Shown here piece by piece: positions 1 through 60,262 of a stretch of 60,262 nucleotides of DNA. Position 1 is the first letter of the stretch, and each line of letters begins with the position of its first letter. Source of the stretch: Candidatus Rokuibacteriota bacterium (GTDB taxonomy: Bacteria > Methylomirabilota > Methylomirabilia > Rokubacteriales > CSP1-6); NCBI GenBank assembly GCA_003221515.1, contig QHSI01000099.1, positions 1-60,262 on the forward strand, written 5' to 3'. Both the position numbers and the translations under genes were made by a program. Under the pieces are notes generated by a model. The model saw only the letters and a program-made list of their open reading frames with translations. It did not search any database and had not been told where the DNA came from.

Positions 1-1
1 C

Positions 2-892
2 TACGCCGACCGGCAGGTGATCCTGGTCGGCAACTTCACCGGCGCCCAGCCCCAGCGCGAGGATCCGTACGTCGAGCAGGTGTTCAACATCCGCGCCTCA
101 TACCGCCAGGAGATGATGGCGCTGGTCGACCGCTTCTGGCAGACGGGTGCCCGAAGGTTCGGCGTCTACTACCAGATCGACGCTTACGGCCGCAGCGGCA
201 CCGACGGCGTCGCGCGCGGGCTGGCCCAGCGCGGCGCGCGCATCGTCGCCGAGGCTACGTACGTGCGCAGCACGGCCAAGTTCGAGGACGACGTCAGCCC
301 GGCGGTGCAGGCGCTCCGCCACGCCGGGGTCGACGCGGTGCTGTGCACGGGCGCCTATCAGGGCTGCGGCGCGTTCGTCCGGACCGCGCGCGACCTCGGC
401 TGGACCGTCCCCATCTCCAACGTCTCGTTCGTGGGCTCCGAGGCGATGCTGGGTCTCCTGCTCAAGCACGGCAAGACCGCCGGCCGCGACTACACGCAGG
501 CGCTCGTCAACTCGCAGGTGGTGCCGAGCTACGACGACCTGAGCCTGCCCGGCGTCGTCGAGTACCGCGCGCTGATGGATCGGTACAAGCCCGTGATGCC
601 GGAGTCGCTGCGCGATGCCAAGTACGCGCCCGAGCACCTCAGCTTTCGCAGCCTCGAGGGCTTCGTGAACGCCAAGGTGATCGTGGAGGGCCTGCGGCGC
701 GCCGGCCCCAACCCGACGCGCGCCAGCTTCCGGCACGCGCTCGAGTCGCTGCGCGGCTTCGATCTCGGGATCGGCGCGCCGCTCACCTTCGGGCCGGAGC
801 GTCACCAGGGATTGGACAGCGTGTATTTCACCAGTGTCGTCAACGGACGGTGGGTCCCCGTCACCGACTGGGCCGCCGCGATGAAGGCATGA
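2..892 (+). CDS. ABC-type amino-acid/amide periplasmic binding protein, C-terminal part
   Basis: The reading frame is open from the first bases of the window, so the gene is cut at its 5' end; about 296 residues remain and the true start and signal peptide lie outside. The sequence resembles the Leu/Ile/Val-type periplasmic binding fold (Peripla_BP_6): a [12 protein letters not shown] segment after the first hinge, then [20 protein letters not shown] and a C-terminal lobe with a [16 protein letters not shown] helix. Such proteins bind small amides or organic acids in the periplasm. No transporter gene follows. Instead its stop overlaps the start of a chemoreceptor gene (ATGA at 889-892), which suggests that it works as a ligand-presenting protein for the receptor rather than, or as well as, for transport. 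Family assignment is fairly sure; the sensory role is inferred from context. Confidence 0.8.
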
Positions 893-2664
893 ACGGATCA
901 CGCGCGTTCCGCATCGGTCTGCTCGCGAAGATCGTCCTCTTCATGACCGCGGTGCTCGTGCCGCTGGCCGCGATCACGTGGTGGATCTCCGTCCAGCGCA
1001 TGACGGCGAACCTGACCGACGAGTTCACGTCCAAGGGCACCGCGATCGCGAAGAGCCTGGCCAGCTCCGGCGTGGATCTCCTGCTGACGCGCGACGCGTC
1101 GACGGTACAGGCGATCGTCGACCAGTTCGCCGCGATCAACGGCGTCAAGTACGTGATGGTGTACGATCCGCAGGCGAACCTGGTCGCCCACACGTTCTCG
1201 CCGCTGGTCCCGCCGGGCATCGTGGAGCGCAACGCCGTGCCCGGAGAGGTCGCGCAGCAGGTCCGGGAGATCTCGTATCCCGATCCGGTCACCGGCGCCG
1301 GCCAGAGCATCATCGACATCGGCGTCCCGGTGCTGGCGGGCCAGCTCGGAACGGTGCGCGTGGGGATGGACCGCGCGATCATCGCGGCGGCGGCCTCCCG
1401 CTCCGGCGAATACTTGTTATTGGCCTTCGGCGGCGCCGCGCTGCTGGCGATCGGCGCCGGCGCGCTCTTCGCGCATCGGATCATCCGGCCAGTGGGCCAG
1501 CTCGTCCAGGTGGCCGAGCGCGTCGGCCAGGGCGATCTGTCGAAGCTGGTCCCCGTCCACTCACGCGACGAGATCGGGCAGCTCGCGATGACGTTCAACG
1601 AGTCGATCGTGCGCCTGCGCTCGCTCGTGCAGACCGAGGCCGAGCGGGACGAGGAGCGGCGCAAGCACGAGGACCTCCAGCGCAACATCACCCGGTTCCT
1701 CGACATCGCCACCGAGATCTCGCAAGGCGACCTGACCCGGCGGGGCGAGGTCACCACGGACGTCCTCGGCAGTGTCGTCGACGCCATCAACGTGATGGTC
1801 GGTGAGCTGGCGACGATCATCGACGACGTGCGCGACGCCGCGCAGCAAGTCCTGACCAACGCCAACGAGATGATCGACGCCATGGAGCAGACGGCCGGCG
1901 GCGCCCAGACCCAGTCGCGTGAGGCGGTCTCCGTCTCCAACGCCATGGAGACGCTGACGCGCTCGATGCGGCGGGTGGCCGCGGATGCCGAGGCGTCGTC
2001 GGCGTCGGCCCGCCGCGCGTTCGACGCCGCGACGAAGGGCGAGCAGGCGGTGCGGGCGAGCCTCACCGGCATGCAGCGCATCCGGGGCGAGGTGCAGCGG
2101 ATCTCGCGGAAGGTCAAGAGCCTCGCCGACCGCTCGCTCGAGATCTCGGAGATCGTGAACACCATCGAGGACATCGCGTCGCAGACCCACTTGCTGGCGC
2201 TGAACGCCGCCATCGAGGCGGCCGGCGCCGGGGAATCGGGCCTGCGCTTCGCGGTCGTGGCCGAGGAAGTGCGCAAGCTCGCCGAGCGCTCCGGCAAGGC
2301 CGCCAAGGACATCGTGGTGCTCATCAAGGCGGTCCAGTCCGAGACCCAGCAGGCGGTCGTGGCGATGGAGGAGGGCACGAAGGAAGTGGAAGCGGGCTAC
2401 AAGGTCACCGTCGAGGCCGGCGACAGCCTCCACCAGATCGGCGAGATCTCGCAGAAGTCCTCGGCGCTGGCGTGGGACATCTCGCAGGCGACGCAGGAGC
2501 AGGTGCGCGGCGTCGAGGGCGGCGCGGTCGCCGTCCAGTCCATCGCGGGCGTCGCCGTTCAGACCGAGAAGGCCGTGCTCGAGACGCGCAAGACCATGGA
2601 CCAGCTCGTCCGCGTGGCCGAGGCGCTGATGGCGAGCCTCTCGCGATTCAAGCTGGCCACCTGA
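889..2664 (+). CDS. methyl-accepting chemotaxis protein (transmembrane chemoreceptor)
   Basis: This 591-residue receptor starts at the ATG overlapping the upstream stop. Residues 12-34 form a first membrane helix, 35-173 a periplasmic sensor region of single-Cache size, and 174-196 a second helix ([19 protein letters not shown]). A HAMP domain lies at about 196-248 and a second HAMP-like stretch at 268-315 ([12 protein letters not shown]). The cytoplasmic signalling coiled coil follows; its hairpin tip at about 431-458 carries the conserved [11 protein letters not shown] and [15 protein letters not shown] motifs that bind CheA and CheW. There is no C-terminal CheR-tethering pentapeptide. It should relay ligand or binding-protein signals to the hybrid CheA encoded 19 bases downstream. 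No methyltransferase or methylesterase gene is visible nearby, so adaptation would need enzymes encoded elsewhere. Confidence 0.95.
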
Positions 2665-2683
2665 GGCCGGACGGGAGCGTAGC

Positions 2684-5488
2684 GTGAGCGACCGCACCGA
2701 TCAGCAATTCTTACAGAGCGTCTTCCTGATGGAGGCGTGGGACACCCTCGCCTCGATCGAGGACGGCCTCGCTGCGCTCATGCGCTCCCCGGAAGCGACG
2801 GCCAGCGTCGCGGAGATGCGCCTGGTGACGCACCGGGTGCGCGGCTCGGCGGCGCTCAACGGGCTGCCACACCTGGCGGCCCTCGCCGCGACCATGGAGG
2901 AGACCGTCGAGCACCTGGCCGCCGCGCGGCCGGGCGCCGGTGGCCGCGACGTCGAGGCGCTCTGCGCGATGGCGGTCGTGCTCAAGGCCGCGCTCGACAC
3001 CATCGGCACCACCGGCGCCGAGGATGGGGAGGCGATCGCCACGGCGCTCGCGCGCCACGCGCCCTCGTCCGCGCAGATGGCCTCCACCGAGACGGGGCGC
3101 AAGCTCGCCGAGCTCGACACCTTCTTCAGCGAGCGGATGGACGTGCTCGAGTACTTCGTGCCGGAGGCCATCGAGCACCTGGAGTCGATGGCGCAGTCGC
3201 TGCTGGGCCTCGAGCGCGACGGCTCGACCGACTCGGAGATCGCGACGCTGTTCCGCGCCGTCCACACGCTCAAGGGGGCGGCCTACACCGTCGGTTGCGG
3301 GATGATCGGCGATCTCGCCCATCGCATCGAGGACATGCTCGGCGACGTGCGCGACGGCCACCGGACCTTCACCCGGACGGCCATCGAGACGGTGTTCGCG
3401 GGCATGGACGCCCTGCGGCTGCTGGTGCGCAGCGCGGAAGACCCGGTAGAAGGGCGCGGGGCCGCGTACGATCGCGCGCTCGCGCTCCTCGTCGCGCCGC
3501 CGGCGCTCGAGACCGAAGCCACCGGCGAGCCGGCGCCCGAGGTGGCGCGCGAGCTCGCGACGCGCGTCACCGGGCTCGGCGAATCGACGGTCGTCGCGCA
3601 CCGCGCGGAAGCGGCGCGCCCGATCCGTCCGAGCATCCGGGTGAACCTCGACCGGCTCGACTCGCTGATGAGCCTGGTGGGCGAGCTGGTGATCGCGCGG
3701 AGCCGGCTGGAGCGCCACCTGGTGCAGCTCGAGCAGGCCGGCGATCTCTTGTCGTTCACGCAGTCGCGGATGACCCAGACCGTCGCCGAGTTCGAGTCCA
3801 AGTACGCGAGCCGCCAGGCTCCCGCCGCGGAAGAGGCGGCCCGGCCGGGGGACGGCGCGGCGGTGCCGCTGGGCGACGTGTTCACCGAGCTGGAGTTCGA
3901 CCGGTACGACGACTTCAATCTATTGGCCCGCCGGGTCGGTGAGATCTCCAGCGACCTGACCGAGATCCAGCTCCAGCTGAACGGGCTCGTGCGCGTGGTG
4001 CGTGACGACGCGGGGAGCGTGCAGCGGCTCAGCGGCGAGCTGCGCGGCCACGTCACGCGCGCCCGCCTGGTGCCCATCGGCCGCCTCTTCGCGCGCTTCG
4101 CGCGCCAGGTGCGCGAGGGCGCGCGGGCGGCCGGCAAGACTGTCGTGCTCGAGGTCCGCGGCGAGACGGTCGAGATGGACACCGCGATCGTGCAGCAGAT
4201 GGTCGGCCCGCTCCTACACCTGGTGCGCAACGCGATCAACCACGGCATCGAGACCGAAGAGGAGCGGCGCCGGCTCGGGAAGTCGAGCCACGCCACCATC
4301 CACCTCGGGGCCGCCCACACCGGCGGATCGATCTACCTCGAGGTCGTGGACGACGGTCGCGGGATCGACATCGAGGCGGTCGCCGAGGCCGCGCTGCGCG
4401 CGGGCTTCATGACGCCGGAGTCGCTCGCGCGGCTCGGCGAGCGCGAGGTCCTCGATCTGATCTTCCTCCCCGGCCTCACCACGGCCCCGGCGGTGACGGC
4501 GGAGGCGGGCCGCGGCGTCGGCATGGACGTCGTGCGCACGAACGTGAGCCGATTGGGGGGCGAGATCGAGGTGCAGACCGCGATGGGCCGGGGCACCCGC
4601 TTCCGCATCAAGCTACCACTCACGATCGCCATCTCCGACGTGCTCAAGGTGCGCGTGGGCTCCGAGGTGCTGGCGGTGCCGGTGTCCGCGGTGCGGTCGA
4701 TGGTCCAGGTGAGCCCCGACGAGATCCGCTCGGTGGCCGGCGTCGAGACGGTCGAGGTCGAGGGCCAGGACGTGGATCTCGTCCGGCTGGACCGCCTGCT
4801 GGGCCTCGGCAGCCGTCTGCCGGGCGCCCTCGTGTCGATCGTGGTGTTGCGCACCGGACGGAAGCTGCTGGCGGCGGCGGTGGACGAGCTGCTCGCCAAG
4901 GAAGAGATCGTCGTGAAGGGGCTCGGCCCCTTCCTGCAGGGGTTCGGGCCGTTCTCGGGCGCCAGCGTCGTCGGCGACGGCGGGGTCATGCTGCTGCTCG
5001 ATCCGCTGTCGCTTCTGGAGATGAGCGCCGTCGCCGCCCTGGGGCCCGAGCCCGCGATCGAGTCGGGCGGCCGCCACGCCCTCGCGGGGGCGACGTCCGA
5101 CGACCGGCCGTGCGTACTGCTCGTCGACGACTCCGTCAGCGTCCGGAAGTTCGTGGGGGGGATGCTCGAGCGCGCGGGATTCCGCGAGGCCGCCGCCCGG
5201 GACGGCGCCGACGCGTTGGAACAGCTCGCGGCGCTGCCCGTGAGCGTCGTGGTCACCGATCTGGAGATGCCGCGCGTCAACGGCTACGAGCTGATTCGCG
5301 ACCTCAGCCGCGAGCCAGCCACGCGCGACCTGCCGATCGTGGTGCTGACCACGCGGGCGGGCGCCAAGCACGTGAGCCTCGCGCGGGAGCTGGGCGTCGA
5401 GCACTACGTGGCCAAGCCCGTCGACGAGGCGTCCTTCGTCCAGCTCATCGGCTCGCTGGCGGGGACGGCGCCCGCGCGGGTGGCGTGA
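2684..5488 (+). CDS. cheA: hybrid chemotaxis histidine kinase, CheA type, with two Hpt domains, CheW domain and receiver
   Basis: The 934-residue product starts at GTG 2684. Two Hpt domains are visible, with phosphorylatable His50 (THRVRGSA) and His194 (VHTLKGAA). A P3-like dimerisation helix begins near 318 (NLDRLDSLMSLVGELVIARS). The ATPase domain has the N box LVRNAINHGIE (513-523), DDGRGID (556-562) and GRGVGMDVV (609-617). A CheW-like coupling domain spans about 650-785, and a C-terminal receiver about 808-925 has Asp859 and Lys911. Multiple Hpt domains plus a terminal receiver recall the ChpA/PilL kinases of type IV pilus chemosensory systems rather than a flagellar CheA. It autophosphorylates and can feed its own receiver and the two downstream regulators. 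The CheW domain may make a separate CheW unnecessary for coupling to the upstream receptor. Confidence 0.95.
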   Translation: MSDRTDQQFLQSVFLMEAWDTLASIEDGLAALMRSPEATASVAEMRLVTHRVRGSAALNGLPHLAALAATMEETVEHLAAARPGAGGRDVEALCAMAVVLKAALDTIGTTGAEDGEAIATALARHAPSSAQMASTETGRKLAELDTFFSERMDVLEYFVPEAIEHLESMAQSLLGLERDGSTDSEIATLFRAVHTLKGAAYTVGCGMIGDLAHRIEDMLGDVRDGHRTFTRTAIETVFAGMDALRLLVRSAEDPVEGRGAAYDRALALLVAPPALETEATGEPAPEVARELATRVTGLGESTVVAHRAEAARPIRPSIRVNLDRLDSLMSLVGELVIARSRLERHLVQLEQAGDLLSFTQSRMTQTVAEFESKYASRQAPAAEEAARPGDGAAVPLGDVFTELEFDRYDDFNLLARRVGEISSDLTEIQLQLNGLVRVVRDDAGSVQRLSGELRGHVTRARLVPIGRLFARFARQVREGARAAGKTVVLEVRGETVEMDTAIVQQMVGPLLHLVRNAINHGIETEEERRRLGKSSHATIHLGAAHTGGSIYLEVVDDGRGIDIEAVAEAALRAGFMTPESLARLGEREVLDLIFLPGLTTAPAVTAEAGRGVGMDVVRTNVSRLGGEIEVQTAMGRGTRFRIKLPLTIAISDVLKVRVGSEVLAVPVSAVRSMVQVSPDEIRSVAGVETVEVEGQDVDLVRLDRLLGLGSRLPGALVSIVVLRTGRKLLAAAVDELLAKEEIVVKGLGPFLQGFGPFSGASVVGDGGVMLLLDPLSLLEMSAVAALGPEPAIESGGRHALAGATSDDRPCVLLVDDSVSVRKFVGGMLERAGFREAAARDGADALEQLAALPVSVVVTDLEMPRVNGYELIRDLSREPATRDLPIVVLTTRAGAKHVSLARELGVEHYVAKPVDEASFVQLIGSLAGTAPARVA

Positions 5489-5495
5489 GGCCGCG

Positions 5496-6314
5496 ATGCC
5501 ACGCCTGCTGTTGATCGATCCCGACCGCGACGGTCTCGACGCCCTGCACGCGGCGCTGCGCCGCGCCGGCTTCGACGACGTCGCGACCGTGACCAGCGGG
5601 GCGTTCGCGCTGACCACGCTGGAGCGCAACCGCCCCGACGTGATCGTGAGCCGCGCCGGCGTGCCGGACATCGACGGCTACGAGCTGTGCGCGATCGTCC
5701 GCAACGATCCGTCGATGACGGGCGTGCTGTTCCTCTTGCTGGAGGGACCGGGCGATCACGCCCCGGAACCCCGGTACGAGGACAAGCCGGACCAGGTGCT
5801 CGCCGGCGACCTGCCGCTGGCCACGATCGTGTCCGCGGTCGCCGTGTTGTTGCAGCGCGACGACGCGACCGACGCCGATGAGGCCCCGGTCGAGCTCGCG
5901 CAGAGCCCCGCGGCGGAGGTCGCGCCGGCGGCGCCGGCGGAAGAGCCCGCGCCGCCCGGCGTCTTCGACCTGATGAAGCTGGCCGAGGCCATGCAGGAGA
6001 TCGTGGTGGGCCAGAAGACGGGCCACCTGGTCCTCACGCTGCGCTCCGGGCGCGGGGTCATCGTCTTCGAGCGCGGCAAGGTCGTGCACGCCGAGTTCTT
6101 CGGGCTCATCGGCGAGACGGCCTTCGCGGCGCTCCTGGTCGCGGCGCACGGAGAGGCTCAGGGGACCTTCGCCTTCGAAGCGCTCACGGCGCTGCCGGCG
6201 AACGCGATGCGAACGATTGACCGCGATCTCAAGCAGCTTCTGATGAGCGCTGCCATCGGGATCGACGAGGGCCGCACGGGCGCGGCCGTGGCTCCGTCCC
6301 GTAGGAGGGTCTGA
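5496..6314 (+). CDS. degenerate receiver domain fused to DUF4388 (PATAN-like)
   Basis: This 272-residue protein lies 7 bases after cheA. Residues 1-120 have the receiver layout (LLLIDPDRDGL, RPDVIVSRAGVPDIDGYE), but the position that normally holds the phospho-accepting Asp is Arg53, so phosphorylation there is not expected. A Pro/Ala-rich linker (about 125-155) leads to a DUF4388 domain at about 158-258 (FDLMKLAEAMQEIVVGQKTG, then LRSGRGVIVFERGKVVHAEF). In the families I know, DUF4388/PATAN domains sit on response regulators acting on type IV pilus or gliding machinery. Here the receiver may bind partners constitutively or as a pseudo-receiver. Its stop overlaps the next start (TGATG), indicating co-translation. 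Confidence 0.85.
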   Translation: MPRLLLIDPDRDGLDALHAALRRAGFDDVATVTSGAFALTTLERNRPDVIVSRAGVPDIDGYELCAIVRNDPSMTGVLFLLLEGPGDHAPEPRYEDKPDQVLAGDLPLATIVSAVAVLLQRDDATDADEAPVELAQSPAAEVAPAAPAEEPAPPGVFDLMKLAEAMQEIVVGQKTGHLVLTLRSGRGVIVFERGKVVHAEFFGLIGETAFAALLVAAHGEAQGTFAFEALTALPANAMRTIDRDLKQLLMSAAIGIDEGRTGAAVAPSRRRV

Positions 6315-7105
6315 TGGCCAAGGTGCTCGTGGTGGACGACAGCCTGAGCGTCAGGAAGGTCGTCGAGAAGGCGCTCGAGGGTCGCGGCATGCAAGTGCTG
6401 TCGGCCGCGTCCGGCGCCGAAGCGCTCGAGCGGATCGAGCGCGAGCGGCCCGACGTGGTGATCTGCGACGTGATCTTGCCCGACAAGGACGGCTATCAGA
6501 TCTGCCAGTTCGTACGGAAGCACCCGTCGATCAGCGCGACGCCGGTGCTGCTCATCTCCGGCCTCGACAACGGCACGGTGCAGGCGCGGGCCGCCGAGGT
6601 GAAATCCGACGAGGTGATGTTCAAGCCGTTCGGTGTCGACGAGCTCGTGCGGAAGATCGAGGGCCTCCTGACCGCCGCCGCGCCAGCGCCGCCGATGGTG
6701 GCGCCGCCGCCACCGACCACGTCCGACGCGAGCGATCGGGCGACGCTCGGCGAAGGCCTGAAGCGGCGACTCGAGGAGCTGACCGGCACGCCCGGCGTCC
6801 GCTTCGCCGTGCTCGCCGATCGCGAGGGATTCATCATCGAGACAGCCGGTGAGCTGACGCCCGGCGCCGACGAGGTCGCCGGGGCGCTCGCGTCCTGTCT
6901 CGCGGAGGCCTCCAACGGTATCGGTCGCGAGCTCGGCCAGGGCCAGCTGCTCGGCACGATCCTCGAGTACGAGAGCGGTACGCTCCTGCTCCACGCCGTC
7001 TCGCCCTCGGCGCTGCTGGCCGTCCTGCTGAGCGATCCCGGCGCGCTCGGCAAGGTTCGCTACTACGTCAGGAAGGCCGTCCCGGAGCTCGCGCGGACCC
7101 TCTGA
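6314..7105 (+). CDS. response regulator with C-terminal Roadblock/LC7-like domain
   Basis: This 263-residue protein has a complete CheY-type receiver: acidic pair Asp8-Asp9 (VLVVDDSLSVRK), phospho-acceptor Asp52 (VICDVILPDKDG) and Lys104 (MFKPF). A Pro-rich linker (121-140) connects to a domain at about 143-260 (EELTGTPGVRFAVLADREGF, then LLHAVSPSALLAVLLSD) that matches the Roadblock/LC7 pattern. Roadblock proteins such as MglB regulate small Ras-like GTPases that set polarity and drive gliding or pilus motility in myxobacteria and relatives. A phosphorylation-controlled Roadblock output is therefore a reasonable reading, though no MglA-type GTPase is encoded in the window. It is flanked by TGATG overlaps on both sides. 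Confidence 0.87.
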   Translation: MAKVLVVDDSLSVRKVVEKALEGRGMQVLSAASGAEALERIERERPDVVICDVILPDKDGYQICQFVRKHPSISATPVLLISGLDNGTVQARAAEVKSDEVMFKPFGVDELVRKIEGLLTAAAPAPPMVAPPPPTTSDASDRATLGEGLKRRLEELTGTPGVRFAVLADREGFIIETAGELTPGADEVAGALASCLAEASNGIGRELGQGQLLGTILEYESGTLLLHAVSPSALLAVLLSDPGALGKVRYYVRKAVPELARTL

Positions 7106-8982
7106 TGCCCCCACGGCGCGTCGCGAAGGTCACGTCGGCCACGTGGCTCGGGCTCTTGCTGAGCCTCGAGCTCTACGCCTGCGCCATGCTGGCGCTCCGC
7201 AGCTTCGCGGCGACGCCGCTGCTGCCGTCGTGGCCGTCGCTGGTGATCCCACCGCTCGTGGTTCCGCCGATCGTGTACGTGGTGGTGGGGCTCCTGGGCC
7301 TGCGCCCGCTGTCGCTGTCTCGTCGCATCGTCGGGGTCGGGGCGATGTGCATGCTCCACGCCCTGCTCATCCTGGCGACGGCCGCGCTCTACGCGGGCCC
7401 GGACTTCACGGAGTACGACACGGCGCTCGCGGTGGCGCTCTGGGGCTCGCCGGCGGTGACGCTGCTCCAGCTCATGGCCGTGCTCCTGGTGTCGGCACGC
7501 CTCCATCCCTTGCTCCAGGTCCGCCGGCGCGCCCCGCGCGTCGAGACGCGCGTGGCGCCGCTGCTGCGCCATCCGGCGGAGATGACGCTTCGGCGGCCAT
7601 TGGCCTCCGAGCGCCTCGAGGCGGCATGGGCGGAGTCGGCGAAAGCGGCGGCGCGCGTGATTGCGTCGGCTTCGCTCCCCGTGCCGCCGGCTCCTCAGCC
7701 GTCGCCGTCGGACGCGGCGGTCGAACCCGCGACGCCCGCGTTCGTGCTCTCGCCGTTCAACGCTTCGGAAAGGATGATTCGCGTTCCATTCGGCCGGGTG
7801 GCCGACCAGCTCCCGGTCGAGATGTTCGTGCGGGCGCGTGAGGGACTGAGCAACACGCTGCGCCCCGGCGTCTCCCTGCTCATCCCGCTGCGTCTGGTCG
7901 TGCCGCAGCTCAGCGAGGGACGCGTGCGGGTGCGCTGGGAGGAGATCGCCGACCAGTTCCCGCACGAGGAGCTCGCGCTGCCGCACGCGGAGATCGCGCG
8001 GCGGCTTCCGCACGGCTCGCTGCTGCTCCCGCTCGACGAGGTCGTGCCGCAGGTCCCGGCCGAGATCCTCGAGCGTGTGTCGCCGCCCGCCGATCTCGAC
8101 GACATCGAGGACCTCCTGCCGCCGCCGGTCGACGCGCCGGAGGCCCCGCCGCGGCCGGCGCCCGAGCCGTCGCTGGCGGCGCCGGCGCCCCACGCGCTCA
8201 CCGGCGAGGCGCGCCGCGTCGCCGCCATGCTCGCGCCGCTCATGAGCGGGCTCGAGGTCGGCGAGCGGCGCGACGCCGGCACGACACTCGTCACCGTGGT
8301 GGCGCCGCCGCTCCGTGAGGAGTCGATCGTCGGCGCGGCGCTGCGCGTCCGGCCGTTTCTCGCCGACCCGCGGCTCTCCGCGCCGGCGGCTCAGGCGACG
8401 CTCGTGGGGAGGGAAGCGACGATCGTGCTGACGCCGTTCGGGTCATCGGACGCCGACGGCGCCTTGCTGGTGGCGGCGGTCGCCTCCCGCTCGTCGCTGG
8501 CGTGGCTCGAGCGCCTCTCGCGAAGCGCGGTCGGCGATGCGCGGACGACCGAGCGCAGCGAGACCCATTCGGGACGCAACGGTCGCACGGCCGGGAAGCC
8601 GGGGCTGCACGTCGCGCGCGTGCCCTCGCCCGTGCGCGAGCTGGCGGACTCGCTGACGGCCTTCGGCCCGGTGGCGCCGACCGTGCTGCGGGACGGCGAG
8701 GGATCGCTGAGCGCCTGCCTCTTCCTGCCGCCCTCCGTGGAGGCCGTGCCGCTGGCCGAGCTCGCGCGCGACCTCTACGCCGCGCTGGATGGAGCCGAGA
8801 TCGGGCCGGTGACCTCGGTGACGCTGCGCCTCGGCGAGCATCGCATCGTCCTGCGCACCCTCACCGGCACGTCGGTGCTGCCCACGATGCTGGTCGGCGG
8901 CGGGCCCATCGATCGGCCGGGGCTGGCGCGAATCGAGCTGGAGCGCGCGGCGGAGCGGCTGGGCGCGCTCGCGGAGGCCTAG
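7105..8982 (+). CDS. membrane protein with five ~16-residue repeats and Roadblock-like C-terminal domains, function unknown
   Basis: I do not recognise this 625-residue protein as a named family. Four hydrophobic helices lie at about 13-31, 47-66, 76-98 and 108-130, followed by a basic and Ala/Pro-rich linker. Residues 225-322 hold about five short repeats with the pattern hydrophobic-x-hydrophobic-Pro-x-x-x-Ile/Val-x-x-Gln/Arg-Leu/Val-Pro ([53 protein letters not shown]). After another Pro-rich linker, residues 365-475 and 500-620 resemble two Roadblock/LC7-like units ([38 protein letters not shown]), a weak assignment. As the last gene of the chemosensory operon it could be the membrane-anchored partner of the Roadblock response regulator. 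Its stop overlaps that of convergent dapL. Confidence 0.75.
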
Positions 8983-10208
8983 AGCCGCGTCTTGATCCGC
9001 TCGATCGCCTCGGCGGTCTGCTCCTTCGAGCCGAACGCCGTCAGGCGGAAGTAGCCCTCGCCGCTCGGCCCGAAGCCGGAGCCGGGCGCCCCGACCACGT
9101 GGGCCTCGGCGAGGATCCGGTCGAAGAAATCCCAGGACGAGACCCCGCGCGGCGTGCGGGCCCAGATGTAGGGCGCGTTGCGCCCGCCGTAGACGGTGAG
9201 CCCGGCCGCGGCGAGCCCGGCGCCGATGATCCGGGCGTTCTCCATGTAGATGTCGATCAGCGCGCGCACCTGCTTCTGGCCGTCGGGCGTGTAGACGGCG
9301 GCGGCCGCCTTCTGGATGATGTAGGGCGGCCCGTTGGACTTCATCGCCACGCGGCGCGTCCACAGGGCGTTGAGGCTCGTCGTCTTGCCGTCGGCGCCGC
9401 GCCCACGCATCTCCTTGGGGACGACGGTGTAGGCCAGCCGCATCCCGGTGAAGCCCGCGTTCTTGGAGAAGCTCCGGCACTCGATCGCCACCTCGCGCGC
9501 CCCCTCGATCTCGTAGATCGAGTGCGGGACCGCGGCGTCGACGATATAGGCCTCGTACGCCGCGTCGTACAGGATGACGGCGTCCTCGGCGCGGGCGTAG
9601 TCGACCCAGCGCTTGAGCGCCTCGCGGGTCACCACCGCGCCGGTCGGGTTGTTCGGGAAGCAGAGGTAGATCAGGTCAACGTGGCGATCGGGCAGCGAGG
9701 GCTGGAACTCGTTCTCCGCGGTGCAGGGCAGGTACACGACGCCGGCGTAGCGGCCGCTCTCGTCGGCCGCCCCGGTGCGCCCGGCCACCACGTTGCTGTC
9801 GGCGTACACCGGATAGACCGGATCCATCAACGCGACCACGCAGTCCTGCGCGAATATCTCCTGGAGGTTCGCGCTGTCGCTCTTGCCCCCGTCGCTGACG
9901 AAGATCTCGTCGACGCCGAGCTTGACGCCGCGCACGCCGAAGTCGTGCGCGGCGATCTCGGAGCGCAGGAACTCGTAGCCGACGTAGGGGCCGTAGCCCT
10001 TGAACGTCTCGCGGCGGGCCATGTCGTCGGTGGCCTCGTGCAGCGCGCGGATCACCGCCGGCGGCAGCGGCTGGGTGACGTCGCCGACCCCGAGGTCGAT
10101 CAGCCGCACGTCCCGGTGCGCGTCCGCGAACACCTTCGTCCGTCGCCGAATCTCCGCGAACAGATAGCTCTGCCGGAGATTGAGGTAGTACTCGTTGAAC
10201 CTGGGCAC
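8979..10208 (-). CDS. dapL: LL-diaminopimelate aminotransferase
   Basis: This 409-residue fold-type I PLP aminotransferase converts tetrahydrodipicolinate to LL-2,6-diaminopimelate in one step, for lysine and peptidoglycan synthesis. Diagnostic features are the N terminus [17 protein letters not shown], the [18 protein letters not shown] segment, [22 protein letters not shown], and the PLP lysine in [12 protein letters not shown]. Length fits the family. The chosen GTG start at 10208 has a GAGGAG ribosome site 6 bases upstream, while the frame stays open further upstream inside the neighbouring gene. The gene's TAG stop shares four bases (CTAG) with the stop of the convergent chemosensory operon. 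DapL is typical of chlamydiae, plants, some deltaproteobacteria and candidate phyla, and supports a non-model organism. Confidence 0.93.
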
Positions 10209-10225
10209 GGCGCTCTCCTCGTCCG

Positions 10226-11782
10226 CTACGGCTTCTTCAGCCGCATGTCCTCGTACGGCGACGTGAAGTAGAGCTGCGAGCTCAGCCCGACGCCCGGCTC
10301 TTCGACGCGCGGTCCGATCCCGTGCAGCGTCGCCGGCTCGAAAATGCCGCCGTACATGACGCGGTCGTACATCAGCCGCTGGATCTGGTGCAGCAGCACC
10401 TCGCGCTTCTTGTGGTCGCGCTCCTGCCCCTGCTGCCGGAACAGGTCGTCGATGTCGGGATAGCCGCCAGTGGCGAATGGCGCGGTGCTGATCACGAACG
10501 ACTCGATCCGCGACGCGGCGTTGCCCGGCGCCGCGGTGACCGTCACCAGCAGGCCCGACAGCTTCTTCGTCCGCCACGCCTCCATGAACGTCGCGCGCTC
10601 CATGCCGCGGATGCGGGTGCGAATGCCGACCGCGGCGAGATAGTTCGCGGCACCCTCGCCCATCGTGATGAACGGCGGGAGCGGCGTGAGGTCGCCGGCG
10701 TCGAAGCCGTTCGGGTAGCCGGCTTCCGCCAGGAGGCGCTTGGCGTGCGTGGGGTCGTAGGGATAGGGCTCGAGGCGCAGCGCGAAGTCCATGACGCTCG
10801 GGATGATCGATCCGGTCAGCCGCGAGTACCCGAGCCGCTCGGCCTCGTTGAGCCCCTGCTTGTCGATCGCCGTCGTCGCGGCCAGCCGCACCCGGCGATC
10901 GTGCCACGGCGATTTGGGATTCCACTGATCGGGAAAGTCGAGCCACCACGCCGCCGGCGAGATCACGCGGGCCAGCCGGAGCTTCGGATCCGCCTTGATC
11001 GTGGCCGCTTCGACGCCGACCATCAGGTAGCCGATGTCCGCCTCGCCGGTCTTCAACATCGCGAGCCGCGTCGTGCGATCGGGGACGCCCTTGAACACCA
11101 GGGTCTTGATCGTCGGCTTCTTGCGCCAGTACTGCTCGTTGGCCTCGAGCACGAGCTCGAGCCCCGGGCTCTGCCGCACGAACCGATAGGGTCCGAGGCC
11201 CACGGGCTGGCGCTTGAAGCCGTCCTCGCCGACTTTCTCGAGGTATTTCTTGGAGACGACCCAGGCGGCGCCGGTGGCGGGGCTGGCGTAGAACACCAGG
11301 AAGTCCGGCCACGGCTTGTCGAGCACGAAGCGGATCCGGTACGGATCGGGGATCTCGATCGCCTTCACCCGATCGTGCAGGAGCTTCGCCGACGCGCCTT
11401 TGTAACGCACGAAGCTGAACTTCACGTCCTCGGCGGTGAACGGATCGCCGTTGTGGAATTTGAGCCCCTGGCGCAGCTTGAACTCCCAGGTGAGCCCGTC
11501 CGCGCTCTCCTTCCATGACTCGGCCAGGCACGGCGCCATGTCGTTGCCGGGCAGCGGCTTGATCAACGCGTCGTGCATCGCGTAGAGGAAGGCGAAGGGC
11601 GTGCCGATCCCGGGCGTCTCGGCGGGATCCAGGAACGTGGGGGCGATGGACGCATCGAAGGCGATCGTCAGCTGCCCTTCCGGCTGGCCTTGCGCGCCGG
11701 CCGTTCCCCTCAGCATCGCCGCGACGGCGAGAGAGGCGAGCGCGATCACCCTCGCGAGCTCGCGCACAGCGGGTCTCCTCAT
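10226..11782 (-). CDS. ABC transporter substrate-binding protein, peptide/nickel family 5
   Basis: This 518-residue SBP_bac_5 protein begins at the ATG that overlaps the upstream glycosylase stop (ATGA, 11779-11782). Residues 1-31 form a signal peptide ([20 protein letters not shown]). The mature part has the family landmarks: an early LDPAETPG stretch, [20 protein letters not shown], and [20 protein letters not shown]. It is expected to capture oligopeptides or other organic ligands in the periplasm. No permease or ATPase gene is adjacent, so it must serve a transporter encoded elsewhere. It is only distantly similar to the three solute-binding proteins at 27029-32033. Coupling to dapL 17 bases downstream and to a DNA glycosylase upstream looks like simple gene packing. 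Confidence 0.92.
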
Positions 11783-12393
11783 TTTTTTCGGGCGTCGTTC
11801 GCCGCGCGCCACAAATACCAGGCGGCCGTCGAGCGGTGGGGCTTCCAGCGCTCGCCGTAGGCGCGCAGGATCTTCGGCGACGGACGGAGGCGTCGCCCGT
11901 AGGCGACCCGATAGCCTTCACGCACGCCGAAATCGTCGACGGGCAGCACGTCGGGCCGCCCGAGGGTGAAGATCAGCAGCATCTCGACGGTCCAGCGGCC
12001 GACGCCGTAGATCGGCGTCAACCGCGCGATGATCTCCTCGTCACTCAGGCGCAGCGCGGCGCGCCGCGTGGGTACCGTGCCCTTGAGCGCGTGCCGCGCG
12101 ATGTCCTTGATCGCCTTCACCTTGCCCCGCGAGAACCCGGCCAGCCGCAGCCGGGCCGGACTCGCGGCGGCGACGGCGGCCGGCGACGGAAAGCGTCCGT
12201 TACCGAAGAGGCCCACGAAGCGGGTCAGGATCGTCTCGGCGGCGCGGCCGTTCAGCTGCTGGTGGGCGATGGCGCGAGTGAGCGCCTCGTACGGTGTCCA
12301 AGAGAGCGCTTCGAGACGGTAGACGCCGTGACGGCGGATCAGGCGACGCATCACGGGGTCACGCCCGAGATGGCGCCGCGCGCCCGCGGTCAC
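11779..12393 (-). CDS. DNA-3-methyladenine glycosylase II (AlkA-type HhH-GPD)
   Basis: This 204-residue protein has the helix-hairpin-helix GPD fold of base-excision repair glycosylases. The hairpin is at about 125-145 ([18 protein letters not shown]), and the catalytic aspartate should be Asp154 in LPVDDFG, by analogy with AlkA. The N-terminal half ([20 protein letters not shown]) is the substrate-binding helix set. It lacks the N-terminal TBP-like domain of E. coli AlkA, as in many short bacterial homologues, and has no iron-sulfur cysteines. It would excise alkylated purines from DNA. The start is GTG at 12393. The stop overlaps the following solute-binding protein gene. Confidence 0.9.
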
Positions 12394-12442
12394 GAGAATC
12401 GTGCCTCCATCGAACCCGGATACAGCGGCGGCGACGCCCGCG

Positions 12443-12637
12443 TCAAGCGTGAAGTTTCAGATGCCGCTCCCAGCGCACGCCGCAGCCGCCGCACACCATC
12501 CACGCCACCGCCCACGCCGCGTCGCGCTGCTCCGCCTCGACGATGGCGGCGGCGAGCGCGGCGCAGCCGCGGTGCTCGGCGAAGTACGCCTCGAAGCTAT
12601 CGACGAGGTCGGTGAGGACGTAGACGCGCTGTCTCAT
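12443..12637 (-). CDS. small hypothetical protein with CxxC-type motif, 64 residues
   Basis: A short gene starting at ATG 12637, which overlaps the stop of the preceding gene (ATGA, 12634-12637). It encodes 64 residues with a CGGCGVRW motif near the C terminus and two Trp residues in the preceding helix (WAVAWMVCGG). The cysteines could bind a metal or form a disulfide, but I cannot assign a family. Translational coupling to the upstream secreted protein gene is the main support that it is real. Confidence 0.5.
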   Translation of the reverse strand: MRQRVYVLTDLVDSFEAYFAEHRGCAALAAAIVEAEQRDAAWAVAWMVCGGCGVRWERHLKLHA

Positions 12638-13044
12638 GGCAGCTGCCGTTCGTTGACCGGCGGGCGCGTGCCGGCGGGGAAGTCGACGGTGCCACCCTCG
12701 CGGGTGCGACCGGTCAGCGGCGGCGTGTAGACCTCGTGGTCGCCGAGCCGCCGCTCCCAGTGCCCGGGCACGTAGACCGGACTGTCGGTGCCCGGAACCT
12801 GGACGAAGCGATCCGGAACCCACGTCGACTCGGGCGGCCGGACCACGGGCGGGCCCACCTGGGGCACCGGGCGCGTGGTCGCGTCGTGAAGCCGGTCGAA
12901 GATCGCGCCGCTCGGCGTGGTGCCGCCCGAGGGCGACTTCATCTCGCCCAACGCGAGCCCGGGCGCGCCGATCCCGGCTGCGACCACCGCGACCACGAAC
13001 GCCGTCGACCACCGCATGACCGTGCTCCCTTTCCGTTTCGTCAT
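12634..13044 (-). CDS. small secreted protein with a WVPDRFVQVPG...VPGHWERR motif
   Basis: The 136-residue frame begins at ATG 13044; an internal ATG at 13017 would give MRWSTAFVVAVVAAGIG, a cleaner signal peptide, and may be the true start. The mature part is Pro-rich and hydrophilic, with WVPDRFVQVPGTDSPVYVPG followed by HWERR. This recalls the short Trp/Pro/Gly-rich YXWXPGHW-type repeats of some secreted proteins. No enzymatic motif is seen and no specific function can be given. It is divergent from the HtrA operon, with about 130 bases between them. Confidence 0.6.
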   Translation of the reverse strand: MTKRKGSTVMRWSTAFVVAVVAAGIGAPGLALGEMKSPSGGTTPSGAIFDRLHDATTRPVPQVGPPVVRPPESTWVPDRFVQVPGTDSPVYVPGHWERRLGDHEVYTPPLTGRTREGGTVDFPAGTRPPVNERQLP

Positions 13045-13108
13045 CGTCTCATACCTAGCGATTCGACCATCGAGCGCGCGCCGTGACGGAGCGCTGACCC
13101 TGAGAGGA

Positions 13109-13137
13109 TTTTCATGGATCTCTCATCGGCGTCTCAT
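13109..13137 (+). promoter_or_regulatory. three 7-bp direct repeats at 11-bp period, PhoB/OmpR-like operator
   Basis: Heptamers TTTTCAT (13109-13115), CTCTCAT (13120-13126) and GTCTCAT (13131-13137) are separated by exactly 4 bases, the geometry of PhoB-type boxes (CTGTCAT repeated every 11 bp). A possible -10 element TACGCT at 13148-13153 starts 10 bases after the last repeat, and the htrA ribosome site follows at about 13161. The operon encodes an OmpR/PhoB-family regulator, so autoregulation through this site is plausible. Identification is by spacing and sequence only. Confidence 0.5.
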
Positions 13138-13174
13138 CTCCCCTCGCTACGCTGGTCGGTGAAAGGAGATCGCC

Positions 13175-14536
13175 ATGACGCTACGGAATGGAACGGCGGC
13201 GGGGCTGCTCGTCGCGCTGTCGTCGATCGCGATCGTGTTCGGGCCGGGACTCGGGAGGAGCGCCTCGCTATGGACCGACGGGCCGCTGGTCGCCCAGCCG
13301 GCCGTCGCGGCGGCGTCGCCGTGGGTGGCGCTGGCGCGCGCGCTCAAGCCCGCCGTCGTCAACGTCAGCACGACGCGCGTCGACGGCAACCTGCGCCGCC
13401 ACACCGAGAAGAGCCTCGGCTCGGGCTTCGTGATCAACCCGGACGGATTCATCGTCACCAACAACCACGTCGTTGACGGCGCCAAGGACATCCGGGTGAC
13501 GCTGGCCGACGGCCGCGAGCTGCCCGCCACGGTGCTGGGTCGCGATCCCCGGACGGATCTGGTGCTCCTGAAGGTCGACGCCAAGGGCCTCCCCGTCGTT
13601 CCCCTCGGCGACTCGGCGCGGCTCGAGGTGGGCGAATCCGTCATGGCGATCGGCAACCCGTACGGTCTCGAGCAGACCGTCACGACCGGCATCATCAGCG
13701 CCAAGGGACGCGTGATCGGTGAGGGCCCGTACGACGACTTCATCCAGACCGATGCGTCGATCAATCCGGGCAACAGCGGCGGGCCACTCATCAACGCGCG
13801 CGGCCAGGCGATCGGCATCAACGCCGCGATCGTGACGCAGAGCGGCGGCTCGGTGGGGATCGGCTTCGCGATCCCGATCAACCTCGCCAAGCCGGTGCTG
13901 ACCCAGCTCGCGGCCTCCGGCCACGTGGTGCGCGGCTATCTCGGCGTCACGGTCCAGCCGGTCACCGCGGACCTGGCGAAGAGCTTCAAGCTCGGCGCGC
14001 CGCGCGGCGCCCTGGTGAGCTCCGTGGCCGACGGCTCCCCGGCGCTGAAGGCCGGCCTGAAGCCGGGCGACGTCATCGTCGCCTACGACGGCCACACGAT
14101 CACGCGCTCCGACGAATTGCCGCGCCTCGTTGCCGAGACGCCGGTGAACCGTGCGGTCGGCGTCACCCTCGCCCGCGACGGCTCGACCGCGACGGTGACG
14201 ATCACCATCGGTCAGCTCGCTGACGCCGCCGAGCGAAGGGCCACGGCCGATGCCCGGCCCACGCTGGGCCTCGCGCTCCAAACGGTGACGCCCGAGCTGG
14301 CGAAGCGCCTGCACCTGCGCGCGCAGACCGGCGTGATCGTGCGCGGCGTCGAGGAGGACAGCCCCGCCGCGAACGCCGGCCTTCAACCGGGCGACGTGAT
14401 CGGCGAGATCGATCGCCAGCCGGTTGCGAACATCGACGAGCTCGAGCGGGCGATCATCCGCCGGGTGCCGGGCACGCCGACGCTCCTCCTGGTCCACCGT
14501 GACGACGGCGACCTCTACCTCACGATGGACTCGTGA
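13175..14536 (+). CDS. HtrA/DegP-family serine protease with two PDZ domains
   Basis: This 453-residue protein has an N-terminal signal or anchor segment (residues 8-24), a trypsin-like domain with catalytic triad His98 (IVTNNHVVD), Asp128 (RTDLVLLK) and Ser201 (NPGNSGGPL), then two PDZ domains at about 245-335 (GYLGVTVQPV) and 360-450 (LGLALQTVTPELA; NAGLQPGDVI). It acts in the periplasm on misfolded envelope proteins. The start is supported by a strong AAAGGAG ribosome site. It opens an operon that includes a two-component system, a common arrangement for envelope-stress control. Three 11-bp-phased repeats upstream may be the response regulator's site. Confidence 0.95.
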   Translation: MTLRNGTAAGLLVALSSIAIVFGPGLGRSASLWTDGPLVAQPAVAAASPWVALARALKPAVVNVSTTRVDGNLRRHTEKSLGSGFVINPDGFIVTNNHVVDGAKDIRVTLADGRELPATVLGRDPRTDLVLLKVDAKGLPVVPLGDSARLEVGESVMAIGNPYGLEQTVTTGIISAKGRVIGEGPYDDFIQTDASINPGNSGGPLINARGQAIGINAAIVTQSGGSVGIGFAIPINLAKPVLTQLAASGHVVRGYLGVTVQPVTADLAKSFKLGAPRGALVSSVADGSPALKAGLKPGDVIVAYDGHTITRSDELPRLVAETPVNRAVGVTLARDGSTATVTITIGQLADAAERRATADARPTLGLALQTVTPELAKRLHLRAQTGVIVRGVEEDSPAANAGLQPGDVIGEIDRQPVANIDELERAIIRRVPGTPTLLLVHRDDGDLYLTMDS

Positions 14537-14982
14537 TGGTCTTCCAGTGGCAGCCGCTCACGCACGACGTGGGGCTCGAGGCCGGCGGCGCCGCGCCGGC
14601 CATCGGGGTCGCCCGCTGGTACCGCGACATGACGACCTGCTGGATGTCGGCCGAGCCACTCCGGCGCCGGTGTCTCGTCCTTCGCGTCCACCGCTGGATT
14701 GCCGATCGCGTGCTGATCCCGATGGCGCGGGGCGAGGAGCCCGCGGTCGCGGACCTCGACGCCGACGGCGTGCTGGCCCTGACGCTGATCAGCATGGTCC
14801 CGCCGCGGCGGCTCGGCGCGTGGCACCCCTGGATCGTCCTCACGCTCGCCGATCTCCGGCTAGCGCTCGCGCAGCCGCCGACGGTTCGCGACGAGGCGTG
14901 GGCGCGCCACTTGTTCCTCATTCCCTACAGCATTCCGCTGCGACGAGACGTCACGCGGATGGAAGGAGACACACATGCGTAA
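14536..14982 (+). CDS. hypothetical protein, 148 residues
   Basis: Starts at an ATG overlapping the htrA stop (TGATG, 14534-14538); a GTG one codon earlier is an alternative. The product is soluble-looking and Trp/Arg-rich (LAWHPWIVLTLADLRLALA-like stretch near 120, preceded by RLGAWHPW), with no signal peptide or membrane helix that I can identify. I do not recognise a family. Its end overlaps the next gene by 8 bases and it sits inside the protease/two-component operon, so a role in the same envelope response is the best contextual guess. Confidence 0.6.
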   Translation: MVFQWQPLTHDVGLEAGGAAPAIGVARWYRDMTTCWMSAEPLRRRCLVLRVHRWIADRVLIPMARGEEPAVADLDADGVLALTLISMVPPRRLGAWHPWIVLTLADLRLALAQPPTVRDEAWARHLFLIPYSIPLRRDVTRMEGDTHA

Positions 14983-15316
14983 CCATCGAGTCGTTCTGAC
15001 CACGCTGGCGCTCGGGATGGCGGTCTGGGTAGGCCAGGCCGCGGCCGACGGACCCGGTGACACCTACGGCGCCCAGAAGCTGGGCACCGTGCGGTTCCTG
15101 GATCGTGCGATGAACCTGCTGCAGCTCGACGACGGCACCGAGCTGCGCACCACGGACTCGCGGCTGCTCCGCAACCTTCGCGAGGGCATGAGGGTCAAGG
15201 TCGACTTCACTCACGACGGAGAGCGGAACGAGCTCAACAGCATCGAGGCCATCGGCGCCGGCGCCACCGTGGGCGCCACCCCGACGACGGTCGGCGGTAT
15301 CTCGAACCACAGCTGA
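14975..15316 (+). CDS. small secreted DUF1344-like protein
   Basis: This 113-residue protein has a signal peptide (LTTLALGMAVWVGQAAA) and a single small beta domain with LGTVRFLDRAMNLLQLDDGT and LREGMRVKVDF. That pattern is seen in DUF1344-type periplasmic proteins, which carry a short 'link between value and time' beta fold of unknown role. The start is preceded by GGAAGGAGAC and overlaps the previous gene's stop region. It has no catalytic residues that I can see. Membership in the HtrA/two-component operon suggests that it is a periplasmic accessory or a target of the stress response. Confidence 0.65.
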   Translation: MRNHRVVLTTLALGMAVWVGQAAADGPGDTYGAQKLGTVRFLDRAMNLLQLDDGTELRTTDSRLLRNLREGMRVKVDFTHDGERNELNSIEAIGAGATVGATPTTVGGISNHS

Positions 15317-15345
15317 GCGCGCGGCTACCAACACAGGAGAGCGCC

Positions 15346-15423
15346 ATGGTCGAGTGGTCGACCGAGCTCGAAGATGAGATCCTGCGCATGTGCCTCATGG
15401 AGCTCACCGAGCAGCCGGTCTGA
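15346..15423 (+). CDS. 25-residue ORF coupled to the response regulator
   Basis: A very short frame with its own ribosome site (CAGGAGAGCGCC) before ATG 15346. The peptide begins MVEWSTELEDEILRMCL and ends in TEQPV. Its TGA overlaps the ATG of the response regulator (TGATG, 15421-15425). It may be a real acidic micropeptide or a translational-coupling leader that sets regulator expression. The ribosome site and exact coupling are visible; function is unknown. Confidence 0.45.
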   Translation: MVEWSTELEDEILRMCLMELTEQPV

Positions 15424-16103
15424 TGCGCATCCTCGTGGTCGAGGACGAACGAAAGGTCGCGGGCTTCATCCGCCAGGGGTTGGCGGAGGAGGGCTACGCC
15501 GTCGAGGTCGCGTCCGACGGCGCCACCGCGCTCGACCTGCTCGTCGACGGCCCGCCGCCGGACCTGGTGGTGCTGGATCTCATGCTGCCGCGGCTCGACG
15601 GCTTCTCCCTGTTGAAGGCCGCGCGCAGCCGCGCCGTCCCGACGCCGGTCCTGGTGGTGACGGCCCGGGACGGCGTCGCCGACAAGGTGCGGGGCCTCGA
15701 CCTCGGCGCCGACGACTACCTGACGAAGCCGTTCTCGTTCGACGAGTTCCTCGCGCGCGTCCGCGCGCTGCTGCGGAGGAGCGCCGAGCGGCGCGAGCCG
15801 GTGCTGCGCGCGGGCGACCTCACCCTCGACCCGGCCACGCGCGAGGTGATCCGCGCCGGCCGCCGGATCGCGCTCACGGCTCGGGAGTACGCGCTCCTGG
15901 AGTACTTCCTGCGCAGCCGCGGCCGGGTCCTCACGCGGCCGGTGCTGGCCGAGCACGTCTGGGGCCTCGACTTCGACCCGGAGAGCAACATCATCGACGT
16001 CTACGTCGGCTACCTGCGCCGGAAGATCGACACCGCCGGCGAACGCCGGCTGCTCCACACCGTGCGCGGCGCCGGGTACGCGCTGAGGGCCGACGACCAG
16101 TGA
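15423..16103 (+). CDS. OmpR/PhoB-family response regulator
   Basis: A 226-residue DNA-binding regulator. The receiver (1-118) has the acidic patch at VVEDER, phospho-acceptor Asp52 (LVVLDLMLPRLDG) and Lys102 (YLTKPFSFDE). The winged-helix output domain spans about 128-223 (ALTAREYALLEYFLRSRGRV, then VDVYVGYLRRKI-type recognition helix and HTVRGAGYAL). The start is the ATG overlapping a 25-codon upstream ORF. It is the cognate partner of the kinase that follows with a TGATG overlap. It may control its own operon, because PhoB-like direct repeats lie upstream of htrA at 13109-13137. Confidence 0.95.
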   Translation: MRILVVEDERKVAGFIRQGLAEEGYAVEVASDGATALDLLVDGPPPDLVVLDLMLPRLDGFSLLKAARSRAVPTPVLVVTARDGVADKVRGLDLGADDYLTKPFSFDEFLARVRALLRRSAERREPVLRAGDLTLDPATREVIRAGRRIALTAREYALLEYFLRSRGRVLTRPVLAEHVWGLDFDPESNIIDVYVGYLRRKIDTAGERRLLHTVRGAGYALRADDQ

Positions 16104-17491
16104 TGCGATGGCGCGCGCCCGCGTCGATCCACACACGGCTGACGCTCTGGTACACGAGCGTGCTGCTGATCACCCTCCTGGTGACCAGCGGCTTCTCCTA
16201 CTGGCTCTTGACCCTGGCGCTGGCCCAGGACGTCGACCGCGCGCTCCTCGGCCTCGCCGAGGTCATCCGAGAGGCCGTGGCCGCCGACCGCGCCCCGGAA
16301 ACCGCCGAGGCGATCGCCGACTCCGAGTTTCGCGATCAGTTCGTGCAGGTCGTCGACGCCGGCGGCGCGCCGGCCTACCTCTCGCGGGGTCTGAAAGGTC
16401 AAACGTTGCCGCTCTCCGCGGCGGCGCGCGAGGGCGCCAGACGCGGCCGGCCGACGCTCGAGACGGTGCAGGTGGGCCGCCGGCATCTTCGTCTCGTGAC
16501 GCTCCCGGTGCTGCGCGACGGACGGCCATCGCAGCTCGTTCAGGTCGGGGTGTCGCTCTCGCGCAGTCATCGCGCGCTCGCGCGGTACGCCGAGACGCTG
16601 GTGATTCTGGTTCCGCTCGGGCTCGCGCTGGCCGCCCTGGGCGGCGCGCTCGTGGCCCGCAAGGCGCTGAAGCCGGTCGACGAGATGTCGCGCACCGCCC
16701 GGCGCATCACCGCCGAGCACCTCGCCCGCCGCCTGGAGCTTCGCGGAACCGGCGACGAGCTGGATCGGCTCGCCGAGACCCTGAACGAGATGCTGGCCCG
16801 GCTCGAGGGCGCCTTCGCGGAGATGCGGCGCTTTTCGGCGGACGCCGCCCACGAGCTGCGCACCCCGCTGACGGCGCTCAAGGGCGGGCTGGAGGTCGCG
16901 CTGCGCGCCGCGCGATCGCCTCGGGAATACCGAGAAGTCCTCGTCGCGAGGCTCGAGGAGGTCGACCGGCTCATCCAGCTGGCCGAGGATCTCCTGCTCG
17001 TCGGCCGCTCCGGGGCCGAGCCGGCGTCACGGTCGCCGGTCGATCTGGAGCAGATCGCCCTGGAGGCTCTCGACATCGGCGCGCAGCTCGCGCAGCCGCG
17101 CGGCGTCACCGTTCGCATGGAGGTCGGCGAGCCGGTGACGGTGCTCGGCGACGCGGCGGCGCTTCAGCGCGCGGTGCGCAACCTGGTGGAGAACGCGGTG
17201 AAGTTCACGCCGGCCGGGGGCCTCGTCGAGGTCAACGTCGACTCGAGGAACGCCAGCGGCGTGTTGAGCGTGCGGGACACGGGGCCCGGCATTCCGCCGG
17301 GCGACGTCGAGCGCGTGTTCGAGCCGTTCGTCCGGCTCGACGCCGCCCGCGATCGGGAAAGCGGCGGTGCGGGGCTCGGGCTCTCGATCGCCCGGTCGAT
17401 CGTGACCGCGCACGGCGGCACGCTGACCCTCGAGACGGCGCTCGGGCGCGGCTCCCGCTTCACCATTCACTTGCCGGCGGCGACGGGATAG
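16103..17491 (+). CDS. membrane sensor histidine kinase, partner of the OmpR-type regulator
   Basis: The 462-residue kinase has membrane helices at 13-40 and 163-186 flanking a periplasmic sensor of about 120 residues, and a HAMP domain at 187-240. The HisKA domain has phospho-acceptor His250 in FSADAAHELRTPLTALKGG. The ATPase domain carries NLVENAVKFTP, VRDTGPGIPP and GGAGLGLSIARSIV. Its start overlaps the regulator's stop. Co-transcription with an HtrA protease and small periplasmic proteins suggests that it monitors the cell envelope, comparable in logic, not sequence, to CpxA or CssS. The sensed signal cannot be read from the sequence. Confidence 0.95.
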   Translation: MRWRAPASIHTRLTLWYTSVLLITLLVTSGFSYWLLTLALAQDVDRALLGLAEVIREAVAADRAPETAEAIADSEFRDQFVQVVDAGGAPAYLSRGLKGQTLPLSAAAREGARRGRPTLETVQVGRRHLRLVTLPVLRDGRPSQLVQVGVSLSRSHRALARYAETLVILVPLGLALAALGGALVARKALKPVDEMSRTARRITAEHLARRLELRGTGDELDRLAETLNEMLARLEGAFAEMRRFSADAAHELRTPLTALKGGLEVALRAARSPREYREVLVARLEEVDRLIQLAEDLLLVGRSGAEPASRSPVDLEQIALEALDIGAQLAQPRGVTVRMEVGEPVTVLGDAAALQRAVRNLVENAVKFTPAGGLVEVNVDSRNASGVLSVRDTGPGIPPGDVERVFEPFVRLDAARDRESGGAGLGLSIARSIVTAHGGTLTLETALGRGSRFTIHLPAATG

Positions 17492-17495
17492 CGTC

Positions 17496-17687
17496 GTGGA
17501 CCTTCTGATCGGGGTCGTCACCGCGCTGCTGGGGCTCGGCTTCATCGCCGCGCCGTGGGTGCTGAGGGTCACGAGCAACTCCATCGCGTCGACGACGGTC
17601 GTCGCCGGCGGCGTCATCGTCACCCTGCTGGGCCTGCAGCTGGCCCGCCGGGCCCCGCGCACGCCGCGGGGCAATCGGCGCCGCTGA
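17496..17687 (+). CDS. small two-helix membrane protein, 63 residues
   Basis: Begins at GTG 17496, four bases after the kinase stop. Two hydrophobic helices (LIGVVTALLGLGFIAAPWVL and STTVVAGGVIVTLLGLQLA) are joined by a short polar loop and followed by an Arg-rich tail. This layout resembles small SPW-repeat-like membrane proteins, a weak match. It is the last gene of the HtrA operon and could act on the kinase or protease at the membrane. Function unknown. Confidence 0.6.
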   Translation: MDLLIGVVTALLGLGFIAAPWVLRVTSNSIASTTVVAGGVIVTLLGLQLARRAPRTPRGNRRR

Positions 17688-17695
17688 GCCCGTTC

Positions 17696-18199
17696 TCAAA
17701 GCGCCTTCAGCATCGTGTCGGCGTCGCTGACCTCGAACTTGCCGGGCTGCTCGACGTTGAGGGCCTTGACCACGCCGTTGTCGACCAGCATCGAGTAGCG
17801 CTGCGAGCGCACGCCCATGCCGCGCGCGGTCAGGTCCATGTCGAGCCCGAGCGCCTTCGTGAAGATCGCGCTGCCGTCCGCCATCATCCGGACCTTGCCG
17901 CCGGCCTTCTGGTCCTTGCCCCAGGCGCCCATCACGAACGTGTCGTTCACCGAGACGCACCAGACCTCGTCCACGCCCTTGGCGCGGAGCTTGTCGAAGT
18001 TCTGCACGTAGCTCGGGACGTGCCGGGCCGAGCAGGTGGGCGTGAACGCGCCGGGCAGGCCGAAGATCGCGATCTTCTTGCCCTTGGTGATGTCGCTCAC
18101 CGCGAAGCTGTTCGGGCCGATCGTGCACCCGGGCCGCTCGGCGTCGATCATCTCCGTCAGAGTTCCATCGGGAATCCGGTCACCGACCTTGATGGCCAT
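17696..18199 (-). CDS. peroxiredoxin, Prx5/type II redoxin family
   Basis: A 167-residue cytoplasmic thiol peroxidase that reduces hydrogen and alkyl peroxides. The peroxidatic cysteine is Cys56 in LPGAFTPTCSARHVP, the signature of the Prx5 group; the N terminus AIKVGDRIPDGTL and the FVMGAWGKDQ segment also fit. A further Cys (VDEVWCVSVND) matches the conserved position of that group. The length is normal. It is encoded alone on the minus strand, ending 8 bases from the end of the convergent HtrA operon. Electron donor is probably glutaredoxin or thioredoxin, which cannot be decided here. Confidence 0.93.
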   Translation of the reverse strand: MAIKVGDRIPDGTLTEMIDAERPGCTIGPNSFAVSDITKGKKIAIFGLPGAFTPTCSARHVPSYVQNFDKLRAKGVDEVWCVSVNDTFVMGAWGKDQKAGGKVRMMADGSAIFTKALGLDMDLTARGMGVRSQRYSMLVDNGVVKALNVEQPGKFEVSDADTMLKAL

Positions 18200-18275
18200 G
18201 AGAGTCTCCTTTTCGTGTGCGCGCGGGCGGCGCCGCGACCTGGAGTATCCGACGTGTCCGGGAAAAATTCCAGCG

Positions 18276-20531
18276 CTAGCTTCGCGAACGCGCGAGCCAG
18301 GTCGGCCGCCACCAGTTCCAGCGCCCCATCAGCCGCATCGCCGCCGGCACCAGCAGCGCGCGGATGATCGTGGCGTCGACCACCACGGCGATCCCGATCC
18401 CGATCCCGACGGCCTGCACGATGACGGAGCGCGCCATCCCGAAGCCGAAGAACACCGCCGCCATGATCGCGGCGGCGCCGGTGATGAGCCGCCCGGTGCG
18501 CTCCAGGCCCATCGCCACCGCCTGGGCGTTGTCGCCGCTGCGCGCGTACTCTTCCCGAACGCGGCTCAGCATCAGCACCTCGTAGTCCATCGAGAGCCCG
18601 AACACCAGGCAGAACATGATGAGCGGCGTCGCGGTCTGGATCGGCCCCGGGGTGAAGCCGAGCCACGCGGACAGGTAGCCGTCCTGGAAGATCAGCACCA
18701 GCGCGCCGTAGGAGGCGGTGATCGACAGGAGATTCATCACGATCGCCTTCACCGGGAGCACGACGGAGTCGAGCAGCAAGAAGAGCACCAGCGCGGTCAC
18801 CACCACGACGAGCCCGATCGCCAGCGGCGCGCGGCGCAGGACCAGGCCGATGAAATCGAGGTCGAACGCGGTCTGGCCGGTGACGAGCACCTCGCCGGCG
18901 TACGGCGGGTGCCCCGTTCGGATTTCCCGCACGCGCGCGCGCGCCTCCTCGCCGGCCGCGCGCAGATCGGTCTGGGCGATCAGGATCGCGATGTGCTCGC
19001 CCACCAGGAAGCGTAGCGCGGCGTCGAGCTGGGGCGGACGAGCCGCGCGCGGCAGCGCGGCGATCTGCTGGTACGTCGCCAGGTCGAGCGACCGATCGAG
19101 GTCCACGAAGCTGTCGACGCGGCTCACGTGGGGCCGGCCGGCCAGCCAGCGGCTCAGCGCGAACGTCTGCGCGACCCGTCCGGGCTCGAGGGGCGAGCCG
19201 TCGCCGGCGTCGAGCACGACGACGATCTGGTTGGTGTCGCCGCCCGGGAACTCACCGCGCAGCAGCTCGTCGCCCCGACGGGATTCGGCCTCCGCCGGCA
19301 GCGAGGTCGCGTCGCCGGAGCCGACGCGCAGGTGCAGGAACGGGACGCCGAGGAGGAGCAGCACGCCGACGACGGGAACCAGCACGCGCCAGGGATGCGC
19401 CATCACGAGTGCCGCGAGGCGATGCCACAGCCCAGGGCCTTCGCCGAATCGCTCCGGGTGCAGGAACGGCAGACGGAGCGAATTCACGCGCGGGCCCAGG
19501 ACGGCGAGGACCGCCGGCAGCGTGGTGAGACCGTAGACGACGGCCAGCGCGACCACGATCGTGCCGGCCCAGCCCATCGAGCCGAGGTTGCCGAGGCCCA
19601 GGAAGATCATGCCGAGCAGGCCGATCGCCACGGTGAGGCCGGAGTAGAGGATCGCGCGCCCGGCGGTGGCCACGGTGCGCGCGAGCGCCTCCGGCCCGGG
19701 ATGCTCGCGGATCTCCTCGCGGAAGCGGCTCACGACGAACAGCGAGTAGTCGATGGCGACGCCGAGGCCGATCATGCTGACGATGTTCGGCGCGTAGATC
19801 GACACCGACACGAAACGCGCCAGCAGGAGCGTGCCCGCCATCGCGCCGGCCATCGCGAGCCCACCGACCACGAGCGGAAGCGCCGCGGCGACGACCCCGC
19901 CGAAGACGAGCAGCAGCAGCAGCGCCACCACGGGCAGGATGACGAGCTCCACGCGGCCGAGGTCCTGGCGGGCCACCTCGGTGAAGTCGTGGTTCAGCGC
20001 GATGTTGCCGACCGAGACGATCTCGAGCGTGGGCGCGCGCACCAGCTTGCGCAGGGTCGGATAGAGGTCGGGCGGGAGCCCCGAGAACTCGAGCGACGCG
20101 AAACCCGACACCTTGCCGTGCAGCTCGACGACGACCAGCGTGCGGCGGCCGTCGCGCGAGACGAGCGGGGCGGCCGCCGACGGCTGCCCGTCGGGCGCGT
20201 CGTAGACGGTGAGCACGCGGGCAACGCGTGGGTCGCGCCGCAGCGGCGCCAGCGCCTGCTCCACCTCGGCTCGAAAGGCCGGATCGCGCGCTCCGAGCGT
20301 CGCGCTGCTGAAGATCAAGCTGAACGCGGGTGGCTGGCCGGGCAGATCGCGCTCGATCAGCCGCCGGGCGCGTCCCGACTCCGTCTCGGCCGGGACGTCT
20401 GGTGGGTCGAGCCGGCCGCCGGCGACGATCACGCCGACGGAAACGAGCAGCGACAACGCGGAGGCGACGAGGACGGACCAGCGGGCGCCGTGGACCCACC
20501 GGCCCCAGCGCGCGAGCTCGGCGCCGTTCAT
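18276..20531 (-). CDS. MMPL-family RND transporter
   Basis: A 751-residue inner-membrane protein built of two similar halves. Each half has a helix, a large extracytoplasmic loop and about five further helices. Landmark motifs are IGLGVAIDYSLFVVSRFREE near 255-275 and FGLSMDYEVLMLSRVREEY near 640-660, the paired acidic helix-4 motifs expected to carry proton relay in MMPL proteins. Such transporters export lipids or hydrophobic compounds using the proton gradient. Its stop side is free, while its start overlaps the stop of the LLM oxidoreductase gene (ATGA, 20528-20531), implying one transcript with the oxidoreductase and perhaps with the CoA-metabolism genes upstream. The substrate is unknown. 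Confidence 0.92.
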   Translation of the reverse strand: MNGAELARWGRWVHGARWSVLVASALSLLVSVGVIVAGGRLDPPDVPAETESGRARRLIERDLPGQPPAFSLIFSSATLGARDPAFRAEVEQALAPLRRDPRVARVLTVYDAPDGQPSAAAPLVSRDGRRTLVVVELHGKVSGFASLEFSGLPPDLYPTLRKLVRAPTLEIVSVGNIALNHDFTEVARQDLGRVELVILPVVALLLLLVFGGVVAAALPLVVGGLAMAGAMAGTLLLARFVSVSIYAPNIVSMIGLGVAIDYSLFVVSRFREEIREHPGPEALARTVATAGRAILYSGLTVAIGLLGMIFLGLGNLGSMGWAGTIVVALAVVYGLTTLPAVLAVLGPRVNSLRLPFLHPERFGEGPGLWHRLAALVMAHPWRVLVPVVGVLLLLGVPFLHLRVGSGDATSLPAEAESRRGDELLRGEFPGGDTNQIVVVLDAGDGSPLEPGRVAQTFALSRWLAGRPHVSRVDSFVDLDRSLDLATYQQIAALPRAARPPQLDAALRFLVGEHIAILIAQTDLRAAGEEARARVREIRTGHPPYAGEVLVTGQTAFDLDFIGLVLRRAPLAIGLVVVVTALVLFLLLDSVVLPVKAIVMNLLSITASYGALVLIFQDGYLSAWLGFTPGPIQTATPLIMFCLVFGLSMDYEVLMLSRVREEYARSGDNAQAVAMGLERTGRLITGAAAIMAAVFFGFGMARSVIVQAVGIGIGIAVVVDATIIRALLVPAAMRLMGRWNWWRPTWLARSRS

Positions 20532-21454
20532 CGCGCGGCGGCTTCCCGCACGACGGGTGCGACTTCGTCGGCCACTCGCCGCAAGTGCGCGAGATCGAGC
20601 GTCGGCACGCCCAGCATGAGCCGGCTGATGCCAGCCTCCACGTGCTCGCGGAGCCGCGCGGCGACCTCCGGCGCCGGTCCGAAGATCGCGTGCTGGTCCA
20701 CGTCGACGCCCGTGCCGTAGTAGCCGTGGAGGAAGGTCCGCAGCGCCTCACGCGCCCGATCGCGCTGCTCGTCGACGGCCACGTAGACGAGCCGACCGGC
20801 GGTCAGCGTTTTCGGGTCGCGGCCGGCGGCGCGCGCGCTCTCGCACACGATGGACCACGCGCGGGGGAAATCCGCCACGGTACCGAACGGTGACATGATC
20901 CAGCCATCCGCCAGCTCTCCGGCCCGGCGCAACGCCCCCTCGGCCTGACCACCGACGTAGAATGGCACCGGCGCGGCCGGCCGCACCGTTGCGCCCTCGA
21001 GGTGAACGAACTCGCCGTCGTGGCGCACCGGCTCTCCGGCGAGCAGTCGGCGCAGCGCGGTCACGCTCTCGCGGAAGACCGTCACCCGACGCGCCATCGA
21101 CACGCCGACCGCACGGTATTCCTCTGGCCGACCGCCCAGCGAGACGCCGAGCTCGAACCGCCCGCCGGAGAGGTGATGGAGCGTGGAGATCTGGCGGGCC
21201 ACGACCGCGACGTTGCGCAGCGTAAGGACCAGGACCGCGGTGCCGAGCTGGATACGGCGCGTGCAGCTCGCGGCCGACGCCAGGAGCATGAGGGGATCGA
21301 GCAGATTCGCCTGGTGGAAGATGCGGTCCTCGGTCCACAGCGCGTCGAGCCCCAGCGCCTCGGCCTGGCGAAAGAACTCCACGTAAGACTCGCCGGAGCC
21401 CAGCGGAGCGACCGCGGCGGCGGGCACGTGGATGCCGACCGAGACGCCCTTCAC
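20528..21454 (-). CDS. LLM-class flavin/F420-dependent oxidoreductase
   Basis: This 308-residue protein has the bacterial luciferase-like TIM barrel. Recognisable parts are the N-terminal SVGIHVPAAA strand, LDALWTEDRIFHQ, IQLGTAVLVLTLRNVAVVAR, LSGGRFELGVSLGG and the C-terminal GPAPEVAARLREHVEAGI segment. Such enzymes use reduced FMN or F420 to oxidise or reduce small organic substrates. GTG 21454 is used, one base from the enoyl-CoA hydratase stop. Position in a transcript with a crotonase, an acyl-CoA synthetase and an MMPL transporter suggests a step in degradation of an acid or hydrocarbon, which is inference. Confidence 0.9.
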   Translation of the reverse strand: MKGVSVGIHVPAAAVAPLGSGESYVEFFRQAEALGLDALWTEDRIFHQANLLDPLMLLASAASCTRRIQLGTAVLVLTLRNVAVVARQISTLHHLSGGRFELGVSLGGRPEEYRAVGVSMARRVTVFRESVTALRRLLAGEPVRHDGEFVHLEGATVRPAAPVPFYVGGQAEGALRRAGELADGWIMSPFGTVADFPRAWSIVCESARAAGRDPKTLTAGRLVYVAVDEQRDRAREALRTFLHGYYGTGVDVDQHAIFGPAPEVAARLREHVEAGISRLMLGVPTLDLAHLRRVADEVAPVVREAAAR

Positions 21455-21455
21455 C

Positions 21456-22325
21456 TCAGGGCTTCGGCGCCGATTTGGGCCCGAAGGGCTCGGGACGGAA
21501 GCCGCCGTCGCGCGCGTCCAGGAACGCCTTCAACCCGCCGGTCTGCATCGCCGCGATCAGCTCGGCGCGCTGCGCGTTGTACGAGGCGTGGGCCATGCTC
21601 GACAGCGGGACGTTCATCAGCATGCCGGCCCCGAGGCCCATCGCCAGCAGCCCGTAGCACGTGACCGCCTTGTTGAAGCGCACCGACGGCTCGGGAACGC
21701 GCGCGATCCGCTCCGCGAGCGCCCGCGCGCGCGGCAGCAGCTCAGCGTGGGGCACGACCTCGTTGACCAGGCCCAGGCGCAGCGCCTCGCCGGCGTCGAA
21801 GTGATCGCCGGTCAGCGCGTAGCGATGCGCCGCCTTCCAGCCCGCCAGCGCCGCGAACAGGAAGGTGGTGTTGGAGGTGTGCCGGACCTCGGGCTGGGCG
21901 AACACGCTGTTGTCGGCCGCGATCGTGATGTCCGAGGCGAGCGCGTACCAAAAGCCGCCGCCCATCACCCAGCCGTGGACGGCGGCGATGATCGGCTTCG
22001 TGATGTGCCAGAGGTGCATCAGCTCCATCGACGAGTCGCGGTCACGCGCCCACCACCGGTGGATGTAGTCGGCAACCTCGATGCCGGTGGCGTCCAGCGA
22101 CGACCGGCCGTCGGGGCGGCGGGCGATGTCGAATCCGGCCGAGAACCCGCGCCCCGCGCCGGTCAGGATGATCGCGCGCGTTTCGGCGTCGGCGTCAGCC
22201 TGATCGAGCGCGGCGTGGAGCTCGGCGGTCATCTGGGGATTGATCGCGTTGAGCGTATCGGGGCGATTGAGGGTGATCGTGAGTACCGGACCCTTCTTCT
22301 CGTAGAGGATCGTCTCGTAGGGCAT
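21456..22325 (-). CDS. enoyl-CoA hydratase/isomerase (crotonase family)
   Basis: The 289-residue product has the crotonase fold: VLTITLNRPDTLNAINPQM near the N terminus, the first oxyanion segment GRGFSAGFDI and the second VHGWVMGGGFWYALASDI. The start ATG 22325 is favoured over one five codons upstream because a GGGAGG ribosome site precedes it. Family members hydrate or isomerise enoyl-CoA esters, but the usual acidic residues are not certain here, so the exact reaction is open. It lies directly downstream of an acyl-CoA synthetase gene, consistent with CoA-dependent acid breakdown. Confidence 0.92.
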   Translation of the reverse strand: MPYETILYEKKGPVLTITLNRPDTLNAINPQMTAELHAALDQADADAETRAIILTGAGRGFSAGFDIARRPDGRSSLDATGIEVADYIHRWWARDRDSSMELMHLWHITKPIIAAVHGWVMGGGFWYALASDITIAADNSVFAQPEVRHTSNTTFLFAALAGWKAAHRYALTGDHFDAGEALRLGLVNEVVPHAELLPRARALAERIARVPEPSVRFNKAVTCYGLLAMGLGAGMLMNVPLSSMAHASYNAQRAELIAAMQTGGLKAFLDARDGGFRPEPFGPKSAPKP

Positions 22326-22346
22326 CGCGTCGCCTCCCATTGTCGG

Positions 22347-24473
22347 TCACGCAAACTCGACCAGCCAGTCCACCGCCACGACGCCCCGGCCGGCCTCGAG
22401 CACCAGCAGGGGGTTGATGTCGAGGGCCCGCAGCGATTCCCGATGCGCCGCGGCCAGCGCCGCGAGCGCGACGATCGCGTCGGCCAGCGCCGCGGCGTCC
22501 GCCGGCGGCCGGCCACGCACGCCCTTCAAGAGCGCGGCGCCGCGCAGCTCGGCGATCATCGCGAGGGCGTCGTCGCGACCGAGCGGCGGCACGCGCAGCG
22601 ATACGTCGCGAAGCTGCTCGACGAAGATCCCGCCAAAGCCGCAGACGACCGCCGGACCGAAGAGCGGATCGGTCTTGACGCCCAGGATCATCTCGATGCC
22701 GCCGGCGACCATGCGCTGCACCAGCACGCCGTCGAGCCGCGCCGCCGGCGCGTGCCGGCCGACCGCGTCGAGCACGTCGCGGACGGCCGCGCGCACCGCG
22801 GCGGCGTCGGCGCACCTGACGCGCACCCCGCCGACATCGGTCTTGTGAGCGACGTCGGGCGAGTCGATCTTGATCACGACCGGGTAGCCGAGCCGCTCCG
22901 CCGCGCGCACCGCCGCCTCCGCGTGGTTTGCCGGGATCGTTTCTGCCAGCGGGATGCCGAACTCGCGGAGGATGCGCGCGGCCTCCACGTTGGCGAGCAC
23001 GCCACGTCCCTCGGGGCGCGCGGTCGACCGCGGCGGGCCCGTCTCGGCGCGTGCCGCGACGGGCCGATCAAGAAAGTGCCGGTGTTCGCGCGCGTGGCGC
23101 AGGGCCTGCATCGTGGTCTCGGTCGACTCCAGAAACGGCACGCCGGCGTCGACGAGGGTCTGGATGACCTCGGGGTCGAGGTCGCCGCCGGCGAACGAGC
23201 TGAAGGCGACCACCAGGCGGTCGGTGGGCTGCTTGAGCCGCTCGCGCATCGCGCGGCTGAACTCGCGCGAAGGCGCCGAGCCGCCGGGCTTCGGGACGTT
23301 GACGCGCAGATTCACCGCCAGGATATCGAGGGCGTCCTCACGCAGCAACACGTCGAAGAGCTGGGGAAAGATCCGCGCGTCCTCGTACATCGCGCCGGTG
23401 CCGTCGAGCGGATTGCGGGGATTGGCGAAGTCCGGCATGAAGACGCGCAGCCGCTCGACCGACGCGTCCGACAGCGGCGGCAGCTCGATCCCGGCGCGAT
23501 CCGCGGCGTCCGCGGCGCGCCCGCACTCTCCGCCGAGCCCGCTGGTGATCCCGACCCGCCAGCCCTGACGGCGATAGCCGGTCGCCGCCGACAAGAGCGC
23601 GACCGTGTCGATCATCTCGTTGATGCTCGAGACCTGGACGGCGCCCCACTGTTTGAGCGCCGCCTCGATGATCTCCGGCGTGCCGGCGAGCGAGCCGGTG
23701 TGCGCCAGCATCGCCTGCCGCGCGTTCTCCGAGCGGCCGACCTTCAGCACCACGATGGGCTTGCGCAGCTCCCGCGCGCGCGCGGCCGCCCGGCGAAACC
23801 GCTGGGGCTGCTTGAATCCCTCGACGAACGCGCCGACAACGGTGGTGGCCGGGTCCTCGACGAGGAAGTGGACGTAGTCCTCGACCGTGAGCCCGGCCTG
23901 GTTGCCGCACGAGACGATGTAGCTGAGCCCCACGCGGCGCTGCTGCATCAGGTATTCGCCGATCGCGTGACTGAAGCCGCCGCTCTGCGAGACGAGCCCC
24001 ACACCGCCGGGCCGCAAGGGCTCCGCCACGTCGGCGCTGAACTGGCAGGCGCCCTGGCGGATGTTGAAGACGCCGTAGCAGTTCGGGCCGCAGATGAGCA
24101 GCCCCCGCTCGGCCAGGCGCTCGAGCTCGGCCTGCCGCGCGCGGCCGTCGGGCCCGGCTTCGCCGAACCCACTCGACAGCACGACGGCGCCGCGCACGCC
24201 GGTGGCCAGCGCGGCCGTGAGGACCGCGGGCACTTGATCGGCCGGGATCGCGACGACCACGCTGTGCGCCGGCTCCGGCGTCGACGTCAGGTCGGGATAG
24301 CAGGGCAAGCCGAGAATCTCGGTGTACCTGGGATTGATCGGGAAGATCCGGCCGCGGTAGCCGAAGCGCTGGAGATTGGCGACGACGCGCGTCGCGCGGG
24401 TCATCCGCTGCGAAGCGCCGACGACTGCGATGCTCGCGGGGTTCATCAAGGGTGTCAGATCGATAGAGCGCAC
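22347..24473 (-). CDS. acyl-CoA synthetase, NDP-forming (fused alpha and beta subunits)
   Basis: About 708 residues. The N-terminal CoA-binding Rossmann domain begins IAVVGASQRMTRA, the middle part carries the ligase-like segments (VGLVSQSGGFSHAIGEYL; GITSGLGGECGRAADAA), and the C-terminal ATP-grasp domain has GYPVVIKIDSPDVAHKTDVG. Such enzymes interconvert acyl-CoA and acid with ADP or GDP and phosphate. Two starts are possible: GTG 24473, giving VRSIDLTPLMNPASIAVVGA, which looks like the family N terminus, or ATG 24446. Neither has a clear ribosome site. It heads the transcript with the crotonase, LLM enzyme and MMPL transporter. Confidence 0.9.
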   Translation of the reverse strand: MRSIDLTPLMNPASIAVVGASQRMTRATRVVANLQRFGYRGRIFPINPRYTEILGLPCYPDLTSTPEPAHSVVVAIPADQVPAVLTAALATGVRGAVVLSSGFGEAGPDGRARQAELERLAERGLLICGPNCYGVFNIRQGACQFSADVAEPLRPGGVGLVSQSGGFSHAIGEYLMQQRRVGLSYIVSCGNQAGLTVEDYVHFLVEDPATTVVGAFVEGFKQPQRFRRAAARARELRKPIVVLKVGRSENARQAMLAHTGSLAGTPEIIEAALKQWGAVQVSSINEMIDTVALLSAATGYRRQGWRVGITSGLGGECGRAADAADRAGIELPPLSDASVERLRVFMPDFANPRNPLDGTGAMYEDARIFPQLFDVLLREDALDILAVNLRVNVPKPGGSAPSREFSRAMRERLKQPTDRLVVAFSSFAGGDLDPEVIQTLVDAGVPFLESTETTMQALRHAREHRHFLDRPVAARAETGPPRSTARPEGRGVLANVEAARILREFGIPLAETIPANHAEAAVRAAERLGYPVVIKIDSPDVAHKTDVGGVRVRCADAAAVRAAVRDVLDAVGRHAPAARLDGVLVQRMVAGGIEMILGVKTDPLFGPAVVCGFGGIFVEQLRDVSLRVPPLGRDDALAMIAELRGAALLKGVRGRPPADAAALADAIVALAALAAAHRESLRALDINPLLVLEAGRGVVAVDWLVEFA

Positions 24474-24520
24474 AGCCGCACGACTATCGCGTACGGCTTC
24501 GCGAGTGTCAACGCGGGTAG

Positions 24521-24687
24521 CGCCGGCTGGGCGAGGGTTGGGGTGGTGGGTGGATCGTTCGACCACGCGGCACGCGTGCGCATGACCCGCTCGCCTGGGC
24601 TCCATCCGGGCGCGCCGCGCCCGCCGTCGCTTGGAGGGAACGGGTCTCATCGACCCACCCACCACCCCAACCCTCGCCCAGCCGGCG
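24521..24687. repeat. inverted repeat, 37-bp arms, palindromic intergenic element
   Basis: Arms 24521-24557 and 24651-24687 are reverse complements with one mismatch (GGCTGGGCGAGGGTTGGGGT in the left arm). The 93-base loop contains the perfect palindrome GCACGCGTGC at 24570-24579, and the same 10-mer recurs at 24744-24753. When read in frame the arms give HHPNPRPAG-like peptides, as in the widespread intergenic repeats that translate to NPHPNPLP. It fills most of the gene-free stretch 24474-24793. I see no ORF that looks real in it. Confidence 0.85.
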
Positions 24688-24793
24688 ACTCTGCATTTCA
24701 CTCACGAGACCGCGCATTGCCAGCGGTCGAGATCAACGGTCCGGCACGCGTGCGGCCGGCGCGCGCACGGGGCTTGGGTGGCTTGGGACTGGG

Positions 24794-25099
24794 TCAGCGA
24801 ATCGTCGAGGGCGGACCGGTGTGCGGCTGGAGGTAGGGGCTCGCGTCGCCCTGATAGGGGAAATAGCGGGTGGAGCCCGGCACCTGTTGGTTGTCCGCCG
24901 TCAGGCAATAGCAGGCGACGCCGAGCGGAGCGGACAACGTCGGCAGCTGACACCACCCCCATTGCGTCGTGCAGATGTTCGCTGGCGGTGACTCGACTCC
25001 TTGAGGCGGTCGCGCAGGCGGGAGGGGGCGCGGCGGCGACTGAGCATGGAGCCCAGCGGGTCCGGTCACGAGCGCCAGCGCGAGCAGGGCGAGCGCCAC
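24794..25099 (-). CDS. small secreted Cys-rich protein
   Basis: The 101-residue frame starts at GTG 25099, right at a signal peptide (LALLALALVTGPAGLHAQ). A Pro-rich spacer follows, and then a compact region with four cysteines in the arrangement C-x5-GWC-xn-GVACYC (ICTTQWGWCQLP; PLGVACYCLTADNQ). The spacing suggests two disulfides in a small extracytoplasmic domain. I recall similar short conserved hypothetical proteins but no assigned function. It lies downstream of the oligopeptide permease genes, 24 bases after the DppC-like gene, and may simply share the transcript. Confidence 0.55.
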   Translation of the reverse strand: MALALLALALVTGPAGLHAQSPPRPLPPARPPQGVESPPANICTTQWGWCQLPTLSAPLGVACYCLTADNQQVPGSTRYFPYQGDASPYLQPHTGPPSTIR

Positions 25100-25123
25100 C
25101 GATGAGCGGCTCAGCGGAAGAAC

Positions 25124-26041
25124 CTACTTCAGGCGCGGGTCGAGCGCGTCGCGGAGGCCGTCGCCGAAGAGATTGAAGCCCAGCACCGTCACGAAGATCG
25201 CGATGCCCGGGAACAGCGAGATCCAGGGGTTGGACTGGATGAACGAGACGTTGGCCTTCAGATCCCAGCCCCAGCTCGGCGTCGGCGGCTGCGTGCCGAG
25301 GCCGAGGAACGAGAGCGTGGCTTCCACGATGATCGAGGTCGCGATGCCGAGCGTGGTCGTGACGATGATCGGCGCCAGGCAGTTCGGCAGGATGTGGCGC
25401 AGCAGGATCCGCGGATCGCGAACGCCGAGGGCGCGGCACGCTTCGATGTATTCCTTCTCCTTGATGGAGAGCACGCTGCCCCGAACCAGCCGCGCGTAGA
25501 TCGGGATGCGGACGATCGCGATCGCGCCGGTGACCTTGATGGTGCCGATGAGCCCGGCGGTGGGCGCGAAGATGACCATCAGGATGATCGCGAGCAGGTA
25601 GATCGGGAACGCGAGGATCAGGTCCATCACGCGCATGATGAGCGAGTCGACGCGGCCGCCGTAGTACCCGGCGATCAACCCGAACGGCACGCCGACGAAG
25701 AGGGCGAGCAGCACCGAGGACACGCCGATCGCCAGCGAGATGCGGCTGCCGTGGATGATGCGGCTCAGCATGTCGCGGCCGAGTTGGTCGGTGCCCAGCG
25801 GGAAGTCCCGGCTCGGACGCTCGAAGGTGTGGGTCTGGTCGCTGGCGATGGGGCTCTGCGGCGCGAGCACGTCCGCGAAGAGCGCGACCACCAGCAGCAC
25901 GGCGACGATGCCCGCGCCGATGAGCGCGGTCGTGCTCTTGCGGAGCCGGCGCATGCCCTGCGCCAGCGGCGACTCGGGGTGAGCGGCCGCCCGCCAGGTG
26001 ACGTCGGGCGCCGCCGAGAGATCCTGTTCCTGAATCGCCAT
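25124..26041 (-). CDS. ABC transporter permease, DppC/OppC type
   Basis: This 305-residue inner-membrane permease has an N-terminal helix (STTALIGAGIVAVLLVVALF), the extended loop typical of OppC proteins (FPLGTDQLGRDMLSRIIHGS), and the binding-protein-dependent transport domain. The cytoplasmic EAA loop is visible as EYIEACRALGVRDPRILLRH. It forms the channel with the DppB-type permease encoded 9 bases upstream and is fed by one or more of the three solute-binding proteins of the same operon. No ATPase subunit gene follows, so energy coupling needs ATPases encoded elsewhere. Confidence 0.94.
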   Translation of the reverse strand: MAIQEQDLSAAPDVTWRAAAHPESPLAQGMRRLRKSTTALIGAGIVAVLLVVALFADVLAPQSPIASDQTHTFERPSRDFPLGTDQLGRDMLSRIIHGSRISLAIGVSSVLLALFVGVPFGLIAGYYGGRVDSLIMRVMDLILAFPIYLLAIILMVIFAPTAGLIGTIKVTGAIAIVRIPIYARLVRGSVLSIKEKEYIEACRALGVRDPRILLRHILPNCLAPIIVTTTLGIATSIIVEATLSFLGLGTQPPTPSWGWDLKANVSFIQSNPWISLFPGIAIFVTVLGFNLFGDGLRDALDPRLK

Positions 26042-26050
26042 GAATGTCCT

Positions 26051-27025
26051 CTAGGTGTACCGGATCCGCGGATCCAGGAACGTGTACGTGAGATCGACGA
26101 TCAGATTGATGACGACGAACGCGAACGCCGTGATGAGCGCGAAGCCCTGCACTTGCTGGTAGTCACGCGCGATGATCGCGTCGATGCCGTAGGTGCCGAG
26201 GCCCGGCATCGCGAAGAGCGTCTCCACCACGATGGCGCCGCCGATGAGGAAGCCGACCTGGAGGCCCATCACGGTCACCGTCGGGATCAGCGCGTTCTTC
26301 AGCGCGTGCTTGAAGATGACCGGGCGCTCGCTCAGGCCTTTGGCGCGGGCGGTCGTGACGTACTCGCTGCGGATGACCTCGAGCATGCTGGCCCGGAGCA
26401 GGCGGGTGAGGAGCGCGGCCCGGCCCACGCCGAGCGCCAGGGCGGGCATCAGCACGTGCTGGGTATTGCCCCACAGACCCGCCGCGCAGACCACGGTCTG
26501 ACACGTGCCCGGTAAGTAGACCCAGCCCGAGCTCGGCAGCGCTCCGCCCATGCCGACGGAGAAGACCAGCAAGAGCAGGACGCCCAGGAAGAATTCGGGA
26601 ATGGAAACGCCGACCATGGCCACCGAGGTCGCGCCGTAGTCCGCCCACGTGTTCTGGCGCAGGGCGCCGATGATGGCGGCGGGAATCGCGATCGCCAGCG
26701 CCACCGCCATCGAGAGGACGATCAGCTCGAGGGTCACCGGCAGGCGCAGCATGACGTCCTTGAGGACGGGCCGCCCGCTCAGGATCGAGGTGCCCCAATC
26801 GCCCTGTACGAGCTTCCCGAGCCAGATCACGTACTGCAGCAGGATCGGCTTGTCGAGCCCGTAGTCGTGGCGGGCCTTGATGGCGTTCTCCTCGGTGTAG
26901 GCGTCGCCGAGCAGGGACACCACGGGATCGCCGGGGATCGACCGCATCATCACGAACACCACGAACGTGATTCCGAGGACGGTCGGAATGATCTGCAGCA
27001 GCCGCTTCAGGAGGTAGGTCCGCAT
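26051..27025 (-). CDS. ABC transporter permease, DppB/OppB type
   Basis: A 324-residue membrane protein starting MRTYLLKRLLQIIPTVLGIT, the characteristic OppB N terminus, with six membrane helices, the VMMRSIPGDPV periplasmic motif and an EAA loop (EYVTTARAKGLSERPVIFKH). It pairs with the DppC-type permease downstream. The gene lies 3 bases after the stop of the nearest solute-binding protein gene, so the two are certainly co-transcribed. Likely substrates are short peptides or other organic solutes; specificity rests with the binding proteins. Confidence 0.94.
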   Translation of the reverse strand: MRTYLLKRLLQIIPTVLGITFVVFVMMRSIPGDPVVSLLGDAYTEENAIKARHDYGLDKPILLQYVIWLGKLVQGDWGTSILSGRPVLKDVMLRLPVTLELIVLSMAVALAIAIPAAIIGALRQNTWADYGATSVAMVGVSIPEFFLGVLLLLVFSVGMGGALPSSGWVYLPGTCQTVVCAAGLWGNTQHVLMPALALGVGRAALLTRLLRASMLEVIRSEYVTTARAKGLSERPVIFKHALKNALIPTVTVMGLQVGFLIGGAIVVETLFAMPGLGTYGIDAIIARDYQQVQGFALITAFAFVVINLIVDLTYTFLDPRIRYT

Positions 27026-27028
27026 CGT

Positions 27029-28654
27029 CTATTTGTCCAGCCAGACCCGGTCCCAGTGCACTTCGAACTCGGCGTTGTAGACGTACCCCTTCACCCACGG
27101 CTGCGAGACCATGTAGAAGGGCGAGCCCGAGACCGTATTCCAGTACATCTTGTCGGCCATGTACTCCAGCAGCTCCTTGCCGATCGCCTTGCGCTTCGCG
27201 GAATCCATCTCGCGCGCGTAGCGGGCGTAGTAGTCGTCGACCTTGGTGTCGGTGTGGCGCGGATGACTCCACACCGACGAGTTCTTCGACACGTATGCGG
27301 TCGACAGATAGCCGTTGCTGTCGATGGTGAGCAGCGACAGCAGGTCCTCGACGTACATGTCCCACGGCCCGTCCTGCAGGGTCGTGTTCATCCAGCTGAC
27401 CTTGTCCACCACTCGGATGTTCGCCGTCACTCCGACCCGCGCCAGCTGTTCCTTGACGACGGTGGCGATGACGCTGAACACGCTCTTCTCGTTGTTGGTC
27501 ATCAGCTCCAGCGTCAGCGGCTTCGCCGGCCCGTAGCCGGCCTCGGCCAAGAGGGCCTTCGCCTTGCCCTGGTCATAGGGACACATGTGGTTGACGTTCA
27601 CGGACTCGAGCGTGCCGGGCGGCGCCATCCCGACCCACGGCGTGGCCTGGCCCTTGAACGCGATCTTCACGATTTCCTGGCGGTCGATCCCGTAGCAGCC
27701 GACGGCCTTGCGCACCCGAACGTCACCGAAGATCGGGTGCGGCGCGCGCTCCACCGACATGGGCTTGCCGTCCTTCGGGACGGTCACCTTCATCTGCGCC
27801 ACCATCGGCGTCGTTTCCTTGCCGCTCATGATGTGGGCCTTCGGGCTCTGCGCCTTCAGCGTGTCCACGTGGTCGGGCGAGAACGAGGCGATGAAGTCGA
27901 TCTCGCCGTTCTTGAACGCCGCCATCTCGGTGACCGGATCCTTGATCACGCGGATCATCACGCGGTCCACGTAGGGGCGCCCCGGCTCGAAGTACTTGTC
28001 GAACCGATCCATCACCAGATGGCTGCCCTTCACCCATTCGACGAGCTTGAAGGGGCCGCAGCCGACCACCGCCTCCGGCTTGCCCTGCTTCCGGTCCTCC
28101 ACCGTGTACTTCTGGGTGGCCGTCGGCGAGTAGAGCACGAGGCCTGTGCGGTACCCGGCGAGCATGTGGAACATGAACGCGTACGGGTGCTTCAGACGGA
28201 CCTGCACGGTGAGGGGATCGAGCACCTCGACACTGTGCACGGATTCGTAGAACGGCCGCATCCCCGACTTGGTGGCCGGATCCATGATGCGCTCGATGCT
28301 GAACTTGACCGCGGCAGCGTCGACCGGGGTGCCGTCGTGGAAGAGGACGTTCTTCCTGAGCTTGAAGGTGTAGAGGAGACCGTCGGATGACATCTGCCAC
28401 GACTCGGCGGCGTCGGGGACGAACTTGCCGTCGGGCGTGATGTTGATGAGACCGCACCCGACGTTCATGCCGACCCACATCATTTCGTAGCCCGGGGAGG
28501 TGTGGAAGTCGAGGCCCGCGATCTCGTTGCCGTAGGAGACGCGCAGCGTCCCGCCGCGCTTCGGCGTCTGCGCCTCGGTCGGCGACGCGTCGATGAGGCC
28601 CAGCAGCATGACGGTTCCGAGCAGGAAGCCGAACAGCGGACGGGTCGAGCGCAT
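27029..28654 (-). CDS. family-5 solute-binding protein, paralogue 1 of 3
   Basis: A 541-residue periplasmic protein with a signal peptide (LFGFLLGTVMLLGLIDA, cleavage near TEAQT) and the mature start TPKRGGTLRVSYGNEIAG. It carries the SBP_bac_5 landmarks: DAAESWQMSSDGLLYTFKLR and NVLFHDGTPVDAAAVKFSIE. ATG 28654 is preferred to an ATG six codons upstream because GGGGGAT precedes it. It is strongly similar along its length to the next two genes upstream, so the three arose by tandem duplication. Being adjacent to the permease genes, this copy is the most likely native partner of the transporter. Confidence 0.94.
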   Translation of the reverse strand: MRSTRPLFGFLLGTVMLLGLIDASPTEAQTPKRGGTLRVSYGNEIAGLDFHTSPGYEMMWVGMNVGCGLINITPDGKFVPDAAESWQMSSDGLLYTFKLRKNVLFHDGTPVDAAAVKFSIERIMDPATKSGMRPFYESVHSVEVLDPLTVQVRLKHPYAFMFHMLAGYRTGLVLYSPTATQKYTVEDRKQGKPEAVVGCGPFKLVEWVKGSHLVMDRFDKYFEPGRPYVDRVMIRVIKDPVTEMAAFKNGEIDFIASFSPDHVDTLKAQSPKAHIMSGKETTPMVAQMKVTVPKDGKPMSVERAPHPIFGDVRVRKAVGCYGIDRQEIVKIAFKGQATPWVGMAPPGTLESVNVNHMCPYDQGKAKALLAEAGYGPAKPLTLELMTNNEKSVFSVIATVVKEQLARVGVTANIRVVDKVSWMNTTLQDGPWDMYVEDLLSLLTIDSNGYLSTAYVSKNSSVWSHPRHTDTKVDDYYARYAREMDSAKRKAIGKELLEYMADKMYWNTVSGSPFYMVSQPWVKGYVYNAEFEVHWDRVWLDK

Positions 28655-28699
28655 CGGGATATCCCCCATCATCGGATGGCCGTCAGCGTGGCCACCCGA

Positions 28700-30316
28700 T
28701 CACTTGTCGAGCCAGACCTTCTTGTAGAGGATCTTCCACTCGGCGTTGTAGACGTAGTCCTTCATCCACGGCTGGGCGACCTCGTAGAACGGCGACCCGG
28801 AGATGGTGTTCCAGTAGAGCGTGTCGGCGCTGAACTCCTGGAACTCCCGGGCGATGATCTTGCGCTTCGCCGGGTCCATCTCTCGCGCGTAGCGGGCGTA
28901 GTAGTCGTCGATCCGGGTGTCGGTGTGGCGCGTGGTGTTCCACGCCGCGGTGCTATGCGAGAGCAGGGTGTTCTGGTCCAGGGTGAACAGCGACGCGAGA
29001 TCCTCGACGTACATGTCGAAGGGCCCGTCCTGAGTGGCCACGTTCATCCAGGTCACCTTGTCGACCAGCCTGATGTTCGCCGTCACGCCGATCCGGGCGA
29101 CCTGCTCCTTGATCACGGTGGCGATGACGTTGAACACGGACTTCTCGGTGTTCGTCATCAACTCGAAGGTCAGAGGCTTCTGCGGCCCGTACCCGGCTTC
29201 GGCCAGCAGCGCCTTGGCCCTGGCCGGGTCGTAGGGGCACATCGGCATGACGTCCACGGCGTCCGGAGTCCCCGGCGGAATGATGCCGACCCAGGGGGTC
29301 GCGTGTCCCTTGAAGGCGATCTTCACGATCTCCTTGCGGTCGATGCCGTAGCAGCCGATCGCCTTGCGGACCCTGATGTCGTTGAAAATGGCGTGCGGGG
29401 CGCGGTCCCTGGACATGGGCTTCGCGTCCTTCGGCACCGTCACCTTCATCTGGGCCACCATCGGGGTCGTCTCTTTTCCGGTCATGATCTGGGCGCGCGG
29501 ATTCTGCGCCCTGAGCGTGTCGACGTGCTCGGGCGAGAAATCGACGATGAAGTCGACCTCTCCGGCCTTGAACGCCGCCATCTGGGTGACGGGATCCTTG
29601 ATCACGCGGATCACGACCCGGTCCAGATAGGGCAACCCGTGATCCCAGTACTTGTCGAAGCGGTCCATGACCAGGTGGCTGCCCTTCACCCACTCGACGA
29701 GCCGGAACGGCCCGCATCCGACGACCGCCTCCGGCTTGCCGCTCTTCCGGTCCTCGAGCGTGTACTTCTGCGTGGCGGTGGGCGAGTAGAACACGAGCCC
29801 CATGCGATAGGCGGCCAGCATGTGCAGCGTGAACCCGTACGGCTCCTTGAGGCGGATCTGTACGGTGTGCGGATCGAGAACCTCGACCGAGTGCACCCGC
29901 TCGTAGTACACCCGCATGCTGGACTTGGTCGCCGGATCCATGATGCGATCGATGCTGAACTTGACGGCGGCCGCGTCGACCTTGGTGCCGTCGTGGAACA
30001 GGACGTCCTTCCTGAGCTTGAACGTGTAGAGGAGCGCGTCGGGCGAGATCTGCCACGATTCGGCGGCGTCCGGGACGAACTTGCCGTCGGGCGTGATGCC
30101 GAGAAGCCCGCAGCCGATGTTCATCGCGACCCAGTTCAACTCGTAGCCGGGCGCGGTGTGGAAATCGAGGTTGGAGATTTCGTTCCCGTAGGAGACGCGC
30201 AGCGTCCCGCCGCGCTTCGGGGTCTGGGCATCGGACAGGATCGACGACAGGGCGATGGTCAGGACGAGCGAGATCGCGCCCAGCCGGAGGCCGGGCCGAA
30301 GGCGTCGCGGGATCAT
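28700..30316 (-). CDS. family-5 solute-binding protein, paralogue 2 of 3
   Basis: This 538-residue protein has a signal peptide (RLGAISLVLTIALSSILS) and mature start TPKRGGTLRVSYGNEISN, nearly the same as paralogue 1. Conserved stretches such as VVGCGPF.LVEWVKGSHLV and KETTPMVAQMKVTVPKD occur in all three copies, while the C-terminal lobe and the ligand-facing loops differ more. The start is supported by GGAGGG about 9 bases upstream. A dyad TTTACA-N12-TGTCAA lies 63-86 bases upstream of the start, shared with paralogue 3, suggesting that this copy has its own promoter or operator. It may widen the substrate range of the single permease pair. Confidence 0.94.
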   Translation of the reverse strand: MIPRRLRPGLRLGAISLVLTIALSSILSDAQTPKRGGTLRVSYGNEISNLDFHTAPGYELNWVAMNIGCGLLGITPDGKFVPDAAESWQISPDALLYTFKLRKDVLFHDGTKVDAAAVKFSIDRIMDPATKSSMRVYYERVHSVEVLDPHTVQIRLKEPYGFTLHMLAAYRMGLVFYSPTATQKYTLEDRKSGKPEAVVGCGPFRLVEWVKGSHLVMDRFDKYWDHGLPYLDRVVIRVIKDPVTQMAAFKAGEVDFIVDFSPEHVDTLRAQNPRAQIMTGKETTPMVAQMKVTVPKDAKPMSRDRAPHAIFNDIRVRKAIGCYGIDRKEIVKIAFKGHATPWVGIIPPGTPDAVDVMPMCPYDPARAKALLAEAGYGPQKPLTFELMTNTEKSVFNVIATVIKEQVARIGVTANIRLVDKVTWMNVATQDGPFDMYVEDLASLFTLDQNTLLSHSTAAWNTTRHTDTRIDDYYARYAREMDPAKRKIIAREFQEFSADTLYWNTISGSPFYEVAQPWMKDYVYNAEWKILYKKVWLDK

Positions 30317-30378
30317 GGCGTCATCCCTCCCCGCATATTTACGGAAGTGTACGTAATCCTGTCGAGAAGTCGCGCTAC

Positions 30379-30402
30379 TTTACAGGACTCCAACCCTGTC
30401 AA
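30379..30402 (-). promoter_or_regulatory. conserved dyad TTTACA-N12-TGTCAA upstream of paralogue 2
   Basis: TTTACA (30379-30384) and TGTCAA (30397-30402) form an interrupted near-inverted repeat; flanks CTAC and CAA are also shared with the copy at 32077-32100. On the minus strand it contains TTGACA, a perfect -35 hexamer, with TAAAGT only 14 bases away, so it is either a tight promoter or an operator. Between it and the gene, TTACG-N8-CGTAA (30339-30356) is a second dyad. Confidence 0.5.
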
Positions 30403-30416
30403 CAAGCGGTCGTTTG

Positions 30417-32033
30417 TCACTTGTCCAGCCAGACCCGCTTGTAGCTGACCTTGAACTCCGCCTGGTAGACGTAGTCCCTCATCCACGGCTGCGCGACCTG
30501 GTAAAAGGGCGAGCCGGAGATCGTGTTCCAGTAGAGCTTGTCGGCGCTGTACTCCTGGAACTCCTTCGCGATGACCTTACGCTTCGCCGGATCGATCTCT
30601 CGCGCGTAGCGCGCGTAGAAGTCGTCGATCTTGGTGTCGGTGTGGCGCGAGTGGTTCCAGGCCGCCGCGCTGGCTGACAGGTAGGAGTTCTGGTCCACGG
30701 TCAGGAGGGATGCCAGATCCTCCACGAACATGTCGAACGCGCCATCCTGCGTCGACGTCACCAGCCAGGTCGTCTTGTCGACGAGCTTGATGTTCGCGGT
30801 CACACCGATCCGCGCCATCTGCTCCTTGATGACGGTGGCGATCACGTTGAACACCGACTTCTCGGTGTTGGTCATCAGCTCGAAGGTCAGCGGCTTCTGC
30901 CGGCCGTAGCCGGCCTCGGCGAGCAGCGCCTTGGCCTTGGCCCGGTCGTAGGGACACATGTGGTTGACGTCGACCGTATCCATCGTGCCGGGTGGGATGA
31001 TCCCGAGCCACGGCGTGGCCTGACCCTTGTAAGCGATCTTGACGATCTCCTTGCGGTCGATCCCATAGCAGGCGACGGCCTTGCGCACCCTGATGTCATT
31101 GAAGATCGGGTGCGGCGCACGGTCCTTCGACAGCGGCTTGCCGTCCGCGGGCACGGTGACCTTCATCATCGCCACCATCGGCGTCGTTTCCTTCCCGGTC
31201 ATGATGTGAGCGCGCGGGTTCTGGGCCCGGATGGTATCGACGTGATCAGCCGAGAGGTCGGCGATGAAATCGATCTCACCGGCCTTGAAGGCGGCCATCT
31301 GTGTCACGGGATCCTTGATCGTGCGGATCACCACGCGATCCACCGAGGGGAGTCCCGGCTCGAAGTACTTGTCGAAGCGATCCATGACCAGGTGCGCGCC
31401 TTTCGCCCACTCCACGAGCTTGAAGGGGCCGCAGCCGACCAGCGCCTCGGGCTTCCCGGCCCGCCGCTCCTCGGGAGAGTATTTCTGCGTCACGGCGGGC
31501 GAGATGATGATCATCCCCATGCGGTAAACCGCAAGCACGTGCATCAGGAACGCGTAGGGTTGCTTGAGTCGGATCTGGACCGTGTGGGGATCGACCACCT
31601 CGACGGAGTGCACCGAACCGAGGAACTGCCGCATGTTGGACCGGTTCGCGGGGTCCAACACGAAGTCGAACGTGAACTTGACGGCGGCCGCGTCGACCGT
31701 GTTGCCGTCGTGGAACAGGACGTTCTTCTTGAGCTTGAACGTGTACAGGAGGCCGTCGGGCGAGACCTGCCACGATTCGGCAGCCTCGGGGATGAACTTG
31801 CCGTCGGGCGTGATGCTGACGAGCCCGCAGCCGACGTTCATCGCGACCCAGGCCATCTCGTAGCCGGGCGTGGTGTAGAAGTCCATGCCCAGGATCTCGT
31901 TGCCGTAGGCGACGCGCAGGGTTCCCCCCCGCTTGGGTCCCTGGGCTTCTCCGGCGATCGGGAGCACGGCGAGCAAGACGAAAGCGATCAGCGCGGAAGA
32001 TCCGCGCCCTGACACGCGGTGTCGTGAGTGCAT
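30417..32033 (-). CDS. family-5 solute-binding protein, paralogue 3 of 3
   Basis: A 538-residue periplasmic binding protein with signal peptide (SSALIAFVLLAVLPIAGEA) and mature start GPKRGGTLRVAYGNEILG. It matches paralogues 1 and 2 across both lobes (VGCGPFKLVEWAKGAHLVMD; GKETTPMVAMMKVTVPADGK). It is the first gene of the tandem array and is preceded by GGGGGAACGCC at the ATG and, 44-67 bases upstream, by the same dyad seen before paralogue 2. The ligand class is probably peptide-like or a small organic solute, as usual for family 5. Confidence 0.94.
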   Translation of the reverse strand: MHSRHRVSGRGSSALIAFVLLAVLPIAGEAQGPKRGGTLRVAYGNEILGMDFYTTPGYEMAWVAMNVGCGLVSITPDGKFIPEAAESWQVSPDGLLYTFKLKKNVLFHDGNTVDAAAVKFTFDFVLDPANRSNMRQFLGSVHSVEVVDPHTVQIRLKQPYAFLMHVLAVYRMGMIIISPAVTQKYSPEERRAGKPEALVGCGPFKLVEWAKGAHLVMDRFDKYFEPGLPSVDRVVIRTIKDPVTQMAAFKAGEIDFIADLSADHVDTIRAQNPRAHIMTGKETTPMVAMMKVTVPADGKPLSKDRAPHPIFNDIRVRKAVACYGIDRKEIVKIAYKGQATPWLGIIPPGTMDTVDVNHMCPYDRAKAKALLAEAGYGRQKPLTFELMTNTEKSVFNVIATVIKEQMARIGVTANIKLVDKTTWLVTSTQDGAFDMFVEDLASLLTVDQNSYLSASAAAWNHSRHTDTKIDDFYARYAREIDPAKRKVIAKEFQEYSADKLYWNTISGSPFYQVAQPWMRDYVYQAEFKVSYKRVWLDK

Positions 32034-32076
32034 GGCGTTCCCCCATGGTCGAGCGACGGGATCGGGCCGCGCCTAC

Positions 32077-32100
32077 TTTACAAGAGACTCCTCCTGTCAA
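32077..32100 (-). promoter_or_regulatory. conserved dyad TTTACA-N12-TGTCAA upstream of paralogue 3
   Basis: TTTACA (32077-32082) and TGTCAA (32095-32100) are separated by 12 bases exactly as in the copy at 30379-30402, while the spacer sequence differs. The shared flank CTAC before and CAA after extends the match. The conservation of arms against a variable spacer points to a protein-binding site, or to a promoter kept after gene duplication. Confidence 0.5.
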
Positions 32101-32149
32101 CAATCGCTCGACCCCTTAGTTCCGGGGGCTTAGCCGGCGCCCGGGCAGG

Positions 32150-32929
32150 TCATCCATGGCTTTTCCTCACCCGCCAGATCTCCTCGGCCGGCCACTTGCG
32201 CGACCACTCCAGCGTGACGTACGCGTACCTGGTCGTCGCGGTTTCCGGAGGCTGCACCTCGATCAGCTCTTCGATCTCGAACCCGCTGGATCGGAGCCGC
32301 CGGATCCAGTCGCCGTGCGTCAGGTGGAACTCCACGCCCGGATCGCCCGGCCATTCGACCCGGAACATCCCGAACGCGGGGCGGAGCAGCCGGTCGGTGG
32401 CGGGAAGGTCGTCCTCCTGGGGGATGCAGAGCGTGTGGAGCGAGGAGTTCACGAGGAAGATCAGCTCGCCGTCCGGCCGCAGGAGTCGCGCCGCCTCGGG
32501 CAGCCAGCGATCGGGGTCCGCCCACAGGCAGGCGCCGTACTCGGAGATCGCCAGGTCGAACGAAGCATCGCGAAGGGGCACCGTTTCGGCGTCGCCGTGG
32601 ATCAGCGGAAACTCGAGCGCGTGCTGGCGCTGAAGTCGCCGCGCGGTCGTCAGCTGGGCCATCGACGCGTCGATCCCGACCACGCGCGCACCGCGGCGGG
32701 CGAGCCACGACGACACGTACGCGGTACCGCATCCGAGCTCGATCGCGCGCTTGCCGGCCAGATCCGTGGGGAGCACATGAAGCTGCGACTCAGCCACTCG
32801 CCACACGCCCCACGCGGGCTCCTCGCGCGCCCACGCTCCCTCGCCCGCCGTTGCGTAGTCCTTGGCCTCGACGTCCCAGCGGGCGCGGTTGCGCTGTACG
32901 TGCTCGAGCGGCTCACGATCGTGCGCCAT
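32150..32929 (-). CDS. class I SAM-dependent methyltransferase
   Basis: This 259-residue enzyme has the seven-strand Rossmann methyltransferase pattern: motif I AIELGCGTAYVSSWLARRG at about 63-81, the acidic ribose-binding Asp in VVGIDASMAQL, then GDAETVPLRDASFDLAISEY and LLRPDGELIFLVNSS. The N terminus QRNRARWDVEAKDYATAGEG is common in methyltransferase domain 11/25 proteins acting on small molecules. The substrate is not predictable. It is followed by the solute-binding array after a gene-free 116 bases and is preceded by a cupin gene 10 bases away. Confidence 0.9.
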   Translation of the reverse strand: MAHDREPLEHVQRNRARWDVEAKDYATAGEGAWAREEPAWGVWRVAESQLHVLPTDLAGKRAIELGCGTAYVSSWLARRGARVVGIDASMAQLTTARRLQRQHALEFPLIHGDAETVPLRDASFDLAISEYGACLWADPDRWLPEAARLLRPDGELIFLVNSSLHTLCIPQEDDLPATDRLLRPAFGMFRVEWPGDPGVEFHLTHGDWIRRLRSSGFEIEELIEVQPPETATTRYAYVTLEWSRKWPAEEIWRVRKSHG

Positions 32930-32939
32930 CGCCGGCGCG

Positions 32940-33434
32940 TTACCCTCGGGCCGCTCCGAGATGCACGTCGCGCTTCGCCTGCAGGGCGGGATCGGCGTAG
33001 GACATCAGATCGGGCCGCGCGCGCCCGAGCATGACTTGCAGGTAGGCGGGCTCGAGGCCCACGTTCTCGAAGCCGTGCAGCACGCCGGCGGGCGCCGACA
33101 CACAGTCCCAGCGTCCGAGCACCGTCTCTTCGCGCCGACCGGCGCCGTCCTCGAAGAAGACCTTCACCTTGCCGTCGAGGATGAAGAACACCTCTTCGAC
33201 CTCGTGCGTGTGCGCGGCGTTGCCCTGGCCCGGGGGCACGAACATCACGCTGAGCGTGAAGTGCTCGGCGGCGATCGCGCGCGGGTCAGTCTTGCCCGAG
33301 GCGCCGGCGCCGATGTAGCGGTGCTGGGCGCGACGGAAGCCCTCGACGCGCGCGTCGGCGAAGGCGTCCCAGTCGGGCTGGCGGTCCACGAAGCGGGCCA
33401 CGCGGGTGCGCAAGAGCTCTTCGAGCGTCGTCAT
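32940..33434 (-). CDS. cupin-domain protein
   Basis: A 164-residue single-domain cupin. The first cupin motif is visible as PGQGNAAHTHEVEEVFFIL with metal-ligand His, His and Glu, and the second as PAGVLHGFENVG with His. It probably binds Fe, Mn or Zn and may be a dioxygenase, an isomerase or a binding protein. ATG 33434 is favoured over ATG 33443 because AAAGG lies at the proper distance only for the former. It is divergent from the LLM gene, with just 35 bases between start codons. Confidence 0.85.
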   Translation of the reverse strand: MTTLEELLRTRVARFVDRQPDWDAFADARVEGFRRAQHRYIGAGASGKTDPRAIAAEHFTLSVMFVPPGQGNAAHTHEVEEVFFILDGKVKVFFEDGAGRREETVLGRWDCVSAPAGVLHGFENVGLEPAYLQVMLGRARPDLMSYADPALQAKRDVHLGAARG

Positions 33435-33457
33435 GGGCGTCATCCTTTCATAGCGGG

Positions 33458-33463
33458 TAGAAT
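33458..33463 (+). promoter_or_regulatory. TAGAAT -10-like element placing transcription start at the GTG
   Basis: TAGAAT ends 6 bases before the GTG start of the LLM gene at 33470, so transcription would begin at or next to the start codon, giving a leaderless mRNA. No ribosome site precedes the GTG, which agrees with that. The -35 region is not convincing. Confidence 0.35.
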
Positions 33464-33469
33464 ACGCCC

Positions 33470-34480
33470 GTGCGGATCGGCTTCCACCTCACACCGTTCT
33501 GGAGCCCGACGGACCGCGCGCCCACGGCCATCATCGACGACGCCATCGAGGTCGTGCGAGCGGCGTCGTCGATGGGCTTCGCGTGGGTCTCCATCGGCCA
33601 CCACTGGGTGTCGCACCCGACGGTCTGGCCGCAGCCGATCCCGATGCTCGCGCGGCTCGCGCCCGAGACCGGTCAGATGCGGCTCAAGACCTCGATGCTC
33701 CTGCTGCCGCTCCTGAACCCGGTGGACGTCGCCGAGAACGTCGTCACGCTCGACCACATCACGCACGGGCGTCTGGATCTCGGCGTCGCGATCGGCTATC
33801 GCGAGCGCGAGCTGGAAGCGGCCGGGCTCGGGCGCACGGACCGCGTCCCCAAGCTCGAGGAGTCGCTCGCCGTCATGAAGCGGCTCTGGGCCGGCCAGGA
33901 GGTCACCTACGACGGGACGTATATAAGGATGGCCGGCGGACGCCTGGGCTTCGGGCCGTGCCAGCGGCCGCACCCGCCCCTCGAGATGGGCGCCCAGAGC
34001 GTGCGTGCGACACAGCGCGCGGCCCGCCTCGTCGACGCCGTGTTCTTCGGGCCCCAGGTCGCCTGGGCCGACGTCGGCCGCCTGGTCTCCGTCTATCGAG
34101 AGACGCACGCCACGAACGGGCCGGGAGCCGCCGGCACCGCGATCGCCTCGCGCAGCCTCATCGTCGGCGAGAGCAAGGAGGCGGCCCACGCGGCGGCGCG
34201 CGGCTACCTCGAGCGGACCTTCACGATGTACCGGACGTGGGAGATGCAGGAGCCCGGCATGGTGCAGCTCCAGCTCGGCTTCGACAAGAACCTGGACGAC
34301 TGGACGATCAACGGCACGCCGTCCCAGTGTCTGGAGACGATCACGCGGGCCCACCGCATGGGCCTCGACGGCATCGGCCTCACGATCTACAGCCTGCCGC
34401 GCGGCACCGCGGCGCGCATCGAATACCTCCAGATGATCGCCGAGCAGATCGTGCGCCCGGCGGCAGCGCTCGGGCGCTGA
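33470..34480 (+). CDS. LLM-class flavin-dependent oxidoreductase
   Basis: The 336-residue luciferase-like protein starts MRIGFHLTPFWSPTDR from GTG 33470 with no visible ribosome site. Barrel landmarks are ASSMGFAWVSIGHHWV, MRLKTSMLLLPLLNPVDVAE, HGRLDLGVAIGYRERELEAA and TYIRMAGGRLGFGPCQRPHP. It would use a reduced flavin to act on a small organic substrate. Three molybdenum hydroxylase subunit genes follow with only 3 bases between, so the four genes form one operon and probably one catabolic route. Confidence 0.9.
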   Translation: MRIGFHLTPFWSPTDRAPTAIIDDAIEVVRAASSMGFAWVSIGHHWVSHPTVWPQPIPMLARLAPETGQMRLKTSMLLLPLLNPVDVAENVVTLDHITHGRLDLGVAIGYRERELEAAGLGRTDRVPKLEESLAVMKRLWAGQEVTYDGTYIRMAGGRLGFGPCQRPHPPLEMGAQSVRATQRAARLVDAVFFGPQVAWADVGRLVSVYRETHATNGPGAAGTAIASRSLIVGESKEAAHAAARGYLERTFTMYRTWEMQEPGMVQLQLGFDKNLDDWTINGTPSQCLETITRAHRMGLDGIGLTIYSLPRGTAARIEYLQMIAEQIVRPAAALGR

Positions 34481-34483
34481 CCC

Positions 34484-35395
34484 TTGCTCCGGCCGTTCAC
34501 GCTCCACCGTCCCGAAACGGCCGAGGACGCGTGCGCGCTGCTGGCCACGCTTGGTGAGGACGCGGCGCCGTACGCCGGCGGGACCGAGCTGCTCCTGCTC
34601 ATGAAGCTCGGCCTGCTTCGCCCGCCGCACCTGGTCGACGTCAAGCGCATCGCCGGATTCGGCGACATCGCCGACGGGACGCGGCTCACGATCGGCGCCA
34701 CGGTCACGCATCGCACGCTCGAGCGGTCGCCGCTCGTGCGCGCGCGCTGCCCGCTCGTCGCCTCGGTCGCGCGGCACGTGGCCAACGTGCGCGTGCGAAA
34801 CGTCGGGACGGTGGGCGGCAACCTCGCGTTCGCCGACCCGCACAGCGACCTCGCCACGCTGTTCCTGACGCTCGACGCCACCGTCGAGCTGGTGTCGCCA
34901 CGCGGGCGGCGCGAGCTGTCGCTCGCCGAGTTCGTCCGCGGGCCATGGGAGACCGCGCGAAGGCCCGACGAGCTGCTCGCCTCCGTGCGGCTCTCACCAT
35001 GGCCGACCGGGACCGGCGCCGCCTACGTGAAGTTCGGCGTTCACGAGCGTCCCACGCTCGGCATCGCCGTGGCGCTTCGCCTCGACGGCGCCGGCGAGCG
35101 CGCGCGAGTCGCCGACGCGCGCGTCGCGATCGGCTGCGTCAGCCCGCGACCGATGCGGGTGGAGGCGGCGGAGGCGCGCGTGAACGGAGTGGCCGAGGCC
35201 GAGCTCGGCGATGTCACCGGTGCGATGGCCGATGCGGCCGCCGAGAGCGTGGACCCGGCCGACGATCTCCACGGCTCCGCGGAGTACAAGCGCGAGATGG
35301 TCGCGGTGTTCGTGCGACGCGCGCTCCGCGTCGCCGTGGCCCGCGCCCGCGGCGCCGAGCTGTCGGCAAGCTTTCCGCACGCGGTGGTCGCGTGA
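34484..35395 (+). CDS. molybdenum hydroxylase FAD-binding (medium) subunit
   Basis: A 303-residue CoxM/XdhB-type subunit starting at TTG 34484 (LRPFTLHRPETAEDACALLA). FAD-binding motifs are visible: YAGGTELLLLMKLGL and the VRNVGTVGGNLAFADPHSDL segment, which hold the FAD pyrophosphate, followed by the CO-dehydrogenase flavoprotein C-terminal domain (FGVHERPTLGIAVALRLDGA). It passes electrons from the iron-sulfur subunit to the final acceptor. TTG is the only sensible start, as it lies 3 bases after the previous stop. Confidence 0.92.
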   Translation: MLRPFTLHRPETAEDACALLATLGEDAAPYAGGTELLLLMKLGLLRPPHLVDVKRIAGFGDIADGTRLTIGATVTHRTLERSPLVRARCPLVASVARHVANVRVRNVGTVGGNLAFADPHSDLATLFLTLDATVELVSPRGRRELSLAEFVRGPWETARRPDELLASVRLSPWPTGTGAAYVKFGVHERPTLGIAVALRLDGAGERARVADARVAIGCVSPRPMRVEAAEARVNGVAEAELGDVTGAMADAAAESVDPADDLHGSAEYKREMVAVFVRRALRVAVARARGAELSASFPHAVVA

Positions 35396-35408
35396 TGGAC
35401 GGCGCGCC

Positions 35409-35870
35409 ATGAACCTCACGATGGTCGTCAACGGCAGCTCGCACGAGCTGGACGTCGCCCCTCACTCGCTCCTGCTCGACGTGCTGCGCGACTCGCTCGA
35501 CCTAAAAGGAGCGAAGCGCTCGTGTGACACCCAGGTGTGCGGCGCCTGTACGGTGCTGGTCGACGGTCAGGCCGTGAGCGCCTGTACCTATCTGGCGGTG
35601 GAAGCCGACGGCTGTTCGCTGCTCACGGTCGAAGGACTCGCCGACGGCGAGGCGCTCGATCCCCTTCAGCGCGCGTTTCTCGACGCGGGCGCGGTCCAGT
35701 GCGGCTTCTGCACGTCGGGCATGCTGCTGACCGCGCGTGCGTTGCTCCGCGAGAACGCCGCCCCGAGCCGGGAGGACATCCTGCACTACCTGCGCGGGAG
35801 CCTCTGCCGCTGCACCGGCTACCGGAAGATCGTCGAGGCGATCATGACGGCCGCGAGGACGACCCGATGA
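35409..35870 (+). CDS. molybdenum hydroxylase 2Fe-2S (small) subunit
   Basis: A 153-residue protein with two [2Fe-2S] centres. The plant-ferredoxin-type ligands are in CDTQVCGACTVLVDGQAVSAC, and the second, helical centre uses CGFCTSGM and CRCTGY. It mediates electron transfer between molybdenum cofactor and FAD subunits. Domain order and length are those of CoxS/XdhC-like subunits. The stop overlaps the start of the large subunit (ATGA, 35867-35870), as expected for a stoichiometric complex. Confidence 0.95.
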   Translation: MNLTMVVNGSSHELDVAPHSLLLDVLRDSLDLKGAKRSCDTQVCGACTVLVDGQAVSACTYLAVEADGCSLLTVEGLADGEALDPLQRAFLDAGAVQCGFCTSGMLLTARALLRENAAPSREDILHYLRGSLCRCTGYRKIVEAIMTAARTTR

Positions 35871-38143
35871 GCGCCCGCCCGCTCCGCGTCGTCGGCCGGC
35901 CGGTGCCGCGCGTCGATGGGCTCGAGAAGGTCACCGGCCGCGCGCGCTACGTGACCGACCTGGTGCTCCCCGGCATGGCCCACGCCAGGGTGATGCGCTC
36001 ACCCTACGCCCACGCGCGCGTGCGAAGGGTTGACGTGACGCGCGCCCGCGCGCTGACGGGCGTGCTGGCCGCACTCAGCGGAGCCGAGCTGACGTGGTGC
36101 GAGCCCTATTATGGCCCGGCGTACCGTGATCGGCCCGTGCTCGCGATCGACGTCGCCCGCTACGAGGGCGAGCCGGTCGCGGCGGTCGCCGCGGTCGACG
36201 AGGCGACGGCGGACGCGGCGCTCGATCTGATCGAGGTCGACTACGAGCCACTGCCGCCGGTGATCACGCTCGAGGAAGCGCTGGCGGCGGGCGCACCGCT
36301 GGTCCATACGGGGAAGCCGCAGGCCGGCATCTTCGCCGACCTCTCGACGCTCCGGCCCGAGCCCGGGACCAACATCTGCCACCAGTTCCACTTTGCGCGT
36401 GGCGACAGCGCCGGCGCGCTGGCGTCGGCGGACCTCGTGCTCGACGACACGTATCGCTTCCCGCCGGTGCAGCACTACGCGATGGAGCCGCATGCGGCGG
36501 TGGCGGTGTGGAGCGAGACCGACGGGCTGACGATCTGGGCCTCGAGCCAGAACCCGTACTCGGTGCGCGTCGAGCTGGCGAAGATGTTCGACGTGCCACT
36601 CGCGCGGATCCGGGTCGTCGTGCCGCACCTCGGCGGCGGCTTCGGCAGCAAGACCTACGCGAAGCTCGAGCCGCTGGCGGCGGCGCTCGCGCGCGCCGCG
36701 GGCCGGCCCGTACGGCTGGCCGCGTCGGTGGCCGAAGCGTTCCAGACCGTGCGCCGCTGCGCCGCCCGCGTCCACGTGCGCGTGGGTTTCCGCCGTGACG
36801 GCCTGCTCGTGGCGGTCGAGTGCGACGCCGACTACGACGTCGGCGCCTACGCCGACATCGGCCCGCGCGTCGTCCAGAAGGCCACGTACACGGCGACCGG
36901 CCCCTATCGCGTCCCGCACGTCGAGCTCGCCGCGCGCGCCGTCTACACGAACACGACCCCCGGCGGCGCGTTTCGCGGCTTCGGCGTGCCGCAGCTCGCC
37001 TGGGCGCTCGAGTCGCTCGTCGACGCGGCCGCCGACCGGCTCGGCCGCGATCCGGTCGAGCTCCGGCGGCAGAACTTCCTGGCCCACGGCGAAGAGTTCG
37101 CGCCGGGCGACACGCCGATCGACGGCAAGCTCGAGGAGAGCCTGTCGCGCGCCGCGGAGGCGATCGGCTGGACTCGGGCGAGCGCGGCCGACCGGGGGCG
37201 CGGCGTGGCCGCGATGCTGAAGGCTTCGGTGGCGCCGAGCGTGTCGGAGGCGATCGTGCGCCTGCACACCGACGGCAGCGTCAGCGTGCTCGCGAGCGCC
37301 GTCGAGATGGGGCAGGGCACCCGCACGGTCCTGGCGCAGATCGCCGCCGAGGTGCTCTGCGTCCCGCTGGCGCGCGTGACCGTCGTCCAGCCCGACACCG
37401 CGGTGACCCCGTACGATCAGACCACCAGCTCGAGCCGCTCGACCACGATGACGGGCCGCGCGGTCCAGGTCGCCTCGGAAGACGTCCGCGAGCAGCTCCT
37501 GCGCATCACCGCCGAGGCGCTCGGCGTCGCGACGCGCGACCTGACGCTGGATGAGGGCGCCGTCGTCGCGCCGGCGCGGCGCCTGCCGTACGCCGAGGTG
37601 CTCCTGCTCCGGTTCGGCATGTCTGGCGGCGAGCTGATCGGCCGCGGCGTGATCGCGCCCGGGCGCACCGCCGCGCCGCTCGGCGGCAGCACGCCGTTCT
37701 GGGAGATGGCCGTCGGCGCCGCGGAGGTGAGCGTGGACGAGGAGACCGGCGCGGTGCGGGTCGAGCGCTACGTCTCGGTGGCCGACGTCGGCCGCGCGGT
37801 GAACCCGCTGCTGCTGGAAGGCCAGGACGAGGGCGGCGTGGTGCAGGGGCTCGGCCACACGCTCCTCGAGGAGATGCTGTACGCGGACGGCCACCTGCTC
37901 AACGGCACGCTGCTCCTCTACCGCGTGCCGCGCGCCGACGACGCGCCACCGGCGCTCGAGTGCCACTTCGTGGAGAACGCCGACGGCAGCGGCCCCTTCG
38001 GCGCCAAGGGCGCGGGCGAGGGAAGCCTGATCCCCGTGAGCCCGGCGGTCGCCAACGCGCTGGCCCGCCTCACCGGCGTGCGGCTGCGCGATCTTCCGCT
38101 GACGCCCGAGCGCGTCTGGCGCGCGCTCCGCGCGCGTCGCTGA
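35867..38143 (+). CDS. molybdenum hydroxylase catalytic (large) subunit, xanthine dehydrogenase/aldehyde oxidase type
   Basis: A 758-residue molybdopterin-binding subunit. Cofactor motifs include HLGGGFGSKTYAKLEP, GGAFRGFGVPQLAWALES, VEMGQGTRTVLAQIAAEVL and the near-C-terminal GPFGAKGAGEGSLIPVSPAV, whose Glu is the likely active-site base. The AYxCSFR loop of form I carbon monoxide dehydrogenase is absent (PGGAFRGFG instead), so CO is not the expected substrate; a purine, N-heterocycle or aldehyde is more likely. It is the final gene of the LLM-CoxM-CoxS-CoxL-like operon. No cofactor insertion genes are in view. Confidence 0.93.
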   Translation: MSARPLRVVGRPVPRVDGLEKVTGRARYVTDLVLPGMAHARVMRSPYAHARVRRVDVTRARALTGVLAALSGAELTWCEPYYGPAYRDRPVLAIDVARYEGEPVAAVAAVDEATADAALDLIEVDYEPLPPVITLEEALAAGAPLVHTGKPQAGIFADLSTLRPEPGTNICHQFHFARGDSAGALASADLVLDDTYRFPPVQHYAMEPHAAVAVWSETDGLTIWASSQNPYSVRVELAKMFDVPLARIRVVVPHLGGGFGSKTYAKLEPLAAALARAAGRPVRLAASVAEAFQTVRRCAARVHVRVGFRRDGLLVAVECDADYDVGAYADIGPRVVQKATYTATGPYRVPHVELAARAVYTNTTPGGAFRGFGVPQLAWALESLVDAAADRLGRDPVELRRQNFLAHGEEFAPGDTPIDGKLEESLSRAAEAIGWTRASAADRGRGVAAMLKASVAPSVSEAIVRLHTDGSVSVLASAVEMGQGTRTVLAQIAAEVLCVPLARVTVVQPDTAVTPYDQTTSSSRSTTMTGRAVQVASEDVREQLLRITAEALGVATRDLTLDEGAVVAPARRLPYAEVLLLRFGMSGGELIGRGVIAPGRTAAPLGGSTPFWEMAVGAAEVSVDEETGAVRVERYVSVADVGRAVNPLLLEGQDEGGVVQGLGHTLLEEMLYADGHLLNGTLLLYRVPRADDAPPALECHFVENADGSGPFGAKGAGEGSLIPVSPAVANALARLTGVRLRDLPLTPERVWRALRARR

Positions 38144-38155
38144 AGGACCCCCGCG

Positions 38156-39322
38156 CTACAGCGCCCGGTAGACCTCCGTCTCGAACCGCGCGAACAGGTC
38201 GATCGCCGTGTGGTCGTAGAACGGCAGGACCTGCGACAGGAACACACCCGAGACGCGTTTGGTGCGATCGATCCAGAAGTACGTGTTCGCGAGCCCCGCC
38301 CACGCGAGGCTGCCGGCCGAGCGTCCGGTGGGCGCCTGCTGTGTGTTGATCAGGAAGCTCAGGCCCCAGCCTTTCCGCATCCCTGGGAACAGCTCGACGT
38401 CGTTGGACAGCGGTGGGATCGCCGACTTCATGGGCGGAATGTCGAGCGGCGCGATGTGGTTCTGGGCCATGAGCTCGACGGTCTCGCGCTGCAGCACCTG
38501 CGTGCCCTTGTAGCTGCCGCCCTGCACGATCATCTGCGTGAACGTCAGGTAGTCGCGGGCGGTGGAGTAGAGCCCGCCGCCGCCCATGAGAAACTCGGGA
38601 TCGTCCGGCAGCGCGAACTCGATCGGCGCGAGCACGCCCTTCTCGTCGCGCTGGTGCACGCCCGCCTGCCGCGCGCGCTGGGCGGGCGAGAGCTTGAACG
38701 AGATGTCCTTCATGCCGAGCGGGCCGAAGATGTTGTCCTGGAAGTAGCGATCGAGCTTCTGGCCGCTCGCGGCCTCGACCATCTTCCCGACCCAGTCGAT
38801 GCTGATCCCGTACTCCCACCGATCGCCCGGATCGAACAGCAGCGGCGTCGTGAGCGCCGCATTCGTGCACGTCGTGATCCCCGGCGTGCCGGTCATCGTC
38901 TGATACTGGGCGATCTCGGGCCGCCAGATCTCGTAGCCGAAGCCCGCGGTGTGGGTCAGCAAGTGCTTCAGCGTGATCGGCCGCCGGGGCGCTCGCAGCC
39001 GCGGCTTGCCCGCCGCGTCGAAGCCCTCCAGCACCTTGACCGCCCCGAGCTCGCCGACCACGTCGCTCGCCGGCTTTTCGAGGCTCAGCTTGCCGCGCTC
39101 GACGAGCTGCATCGCCGCGGCGCCCGTGATGGCCTTGGTCATCGAGGCGATCCACACCACCGTGTCGATGGTCATGGGCGCGTCCTTGCCGAGCTCGCGC
39201 TTGCCGAAGGCGCCCTCGTAGAGCGGGCCGCTGTCGGTCGCGGCCACCGCCACGATCCCGGGCATCGCTTTCGACTCGACCGCTTCACTGAACATCGTGT
39301 CGAGCGTGGTGTTGGTCGGCAT
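38156..39322 (-). CDS. beta-lactamase-family serine hydrolase (class C/EstB-like)
   Basis: A 388-residue esterase or penicillin-binding-protein-like enzyme. The nucleophile is Ser60 in the SMTK tetrad (WIASMTKAITGAAA). The second motif is the Tyr of DRWEYGISIDWVG, and LKHLLTHTAGFGYE is a conserved family segment. No signal peptide is present, so it is cytoplasmic and more likely an esterase than a secreted beta-lactamase. The start ATG 39322 is chosen because GAAGGAGGAGACC directly precedes it; the frame continues 22 codons further upstream without such support. It is convergent with the molybdenum hydroxylase operon. Confidence 0.9.
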   Translation of the reverse strand: MPTNTTLDTMFSEAVESKAMPGIVAVAATDSGPLYEGAFGKRELGKDAPMTIDTVVWIASMTKAITGAAAMQLVERGKLSLEKPASDVVGELGAVKVLEGFDAAGKPRLRAPRRPITLKHLLTHTAGFGYEIWRPEIAQYQTMTGTPGITTCTNAALTTPLLFDPGDRWEYGISIDWVGKMVEAASGQKLDRYFQDNIFGPLGMKDISFKLSPAQRARQAGVHQRDEKGVLAPIEFALPDDPEFLMGGGGLYSTARDYLTFTQMIVQGGSYKGTQVLQRETVELMAQNHIAPLDIPPMKSAIPPLSNDVELFPGMRKGWGLSFLINTQQAPTGRSAGSLAWAGLANTYFWIDRTKRVSGVFLSQVLPFYDHTAIDLFARFETEVYRAL

Positions 39323-39462
39323 GGTCTCCTCCTTCGGGGAGCTCGGATGGACTGGACGAAGCTTAGAGCAGGTGTCCAGGCGCCGCAACGTCGCGCCCCA
39401 TACGCCATCGTGTAGACTGTGCGCGCCATGAGACGGATCAACGTCGAGTCGCCGATCGACGG

Positions 39463-40605
39463 ATGAACGTCGGGATCGTCGGCGGCGGCCCCGCCGGACT
39501 GTTCTTCGCCTACCTCATGAAGCGCCAGGACGCGACGCACCGCATTCGCGTCGTCGAGCGCGACCCCGCCGACGCCACCTATGGCTGGGGCGTCGTGTTC
39601 ACCGACATCGCGCTGGCGTTCGTCCGCGACGTGGCGCCGGAGCTCTACGCCGCGATGACGCGCCATCAGGAAGTGCACGACGCGATGCGCATCGTGCACC
39701 GCGGCCAGGCGGTGGCCCTCGCCAACAACACGTTCCACCGGATGGCTCGGATCGATCTCTTGCGCACGCTGCGCCAGCATTGCGCGGATCTCGGCGTCGC
39801 GATCGAATTCGGACGCAGGGTCGACGGCGTGGACGAGTTCGCCGACTGCGACCTGATCGTGGCGGCCGACGGCGCCGCCAGCACCATCCGAACGCGCTAT
39901 CGGGAGCACTTCGAGCCGACGATCGACCTGCGCCCGAACTTCCTGGCGTGGTACGGGACGACCTGTCTGTTCGAGCCGTTGTCGCTGATCTTTCGCGAGA
40001 ACGGCGACGGGTTGCTGATCGCGCACACCTATCGCTACAGTCGCACGCACAGCACGTTTCTCGTCGAGTGCGACCCGCAGACCTGGCGTCACGCCGGGCT
40101 CGATCGGATGGCGGAGCCGGAGAGTCTCGCCTATTGCGCGCAGGTGTTTCGCGACGACCTGGACGGGCATCCCCTGCTCTCCAACAAGTCCGACTGGTTC
40201 CGCTATCCGATCGTGCGCAACCGCCGCTGGTCCTGGCGCAACGTCGTGCTGCTGGGCGACGCGTTGCGCACGGGCCACCCGTCGGTGGGATCGGGGACTC
40301 GCCTGGCGATGCAGGACGCCATCGCGCTGTTCGACGCCTGGCGGGCCTGCGGCGACGACGTTGAGGCGCTCCTCGCCGAGTTCGAACGCCGCCGCCGGCC
40401 CGGATCCGATGCCCTACAGGCGGCGGCGGTGAAAAGCACGGAGTGGTACGAGTCGGTGCGCTCCCGGATGCATCTCGACCCGATTTCGTTCGCGTACGAC
40501 TATCTGCGGCGCACCGGGCGCGTCGACCACGCGGACGTGAGGCAACGCGACCCGGCGCTTGCCGCCGCCTTCGAAGCGTTGCACCCCGAAGGCGTTCCCC
40601 CCTAA
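39463..40605 (+). CDS. FAD-dependent aromatic-CoA-type monooxygenase
   Basis: The 380-residue flavoprotein has the GxGxxG motif (VGIVGGGPAGLFFAYLMK), a YGWGVVFTDIALAF segment, the DG motif DLIVAADGAAS, and the FAD ribityl motif VVLLGDALRTGHPSVGSGT. The YGWGVVFTD stretch and overall arrangement resemble the N-terminal part of salicylyl-CoA 5-hydroxylase and 2-aminobenzoyl-CoA monooxygenase, so an acyl-CoA-linked aromatic may be the substrate. The start overlaps the stop of a 12-codon upstream frame (39428-39466). The stop overlaps that of the convergent alcohol dehydrogenase. Confidence 0.87.
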   Translation: MNVGIVGGGPAGLFFAYLMKRQDATHRIRVVERDPADATYGWGVVFTDIALAFVRDVAPELYAAMTRHQEVHDAMRIVHRGQAVALANNTFHRMARIDLLRTLRQHCADLGVAIEFGRRVDGVDEFADCDLIVAADGAASTIRTRYREHFEPTIDLRPNFLAWYGTTCLFEPLSLIFRENGDGLLIAHTYRYSRTHSTFLVECDPQTWRHAGLDRMAEPESLAYCAQVFRDDLDGHPLLSNKSDWFRYPIVRNRRWSWRNVVLLGDALRTGHPSVGSGTRLAMQDAIALFDAWRACGDDVEALLAEFERRRRPGSDALQAAAVKSTEWYESVRSRMHLDPISFAYDYLRRTGRVDHADVRQRDPALAAAFEALHPEGVPP

Positions 40606-41681
40606 TCGAACATGAGCACCGTGCGCGCGACCTCGCCCGCCTTCATCGCGCGAAACGCCTCGTTGACGTCCTCGAGCCGGCCGCGCCGCGTGATCATCTC
40701 GTCGAGACGCAGCAGGCCCCTTTGGTAGAAGTCGACGTAACGAGGCATGTCGACCTTGAAGCGGTTCGAGCCCATGCTGCATCCCTGGATCTTCTTCTCA
40801 CGCAGGAACACGCTGCCCTCGAGCTCGATCTTCTGACCGACCGGGATCATGCCGATCACGGTCGCGGTGCCGCCCGCGCGGATGCACTCGAACGCCTGCT
40901 CGGCGGCCTTCTTGAGGCCGATGGCCTCGAACGAGTACTCGACGCCGCCGTTGGTGAGCTGGCGGATCTCCTTGACCGGATCCACTTTGGACGCGTCGAG
41001 GGCGTGGGTGGCGCCGAGCTCACGGGCCTTGGCCAGCTTGCTCTCGAACACGTCGACCGCGATGATCATGCCGGCGCCCGCGATGCGCGCGCCCTGGATC
41101 GCCGCGAGGCCGACGCCGCCGGCGCCGAACACCGCGACCGTCGCGCCCGCCTCGACGCGCGCCGTGTTGAGCACCGCGCCCACGCCGGTGGTGACGCCGC
41201 AGCCGATCAGCGCGCCGCGGTCGAGCGGCATGTCGTCCTTCACCTTCACCAGCGCGTTTTCGTGGACGAGCATCTGCTCGGCGTAGGCCGAGAGGTTGGC
41301 GAACTGGTTCACCGGCGCGCCTTTCCAGCTGAGCTTGGGCGGCTCCTGCGGCGTCCGCGCCGGACGGGACGAGCAGAGGTGAGTCCGCCCGGTCAGGCAG
41401 TACGAGCAGTGGCCGCAGAACACCGACAGGCACGCGATCACGTGATCGCCGGCCACGAACTCGGTGACGTGGGGGCCGACTTCCTGGATGATGCCGGCGG
41501 CCTCGTGGCCGAGGATGGCCGGCGCCGGGAACGGATAGAAGCCGTCCACGAAGTGCAGATCGCTGTGGCACACACCGCTGGCGACCGTGCGCACCAGCAC
41601 CTCGCGCCCGATCGGCTTGGCGATGTCGACGTTCTCGATGGTGAGGGGCTTCTGGGGTCCGTGGAATACTGCGGCTTTCAT
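40602..41681 (-). CDS. zinc-dependent alcohol dehydrogenase, medium-chain family
   Basis: A 359-residue MDR enzyme. Catalytic zinc ligands are expected at Cys38 and His59 (SGVCHSDLH; ILGHEAAG), and structural zinc at Cys89, Cys92, Cys95 and Cys103 (VFCGHCSYCLTGRTHLC). The NAD(P)-binding Rossmann motif is VFGAGGVGLAAIQGA with Asp in VDVFESKL, indicating NAD preference. It resembles class III or mycothiol/NDMA-type dehydrogenases in the region around GHCSYC, so formaldehyde-adduct or general alcohol oxidation is possible. ATG 41681 has an AAAGGAG site 8 bases upstream; the frame is open further up but overlaps the LLM gene. Confidence 0.93.
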   Translation of the reverse strand: MKAAVFHGPQKPLTIENVDIAKPIGREVLVRTVASGVCHSDLHFVDGFYPFPAPAILGHEAAGIIQEVGPHVTEFVAGDHVIACLSVFCGHCSYCLTGRTHLCSSRPARTPQEPPKLSWKGAPVNQFANLSAYAEQMLVHENALVKVKDDMPLDRGALIGCGVTTGVGAVLNTARVEAGATVAVFGAGGVGLAAIQGARIAGAGMIIAVDVFESKLAKARELGATHALDASKVDPVKEIRQLTNGGVEYSFEAIGLKKAAEQAFECIRAGGTATVIGMIPVGQKIELEGSVFLREKKIQGCSMGSNRFKVDMPRYVDFYQRGLLRLDEMITRRGRLEDVNEAFRAMKAGEVARTVLMFD

Positions 41682-41718
41682 GAGATAGCTCCTTTCGCCT
41701 GATGCCTTCCGCTCGATT

Positions 41719-42726
41719 CTACGCCAGCCGTGTGCGCAGGGCGGGGAGCACCTTTTCGCCGAACAGGCGCACCGCCCGGACCGGATCAATGGCGAGGCTG
41801 ACCGAGAACATGAGCCGGCGCACGCCGGCTTCCTGCGCGGCCCGTACCTGCGCCAGACACTCCTCGGGCGTGCCGCACACCGCGAGGCGTCTCGCGAGAT
41901 AGTCGAATAGACCGAGCTCGGCGACGAGCGCCGCGTCGGCGTCGCTCGGGCGCGTGCTGTACCGGCGGCGCAGCTCGCGAAGCGGCTCGCGGTGCTCCGG
42001 CGGCACGCCGCGGCGCGCGGGATCGCCGCCGCCCACCACGTACGCCGCCACGAACGCGAGGATCGCGCCGATCTTGCGGCGGGCCGCGTCGCCGTCCTCG
42101 TTGCAGTCCATGCCGGCGATCTGCCAGATCTCGACGTCATCAGGCCCTCGCCCGGCTTCGCTCGCGGCCTGCGCCACTGCGCCTTCGGACTCCCTGACGT
42201 TGTCGGCGCCGAGACCGTAGTTGATGAAGGCGCCGTCGGCGGCGGCGCCGGCGGCGCGGAGCGAGGCCGGGTGCGAGGCGGCGAGAAACACGGGGCTCCG
42301 GTGTTTCACCCACGGCAGGTGCGCGGTCCCGCCACGGTACGTGGCCGCGCGACCGCGCAGGAGCTCGCGGATGAACGTGACGCCCTCGCCGAGCTGGCCG
42401 GCCGGAAGACTCGCCATTCCGAGATTCTTCGTACCGCTGTGGCCGACGCCGATGCCGAGCACGACGCGTCCTGGAGCCAGTAGCTCGAGCGACGCCGCCG
42501 AGGCCGCCGAGACCGCCGGATGCCGCGTGACCAGGTTGGTGACACAGACAGCGACCCGCGCTCGTCGCGCAGCGGCAGCGAGCAGCGTGGTCGCAACCCA
42601 GGGATCCATCGCGTTCCCCGGCGTGTCGGCGATGCCGACCATATCGTAGCCAAAGGCGTCGGCGGCCTCGGCCATGGAGCGGATCAGGGCCGTGTCGTAC
42701 GGCCAGAAGAAGAATCCGACTTCCAC
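41719..42726 (-). CDS. LLM-class flavin-dependent oxidoreductase
   Basis: A 335-residue luciferase-like protein beginning VEVGFFFWPYDTALIRSMAE from GTG 42726, with GGAGGG about 10 bases upstream. An earlier GTG at 42801 would overlap the neighbouring nuclease gene and adds an implausible leader. The barrel motifs are AFGYDMVGIADTPGN, RVAVCVTNLVTRHPAV, LELLAPGRVVLGIGVGHSGT and SPVFLAASHPASL. It belongs to the group acting with F420 or FMN. It is 37 bases upstream of the zinc alcohol dehydrogenase, so the two may share a transcript and pathway. Confidence 0.9.
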   Translation of the reverse strand: MEVGFFFWPYDTALIRSMAEAADAFGYDMVGIADTPGNAMDPWVATTLLAAAARRARVAVCVTNLVTRHPAVSAASAASLELLAPGRVVLGIGVGHSGTKNLGMASLPAGQLGEGVTFIRELLRGRAATYRGGTAHLPWVKHRSPVFLAASHPASLRAAGAAADGAFINYGLGADNVRESEGAVAQAASEAGRGPDDVEIWQIAGMDCNEDGDAARRKIGAILAFVAAYVVGGGDPARRGVPPEHREPLRELRRRYSTRPSDADAALVAELGLFDYLARRLAVCGTPEECLAQVRAAQEAGVRRLMFSVSLAIDPVRAVRLFGEKVLPALRTRLA

Positions 42727-42772
42727 GCGCGTCCGCCCTCCGGGGGCGATTGACTTTATGGTGTGCCCGGTG

Positions 42773-44155
42773 TCAAACGCGGGTGTGAAGGTGTCCGCCA
42801 CGGCTCACTTGCCCGGGGATGCAACACGTCGATCGCGTAGCCGACGTCGAGGCGCTCGCCGAGCCAGTCCGGCGTCGGGTATGCGAATGCAGGACGAGGC
42901 CTGCGTTCTTGTTTCGTAGTCGTAAGATCTTCAACGCATCGTACGAGATAACTATCGGAGCGGGAACCTCGGGAAACACGCGACCGTCCGGCCGGCGGAA
43001 CTGAAGCTCGCCATCCGGCTGTCGAGTGACCTGATAGCCCTCCTCGTGGACGGCGCGGTGGTGGCGCCGACAGAGCATGGCGAGATTCGAGAGCTTGGTG
43101 GGGCCTCCCTGGGCCCAGTGCCGGATGTGATGCCCTTGAACAAAGCGCATGCCGCAGCCTGGGAAGCGACAACCGCGATCGCGGTAGTGGAGCGCGCGGC
43201 GTAGGGCCGGCGGAATCGTTCGCGTCCGGGCCGCTACCTCTACGACACGGCCGTCGCGCGGGTGCTTCATCACCACTCGGCTAGCGTCGCAGGCCAGGCG
43301 CCGGGACGTTTCCGCGGAAACGTGTTCGCCGTTGTCGAGCACGGACTGGCCGGGCGCATCGGGATCGGCGAGCGCCGGCGCGTCGACGTGGACCACCACC
43401 TGGTAACGCTCGCCCGGCGCGCCCGGGTCGATGCCGTGATGGAGGGCCGTCTCCGCGAGCAGCGCCAGCGCGTCGGCCTGCTGCTGCTCGAACGTGGGAG
43501 GGTCCTCGACGTCTGGAGTGCACCCGGCGCCCACGAAGGTCCTGTGAGTGCGTTGATACAAGGTCTCGCGCGCCGCGGCCAGCGCCTGCATGAGCAGTTC
43601 GCCGACCTCGGGCTCGAGCCGTCCGCGGAGCCTGAACATACCGTCATCGTCCCGATACACGTGCAACGCCCGGCTTCGATGCCTCGTGGCCGCTTCGCGG
43701 GCCTCGGCGTTGCGATCTACCCGCCGCCAGCCGCGCACGATGAGCTCCACGTGCTCCGCGGTGCCGGCGCGCCCGACGCCCAACAGCCGCTCTTCCGTTT
43801 CAGGCGTGGCCACGCGAGTCAGCGCGCGGACCTTGGCGTACGAGAGCTCGCCGCGCGCGAGGGCGCGGGCCAGGCGGGGCAGGGTACCGAGGGCCCGCGC
43901 GACGCGCACCTTCTCCCGCGCAGCGCCGATGTCGAGCCCAACCCGCCAACTCAGCCAGTGGGCGCAGGAGCGGAAGCCATTGCCCCAACCGCCGCGGGCG
44001 TCGAACTGGCGGATGAGGTCGAGCAGGCGAGCAGTGGCGGCTTCGAGGTGCGCCGAGAGCTCGGCGATCTCGTCGCCGAGGCGATCGAGCTCGGCATTAG
44101 GATTGCCGGGAATCGAGCTTGTGCGAGTGAGGGCGTTCGCGGCGAGCATGTTCAT
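42773..44155 (-). CDS. DUF222-HNH endonuclease, probable 3' frameshift
   Basis: A 460-residue protein with an N-terminal DUF222 region (helical, 30-330) and an HNH domain near 345-400 (CRFPGCGMRFVQGHHIRHWAQ, LSNLAMLCRRHHRAVHEEGY), with Cys and His ligands for zinc and a His-His catalytic core. The start follows AGGAGGCGATT. The last 44 residues, after about RLRNKNAG, are Ser/Thr/Arg-rich and unlike the family. In the neighbouring frame the same DNA gives YPTPDWLGERLDVGYAIDVL before a stop at 42756, which looks like a natural end, so a base has probably been lost near 42895-42915. These nucleases are common in multicopy and often mobile-like contexts; role unknown. Confidence 0.82.
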   Translation of the reverse strand: MNMLAANALTRTSSIPGNPNAELDRLGDEIAELSAHLEAATARLLDLIRQFDARGGWGNGFRSCAHWLSWRVGLDIGAAREKVRVARALGTLPRLARALARGELSYAKVRALTRVATPETEERLLGVGRAGTAEHVELIVRGWRRVDRNAEAREAATRHRSRALHVYRDDDGMFRLRGRLEPEVGELLMQALAAARETLYQRTHRTFVGAGCTPDVEDPPTFEQQQADALALLAETALHHGIDPGAPGERYQVVVHVDAPALADPDAPGQSVLDNGEHVSAETSRRLACDASRVVMKHPRDGRVVEVAARTRTIPPALRRALHYRDRGCRFPGCGMRFVQGHHIRHWAQGGPTKLSNLAMLCRRHHRAVHEEGYQVTRQPDGELQFRRPDGRVFPEVPAPIVISYDALKILRLRNKNAGLVLHSHTRRRTGSASASTSATRSTCCIPGQVSRGGHLHTRV

Positions 44156-44443
44156 GCTGAATCGCCTCCTGCTGAGCCGACTCTACACCGCGATTTCGGA
44201 GGCGCCTGCGTGGCGCAACGCGCGACGATCGCGTCGCGATCCGAGTTTCCGCGACAGGCTCTAGCCGCCGTGTCTCTCGAGCATTCTGAGTGACGCTGAG
44301 ATGCCATTCGCGGCGCGCTGTCTACTCGAAGCGATCGCGTAGGAGAAGCCTGTCAAGAGCACGTTTTTGATACACGTACGCAGACGTCGCGTGAATGCGA
44401 ACGCGCGAGCGACCGTTCGTGGACTACGCGTGCGCGAGGACGA

Positions 44444-45022
44444 CTACGGCAGGAGATCGCTGACGCGAAGGCGCAAGCTCGGAACGGCCAAGAGCTCGAC
44501 CGAAGCGTCGTGCGCCAGCACCTCGCGCGACGCGTAACGCCATCCGTACGGCGCCGACGAATCAGGAACGGGCTGACGGTAGACCTCGACGACGCGATCG
44601 ATCAGATTCACGATCCAGTAGTCGTCCAGGTGTGCGCGGGCGTAAAGGCTGCCCTTGTAGTCACGGTCGAGCGCAAGGCTCGACTCCGAGACCTCAATCA
44701 CCAGGGCCGGACGGGCGGGGTGCTGCTGTGCGTACGCGCGCCGGGCGCCCGGAATGAGCGCGACGTCGGGCTCGGGCTCCGAGTCGTCATCGAGCGCGAG
44801 CGGGCCCTGGGAGCGCACGAACCAGCCTGCCGGGAGCGCCGCGCGGAGGGCATCTTCGACGAGCCCGATGGCAGTGTGATGGGCGCTGCCCTGAGGCTCG
44901 CTGACGACGAGGTCGCCATCCATCAGCTCGACGGGCTCACCGGGGCGGAAGATGCCGATCTCGATCAGGTGCTCGTATTCCGCCCGCGTCCACCGTCGAG
45001 TCCGCGCCGAGTACTCCGTCAT
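44444..45022 (-). CDS. Uma2-family (DUF820) putative restriction-type endonuclease
   Basis: A 192-residue PD-(D/E)XK-fold protein. The usual elements are FRPGEPVELMDGDLVVSEPQ near the N terminus, EPEPDVALIPGARR holding the catalytic Asp, and PALVIEVSESSLALDRDYK carrying Glu and the basic residue. Uma2 proteins are abundant in cyanobacteria, Chloroflexi and candidate phyla, usually as stand-alone genes with unknown targets. It lies between the DUF222 nuclease and a rhodanese gene. The 288 bases between it and the DUF222 gene contain no gene that I can support. Confidence 0.88.
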   Translation of the reverse strand: MTEYSARTRRWTRAEYEHLIEIGIFRPGEPVELMDGDLVVSEPQGSAHHTAIGLVEDALRAALPAGWFVRSQGPLALDDDSEPEPDVALIPGARRAYAQQHPARPALVIEVSESSLALDRDYKGSLYARAHLDDYWIVNLIDRVVEVYRQPVPDSSAPYGWRYASREVLAHDASVELLAVPSLRLRVSDLLP

Positions 45023-45060
45023 GGTTGGGACGCTACGTCACGCGCTCCAGGCCGTCAACG

Positions 45061-45090
45061 TCCACAATTTCAGATGTCCACAATTTCAGA
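45061..45090. repeat. tandem 14-bp direct repeat TCCACAATTTCAGA
   Basis: TCCACAATTTCAGA occurs at 45061-45074 and again at 45077-45090, with two bases between, in the short AT-richer gap between the rhodanese and Uma2 genes. It may be a slippage product or a pair of binding sites; no function can be assigned. Confidence 0.7.
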
Positions 45091-45104
45091 CACCACGCGA
45101 AGAC

Positions 45105-45512
45105 CTAGGAACGGCCCTCGGGGTCGCGATCGACTGGACGCCCGGCGGCGGCCCAGCCGTTGAAGCCGACCTCGAGGTGCGCGACGTTGGGGAATCCCAT
45201 CTCGCGCAGCACGTCCGCGGCGAGCGCCGAGCGCTGGCCGCCCGCGCAGTAGACGATGATGCGCTTGGTGGGATCGACCTTGCCCGTGTAGTAGTGCGAC
45301 GTCGGATCGAGCCAGAACTCGAGCATGCCACGCGGCACGTGCTGCGATCCGGGAACGAAGCCGAGCTTGCGCCGCTCGCGCACGTCGCGGATGTCCAGCA
45401 CCTGCACGTCGCCGCGGGCCATCTCGGCCTCGACCTGCTCGATCGAGAGATTCTCGATCCGCGTCTTCGCCTCTTCCACCATCTGCCCGACGGTCTTCCT
45501 CGGCTTCCACAT
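45105..45512 (-). CDS. rhodanese-domain protein
   Basis: A 135-residue single-domain rhodanese. The active-site Cys89 lies in RIIVYCAGGQRSALAADVL, and the domain starts with VEAEMARGDVQVLDIRDVRE. The C-terminal HLEVGFNGWAAAGRPV closes the fold. The N-terminal 25 residues are a short helical extension (WKPRKTVGQMVEEAKTRIEN). It is a likely cytoplasmic sulfurtransferase or persulfide carrier. It sits 14 bases downstream of a DUF2161 nuclease-like gene, with no visible sulfur-metabolism genes around. Confidence 0.92.
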   Translation of the reverse strand: MWKPRKTVGQMVEEAKTRIENLSIEQVEAEMARGDVQVLDIRDVRERRKLGFVPGSQHVPRGMLEFWLDPTSHYYTGKVDPTKRIIVYCAGGQRSALAADVLREMGFPNVAHLEVGFNGWAAAGRPVDRDPEGRS

Positions 45513-45526
45513 GATCTGGCCTCCTG

Positions 45527-46255
45527 CTATGGCGCGCCGGCGCCCAGCTCGGGCAGCGCGCCGACAGCCGCGAAGCGATCGATGTCTTGCCGCGCGCGAT
45601 CGGTGAGCTCGTACGTCGCGCGCTCCCGCCGGCGGAACCAGCCGTACACGTCCCGCTGGAGGATCTTCGAGGCGTTCGGCACGACGCCCGTCTCACGCAA
45701 CATCTTGATGTTAGCGTGCCCGCCAAGCCGGATGAGCAGCGCGCAGCGCAATGCTTCCTGCCGATACGCGGTCACGATGGGCGTCCGCGTGACACCACCG
45801 CGGTTGGGATCACCGGCGCGTCGCGCGTGCTCGCCGAGCAGGCGCGTCAGCTCCTTCGTCCGCCTGCGCGGCCGATAAGGTGCCGGATCGGTGACCACTT
45901 CGACGGCAGCGGCCGTGCGGCCGGGCGCCACGGTCATCAGGCCGAGCCCGACCCGCCGGCAGAGGCTGCGGACTTCTCGGCGATAGACCGACACGCCGCG
46001 TGGGCGACGGCCTCGCGGGCGGCTGACCGCGAGATAGACGCGGTCGCTGAGCGAGAGGCGGTCGATGCCCTGCAGCAGCAGCGCGAGACTGAACGTCAGC
46101 TTGAGCTCGACGATGACGGGCGGCTCGCCGGCGCGCAAGGCGACCACGTCGCAGCCGCGGATCTCGGACTTGACGGTATAGCCTTGGGCTTCGAGGAAGG
46201 CTTTGACGGCGGGGTAGAGGTCGGTCTCGGCGGGCCGCGTGGCGAGCGACGCCAT
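45527..46255 (-). CDS. DUF2161 PD-(D/E)XK nuclease-like protein
   Basis: The 242-residue protein begins with a PD-(D/E)XK-type core: YPAVKAFLEAQGYTVKSEI, then GCDVVALRAGEPPVIVELKL, in which Asp and the E-x-K pair are in place. The middle is basic (YRPRRRTKELTRLLGEHARR), and the C-terminal third looks like a winged-helix module (GVVPNASKILQRDVYGWFRR, TYELTDRARQDIDRF). This order matches the DUF2161 family of putative phosphodiesterases. Substrate and partner are unknown. It is next to a rhodanese gene and within a patch rich in nuclease genes. Confidence 0.83.
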   Translation of the reverse strand: MASLATRPAETDLYPAVKAFLEAQGYTVKSEIRGCDVVALRAGEPPVIVELKLTFSLALLLQGIDRLSLSDRVYLAVSRPRGRRPRGVSVYRREVRSLCRRVGLGLMTVAPGRTAAAVEVVTDPAPYRPRRRTKELTRLLGEHARRAGDPNRGGVTRTPIVTAYRQEALRCALLIRLGGHANIKMLRETGVVPNASKILQRDVYGWFRRRERATYELTDRARQDIDRFAAVGALPELGAGAP

Positions 46256-46306
46256 CGAGCGTGATTCTACGGGACGTCGCTCACCCGGCCGCGCATATTC
46301 CGCCAG

Positions 46307-47131
46307 TCACGCGGCTTTTCGCGCGAGCGCCTCGACGTGCAGGAAGGACCAGAACGCGTCCGGATGCACCGCCCAGGCCCGGAAGGCCGCGGCCATCGCC
46401 TCGAGGTCCGAGCGCGACGCGTACCCGTACTCGACCGCGCGTTCGCCCATCGGAGAGGTCAACAGGCGCTGCGCATACGATTCGCCCCACTCCACGGTCT
46501 CGGCCGGCGTGGCGTAGCACCAGACCGCGGGCGTGATCCGGAGGTCGCTGACGCCAGCGGCGTTGAAGAGGGCGCGCAGGCGCCGCCCCATCCTGGGCTC
46601 CCCGCCGTTGCGGTACCACGTCTTGAAATGGACCTCCACGAAGCGGTCGATCCAGGGATCCAGTGGCCAGTAGGTCATCGTGCCCCAATCAACCTCTCGC
46701 ACGGCGATGAGACCGTCGGGCCGCAGCACGCGAAGCATCTCGCAGAGAGCGGTGCCTGGCTCACGAAGATGCTGGACGACCTGGTGGGCGTAGACAACGT
46801 CGAACGACGCCTCGGCGAACGGCAGCTCGTACACGCTGCCCTCTTGGTAGCGGAGATTGTCCAGGCCTCGAGCGGCCGCGTCTGCCCGGGCGGTCGCCAG
46901 GGTCTCACGCGACAAGTCGAGACCGATCGCCTGCCCCGGAGCGACGCGCTCGGCGAGCCCTCGCGTGATGCTTCCCGGCCCGCAGCCGACGTCCAGCAGT
47001 CGCATTCCCGGCCGCAGCTCGGGGAGGAGGAAGGCCGCCGCTTCGTCGGCCGTCCGCTGCGCGTGCTGCCGCACCGTCGCCGCGGCATGCCCGTGCGTGT
47101 ATTTCTCGTGTCGCAACGGCTCGCTGGTCAT
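46307..47131 (-). CDS. class I SAM-dependent methyltransferase
   Basis: The 274-residue enzyme starts MTSEPLRHEKYTHGHAAATV from ATG 47131, preceded by GAGAGGA. Motif I is LLDVGCGPGSITRGLAERV, followed by IGLDLSRETLATARADA, YELPFAEASFDVVYAHQVVQ and MLRVLRPDGLIAVREVD, as in UbiE/methyltransferase-11 proteins. The same frame continues upstream without a stop for 106 codons encoding membrane helices, so a fused product is possible, but this internal start gives the normal family length. The substrate is unknown. Confidence 0.88.
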   Translation of the reverse strand: MTSEPLRHEKYTHGHAAATVRQHAQRTADEAAAFLLPELRPGMRLLDVGCGPGSITRGLAERVAPGQAIGLDLSRETLATARADAAARGLDNLRYQEGSVYELPFAEASFDVVYAHQVVQHLREPGTALCEMLRVLRPDGLIAVREVDWGTMTYWPLDPWIDRFVEVHFKTWYRNGGEPRMGRRLRALFNAAGVSDLRITPAVWCYATPAETVEWGESYAQRLLTSPMGERAVEYGYASRSDLEAMAAAFRAWAVHPDAFWSFLHVEALARKAA

Positions 47132-47449
47132 CCGTGGTCCTCTCGAAAATGCTTGTGCGTGGTGCTGCCCTGGTGTCGCGACTTGTGAATTGTCATGGTA
47201 CGGCCACAACCCTCTCCTGTAGTTTTGGATCGTTCCGTCAAGCCACGCAGCCAATGAAAAGATCGCAAGGAGCGCGATTGAATAGCGTGACCAGCCTCGG
47301 AGGCCCCATATCCCCCAGCCGCTAGCAAAAGAGAGCGCCGCCCACGCCAAGGATGAGCTGGACCATGACTCAACAGCTAAGTAGGTCTGATAGAGTCCAT
47401 TTAGGATCAAACCCAGGACAATCACCCACACGGTCAGCGTTCGCGTCAT
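47132..47449 (-). pseudogene. membrane-protein fragment in frame with the methyltransferase, lower GC
   Basis: From ATG 47449 a frame of 106 codons encodes about three hydrophobic helices (LTVWVIVLGLILNGLYQTYL; SLAWAALSFASGWGIWGL; RYSIALLAIFSLAAWLDG), then runs without a stop into the methyltransferase gene. GC content counted over 47161-47460 is about 56%, well below the roughly 70% of the neighbours. It looks like the start of a foreign small membrane-protein gene whose 3' end was lost, or a genuine fusion. Only the upstream AT-richer sequence and helices are seen; function unknown. Confidence 0.45.
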
Positions 47450-47546
47450 CCGTCAATTCGCTGAAACATCACTATAAGTATCTTGAACCGCGTAACACAG
47501 TGGACCAAGCGCCGAACCCGCGGTTACAGAGACCTGGATATCCGCC

Positions 47547-48683
47547 CTACCTCCGCGTCAGCTCCTCCCGCAATCGCGCCGCCACGATCGCCACATCCCC
47601 CGGCTGGAGGTTGATCGGGTCGACGGCGATCTCGTCGAAGTACCCGCCCTGATGCGCGCCCTGCTGGACGTAGATGTGCGGATCGCCCTGGGCGAGCGCC
47701 ACCTGCACGACGTGGCCCGACGGCCCGTCCCACTCCGGCGTGAAGTAGATGACCGCGTGGGGGATCACGCGGTTCACCGGATCGTGCTCCACCACCGCGC
47801 GCAGGCCGGGGATGTCCGTGAGCTTCTCCACGATGGTCGCGCAGATGTCGGTGTAGCGCTTCATCTCGGCGGTCTCGTCCTCGGCCATGAAGAGCTCGAG
47901 CGCGACGACCAGGCCGGCGATCTCTTCCTTCGAGGTCTTCGCGCCACGGCCCAGCGCCTGATTCGGGCTCGCATTCAACGATACGGCTCGCACGAGGTCG
48001 CGGCGGCCGGCCAGGATGCCGGTGGATTGCGGGCCGCGGATGCCCTTGCCGCCGCTGAAGCTCACGAGGTCGGCGCCCATCCTGAAAAACTTCGTGAGGT
48101 TCTCGCGTGGCGGCAGCATCGAGGCGGCGTCGACAATCACCGGCACGCCACGGCGGTGGGCGATCTCGATCACCTGTGGCAGCGTGAGGATGCCGGGCGG
48201 GCTCGTGAAGGGCGAGATCAGGTACGCGACCGCCGCCGTGCGATCCGTGATCGCCTGCTCGAGCTCGAAGGGCTGGGTGCGGCGGGCGAGACCGATCTCG
48301 ACGAGCGTGCCGCCGGCCACACGATAGGCCTGGTCGTAAGCGAACCGATGGGCGCGCTGGATGACGATCTCGTTCCGCATACCGCTGGTGTCGGGCAGGC
48401 GAGTGATCTTGGCCGGGTCGTCGCCCGCGATACACGCCGCAGCCTGCAAGATCAGGCCCGAGCTCGCTCCAGCGGTGACGAACGCCGCCTCGGCGCCCAG
48501 CATGCGGGCGATGGCCGCGCCGGCGGCCGCGTTGAGCTCGTCGATGTTCACGAGGGCGCGCGAGGCGTCGCGCATCGCCTCGAGCGCCTCGGGGCGCAGC
48601 AGGGAGCCGCCGTAGCGCGTGGTCGTCCCCGAGCCATGAATGACCGGGCGGACGCCGAGCTTCGCGTAGATGGGCGGGATCAT
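47547..48683 (-). CDS. SelA/DgaE-like PLP-dependent enzyme
   Basis: A 378-residue fold-type I PLP protein of the selenocysteine synthase-like family. It begins YAKLGVRPVIHGSGTTTRYG, has AAFVTAGASSGLILQAAACI, a cofactor Asp in VPVIVDAASMLPP, and the PLP lysine in LVSFSGGKGIRGPQSTGIL. This family includes D-glucosaminate-6-phosphate ammonia-lyase and other lyases or racemases. The absence of SelB and tRNA-Sec genes argues against selenocysteine synthesis. Its start overlaps the stop of a class III aminotransferase gene (ATGA, 48680-48683), so both enzymes probably act on one amino or amino-sugar compound. Confidence 0.87.
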   Translation of the reverse strand: MIPPIYAKLGVRPVIHGSGTTTRYGGSLLRPEALEAMRDASRALVNIDELNAAAGAAIARMLGAEAAFVTAGASSGLILQAAACIAGDDPAKITRLPDTSGMRNEIVIQRAHRFAYDQAYRVAGGTLVEIGLARRTQPFELEQAITDRTAAVAYLISPFTSPPGILTLPQVIEIAHRRGVPVIVDAASMLPPRENLTKFFRMGADLVSFSGGKGIRGPQSTGILAGRRDLVRAVSLNASPNQALGRGAKTSKEEIAGLVVALELFMAEDETAEMKRYTDICATIVEKLTDIPGLRAVVEHDPVNRVIPHAVIYFTPEWDGPSGHVVQVALAQGDPHIYVQQGAHQGGYFDEIAVDPINLQPGDVAIVAARLREELTRR

Positions 48684-50050
48684 ACGAATCCTTCTTCCTT
48701 CATCGCGCGGATCGCGGCGTCGAAGGCGGCGAGGGTCTCGGCGATGATCTCGTCGGTGTGGCAGGTGCCGACGAGGGCGCGGGCGCCGTTGAAGTCGACG
48801 CCGTTCAGGATGAGGGCCTGGCGCAGCGCACGGCTCTGCTCGGCGTTCTTCGCGTCCAGGCGGCGCCAGTCCACGTTGGCGACCGACTGGTCCGATCCGT
48901 CGCGCGGCGGCGCGTCGGCGCCGAAGTAGATCTTCCAGTCGCTGTGCTCACCGTAGATCTTCCAGGCGACTTTCTCGCGCGCCAGGGTCTCGTTCATGCC
49001 GTGACGCAGCTTGGCCGCCTGCTGATTCGCGAAGCGGATGGCCTGGCCGTCGGCGACCGTCGAGAGCATGGCGACGCCCGCGGCGGCCGAGAGCGGGTTG
49101 GCGTTGAACGTCCCGGCGTGGGCGATCTTGGCGCGGCGGTTCTCCGCCGGGTCGCTCTTGGTCGACAAATAGCCCATCACGTCCGCGCGCCCGGCGCAGG
49201 CGCCGCCGGGGAGCCCGCCGCACAGAATCTTCGCCATCGTCGTGAGGTCCGGCCGGATGCCGAGCTTCTCCTGCGCTCCGCCGGGCGCCACCCGAAATCC
49301 CGTGACGACCTCGTCGAAGATCAGGAGCGCGCCGGCGCGCCGCGTCTCCTCGCGCAGCGCGGCCACGAAAGCCGGGGGCGTGGGGATCGAGCCGAAGTGG
49401 CTGCCGGTCGGCTCGATGATCACCGCGGCGACGTCACCCTGCGCGAGGCGCTCGCGCACGGCGGCGATGTCGTTGGGCGGAAGCACGGAGACGAGACTCA
49501 CTACTTCCGGGAGCTGGCCGGCTTCGGGCTCGGCCTCGTAGGGCGGACGCACGCCGACCTCGAGGCCCTCGTGCCAGCCGTGGAAGTGCCCCGCGAATTT
49601 GACCACGTGTCGCTTGCCGGTGGCGGCGCGAGCGAGGCGCACCGCCATGTGCGTCGCCTCCGTGCCCGAGGCGGTGAAGCGCACGCGCTCGGCGCTCGGC
49701 ACGAGACGGCATACCCATTCGCCCCACTCCACTTCTTTCTCGTGGCAGGCGCCGTAATGCGTGCCCTTGAGCGCCTGCTCGCGCACCGCGTCGCGGACGG
49801 CGGGCGGATTGTGGCCGAGGAGCAGCGCGCCGTGTCCCATCCAGTAGTCGACGTAGCGGTGGCCGTCGACGTCCCACTTGTAGGCGCCGTCGGCGCGCGC
49901 GACGTAGAGCGGGAACGGCTGCATCCGGCGGTTGTCGTGCGTCACCGCGTCGGGGAAGATCTTGCGCGCGCGCTCGTACAACCCCTGCGAAACAGGCAGC
50001 GCGTCGGTGTAGGCGTTCTGGATCTTGGGCGAGGTGGTGAGCCTGGCCAT
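48680..50050 (-). CDS. class III aminotransferase, glutamate-1-semialdehyde aminomutase-like
   Basis: A 456-residue PLP aminotransferase. The aldimine Lys is in LTTMAKILCGGLPGGACAG, preceded by LLIFDEVVTGFRVAPGGAQE, with VRFTASGTEATHMAVRLARA as the phosphate-binding region; these match the HemL subgroup. HemL proper is usually shorter and its substrate gating residues cannot be confirmed here, and the N terminus (residues 1-25) is longer. Because it is coupled to a SelA-like lyase rather than heme genes, a catabolic transaminase or aminomutase is more likely than heme synthesis. The start has a GAGAGGAG site. Confidence 0.88.
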   Translation of the reverse strand: MARLTTSPKIQNAYTDALPVSQGLYERARKIFPDAVTHDNRRMQPFPLYVARADGAYKWDVDGHRYVDYWMGHGALLLGHNPPAVRDAVREQALKGTHYGACHEKEVEWGEWVCRLVPSAERVRFTASGTEATHMAVRLARAATGKRHVVKFAGHFHGWHEGLEVGVRPPYEAEPEAGQLPEVVSLVSVLPPNDIAAVRERLAQGDVAAVIIEPTGSHFGSIPTPPAFVAALREETRRAGALLIFDEVVTGFRVAPGGAQEKLGIRPDLTTMAKILCGGLPGGACAGRADVMGYLSTKSDPAENRRAKIAHAGTFNANPLSAAAGVAMLSTVADGQAIRFANQQAAKLRHGMNETLAREKVAWKIYGEHSDWKIYFGADAPPRDGSDQSVANVDWRRLDAKNAEQSRALRQALILNGVDFNGARALVGTCHTDEIIAETLAAFDAAIRAMKEEGFV

Positions 50051-50145
50051 AGGAGCTCTCCTCTCGAATCACCGCCGGATGAAGCTACTTGCGTCCCGGC
50101 CGTGACGAGGCCACGGCCGGGACGGTTCCGCGATGACGGTCGGGG

Positions 50146-50589
50146 TTACTCGAGGTCTAGCGGATCGCGCTTGGGGCCGACGCTCTGCATGGTCTCGAAG
50201 CCGTTCTCGACCATGTCGCAGTAGAGCTCCACGCGGTTGCCGTCGGGATCCCAGAAGTACACGCTGCGCGTGACGTTGTGCTCGGCGGTGCTGTCGAGCG
50301 GGATGCCCATCCGCTTCAGCTCCTGGTACGCGGCCTTCAGCTCCTCGAAGTTGTCGAGGCGCCACGCCACGTGATGGAGCCCGGGCTGCGTCCTGGCCGG
50401 CGGCTCGCCGGTCGCCTGCTGGAACAGCGCGAGGTCGTGGTGCTCCTTGCCGAAGCTGAGGAATACGGCGCCCCGCTCCAGGTTCTCGTGGGCGACCTTC
50501 AAACCCAGCGTCTGCGTGTAGAAGTCCCTCGATTTTTCCGCGTCTCGGACGTTGAGCACGACGTGACCGAGCCTCTTCGCCTGGATCAT
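50146..50589 (-). CDS. VOC-superfamily (glyoxalase/dioxygenase-like) protein
   Basis: A 147-residue single VOC domain with the paired beta-alpha-beta-beta-beta pattern: RLGHVVLNVRDAEKSRDFYT with the first metal-ligand His, GLHHVAWRLDNFEELKAAYQ with a second, and FWDPDGNRVELYCD with the Glu. A divalent metal is expected. The closest functional groups are glyoxalase-like or extradiol-dioxygenase-like proteins. It is transcribed alone, between an aminotransferase and a Sortilin-type gene. Confidence 0.9.
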   Translation of the reverse strand: MIQAKRLGHVVLNVRDAEKSRDFYTQTLGLKVAHENLERGAVFLSFGKEHHDLALFQQATGEPPARTQPGLHHVAWRLDNFEELKAAYQELKRMGIPLDSTAEHNVTRSVYFWDPDGNRVELYCDMVENGFETMQSVGPKRDPLDLE

Positions 50590-50657
50590 GATCCCCCTCC
50601 CACCCTAGTGCCTCGCGCGATCGCCCTACTGTACTCCCGTTGGCCCCCGATAGGTAA

Positions 50658-50671
50658 GCGCCGAAAGGCGC
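50658..50671 (-). terminator. GCGCC-GAAA-GGCGC hairpin after the Asp-box protein gene
   Basis: A perfect 5-bp stem with a four-base loop lies 29 bases downstream of the stop of the gene ending at 50700. There is no strong T-run after it, so termination is only possible, and it could instead be an RNA-stability hairpin. Confidence 0.3.
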
Positions 50672-50699
50672 GAGGCTCGGGTAGATAGAACGCGTCCAC

Positions 50700-53600
50700 T
50701 CAGACGCGCCGCGGCGGCTTCGGGACGATGGCCGCGACACCAGCGTCGCGACAGAGGGCGTTGAACGCCGGGACGTCGGTAGCGACGCAGCGGTCGAGCT
50801 TGGCGAGCTCCATCTCGGTCCTGAGCGCCAGGTTCTCGTGGAGCTCGCGAAGCGCCTGCGTGGGCGCGGCGTCCGAGTATTCGATCAGCGTCACGACCGT
50901 GGCCAGCCGCGTGTTGAGCTTCGCCGGGAACATCCGGGGGTCTTCGGAGCGCACCTGGATCAGCTCGTCCTCGATCGCGCTGAGCGTCCAGGCAAGCGCC
51001 CCCGCCGGGTCCTTGATCGGCGAGGCGTCGAGCCGCGCCGCCCACGCTTCGGCCTGCGCCCGGAGGTCGCGCAGCATCACGACCGCGTCGTGGACGCGGT
51101 TGAGCAGATCGTGCGCTCTCCGCGCCCAGGTGTACTGCTCGCGCAGGTCGTCGTCCGTCGCCGGCACGCGCGGGTCGCGCACGACCGTGAACGGCTGCAT
51201 CAGGGTGCGGCCGCCGGCCGTGAGACGGACCTGATAGTGACCCGGTGGCACCCTGGGGGCCGTGAGCGCGTCGGTCGTGCCGCCCCGGCCCTTGTTGTCC
51301 GGGAGCTTCGTGGCGTCGGGGCCGCGCAGGTTCCACACGAACCGGTTGGCGCCCGCGTTGCGAGTCGGCCGCGGCTCCTCGTCGCTTCCGGCGGCAGCCG
51401 TCGCGCTGCTCGCGAACGATCTGACGGTGCGCCCGTCGGCGTCGAGGAACGCGAGCGTGAGCTCGCCCGGCGCGTCCTTCAGCCAGTAGTGGACGACCAC
51501 GCCGTTCGGCGGGTTCTCGCCGGCGTCGAGCAAACGCTCCTTCTTCTCGCCGGTCGGCGCCTCGACCTGCCGGTACGCATAGCCCATCGAGCCGACCATG
51601 CGGTACGCGACCTCACGGCCAGGCCCCGGCTTGTTGCCGTGACCGCGATACGCCCGCCAGCGGATCGTCGGCCGCGGGGCGAACAGATGCGCGTCGGCGC
51701 CTGGGATCGCGTCGGCCATCTGGTGGAGCGGCGAGAGGTCGTCGAGGATCCAGAACGAGCGGCCGTGGGTCGCGACCACCAGATCGGTGTCCTTCACGAT
51801 CAGGTCGTGGATCGGCGCGACCGGCAGGTTGCCCGGCAGCCGCTGCCACGAGCCGCCGTCGTCGAGCGACACCCAGATCTTCGTCTCGGTGCCGCAGTAG
51901 AGCAGCCCGCGGCGGTTCGGATCCTCGCGGATCACCCGGGTGAACTCGCCATCCGGCAGGCCGTTGGTGATGCGCTTCCACGTGCGTCCGTAGTCGCTCG
52001 TCTTGAACAGATACGGGCGCGTGTCATCGAGCTTGTAGCAAGTGGCCGCGACGTAGCAGGTGGCCGCGTCGTGCGGCGACGGCTCGAGGATGCTGATCAG
52101 CGCCCATTCGGGCAGGTCCGGCGGCGTCACCGGCTGCCATGTCCGGCCGCGGTCGCGCGAGAGATGGACGAGGCCGTCGTCGGTGCCCGCCCAGAGCACG
52201 TCGCGCTCGTGGGGTGACTCGACGAGGGCGAAGATCGTGCAGTAGACCTCGGCGCCGGTGTTGTCGCGGGTGACGGGGCCGCCCGACAGGCCGAGTTTCG
52301 CGCCGTCGTTGCGCGTCAGATCCGGGCTCGCGATCTCCCAGCTCTGCCCATCGTCGAGCGAGCGGAAGACGCGGTTTCCCGCGATCCACAGCTCGCGCGC
52401 GTCCCACCGCGAGTAGAAGACGGGGAACGTCCACTGGAAGCGGTAGCGGTGCTCCGCGGGCGCGGTCCCCATGCCGTAGGCCTCGGGCCAGACGCTGATC
52501 ACGCGCTCCTGCCCGGTGCGATGGTCGTAGTGGATCAGCCGGCCGTTGCCCGGACCGGTGCCGATGGAGCCGCCGACGACGACGTTCGGATCGCCCGGCT
52601 TCACCGCGATGTAGCCGCTCTCGCCGCCGCCCGGCTGGACCCAGTCGATCGCGGCGATCACGCCGCGATGGGACTGGCTCGGGAGACTGATGGCCCAGTT
52701 GTCCTGCTGCGAGCCGTAGATCCGGTAGGGCCGCTGGTCGTCGGCGCACACGTGGTAGAACTGCGCGGTCGGCTGGTTGTAGATCGTCGACCACGACTGC
52801 GCGCTGTTGAAGGAGACGCAGGCGCCGCCGTCGTTGCCCTCGATCATCCGTCGGTGGTTCGCCGGATCGATCCAGAGGTCGTGGTTGTCGCCGTGGGGCG
52901 TGGCGACCTCGCCGAACGTCTTGCCGCCGTCGGTCGACTTCCACAGCGAGTAGTCCGCGACCCAGACGGTGTCGACGTCCACCGGATCCGCGAAGACGTG
53001 CATGTAATACCACGGGCGGCCGCGTAGCCCGGCCTCCTCGCTGCCGCGCTGCCACGTGGCGCCGCCGTCGTCGGAGCGGAACAAGGCGCCGTCCTCGGCC
53101 TCGACGACCGCGTAGACGCGCCGGCCGTCGGCGGGAGAGACGGCCACGCCGATCCGCCCGAGCATGCCGCGCGGCAGCCCGGGGTTTCGCGAGATGTCGG
53201 TCCAGCGGTCGCCGCCGTCCGTCGTCTTCCACAGCGACGACTCCGGCCCGCCGCTCGTCATGCCCCACGGCGTGCGCTGCGCCTCCCACACCGCCGCGTA
53301 CAGGACGCGCGGGTTCTGCGTGTCCATCGAGAGGTCGACGGCGCCAGCGCGCGCGCTCTTGAGCAGGACGTGGTCCCAGTGGGCGCCGCCGTCGCGCGAC
53401 CGGAACACGCCGCGCTCGCGGTTCGGCCCCCACGCGCGGCCGAGCGCCGCGACGTACACGAGGGCGGGATCGCGCGGGTGGACGCGCACCCGGCCGATGT
53501 GGCGAGTGTCGCGCAGGCCCACGTTCGTCCACGTGAGCCCGCCGTCGGTCGACCGGTAGACGCCGTCGCCGTGGGAGACGTTGCCCCGGATGCATGCCTC

Positions 53601-53861
53601 GCCGGTGCCGGCGTAGATCACGTTGCCGTCCGACGCCGCGATGGCGATCGCGCCGACGGCGGAGGTCTCGAAGAACCCGTCGGAGACGTTCTCCCAGTAC
53701 GTGCCGCCGTCGGTCGTCTTCCACACGCCGCCGGCGCACGCCCCGAAGTAGAACGTCATCGCGTCGGTTGGATGGCCGGCGACGGCCACGACGCGGCCGC
53801 CACGATACGGCCCGACCAGTCGCGCCTGGAGAGAACTGAGCAGCCGAGGATCGACGGTCAT
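50700..53861 (-). CDS. large BNR/Asp-box (Sortilin/VPS10-like) repeat protein
   Basis: A 1053-residue protein with about nine Asp-box motifs of the S/T-x-D-x-G-x-x-W type (STDGGLTWTN, SRDGGAHWDH, TTDGGDRWTD, SDDGGATWQR, SLDDGQSWEI, SRDRGRTWQP, TSDYGRTWKR, SLDDGGSWQR and STDGGKTFGE), spread over residues 80-700. This predicts one or two beta-propellers like Sortilin/VPS10 or glycoside-hydrolase BNR proteins. The last third (about 760-1050) is a beta-sandwich-like part followed by a helical tail. Relatives usually carry a signal peptide, but here the N terminus (TVDPRLLSSLQARLVGPYRG) starts directly in the propeller. Function unknown; catalytic residues were not identified. Confidence 0.85.
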   Translation of the reverse strand: MTVDPRLLSSLQARLVGPYRGGRVVAVAGHPTDAMTFYFGACAGGVWKTTDGGTYWENVSDGFFETSAVGAIAIAASDGNVIYAGTGEACIRGNVSHGDGVYRSTDGGLTWTNVGLRDTRHIGRVRVHPRDPALVYVAALGRAWGPNRERGVFRSRDGGAHWDHVLLKSARAGAVDLSMDTQNPRVLYAAVWEAQRTPWGMTSGGPESSLWKTTDGGDRWTDISRNPGLPRGMLGRIGVAVSPADGRRVYAVVEAEDGALFRSDDGGATWQRGSEEAGLRGRPWYYMHVFADPVDVDTVWVADYSLWKSTDGGKTFGEVATPHGDNHDLWIDPANHRRMIEGNDGGACVSFNSAQSWSTIYNQPTAQFYHVCADDQRPYRIYGSQQDNWAISLPSQSHRGVIAAIDWVQPGGGESGYIAVKPGDPNVVVGGSIGTGPGNGRLIHYDHRTGQERVISVWPEAYGMGTAPAEHRYRFQWTFPVFYSRWDARELWIAGNRVFRSLDDGQSWEIASPDLTRNDGAKLGLSGGPVTRDNTGAEVYCTIFALVESPHERDVLWAGTDDGLVHLSRDRGRTWQPVTPPDLPEWALISILEPSPHDAATCYVAATCYKLDDTRPYLFKTSDYGRTWKRITNGLPDGEFTRVIREDPNRRGLLYCGTETKIWVSLDDGGSWQRLPGNLPVAPIHDLIVKDTDLVVATHGRSFWILDDLSPLHQMADAIPGADAHLFAPRPTIRWRAYRGHGNKPGPGREVAYRMVGSMGYAYRQVEAPTGEKKERLLDAGENPPNGVVVHYWLKDAPGELTLAFLDADGRTVRSFASSATAAAGSDEEPRPTRNAGANRFVWNLRGPDATKLPDNKGRGGTTDALTAPRVPPGHYQVRLTAGGRTLMQPFTVVRDPRVPATDDDLREQYTWARRAHDLLNRVHDAVVMLRDLRAQAEAWAARLDASPIKDPAGALAWTLSAIEDELIQVRSEDPRMFPAKLNTRLATVVTLIEYSDAAPTQALRELHENLALRTEMELAKLDRCVATDVPAFNALCRDAGVAAIVPKPPRRV

Positions 53862-53903
53862 CGGAGCCTCATGATCGAGGTACGGCTAGGATTGGATGGC
53901 CGA

Positions 53904-54030
53904 GCAGGCTGCTCAAAGAGGTCCAGATGCTAGGCGGCGCCCGAAGGCTGCACGCGAGCCGTACTTCGAGTACGGTGAGCGTGCAGCCGAGGGCGCCAAC
54001 GACGCAGATGGGCCTCTTTCAGCAGCCTGC
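53904..54030. repeat. 127-bp imperfect palindrome (REP/MITE-like)
   Basis: Outer arms GCAGGCTGCT (53904-53913) and AGCAGCCTGC (54021-54030) are exact reverse complements. Inside, AAAGAGG, GGCGCCC, GGCTGCACGC and CCGTACT pair with their reverse complements, separated by small mismatched stretches, and the centre is TTCG at about 53964-53967. It fills the gap between the dioxygenase-like gene (stop at 54032) and the Asp-box gene and resembles the widespread GCAGGCTGCTGAAAAAG palindromic repeats of GC-rich genomes. It has no coding capacity. Confidence 0.85.
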
Positions 54031-54031
54031 G

Positions 54032-54979
54032 CTAGGCGATCACCCGATTCAGGAACCGTTCCGGTGGCCGCTCGCCCCACTGCGAGATCAGCCCGTCCTC
54101 GGCCGAGATCAAGTTGGAGCCGTTCTTCACGTTCAGCCGGTCGGTGTCCGACCAGTGCTCGTGCACGCGGCCCCACGGATCCGACCAGTAGTCGTAGATC
54201 TGGCTGCCGAGGAGATGCCGTCCGATCCCCCACATGTGCTCGTACTTGCCGAGCTTCGCCAGGTACTCGTGGCCCGTGAAGACGTCGTCGATGTCGGCGA
54301 CCTCGAACGACAGGTGGTTCAGCCCCGCGCGCTCGTTCTTGACGCAGAAGAACACGTGATGGTCGACGTAGGTGCTGCCGCGGTCGCACCGGTTGAACGA
54401 TCCGATGATGTTGTCCTTGCTGCCGGCGTAGACGTCGTCCGAGCAGATGAACCCGAGCGTCTCGCGAAACCACGCCGCGGTCTCCACGACCCTCGGTGAA
54501 GCCATCACGCCGTGGCCGATGCGCTTCACTCGAGCCGGGCCGCGATGGATGCGCATGACCTTACCAGCCCGCTCGAGCCCTTCCGACCCCAGGTTGAGGG
54601 GCTGCCGTGGGACCTTGATCGGCTTGAGCGGCTTGATCCCGTAGACGACCTCGACCTGGTAGCCGTTCGGCTCCTTCAGCCGCACGCGCTTGCCGCCGCC
54701 CGGTTCGTCGATCGACTCGATGCCCGAGGCGCCCGGCGCCTTGGCGACCTTCTTGAGATCGTCCAGGCTCGCCGCGTAGTACGCGAGTCCCACGAAGCCC
54801 GGGTCGCCCTTCTCGGTGACGTGAAGGTGGTGGGGCGCATCGGTGCCGCGCATGTAGAGCGCCGTCGGCGTGCGCGCCGACCGGACCATACCGAAGTGGG
54901 TCAGGAATTCCTCTGCCGCGTCCAGATCCGGCGCGCGAAGGCGGCCGTACGCGAGATCCGTGACCTTGATGAGTGCCAT
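54032..54979 (-). CDS. two-domain VOC protein, extradiol-dioxygenase-like
   Basis: A 315-residue protein with two VOC domains, as in type I extradiol ring-cleavage dioxygenases: TDLAYGRLRAPDLDAAEEFL starts the first and GHGVMASPRVVETAAWFRET the second. Metal-ligand candidates are the His in GHGVMA, the His in LNHLSFEVAD and the Glu in VHEHWSDTDR; the YVDHHVFFCVKNE stretch is typical of catechol or biphenyl-diol dioxygenases. The start ATG 54979 has AAGGAGGAAG upstream. It is the last gene of the Liv-type operon region, suggesting cleavage of an imported or derived aromatic diol. The second domain appears complete and the first degenerate. Confidence 0.87.
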   Translation of the reverse strand: MALIKVTDLAYGRLRAPDLDAAEEFLTHFGMVRSARTPTALYMRGTDAPHHLHVTEKGDPGFVGLAYYAASLDDLKKVAKAPGASGIESIDEPGGGKRVRLKEPNGYQVEVVYGIKPLKPIKVPRQPLNLGSEGLERAGKVMRIHRGPARVKRIGHGVMASPRVVETAAWFRETLGFICSDDVYAGSKDNIIGSFNRCDRGSTYVDHHVFFCVKNERAGLNHLSFEVADIDDVFTGHEYLAKLGKYEHMWGIGRHLLGSQIYDYWSDPWGRVHEHWSDTDRLNVKNGSNLISAEDGLISQWGERPPERFLNRVIA

Positions 54980-55046
54980 CGTCGTCTTCCTCCTTTTCTC
55001 GCCGTCGGCGAAGAGGATACCTGGACGCGCGCCCCGAGGGCAAGGC

Positions 55047-55073
55047 GCGCAATACGCGGTGCGCAATACGCGG
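55047..55073. repeat. two copies of GCGCAATACGCGG, 14-bp period
   Basis: GCGCAATACGCGG is found at 55047-55059 and 55061-55073 in the gap between the livF-like stop and the dioxygenase gene. Such CAATACGC tandem repeats, read as NTQYAIRNTQ-like peptides, turn up between genes in many bacterial genomes. No function is evident. Confidence 0.7.
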
Positions 55074-55077
55074 GGCC

Positions 55078-55785
55078 TCACTGCTGGCCCAGATAGGCCT
55101 CGCGGATCCTCGGGTCCCGCGTGAGGTCGGCGGGCGCCCCCTCGGCGACGATGCGCCCCTGCTCGAGGACGTATGCGCGCGCCGCGATGGCGAAGGCCTG
55201 CACGACGTTCTGCTCGACCAGGAGCACGGCCACGCCATCGGCGTGGATCCCGGCGATCACCGCGAACACCTGGTCGACGATGCTCGGGGCGAGGCCGAGT
55301 GAGGGCTCGTCGAGCAGCAGCAAGCGCGGCCGCGCCATGAGGGCCCGTCCGATCGCCACCATCTGCTGCTGCCCGCCCGAGAGCGAGCCCGCGAGCTGTC
55401 GCCGCCGCTCGCGCAGGATCGGAAACGTCGCGTAGACGCGCTCGAGGCTCTCGCCGCGCATCCGCCGCGCCGCCGCCGCGTAGCAGCCGATCTCGAGGTT
55501 CTCCTCGACGGTCATCGCCGGGAAGAGGCGGCGACCTTCGGGAACGAGCGCGATGCCCCGGCGGCAGAGCTCGTGCGCGGGCACCGACGCCAGATCGTCG
55601 CCGTCGAGGCGAGCGGATCCGGCCCGGATCGGCAACAGCCCGGCGATCGCGTTGATGAGCGTCGTCTTGCCAGCGCCGTTCGGTCCCACCACGGTCACGA
55701 GCTCGCGCGGCCGCACGCCGAGCGAGACGTCGCGGACCGCGACAGCCTCGCCGTGAGCGACCTCGAGGTGCGTGATCTCAAGCAT
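55078..55785 (-). CDS. livF: branched-chain amino acid-type ABC transporter ATP-binding protein (LivF)
   Basis: A 235-residue ATPase with Walker A GPNGAGKTTL, the signature LSGGQQQMVAIGRALMARP, Walker B LLLLDEPSLGLAP and the H-loop region VLLVEQNVVQAFAIAARAYV, all characteristic of LivF. It drives the Liv-type importer with the LivG domain of the fused protein encoded upstream (overlap at 55778-55785). The operon lacks a solute-binding protein gene nearby, though a Liv-type one is encoded at the window's start. Transport of branched-chain amino acids or, in catabolic settings, aromatic acids is expected. Confidence 0.95.
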   Translation of the reverse strand: MLEITHLEVAHGEAVAVRDVSLGVRPRELVTVVGPNGAGKTTLINAIAGLLPIRAGSARLDGDDLASVPAHELCRRGIALVPEGRRLFPAMTVEENLEIGCYAAAARRMRGESLERVYATFPILRERRRQLAGSLSGGQQQMVAIGRALMARPRLLLLDEPSLGLAPSIVDQVFAVIAGIHADGVAVLLVEQNVVQAFAIAARAYVLEQGRIVAEGAPADLTRDPRIREAYLGQQ

Positions 55786-57514
55786 AGGCTTTCCCGAGAT
55801 AGGCGCGGACCACCTCGGGGTCTCGCACGACCTGTTGCGGCAGCCCCTCGGCGATGACCTGTCCGTAGCTCAAGACCACGACGCGGTCGGCGAGATCGAG
55901 GACCGCGCGCATGATGTGCTCGACGAACACGACGGTCGTCCCGCGGGCGCGAATCCTCCGCACGAGCCGGAGCGCGTCGGTCATCTGAGCCGGCGTCAGT
56001 CCCGACAGCACTTCGTCCAGCAGCACCAGCCGCGGCTCGGAAGCGAGCGCGCGGGCGAGGTCGAGGAACTTGCGCTCGAGTAGATTCAGCTCGTCCGGCA
56101 GCGCGTCGGCGCGGGCCTCGAGGCCGGTGAAGGCGAGCCAGGACCGCGCGAGGTGCCGCGCGCGCTCCCGCCGGTGGGAGGCTCCGCCGAACATCGCCGC
56201 GAGCGCGACGTTGTCCAGGGCGGTGAGCCCGCCGAACGAGCGTGGGATCTGGTAGGTCCGCGAGAGGCCGAGGCGGGCGATCCGGTGCGCGGCGACCCGC
56301 GCGATATCGCGGCCGCCGAGCGCGATGCGCCCGCCATCGGCCTGGTAGTAGCCGCTGACCACGTTGATCAGGGTCGACTTGCCCGAGCCGTTCGGCCCGA
56401 TGAGGCCGAGGATCTCGCCCGCCCGCACCTCGAGCGTCACGCCGGCGAGCGCCTGGAGACCGCGGAACGCCTTGTGCACGTCCGCGCAGGCCAGCAGCGT
56501 CGCCTCGGCCGGTCGCGCCCGCGGCGTCGCTTCGACGGCCGCGACGGCGATGGGTGGGGCGAGCGGTGCGGGTCGACGCCGGCGTCGTACCCCGCCGGCC
56601 ACGCCGTCCGGAAGAAAGACGATCACCGCGATCAAGATGGCGCCGATCAGCGCGCGGTTCAGGATCGCGCGGTGGCCGCCCGTGAGCGACTGCGTGAGCG
56701 AGGTGACGATGAGGGCGCCCAGCGCCGGACCGTACCAGATGCGCGTGCCGCCGAGCGCCGCCATCATGATCGCGTCGACGGCGAGCCCGACCGAGAACGT
56801 CTCGGCCACGGTCACGTACGACACGAACATCGCGTGGATCCCGCCGATCAGCCCGGCGATGAAGCAGCTCAGCGCGAAGGCCACGAGCTTGTAGCGATAG
56901 GTCGGCACGCCGAGTACCTCGGCCACGTCCTCGTCGTCGCGGATGGCAAAGAGCCCCATGCCCCACCGCGAGCGGAAGATCGCCCGCGCGCCGGCCGCGG
57001 AGAGCAGCGCGACCACGAGCGCCAGATGATAGAGCGTGGTCGCCGGAGCGCCGAACAGCTTCGGGATCGCGACCGCCGCCAGGAAGACGCCGGGGCCGCC
57101 GTCGATCCGCGTGTTGAGGGCGATCGTGGACAGCACGAACGTCACGGCGAGCGTGAGGAGCCCGAAGAGCTCTCCGCGGACTCCGCGGACGCGGAAGACG
57201 ACCGCGGCGATCGCGGTACCGAGGAGCGCCGCCACCAGGCCGGCCGCCGGCAGCGTCCAGAGGAATGGCACGTCGAGGGCCGTCGCGAGCGTGGCCGTGG
57301 TGTAGACGCCGGCGCCGAAGAAGGCGGCGTGGCCGAAGCTGAAGTAGCCGGCGTAGCCGCTGAGGATGTTCCAGCTGGTCGCCAGGGAGACCCAGAAGAA
57401 CACCAGATAGAGGAAGGTCTCGTAGAAGGCCGGCAGCCCGAGCGCCGGCACGAGCGCGAACGCGACGCCGACGGCGACGAGCGGCACCACCGAGCGGAGC
57501 CGGGACGCGCTCAC
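55778..57514 (-). CDS. fused LivM permease-LivG ATPase
   Basis: A 578-residue fusion. Residues 1-315 are a LivM-type permease (LVFFWVSLATSWNILSGYAG; YFSFGHAAFFGAGVYTTA; LGGTRIWYGPALGALIV), and after a Pro/Ala/Arg-rich linker residues about 345-578 form the LivG ATPase, with Walker A GLIGPNGSGKSTLINVV, a diverged signature ELNLLERKFLDLARALA and Walker B LVLLDEVLSGL. Family proteins are usually separate; fusions of this order are known. The GTG start overlaps the LivH stop (GTGA, 57511-57514). It works with LivH and LivF as an importer. Confidence 0.93.
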   Translation of the reverse strand: MSASRLRSVVPLVAVGVAFALVPALGLPAFYETFLYLVFFWVSLATSWNILSGYAGYFSFGHAAFFGAGVYTTATLATALDVPFLWTLPAAGLVAALLGTAIAAVVFRVRGVRGELFGLLTLAVTFVLSTIALNTRIDGGPGVFLAAVAIPKLFGAPATTLYHLALVVALLSAAGARAIFRSRWGMGLFAIRDDEDVAEVLGVPTYRYKLVAFALSCFIAGLIGGIHAMFVSYVTVAETFSVGLAVDAIMMAALGGTRIWYGPALGALIVTSLTQSLTGGHRAILNRALIGAILIAVIVFLPDGVAGGVRRRRRPAPLAPPIAVAAVEATPRARPAEATLLACADVHKAFRGLQALAGVTLEVRAGEILGLIGPNGSGKSTLINVVSGYYQADGGRIALGGRDIARVAAHRIARLGLSRTYQIPRSFGGLTALDNVALAAMFGGASHRRERARHLARSWLAFTGLEARADALPDELNLLERKFLDLARALASEPRLVLLDEVLSGLTPAQMTDALRLVRRIRARGTTVVFVEHIMRAVLDLADRVVVLSYGQVIAEGLPQQVVRDPEVVRAYLGKAYA

Positions 57515-58293
57515 AACTCGGGCCGCAGCAGCAAGATCAGGATCAAGAGCGTGAACGACACGAGCGGCGCCCAGCCCGGCGCGGTGACGGCCATCGTCAG
57601 CGCCTCGCTCGCGGCGATGAAGACCGCGGCTCCCAGCAGCCCGAGCGCGTTGCCCAGCCGGCCGATGATCACCGCCGCGAACACCACGCCGATCCACGAG
57701 TAGATCTGCGAGGGCGCCAGCGTGTGGTTGAGCGCGATGAAGAGCCCGGCGACGCCCGCGTACGCCGAGCTGAGCCCGGCCAGGAGCAGCGCAAGGCGGC
57801 GGCGGTCGACGCCGAAGGCTCCGGCCATCGGGCCGTCCTGCGCGCTCGCCCGGGCGGCCTTGCCGAGATAGCTCCAGCGAAGCCACGCCCAGGTCGCGAG
57901 CGTCAGCACGGCCGCGGCGGCGAGGCCGAGGAGCCCGCTCAGTCCCACGAAGAACGGGCCCACCTTGAGGGACATGCGCGCATACGGCGACTCGAGGCGG
58001 CGGAAGTCGGCGGTCCAGAACCACTGGATCACGCTCTCGAGGATCACGGTGAGGCCGAAGGTGACGATCAGCGAGGTGAGCTCGTTGATCTTGAATGTCA
58101 GAAAGCCCATCTCCAGCGCGACGCCGGCCGCGAAGAAGCCGGGGACGATCACCACGAGCGTCAGCATCGGATCGACGCCCGACACGGTCGCGATCTGGTA
58201 GGTGAGGTAGGCGCCCAGGAACGCGAGGGCGAAGTTCGCGAGGTTGATCACGCGCAGCAGGCCCCAGGTCAGGCTGAGTCCGAGGCCGAGCAA
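57511..58293 (-). CDS. livH: branched-chain amino acid-type ABC permease (LivH), unusual start
   Basis: At least 260 residues of a LivH permease: the GLGLSLTWGLLRVINLANFA motif is followed by seven or so helices ending near the C terminus (LLSFTLLILILLLRPEL region). The first conventional start in frame is TTG 58293, but it would cut off conserved residues of the first helix (LTLIGQSLIAGLFTGGLYAL) that are encoded in frame further upstream to about 58360. No ATG, GTG or TTG exists there; only CTG codons at 58359, 58350 and 58344. So translation probably begins at a CTG, or a base is wrong. The stop of the preceding monooxygenase is at 58376. Confidence 0.87.
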   Translation of the reverse strand: MLGLGLSLTWGLLRVINLANFALAFLGAYLTYQIATVSGVDPMLTLVVIVPGFFAAGVALEMGFLTFKINELTSLIVTFGLTVILESVIQWFWTADFRRLESPYARMSLKVGPFFVGLSGLLGLAAAAVLTLATWAWLRWSYLGKAARASAQDGPMAGAFGVDRRRLALLLAGLSSAYAGVAGLFIALNHTLAPSQIYSWIGVVFAAVIIGRLGNALGLLGAAVFIAASEALTMAVTAPGWAPLVSFTLLILILLLRPEL

Positions 58294-58375
58294 GGCGTAG
58301 AGACCACCGGTGAAGAGCCCCGCGATGAGCGACTGGCCGATCAGCGTCAGGCTGGGCAGGTCGCGGACCCCGGAC

Positions 58376-59578
58376 TCAGATTCGGACGTGCTCGGGTCGG
58401 ACGCCCATGCCGACCAGGCGGCCTGGGATCCGCCGCAGCAGCGGGATCCGGACGAGCAGCCGAAGCGCCAGCGGCACCGAGAGCTTGCGCGCGCGGCTGC
58501 CGAGAACGGGCGTGACGATTCGATCCTGCACCAGGATCTGCAGGCGCTGGACGATTCGGGTCGCGGGCAGTCGTCGCCGCTGGACCTGTTGCAGGTGCTC
58601 GAGCGACAGGCTCCCGTCGCGCAGCGGCGCCGCCAGGATGTTCGCGGCGGCCACCGCGTCCTGGATCGCGAGGTTGATCCCGACGCCGCCGACGGGAGAC
58701 ATCGCGTGCGCGGCGTCGCCGAGGCAGAGGAGCCCCGAGCGGTACCACGTGGGCAGGCGGTCGACGAGAACCGTCAGCAGCTTCACGTCGTCCCAGCTCC
58801 GGATGTCGCTCACCCGATCGCGAGGGACGGCCGCGAGCCTGGCGACCTCGGCCCGAAACGCCTCGAGCCCGGCTTGTCGGATCTCGTCGATCGTTCCCTT
58901 CGCGATGACGAAGCCGCACTGCCAGTACTCGCCGCGGTTGAGCATGATGAACAGCCGGCCCGCGGTGAACCGGCCGAGACCACCGACGGCGTCCTCGGGC
59001 CGGCGGGCGAGTCGAAACCACAGCACGTCCATCGGCGCGCCGAGCTCTTCGATTCGAAGCCCGGCCTCGCGCCGGACGACCGAGTGCCGGCCGTCGGCGG
59101 CGATGACGAGCGTCGCCGGCACCTCGAGCCGGCCCTCGGGCGTGTCCACCTCGACGCCGACCACGCGGCCCGCCTCTTCGATGAGCCCGGTCACCTCCGC
59201 GCGCATCCGAAGCTCGAAGGTTGGATAGCGGCGGGCCCGCTCCGCCAGGAAGTTCAGGAAGTCCCACTGCGGCATGAACGCGATGAACCCGCACCGCGTC
59301 GGCAGGTGGGTGAAGTCGGCGACCGGGACCCTGACGTCGTCGATCTGCACGACCAGCTCGCGCACCTTCTGGTGCGGCAGCTTCAGGAAGTCGTCCAGGA
59401 CTCCGAGCTCGTGCATCACCTCGAGCGTCGACGGGTGGATGGTGTCGCCGCGAAAGTCACGCAGGAAATCGGCGTGCTTCTCGAGCACGACGACCGGGAC
59501 GCCCGCGCGCGCCAGGAGCAGGCCGAGCATCATGCCCGCCGGCCCGCCGCCGGCGATGCAGCAGGTCGTCGCCCTCAC
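58376..59578 (-). CDS. FAD-dependent oxidoreductase, aromatic hydroxylase (PHBH) type
   Basis: A 400-residue flavoprotein starting at GTG 59578, overlapping the stop of the VOC gene (GTGA). FAD motifs are CCIAGGGPAGMMLGLLLARA at the N terminus, the DG motif TLVIAADGRHSVVRREAG, and GLLCLGDAAHAMSPVGGVGI. These match class A monooxygenases such as phenol or p-hydroxybenzoate hydroxylases, although the ring-substrate pocket cannot be identified. With the adjacent VOC protein and a Liv transporter, import and hydroxylation of an aromatic acid is plausible. The C-terminal tail is Arg/Leu-rich. Confidence 0.9.
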   Translation of the reverse strand: MRATTCCIAGGGPAGMMLGLLLARAGVPVVVLEKHADFLRDFRGDTIHPSTLEVMHELGVLDDFLKLPHQKVRELVVQIDDVRVPVADFTHLPTRCGFIAFMPQWDFLNFLAERARRYPTFELRMRAEVTGLIEEAGRVVGVEVDTPEGRLEVPATLVIAADGRHSVVRREAGLRIEELGAPMDVLWFRLARRPEDAVGGLGRFTAGRLFIMLNRGEYWQCGFVIAKGTIDEIRQAGLEAFRAEVARLAAVPRDRVSDIRSWDDVKLLTVLVDRLPTWYRSGLLCLGDAAHAMSPVGGVGINLAIQDAVAAANILAAPLRDGSLSLEHLQQVQRRRLPATRIVQRLQILVQDRIVTPVLGSRARKLSVPLALRLLVRIPLLRRIPGRLVGMGVRPEHVRI

Positions 59579-60084
59579 GAAGACAAGCGCGGTAGCCGCT
59601 GGCCCGGAACGACGTTGGCAACCGCGTCTTCGAGCGTCCGCGCCTGGCGCCACTCACTGGCCGGCCGCACGTGGCCGTTGGTGCCGACCTGGTCGATGCC
59701 CCAGTAGACCTCGAGGTTGTTGCCGTCGGGATCCTGGAACTCCACGGCGATCTGGCAGCCGGCGCGCCGGCGGCCCTCGAAGACGATCGGCACGTCGTGC
59801 TTGGAGAGCCACGCGCGCGCGCGGAACACCTCGTCGAGCGTCGCCACCTCGAACGCGAAGTGGTTCAGGCTGCTCCGCTCGGTCTTCGAGGCGCCGCCGA
59901 CCAGCGCGACGCCGTGGTGGTCGGCGTTGCAGCGCATGAAGACCATGCCGCCGGGCACCATGGTGTCCGGGTAGCGATCGCTGACCTCGAGACCGAGCAC
60001 GCCCGTGTAGAAGCGCACGGAGGCCTCGAGATCGGTAACGTTGAGCACGACGTGACCGAGCTTGCGCAGCTGGAACGGGAGCAT
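59575..60084 (-). CDS. VOC-superfamily protein
   Basis: A 169-residue VOC domain protein. It begins LRKLGHVVLNVTDLEASVRF with a metal-ligand His, has HHGVALVGGASKTERSSLNH in the middle, and the Glu in FQDPDGNNLEVYWG. The start ATG 60084 is selected for a TAGGAGG site; the frame is open further upstream, where it overlaps another gene's end. It probably binds Fe or Mn and acts as a dioxygenase or isomerase in the same route as the following FAD hydroxylase, with which it is translationally coupled. The C-terminal 25 residues extend beyond the VOC fold. Confidence 0.9.
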   Translation of the reverse strand: MLPFQLRKLGHVVLNVTDLEASVRFYTGVLGLEVSDRYPDTMVPGGMVFMRCNADHHGVALVGGASKTERSSLNHFAFEVATLDEVFRARAWLSKHDVPIVFEGRRRAGCQIAVEFQDPDGNNLEVYWGIDQVGTNGHVRPASEWRQARTLEDAVANVVPGQRLPRLSS

Positions 60085-60095
60085 CGGGTGGCCTC

Positions 60096-60262
60096 CTAAA
60101 GAGGAGTCTTCACGATTCGGCCGTTCGCCTCCACGAACCACTTCTCGCTGGAGAACGACTTGCCCGCGAGCGTCACCGCCATCCACTCGTCGAACTCGCC
60201 GGCGAGGCAGTGGTACGGTGCAAGTGGACGGACAGGGGGAACTATACTGCGGCGGGCCAACT
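60096..60262 (-). CDS. C-terminal end of an unidentified gene (cut by window edge)
   Basis: An open minus-strand frame enters from the window end and stops at TAG 60096-60098. The last residues read CLAGEFDEWMAVTLAGKSFS, followed by EKWFVEANGRIVKTPL. About 54 codons are seen and no start is certain, so it is either the end of a longer gene or a short one. No family is recognised. It would be the gene just upstream of the VOC-hydroxylase-Liv operon and ends 11 bases before its first start codon. Confidence 0.4.
   Translation of the reverse strand, partial: LARRSIVPPVRPLAPYHCLAGEFDEWMAVTLAGKSFSSEKWFVEANGRIVKTPL

Follow-up and report, generated by a model that had tools for sequence, protein, structure and literature searches.

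A conserved tandem repeat as the probable operator of an htrA–two-component operon in Candidatus Rokuibacteriota

Which protein reads the three direct repeats that stand before an htrA–two-component operon of Candidatus Rokuibacteriota, and what does it do there? In the window (the whole stretch of 60,262 nucleotides analysed here), this array occupies part of the 130 bp that separate htrA from a divergent minus-strand gene (12634-13044). An earlier note had described three heptamers at 11-bp spacing with 4-bp gaps, a possible -10 element beginning 10 bases after them and, within the operon, an OmpR/PhoB-type regulator at 15423-16103. Direct reading bears out the letters and coordinates of the heptamers; the -10 reads TACGCT, at an offset that recurs in aligned arrays, and both the Response_reg and the Trans_reg_C domain are found in the regulator. 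The features of the locus are:

13101-13106, plus strand: inverted half-site TGAGAG (consensus TGAGAA), degenerate here, conserved at the same offset in aligned arrays
13109-13115, plus strand: direct half-site 1, TTTTCAT (direct reading, motif search and array alignment)
13120-13126, plus strand: direct half-site 2, CTCTCAT (same three sources)
13131-13137, plus strand: direct half-site 3, GTCTCAT (same three sources)
13148-13153, plus strand: -10 element TACGCT, 10 nt past the array (direct reading and array alignment)
13163-13168, plus strand: ribosome-binding site AAGGAG, from the sequence
13175-14536, plus strand: htrA, a serine endopeptidase of the Do family carrying two PDZ domains (Pfam Trypsin_2 and PDZ; TIGR02037)
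14533-14982, plus strand: uncharacterised protein with homologues (phmmer) behind arrays in G003, G005, G006 and G007
14975-15316, plus strand: small uncharacterised protein with a probable signal peptide (sub-threshold NCBIfam match only)
15423-16103, plus strand: OmpR/PhoB-family response regulator, proposed reader of the array (Response_reg and Trans_reg_C; nearest CusR/CopR)
16103-17491, plus strand: sensor histidine kinase of the CusS/CopS 'heavy metal' subfamily, above the TIGR01386 cut-off

The half-sites are separated by ggat (1/2) and cggc (2/3), 4 bp each, and follow the OmpR/PhoB-family tandem-operator pattern of at least two similar 6-7 bp direct half-sites with a 10-11 bp period. 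Ten bases (ctcccctcgc) lie between half-site 3 and the -10, and the -35 position for a 17-bp spacer (13125-13130) reads ATCGGC, which is no consensus hexamer. The inverted half-site at 13101-13106, overlooked in the earlier note and well conserved in relatives, forms a palindrome-like unit with direct half-site 1 (TGAGAG-GA-TTTTCA). In the window copy, half-site 1 carries a single mismatch and the inverted half-site is degenerate.

Downstream, htrA begins with an ATG at 13175, and its product belongs to the Do/HtrA (DegP) family, scoring 462.4 bits against TIGR02037 (cut-off 416.2) with two PDZ stretches. The protein at 14533-14982 falls into no Pfam or NCBIfam family; the recurrence of its homologues behind arrays in four relatives marks it as a recurrent member of the putative regulon. 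Named relatives of the kinase come from Candidatus Rokuibacteriota / Methylomirabilota soil genomes. On the other side of the array, the divergent uncharacterised gene adjoins a DNA-glycosylase-like gene (11779-12393), a pairing conserved in G002 and G007.

Could such an 11-bp repeat arise by chance in G+C-rich intergenic DNA and have no function? We counted positions with a self-similarity score of at least 16 and found 18 in the 60-kb window versus a mean of 8.6 per dinucleotide-preserving shuffle of it; for the 130-bp intergenic region, 15 of 3000 shuffles reached array-level self-similarity. Comparable self-similarity is common in shuffled windows, and the repeat by itself is weak evidence. 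In G+C-rich DNA of this length (60 kb), the self-similarity statistics fall short of significance, and they are left out of the evidence. As a defined motif, in contrast, the array is not chance. TCTCAT repeated three times at 11 bp, with up to three mismatches, occurs at just two loci in the 5.1-Mb genome (reversed control pattern, 0), and with up to two mismatches it gives 38 matches in 59 relatives versus 1 control match. A profile of 31 aligned sites returned the same two strong sites from the genome (E 1.8e-10 and 2.3e-9), both of which, the window copy included, were among the 31 sequences that built it, and nothing further below E 0.08. Matches in the same-class genomes G038, G045 and G046 were rejected as chance: they stand at control level and have no -10 at the fixed offset. 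With the motif rare, its controls empty in this genome and near-empty in relatives, the array conserved upstream of htrA and its distance from the -10 fixed, a functionless repeat is already contradicted by the comparative data and its probability is negligible.

The genome-wide search for further copies of the array found one other locus:

C30:20791-20819, minus strand: perfect triple array, the second motif match in the genome

This array heads a 34-codon frame (G000:C30:20664-20819; L009, L040, L258) predicted to encode a one-helix membrane peptide, whose start reads MEDLTRF or VEDLTRF (V/MEDLTRFGLALISAPVVVVTGGVLLGLIGRWIKR) and for which we know of no annotation. The array precedes the 34-aa gene in four kinase-bearing species (G000, G003, G004, G006), and homologues of the gene in the kinase-less G001 and G008 are without it. 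From these matches the regulon here is predicted to be very small, consisting of the htrA operon and the 34-aa membrane peptide.

The 31 arrays were chosen by their three direct half-sites alone, and the flanks were examined afterwards. Their half-site consensus is TTCTCAT, with C rather than G in the majority at core position 2. The TA of TAnnnT begins exactly 10 nt after half-site 3 in 23/31 arrays; the complete TAnnnT is found at this offset in 19/31, and at other offsets 0 times or once. Before the arrays, positions -8 to -3 conserve T(G/A)AGAA, which leaves two bases to direct half-site 1, with the T of the inverted half-site kept at its fixed offset in 23, the A in 22, the G in 25 and the next A in 20 of the 31 arrays. 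This half-site is absent from the C30 site and some other arrays and is thus probably auxiliary. In a PhoB-type class II promoter the operator takes the place of the -35, at a constant spacing from the -10, and the alignment displays this layout. At one locus (G023:C48; L081 / L114), a PRC-barrel gene and a gene for a membrane protein flank a pair of opposed arrays, 14 bp from each other, that would make a divergent double promoter.

Does the array belong to htrA or to one stretch of chromosome? Larger neighbourhoods show it at the start of the transcription unit of htrA in almost every family member that has a linked regulator-kinase pair. The order is array-htrA-small genes-regulator-kinase in the window, L043, L048 and L050, and regulator-kinase-array-htrA in L049, L051, L052, L056 and L058. 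In L044 to L047 and L053 an extra gene, for a TPR protein or an iron/manganese superoxide dismutase-like protein, comes between array and htrA, and L061 likewise has the array between the pair and htrA (the regulator-kinase-array-(gene)-htrA group). Since three different gene orders are seen, the array goes with the htrA promoter and not with one fixed chromosome stretch. Compared with the closest relative, whose htrA is 88% identical, 21/21 half-site bases are unchanged and 4/8 spacer bases differ. Some g1 members (L056-L058, L060) have weaker array copies at the same -10 offset, and the related htrA genes of L054, L055 and L059 have neither array nor linked pair. The earlier note had staked its reading on conservation upstream of htrA in relatives; this conservation was found, and it tracks the linked pair. 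In one relative, G007, htrA has been lost from the syntenic place and arrays head neighbouring genes, namely a homologue of the 14533 gene, a universal stress protein, a TauE/SafE-type permease and the regulator/kinase genes:

G007:C121:64000-80000: syntenic locus (L106) with several arrays, including those before a D149-type gene and before the regulator-kinase pair

Farther away, families f8 and f9 of the class, with kinases 46-48% identical, carry the same composite before htrA (L099, L100, L101, L102, L118); their half-sites have drifted to TTCT(A/C)A(T/C), and they retain both the inverted half-site and the 10-nt spacing to the -10. An apparent covariation in these families, a recognition-helix Gly to Asn change accompanying TTCTCAT to TTCTAAT, was not pressed, as the residue corresponds to PhoP Ser219, which is not a listed base contact. 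Arrays with an inverted half-site and nAnnnT at 10 nt were also seen at G048:C180:4082-4109 and G054:C134:23539-23566 (L063, L064), where the gene behind them probably encodes a solute-binding protein and may be a second target of family f8. In a Deltaproteobacterial genome (L124) the order is regulator-kinase-array-htrA, with GTCTAAT, GTCTCAT and TCTCTTAT-type units and TAGCCT at 10 nt, and this array is its only strong profile site. Forty relatives of that genome gave no further strong match, so transfer or patchy retention of the L124 array is possible. An entry titled Klebsiella pneumoniae (L123, CAMBFS010000188.1), which looks like a mislabelled metagenome bin, encodes a kinase 43% identical to that of the window and a regulator of the L124 type. 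Alphaproteobacterial htrA-regulator-kinase loci (Bradyrhizobium, Methylocystis, Nitrobacter and others) have no comparable 11-bp triple upstream of htrA.

Array and kinase show a clear two-way pattern across the family. Taking matches over 420 bits as full-length kinase orthologues, we scored 35 family genomes and found the array in 17/17 with the orthologue versus 2/18 without it (Fisher p=4e-8) and, counted by genus, in 10/10 versus 1/14 (p 6e-6); both p-values are too small and overstate independence because the genomes are related. The two exceptions, G008 and G033, have array matches without a detected kinase orthologue, and both assemblies are fragmented.

What kind of regulator is it? 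Its best model is TIGR01387 (CusR/CopR), at 250.1 bits below the cut-off of 279.2, and against TIGR02154 (PhoB) it reaches 198.6 bits for a cut-off of 296.2. The kinase exceeds the TIGR01386 (CusS/CopS) cut-off with 298.1 bits (292.55 needed), and the operon contains no metal (copper) genes. Thus, 'PhoB-like', as the earlier note had it, is right for the geometry only, because the regulator lies far below the PhoB cut-off and nearest to the CusR/CopR heavy-metal subfamily.

The best solved-structure matches of the regulator include M. tuberculosis PhoP, whose site, TCACAGC-N4-TCACAGC, has the same 11-bp tandem geometry. The recognition helix NIIDVYVGYLRRK matches that of PhoP, NVVESYVSYLRRK, at Asn212, Tyr217 and Tyr220, which in the PhoP-DNA crystal structure read the CA step, TC and C, respectively (PMC4832192). 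The half-site TCTCATN keeps the T, C, C and A of the PhoP motif and differs at just the other positions; Val and Asp replace Ser216 and Glu215, which in PhoP face A6, G9 and C10 of TCACAGC (PMC4832192), and the regulon is another one. Judged by alignment, this agreement between helix and half-site fits the local regulator as reader of the array. PhoP binds sites of three or four repeats more tightly than sites of two, and its binding depends on the 4-bp gap (PMC4832192), which suggests a use for the third half-site.

We conclude, with a probability of about 0.86, that the array serves as operator for the response regulator of its own operon and that tandem binding activates htrA and the regulator's own genes. 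Because the repeats recur before htrA, at the same distance from the promoter core, wherever the pair is present, the array is very probably this regulator's docking site. It is improbable that another regulator of the OmpR/PhoB type, a true PhoB or a paralogue, uses the site and that the local linkage is incidental. The genome does offer many response regulators (84 matches to this one), two genomes carry arrays without a detected kinase, and the first copies of the half-site are only two bases from the PhoB CTGTCAT, or one in the core (TCTCAT/TGTCAT). However, array presence tracks the linked pair in 33/35 genomes, it has remained beside htrA and the pair where the genes were rearranged, and the paralogues of this genome with readable helices (SRTVDTHVAELRRK, AHYVRVYMAHLRHK) differ at base-reading positions. 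Less probable still is a linked regulator that represses, or a mixed switch that represses when unphosphorylated and activates when phosphorylated. Half-site 3 adjoins the core promoter and a protein bound there could block polymerase, but a promoter with ATCGGC in place of a -35 hexamer is expected to depend on activation. The constant 10-nt spacing to the -10 matches the requirement of an activator that touches sigma, and in E. coli the pho box usually takes the place of the -35 (PMC4971064).

How would the same-operon regulator work as an activator? Envelope damage, the likely signal, would activate the kinase and give phosphorylated regulator, two or three molecules of which would bind the 11-bp direct repeats cooperatively, head-to-tail, with the inverted half-site perhaps adding one more. 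Bound regulator would occupy the place of the -35 and bring RNA polymerase to the -10 that lies ten bases further on, so that htrA, both small genes and the regulator/kinase pair would be switched on. The resulting positive feedback, an envelope-stress loop, would raise periplasmic protease capacity. In species with more sites, the same regulator may also act on genes for superoxide dismutase-like, PRC-barrel, universal stress and D149-type proteins. A bolder reading, which we consider tentative and would put at less than even odds, is that the array is a composite operator in which a CusR-type palindrome (TGAGAA-NN-TTCTCA) is fused to PhoB-type tandem repeats and one regulator binds as four protomers of mixed orientation. 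It would then control an envelope-stress regulon, conserved in the uncultivated phylum and shared by one Deltaproteobacterium or more, into which superoxide dismutase-like, universal stress, PRC-barrel and tiny membrane proteins would also be drawn.

How does the system compare with known ones? The E. coli PhoB pho box shares its 7-bp direct repeats (CTGTCAT-N4), 11-bp period, nearness to the -10 and substituted -35 (PMC4415409, PMC4971064). In contrast to that box, the core here is TCTCAT and not TGTCAT, so that the CTGTCAT sequence itself is not matched; the array has three direct units and one inverted, and the putative regulator is not PhoB, nor is its target, htrA, a phosphate gene. The E. 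coli CusR/PcoR box (the pcoE palindrome), TGACAA-NN-TTGTCAT, has the geometry of TGAGAA-NN-TTCTCAT with one base changed per half (PMC11195947). The kinase passes the CusS/CopS model and the regulator is nearest CusR/CopR; unlike that system, the array here has two further direct half-sites, the regulator stays below the model cut-off and the operon is without copper genes. No relevant mention of TTCTCAT as the motif of a response regulator turned up in a literature search.

In function, the system resembles MprAB-PepD of mycobacteria, MprAB-HtrA of Corynebacterium, CssRS of Bacillus and CiaRH of Streptococcus. CpxAR-DegP of E. coli is likewise an OmpR-family regulator controlling an HtrA-type protease. 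In the four former systems an OmpR-family regulator controls a periplasmic or surface HtrA, often at a neighbouring locus (PMC3062566, PMC12113857, PMC12826053). They differ from the system here in subfamily and half-sites (C. glutamicum MprA, for example, TKTTAAGAAM), and the host here is an uncultivated phylum. By its half-site, the system appears to belong to none of them.

We know of no transcription regulation that has been worked out in this uncultivated soil phylum, and the comparison supplies for it a well-supported candidate operator, a proposed cognate regulator and a small predicted regulon. The element is compact enough for synthetic DNA and purified protein. If palindrome and tandem repeats make up one functional site, their layout would have something to say about how regulators of the OmpR family change between symmetric and head-to-tail binding.
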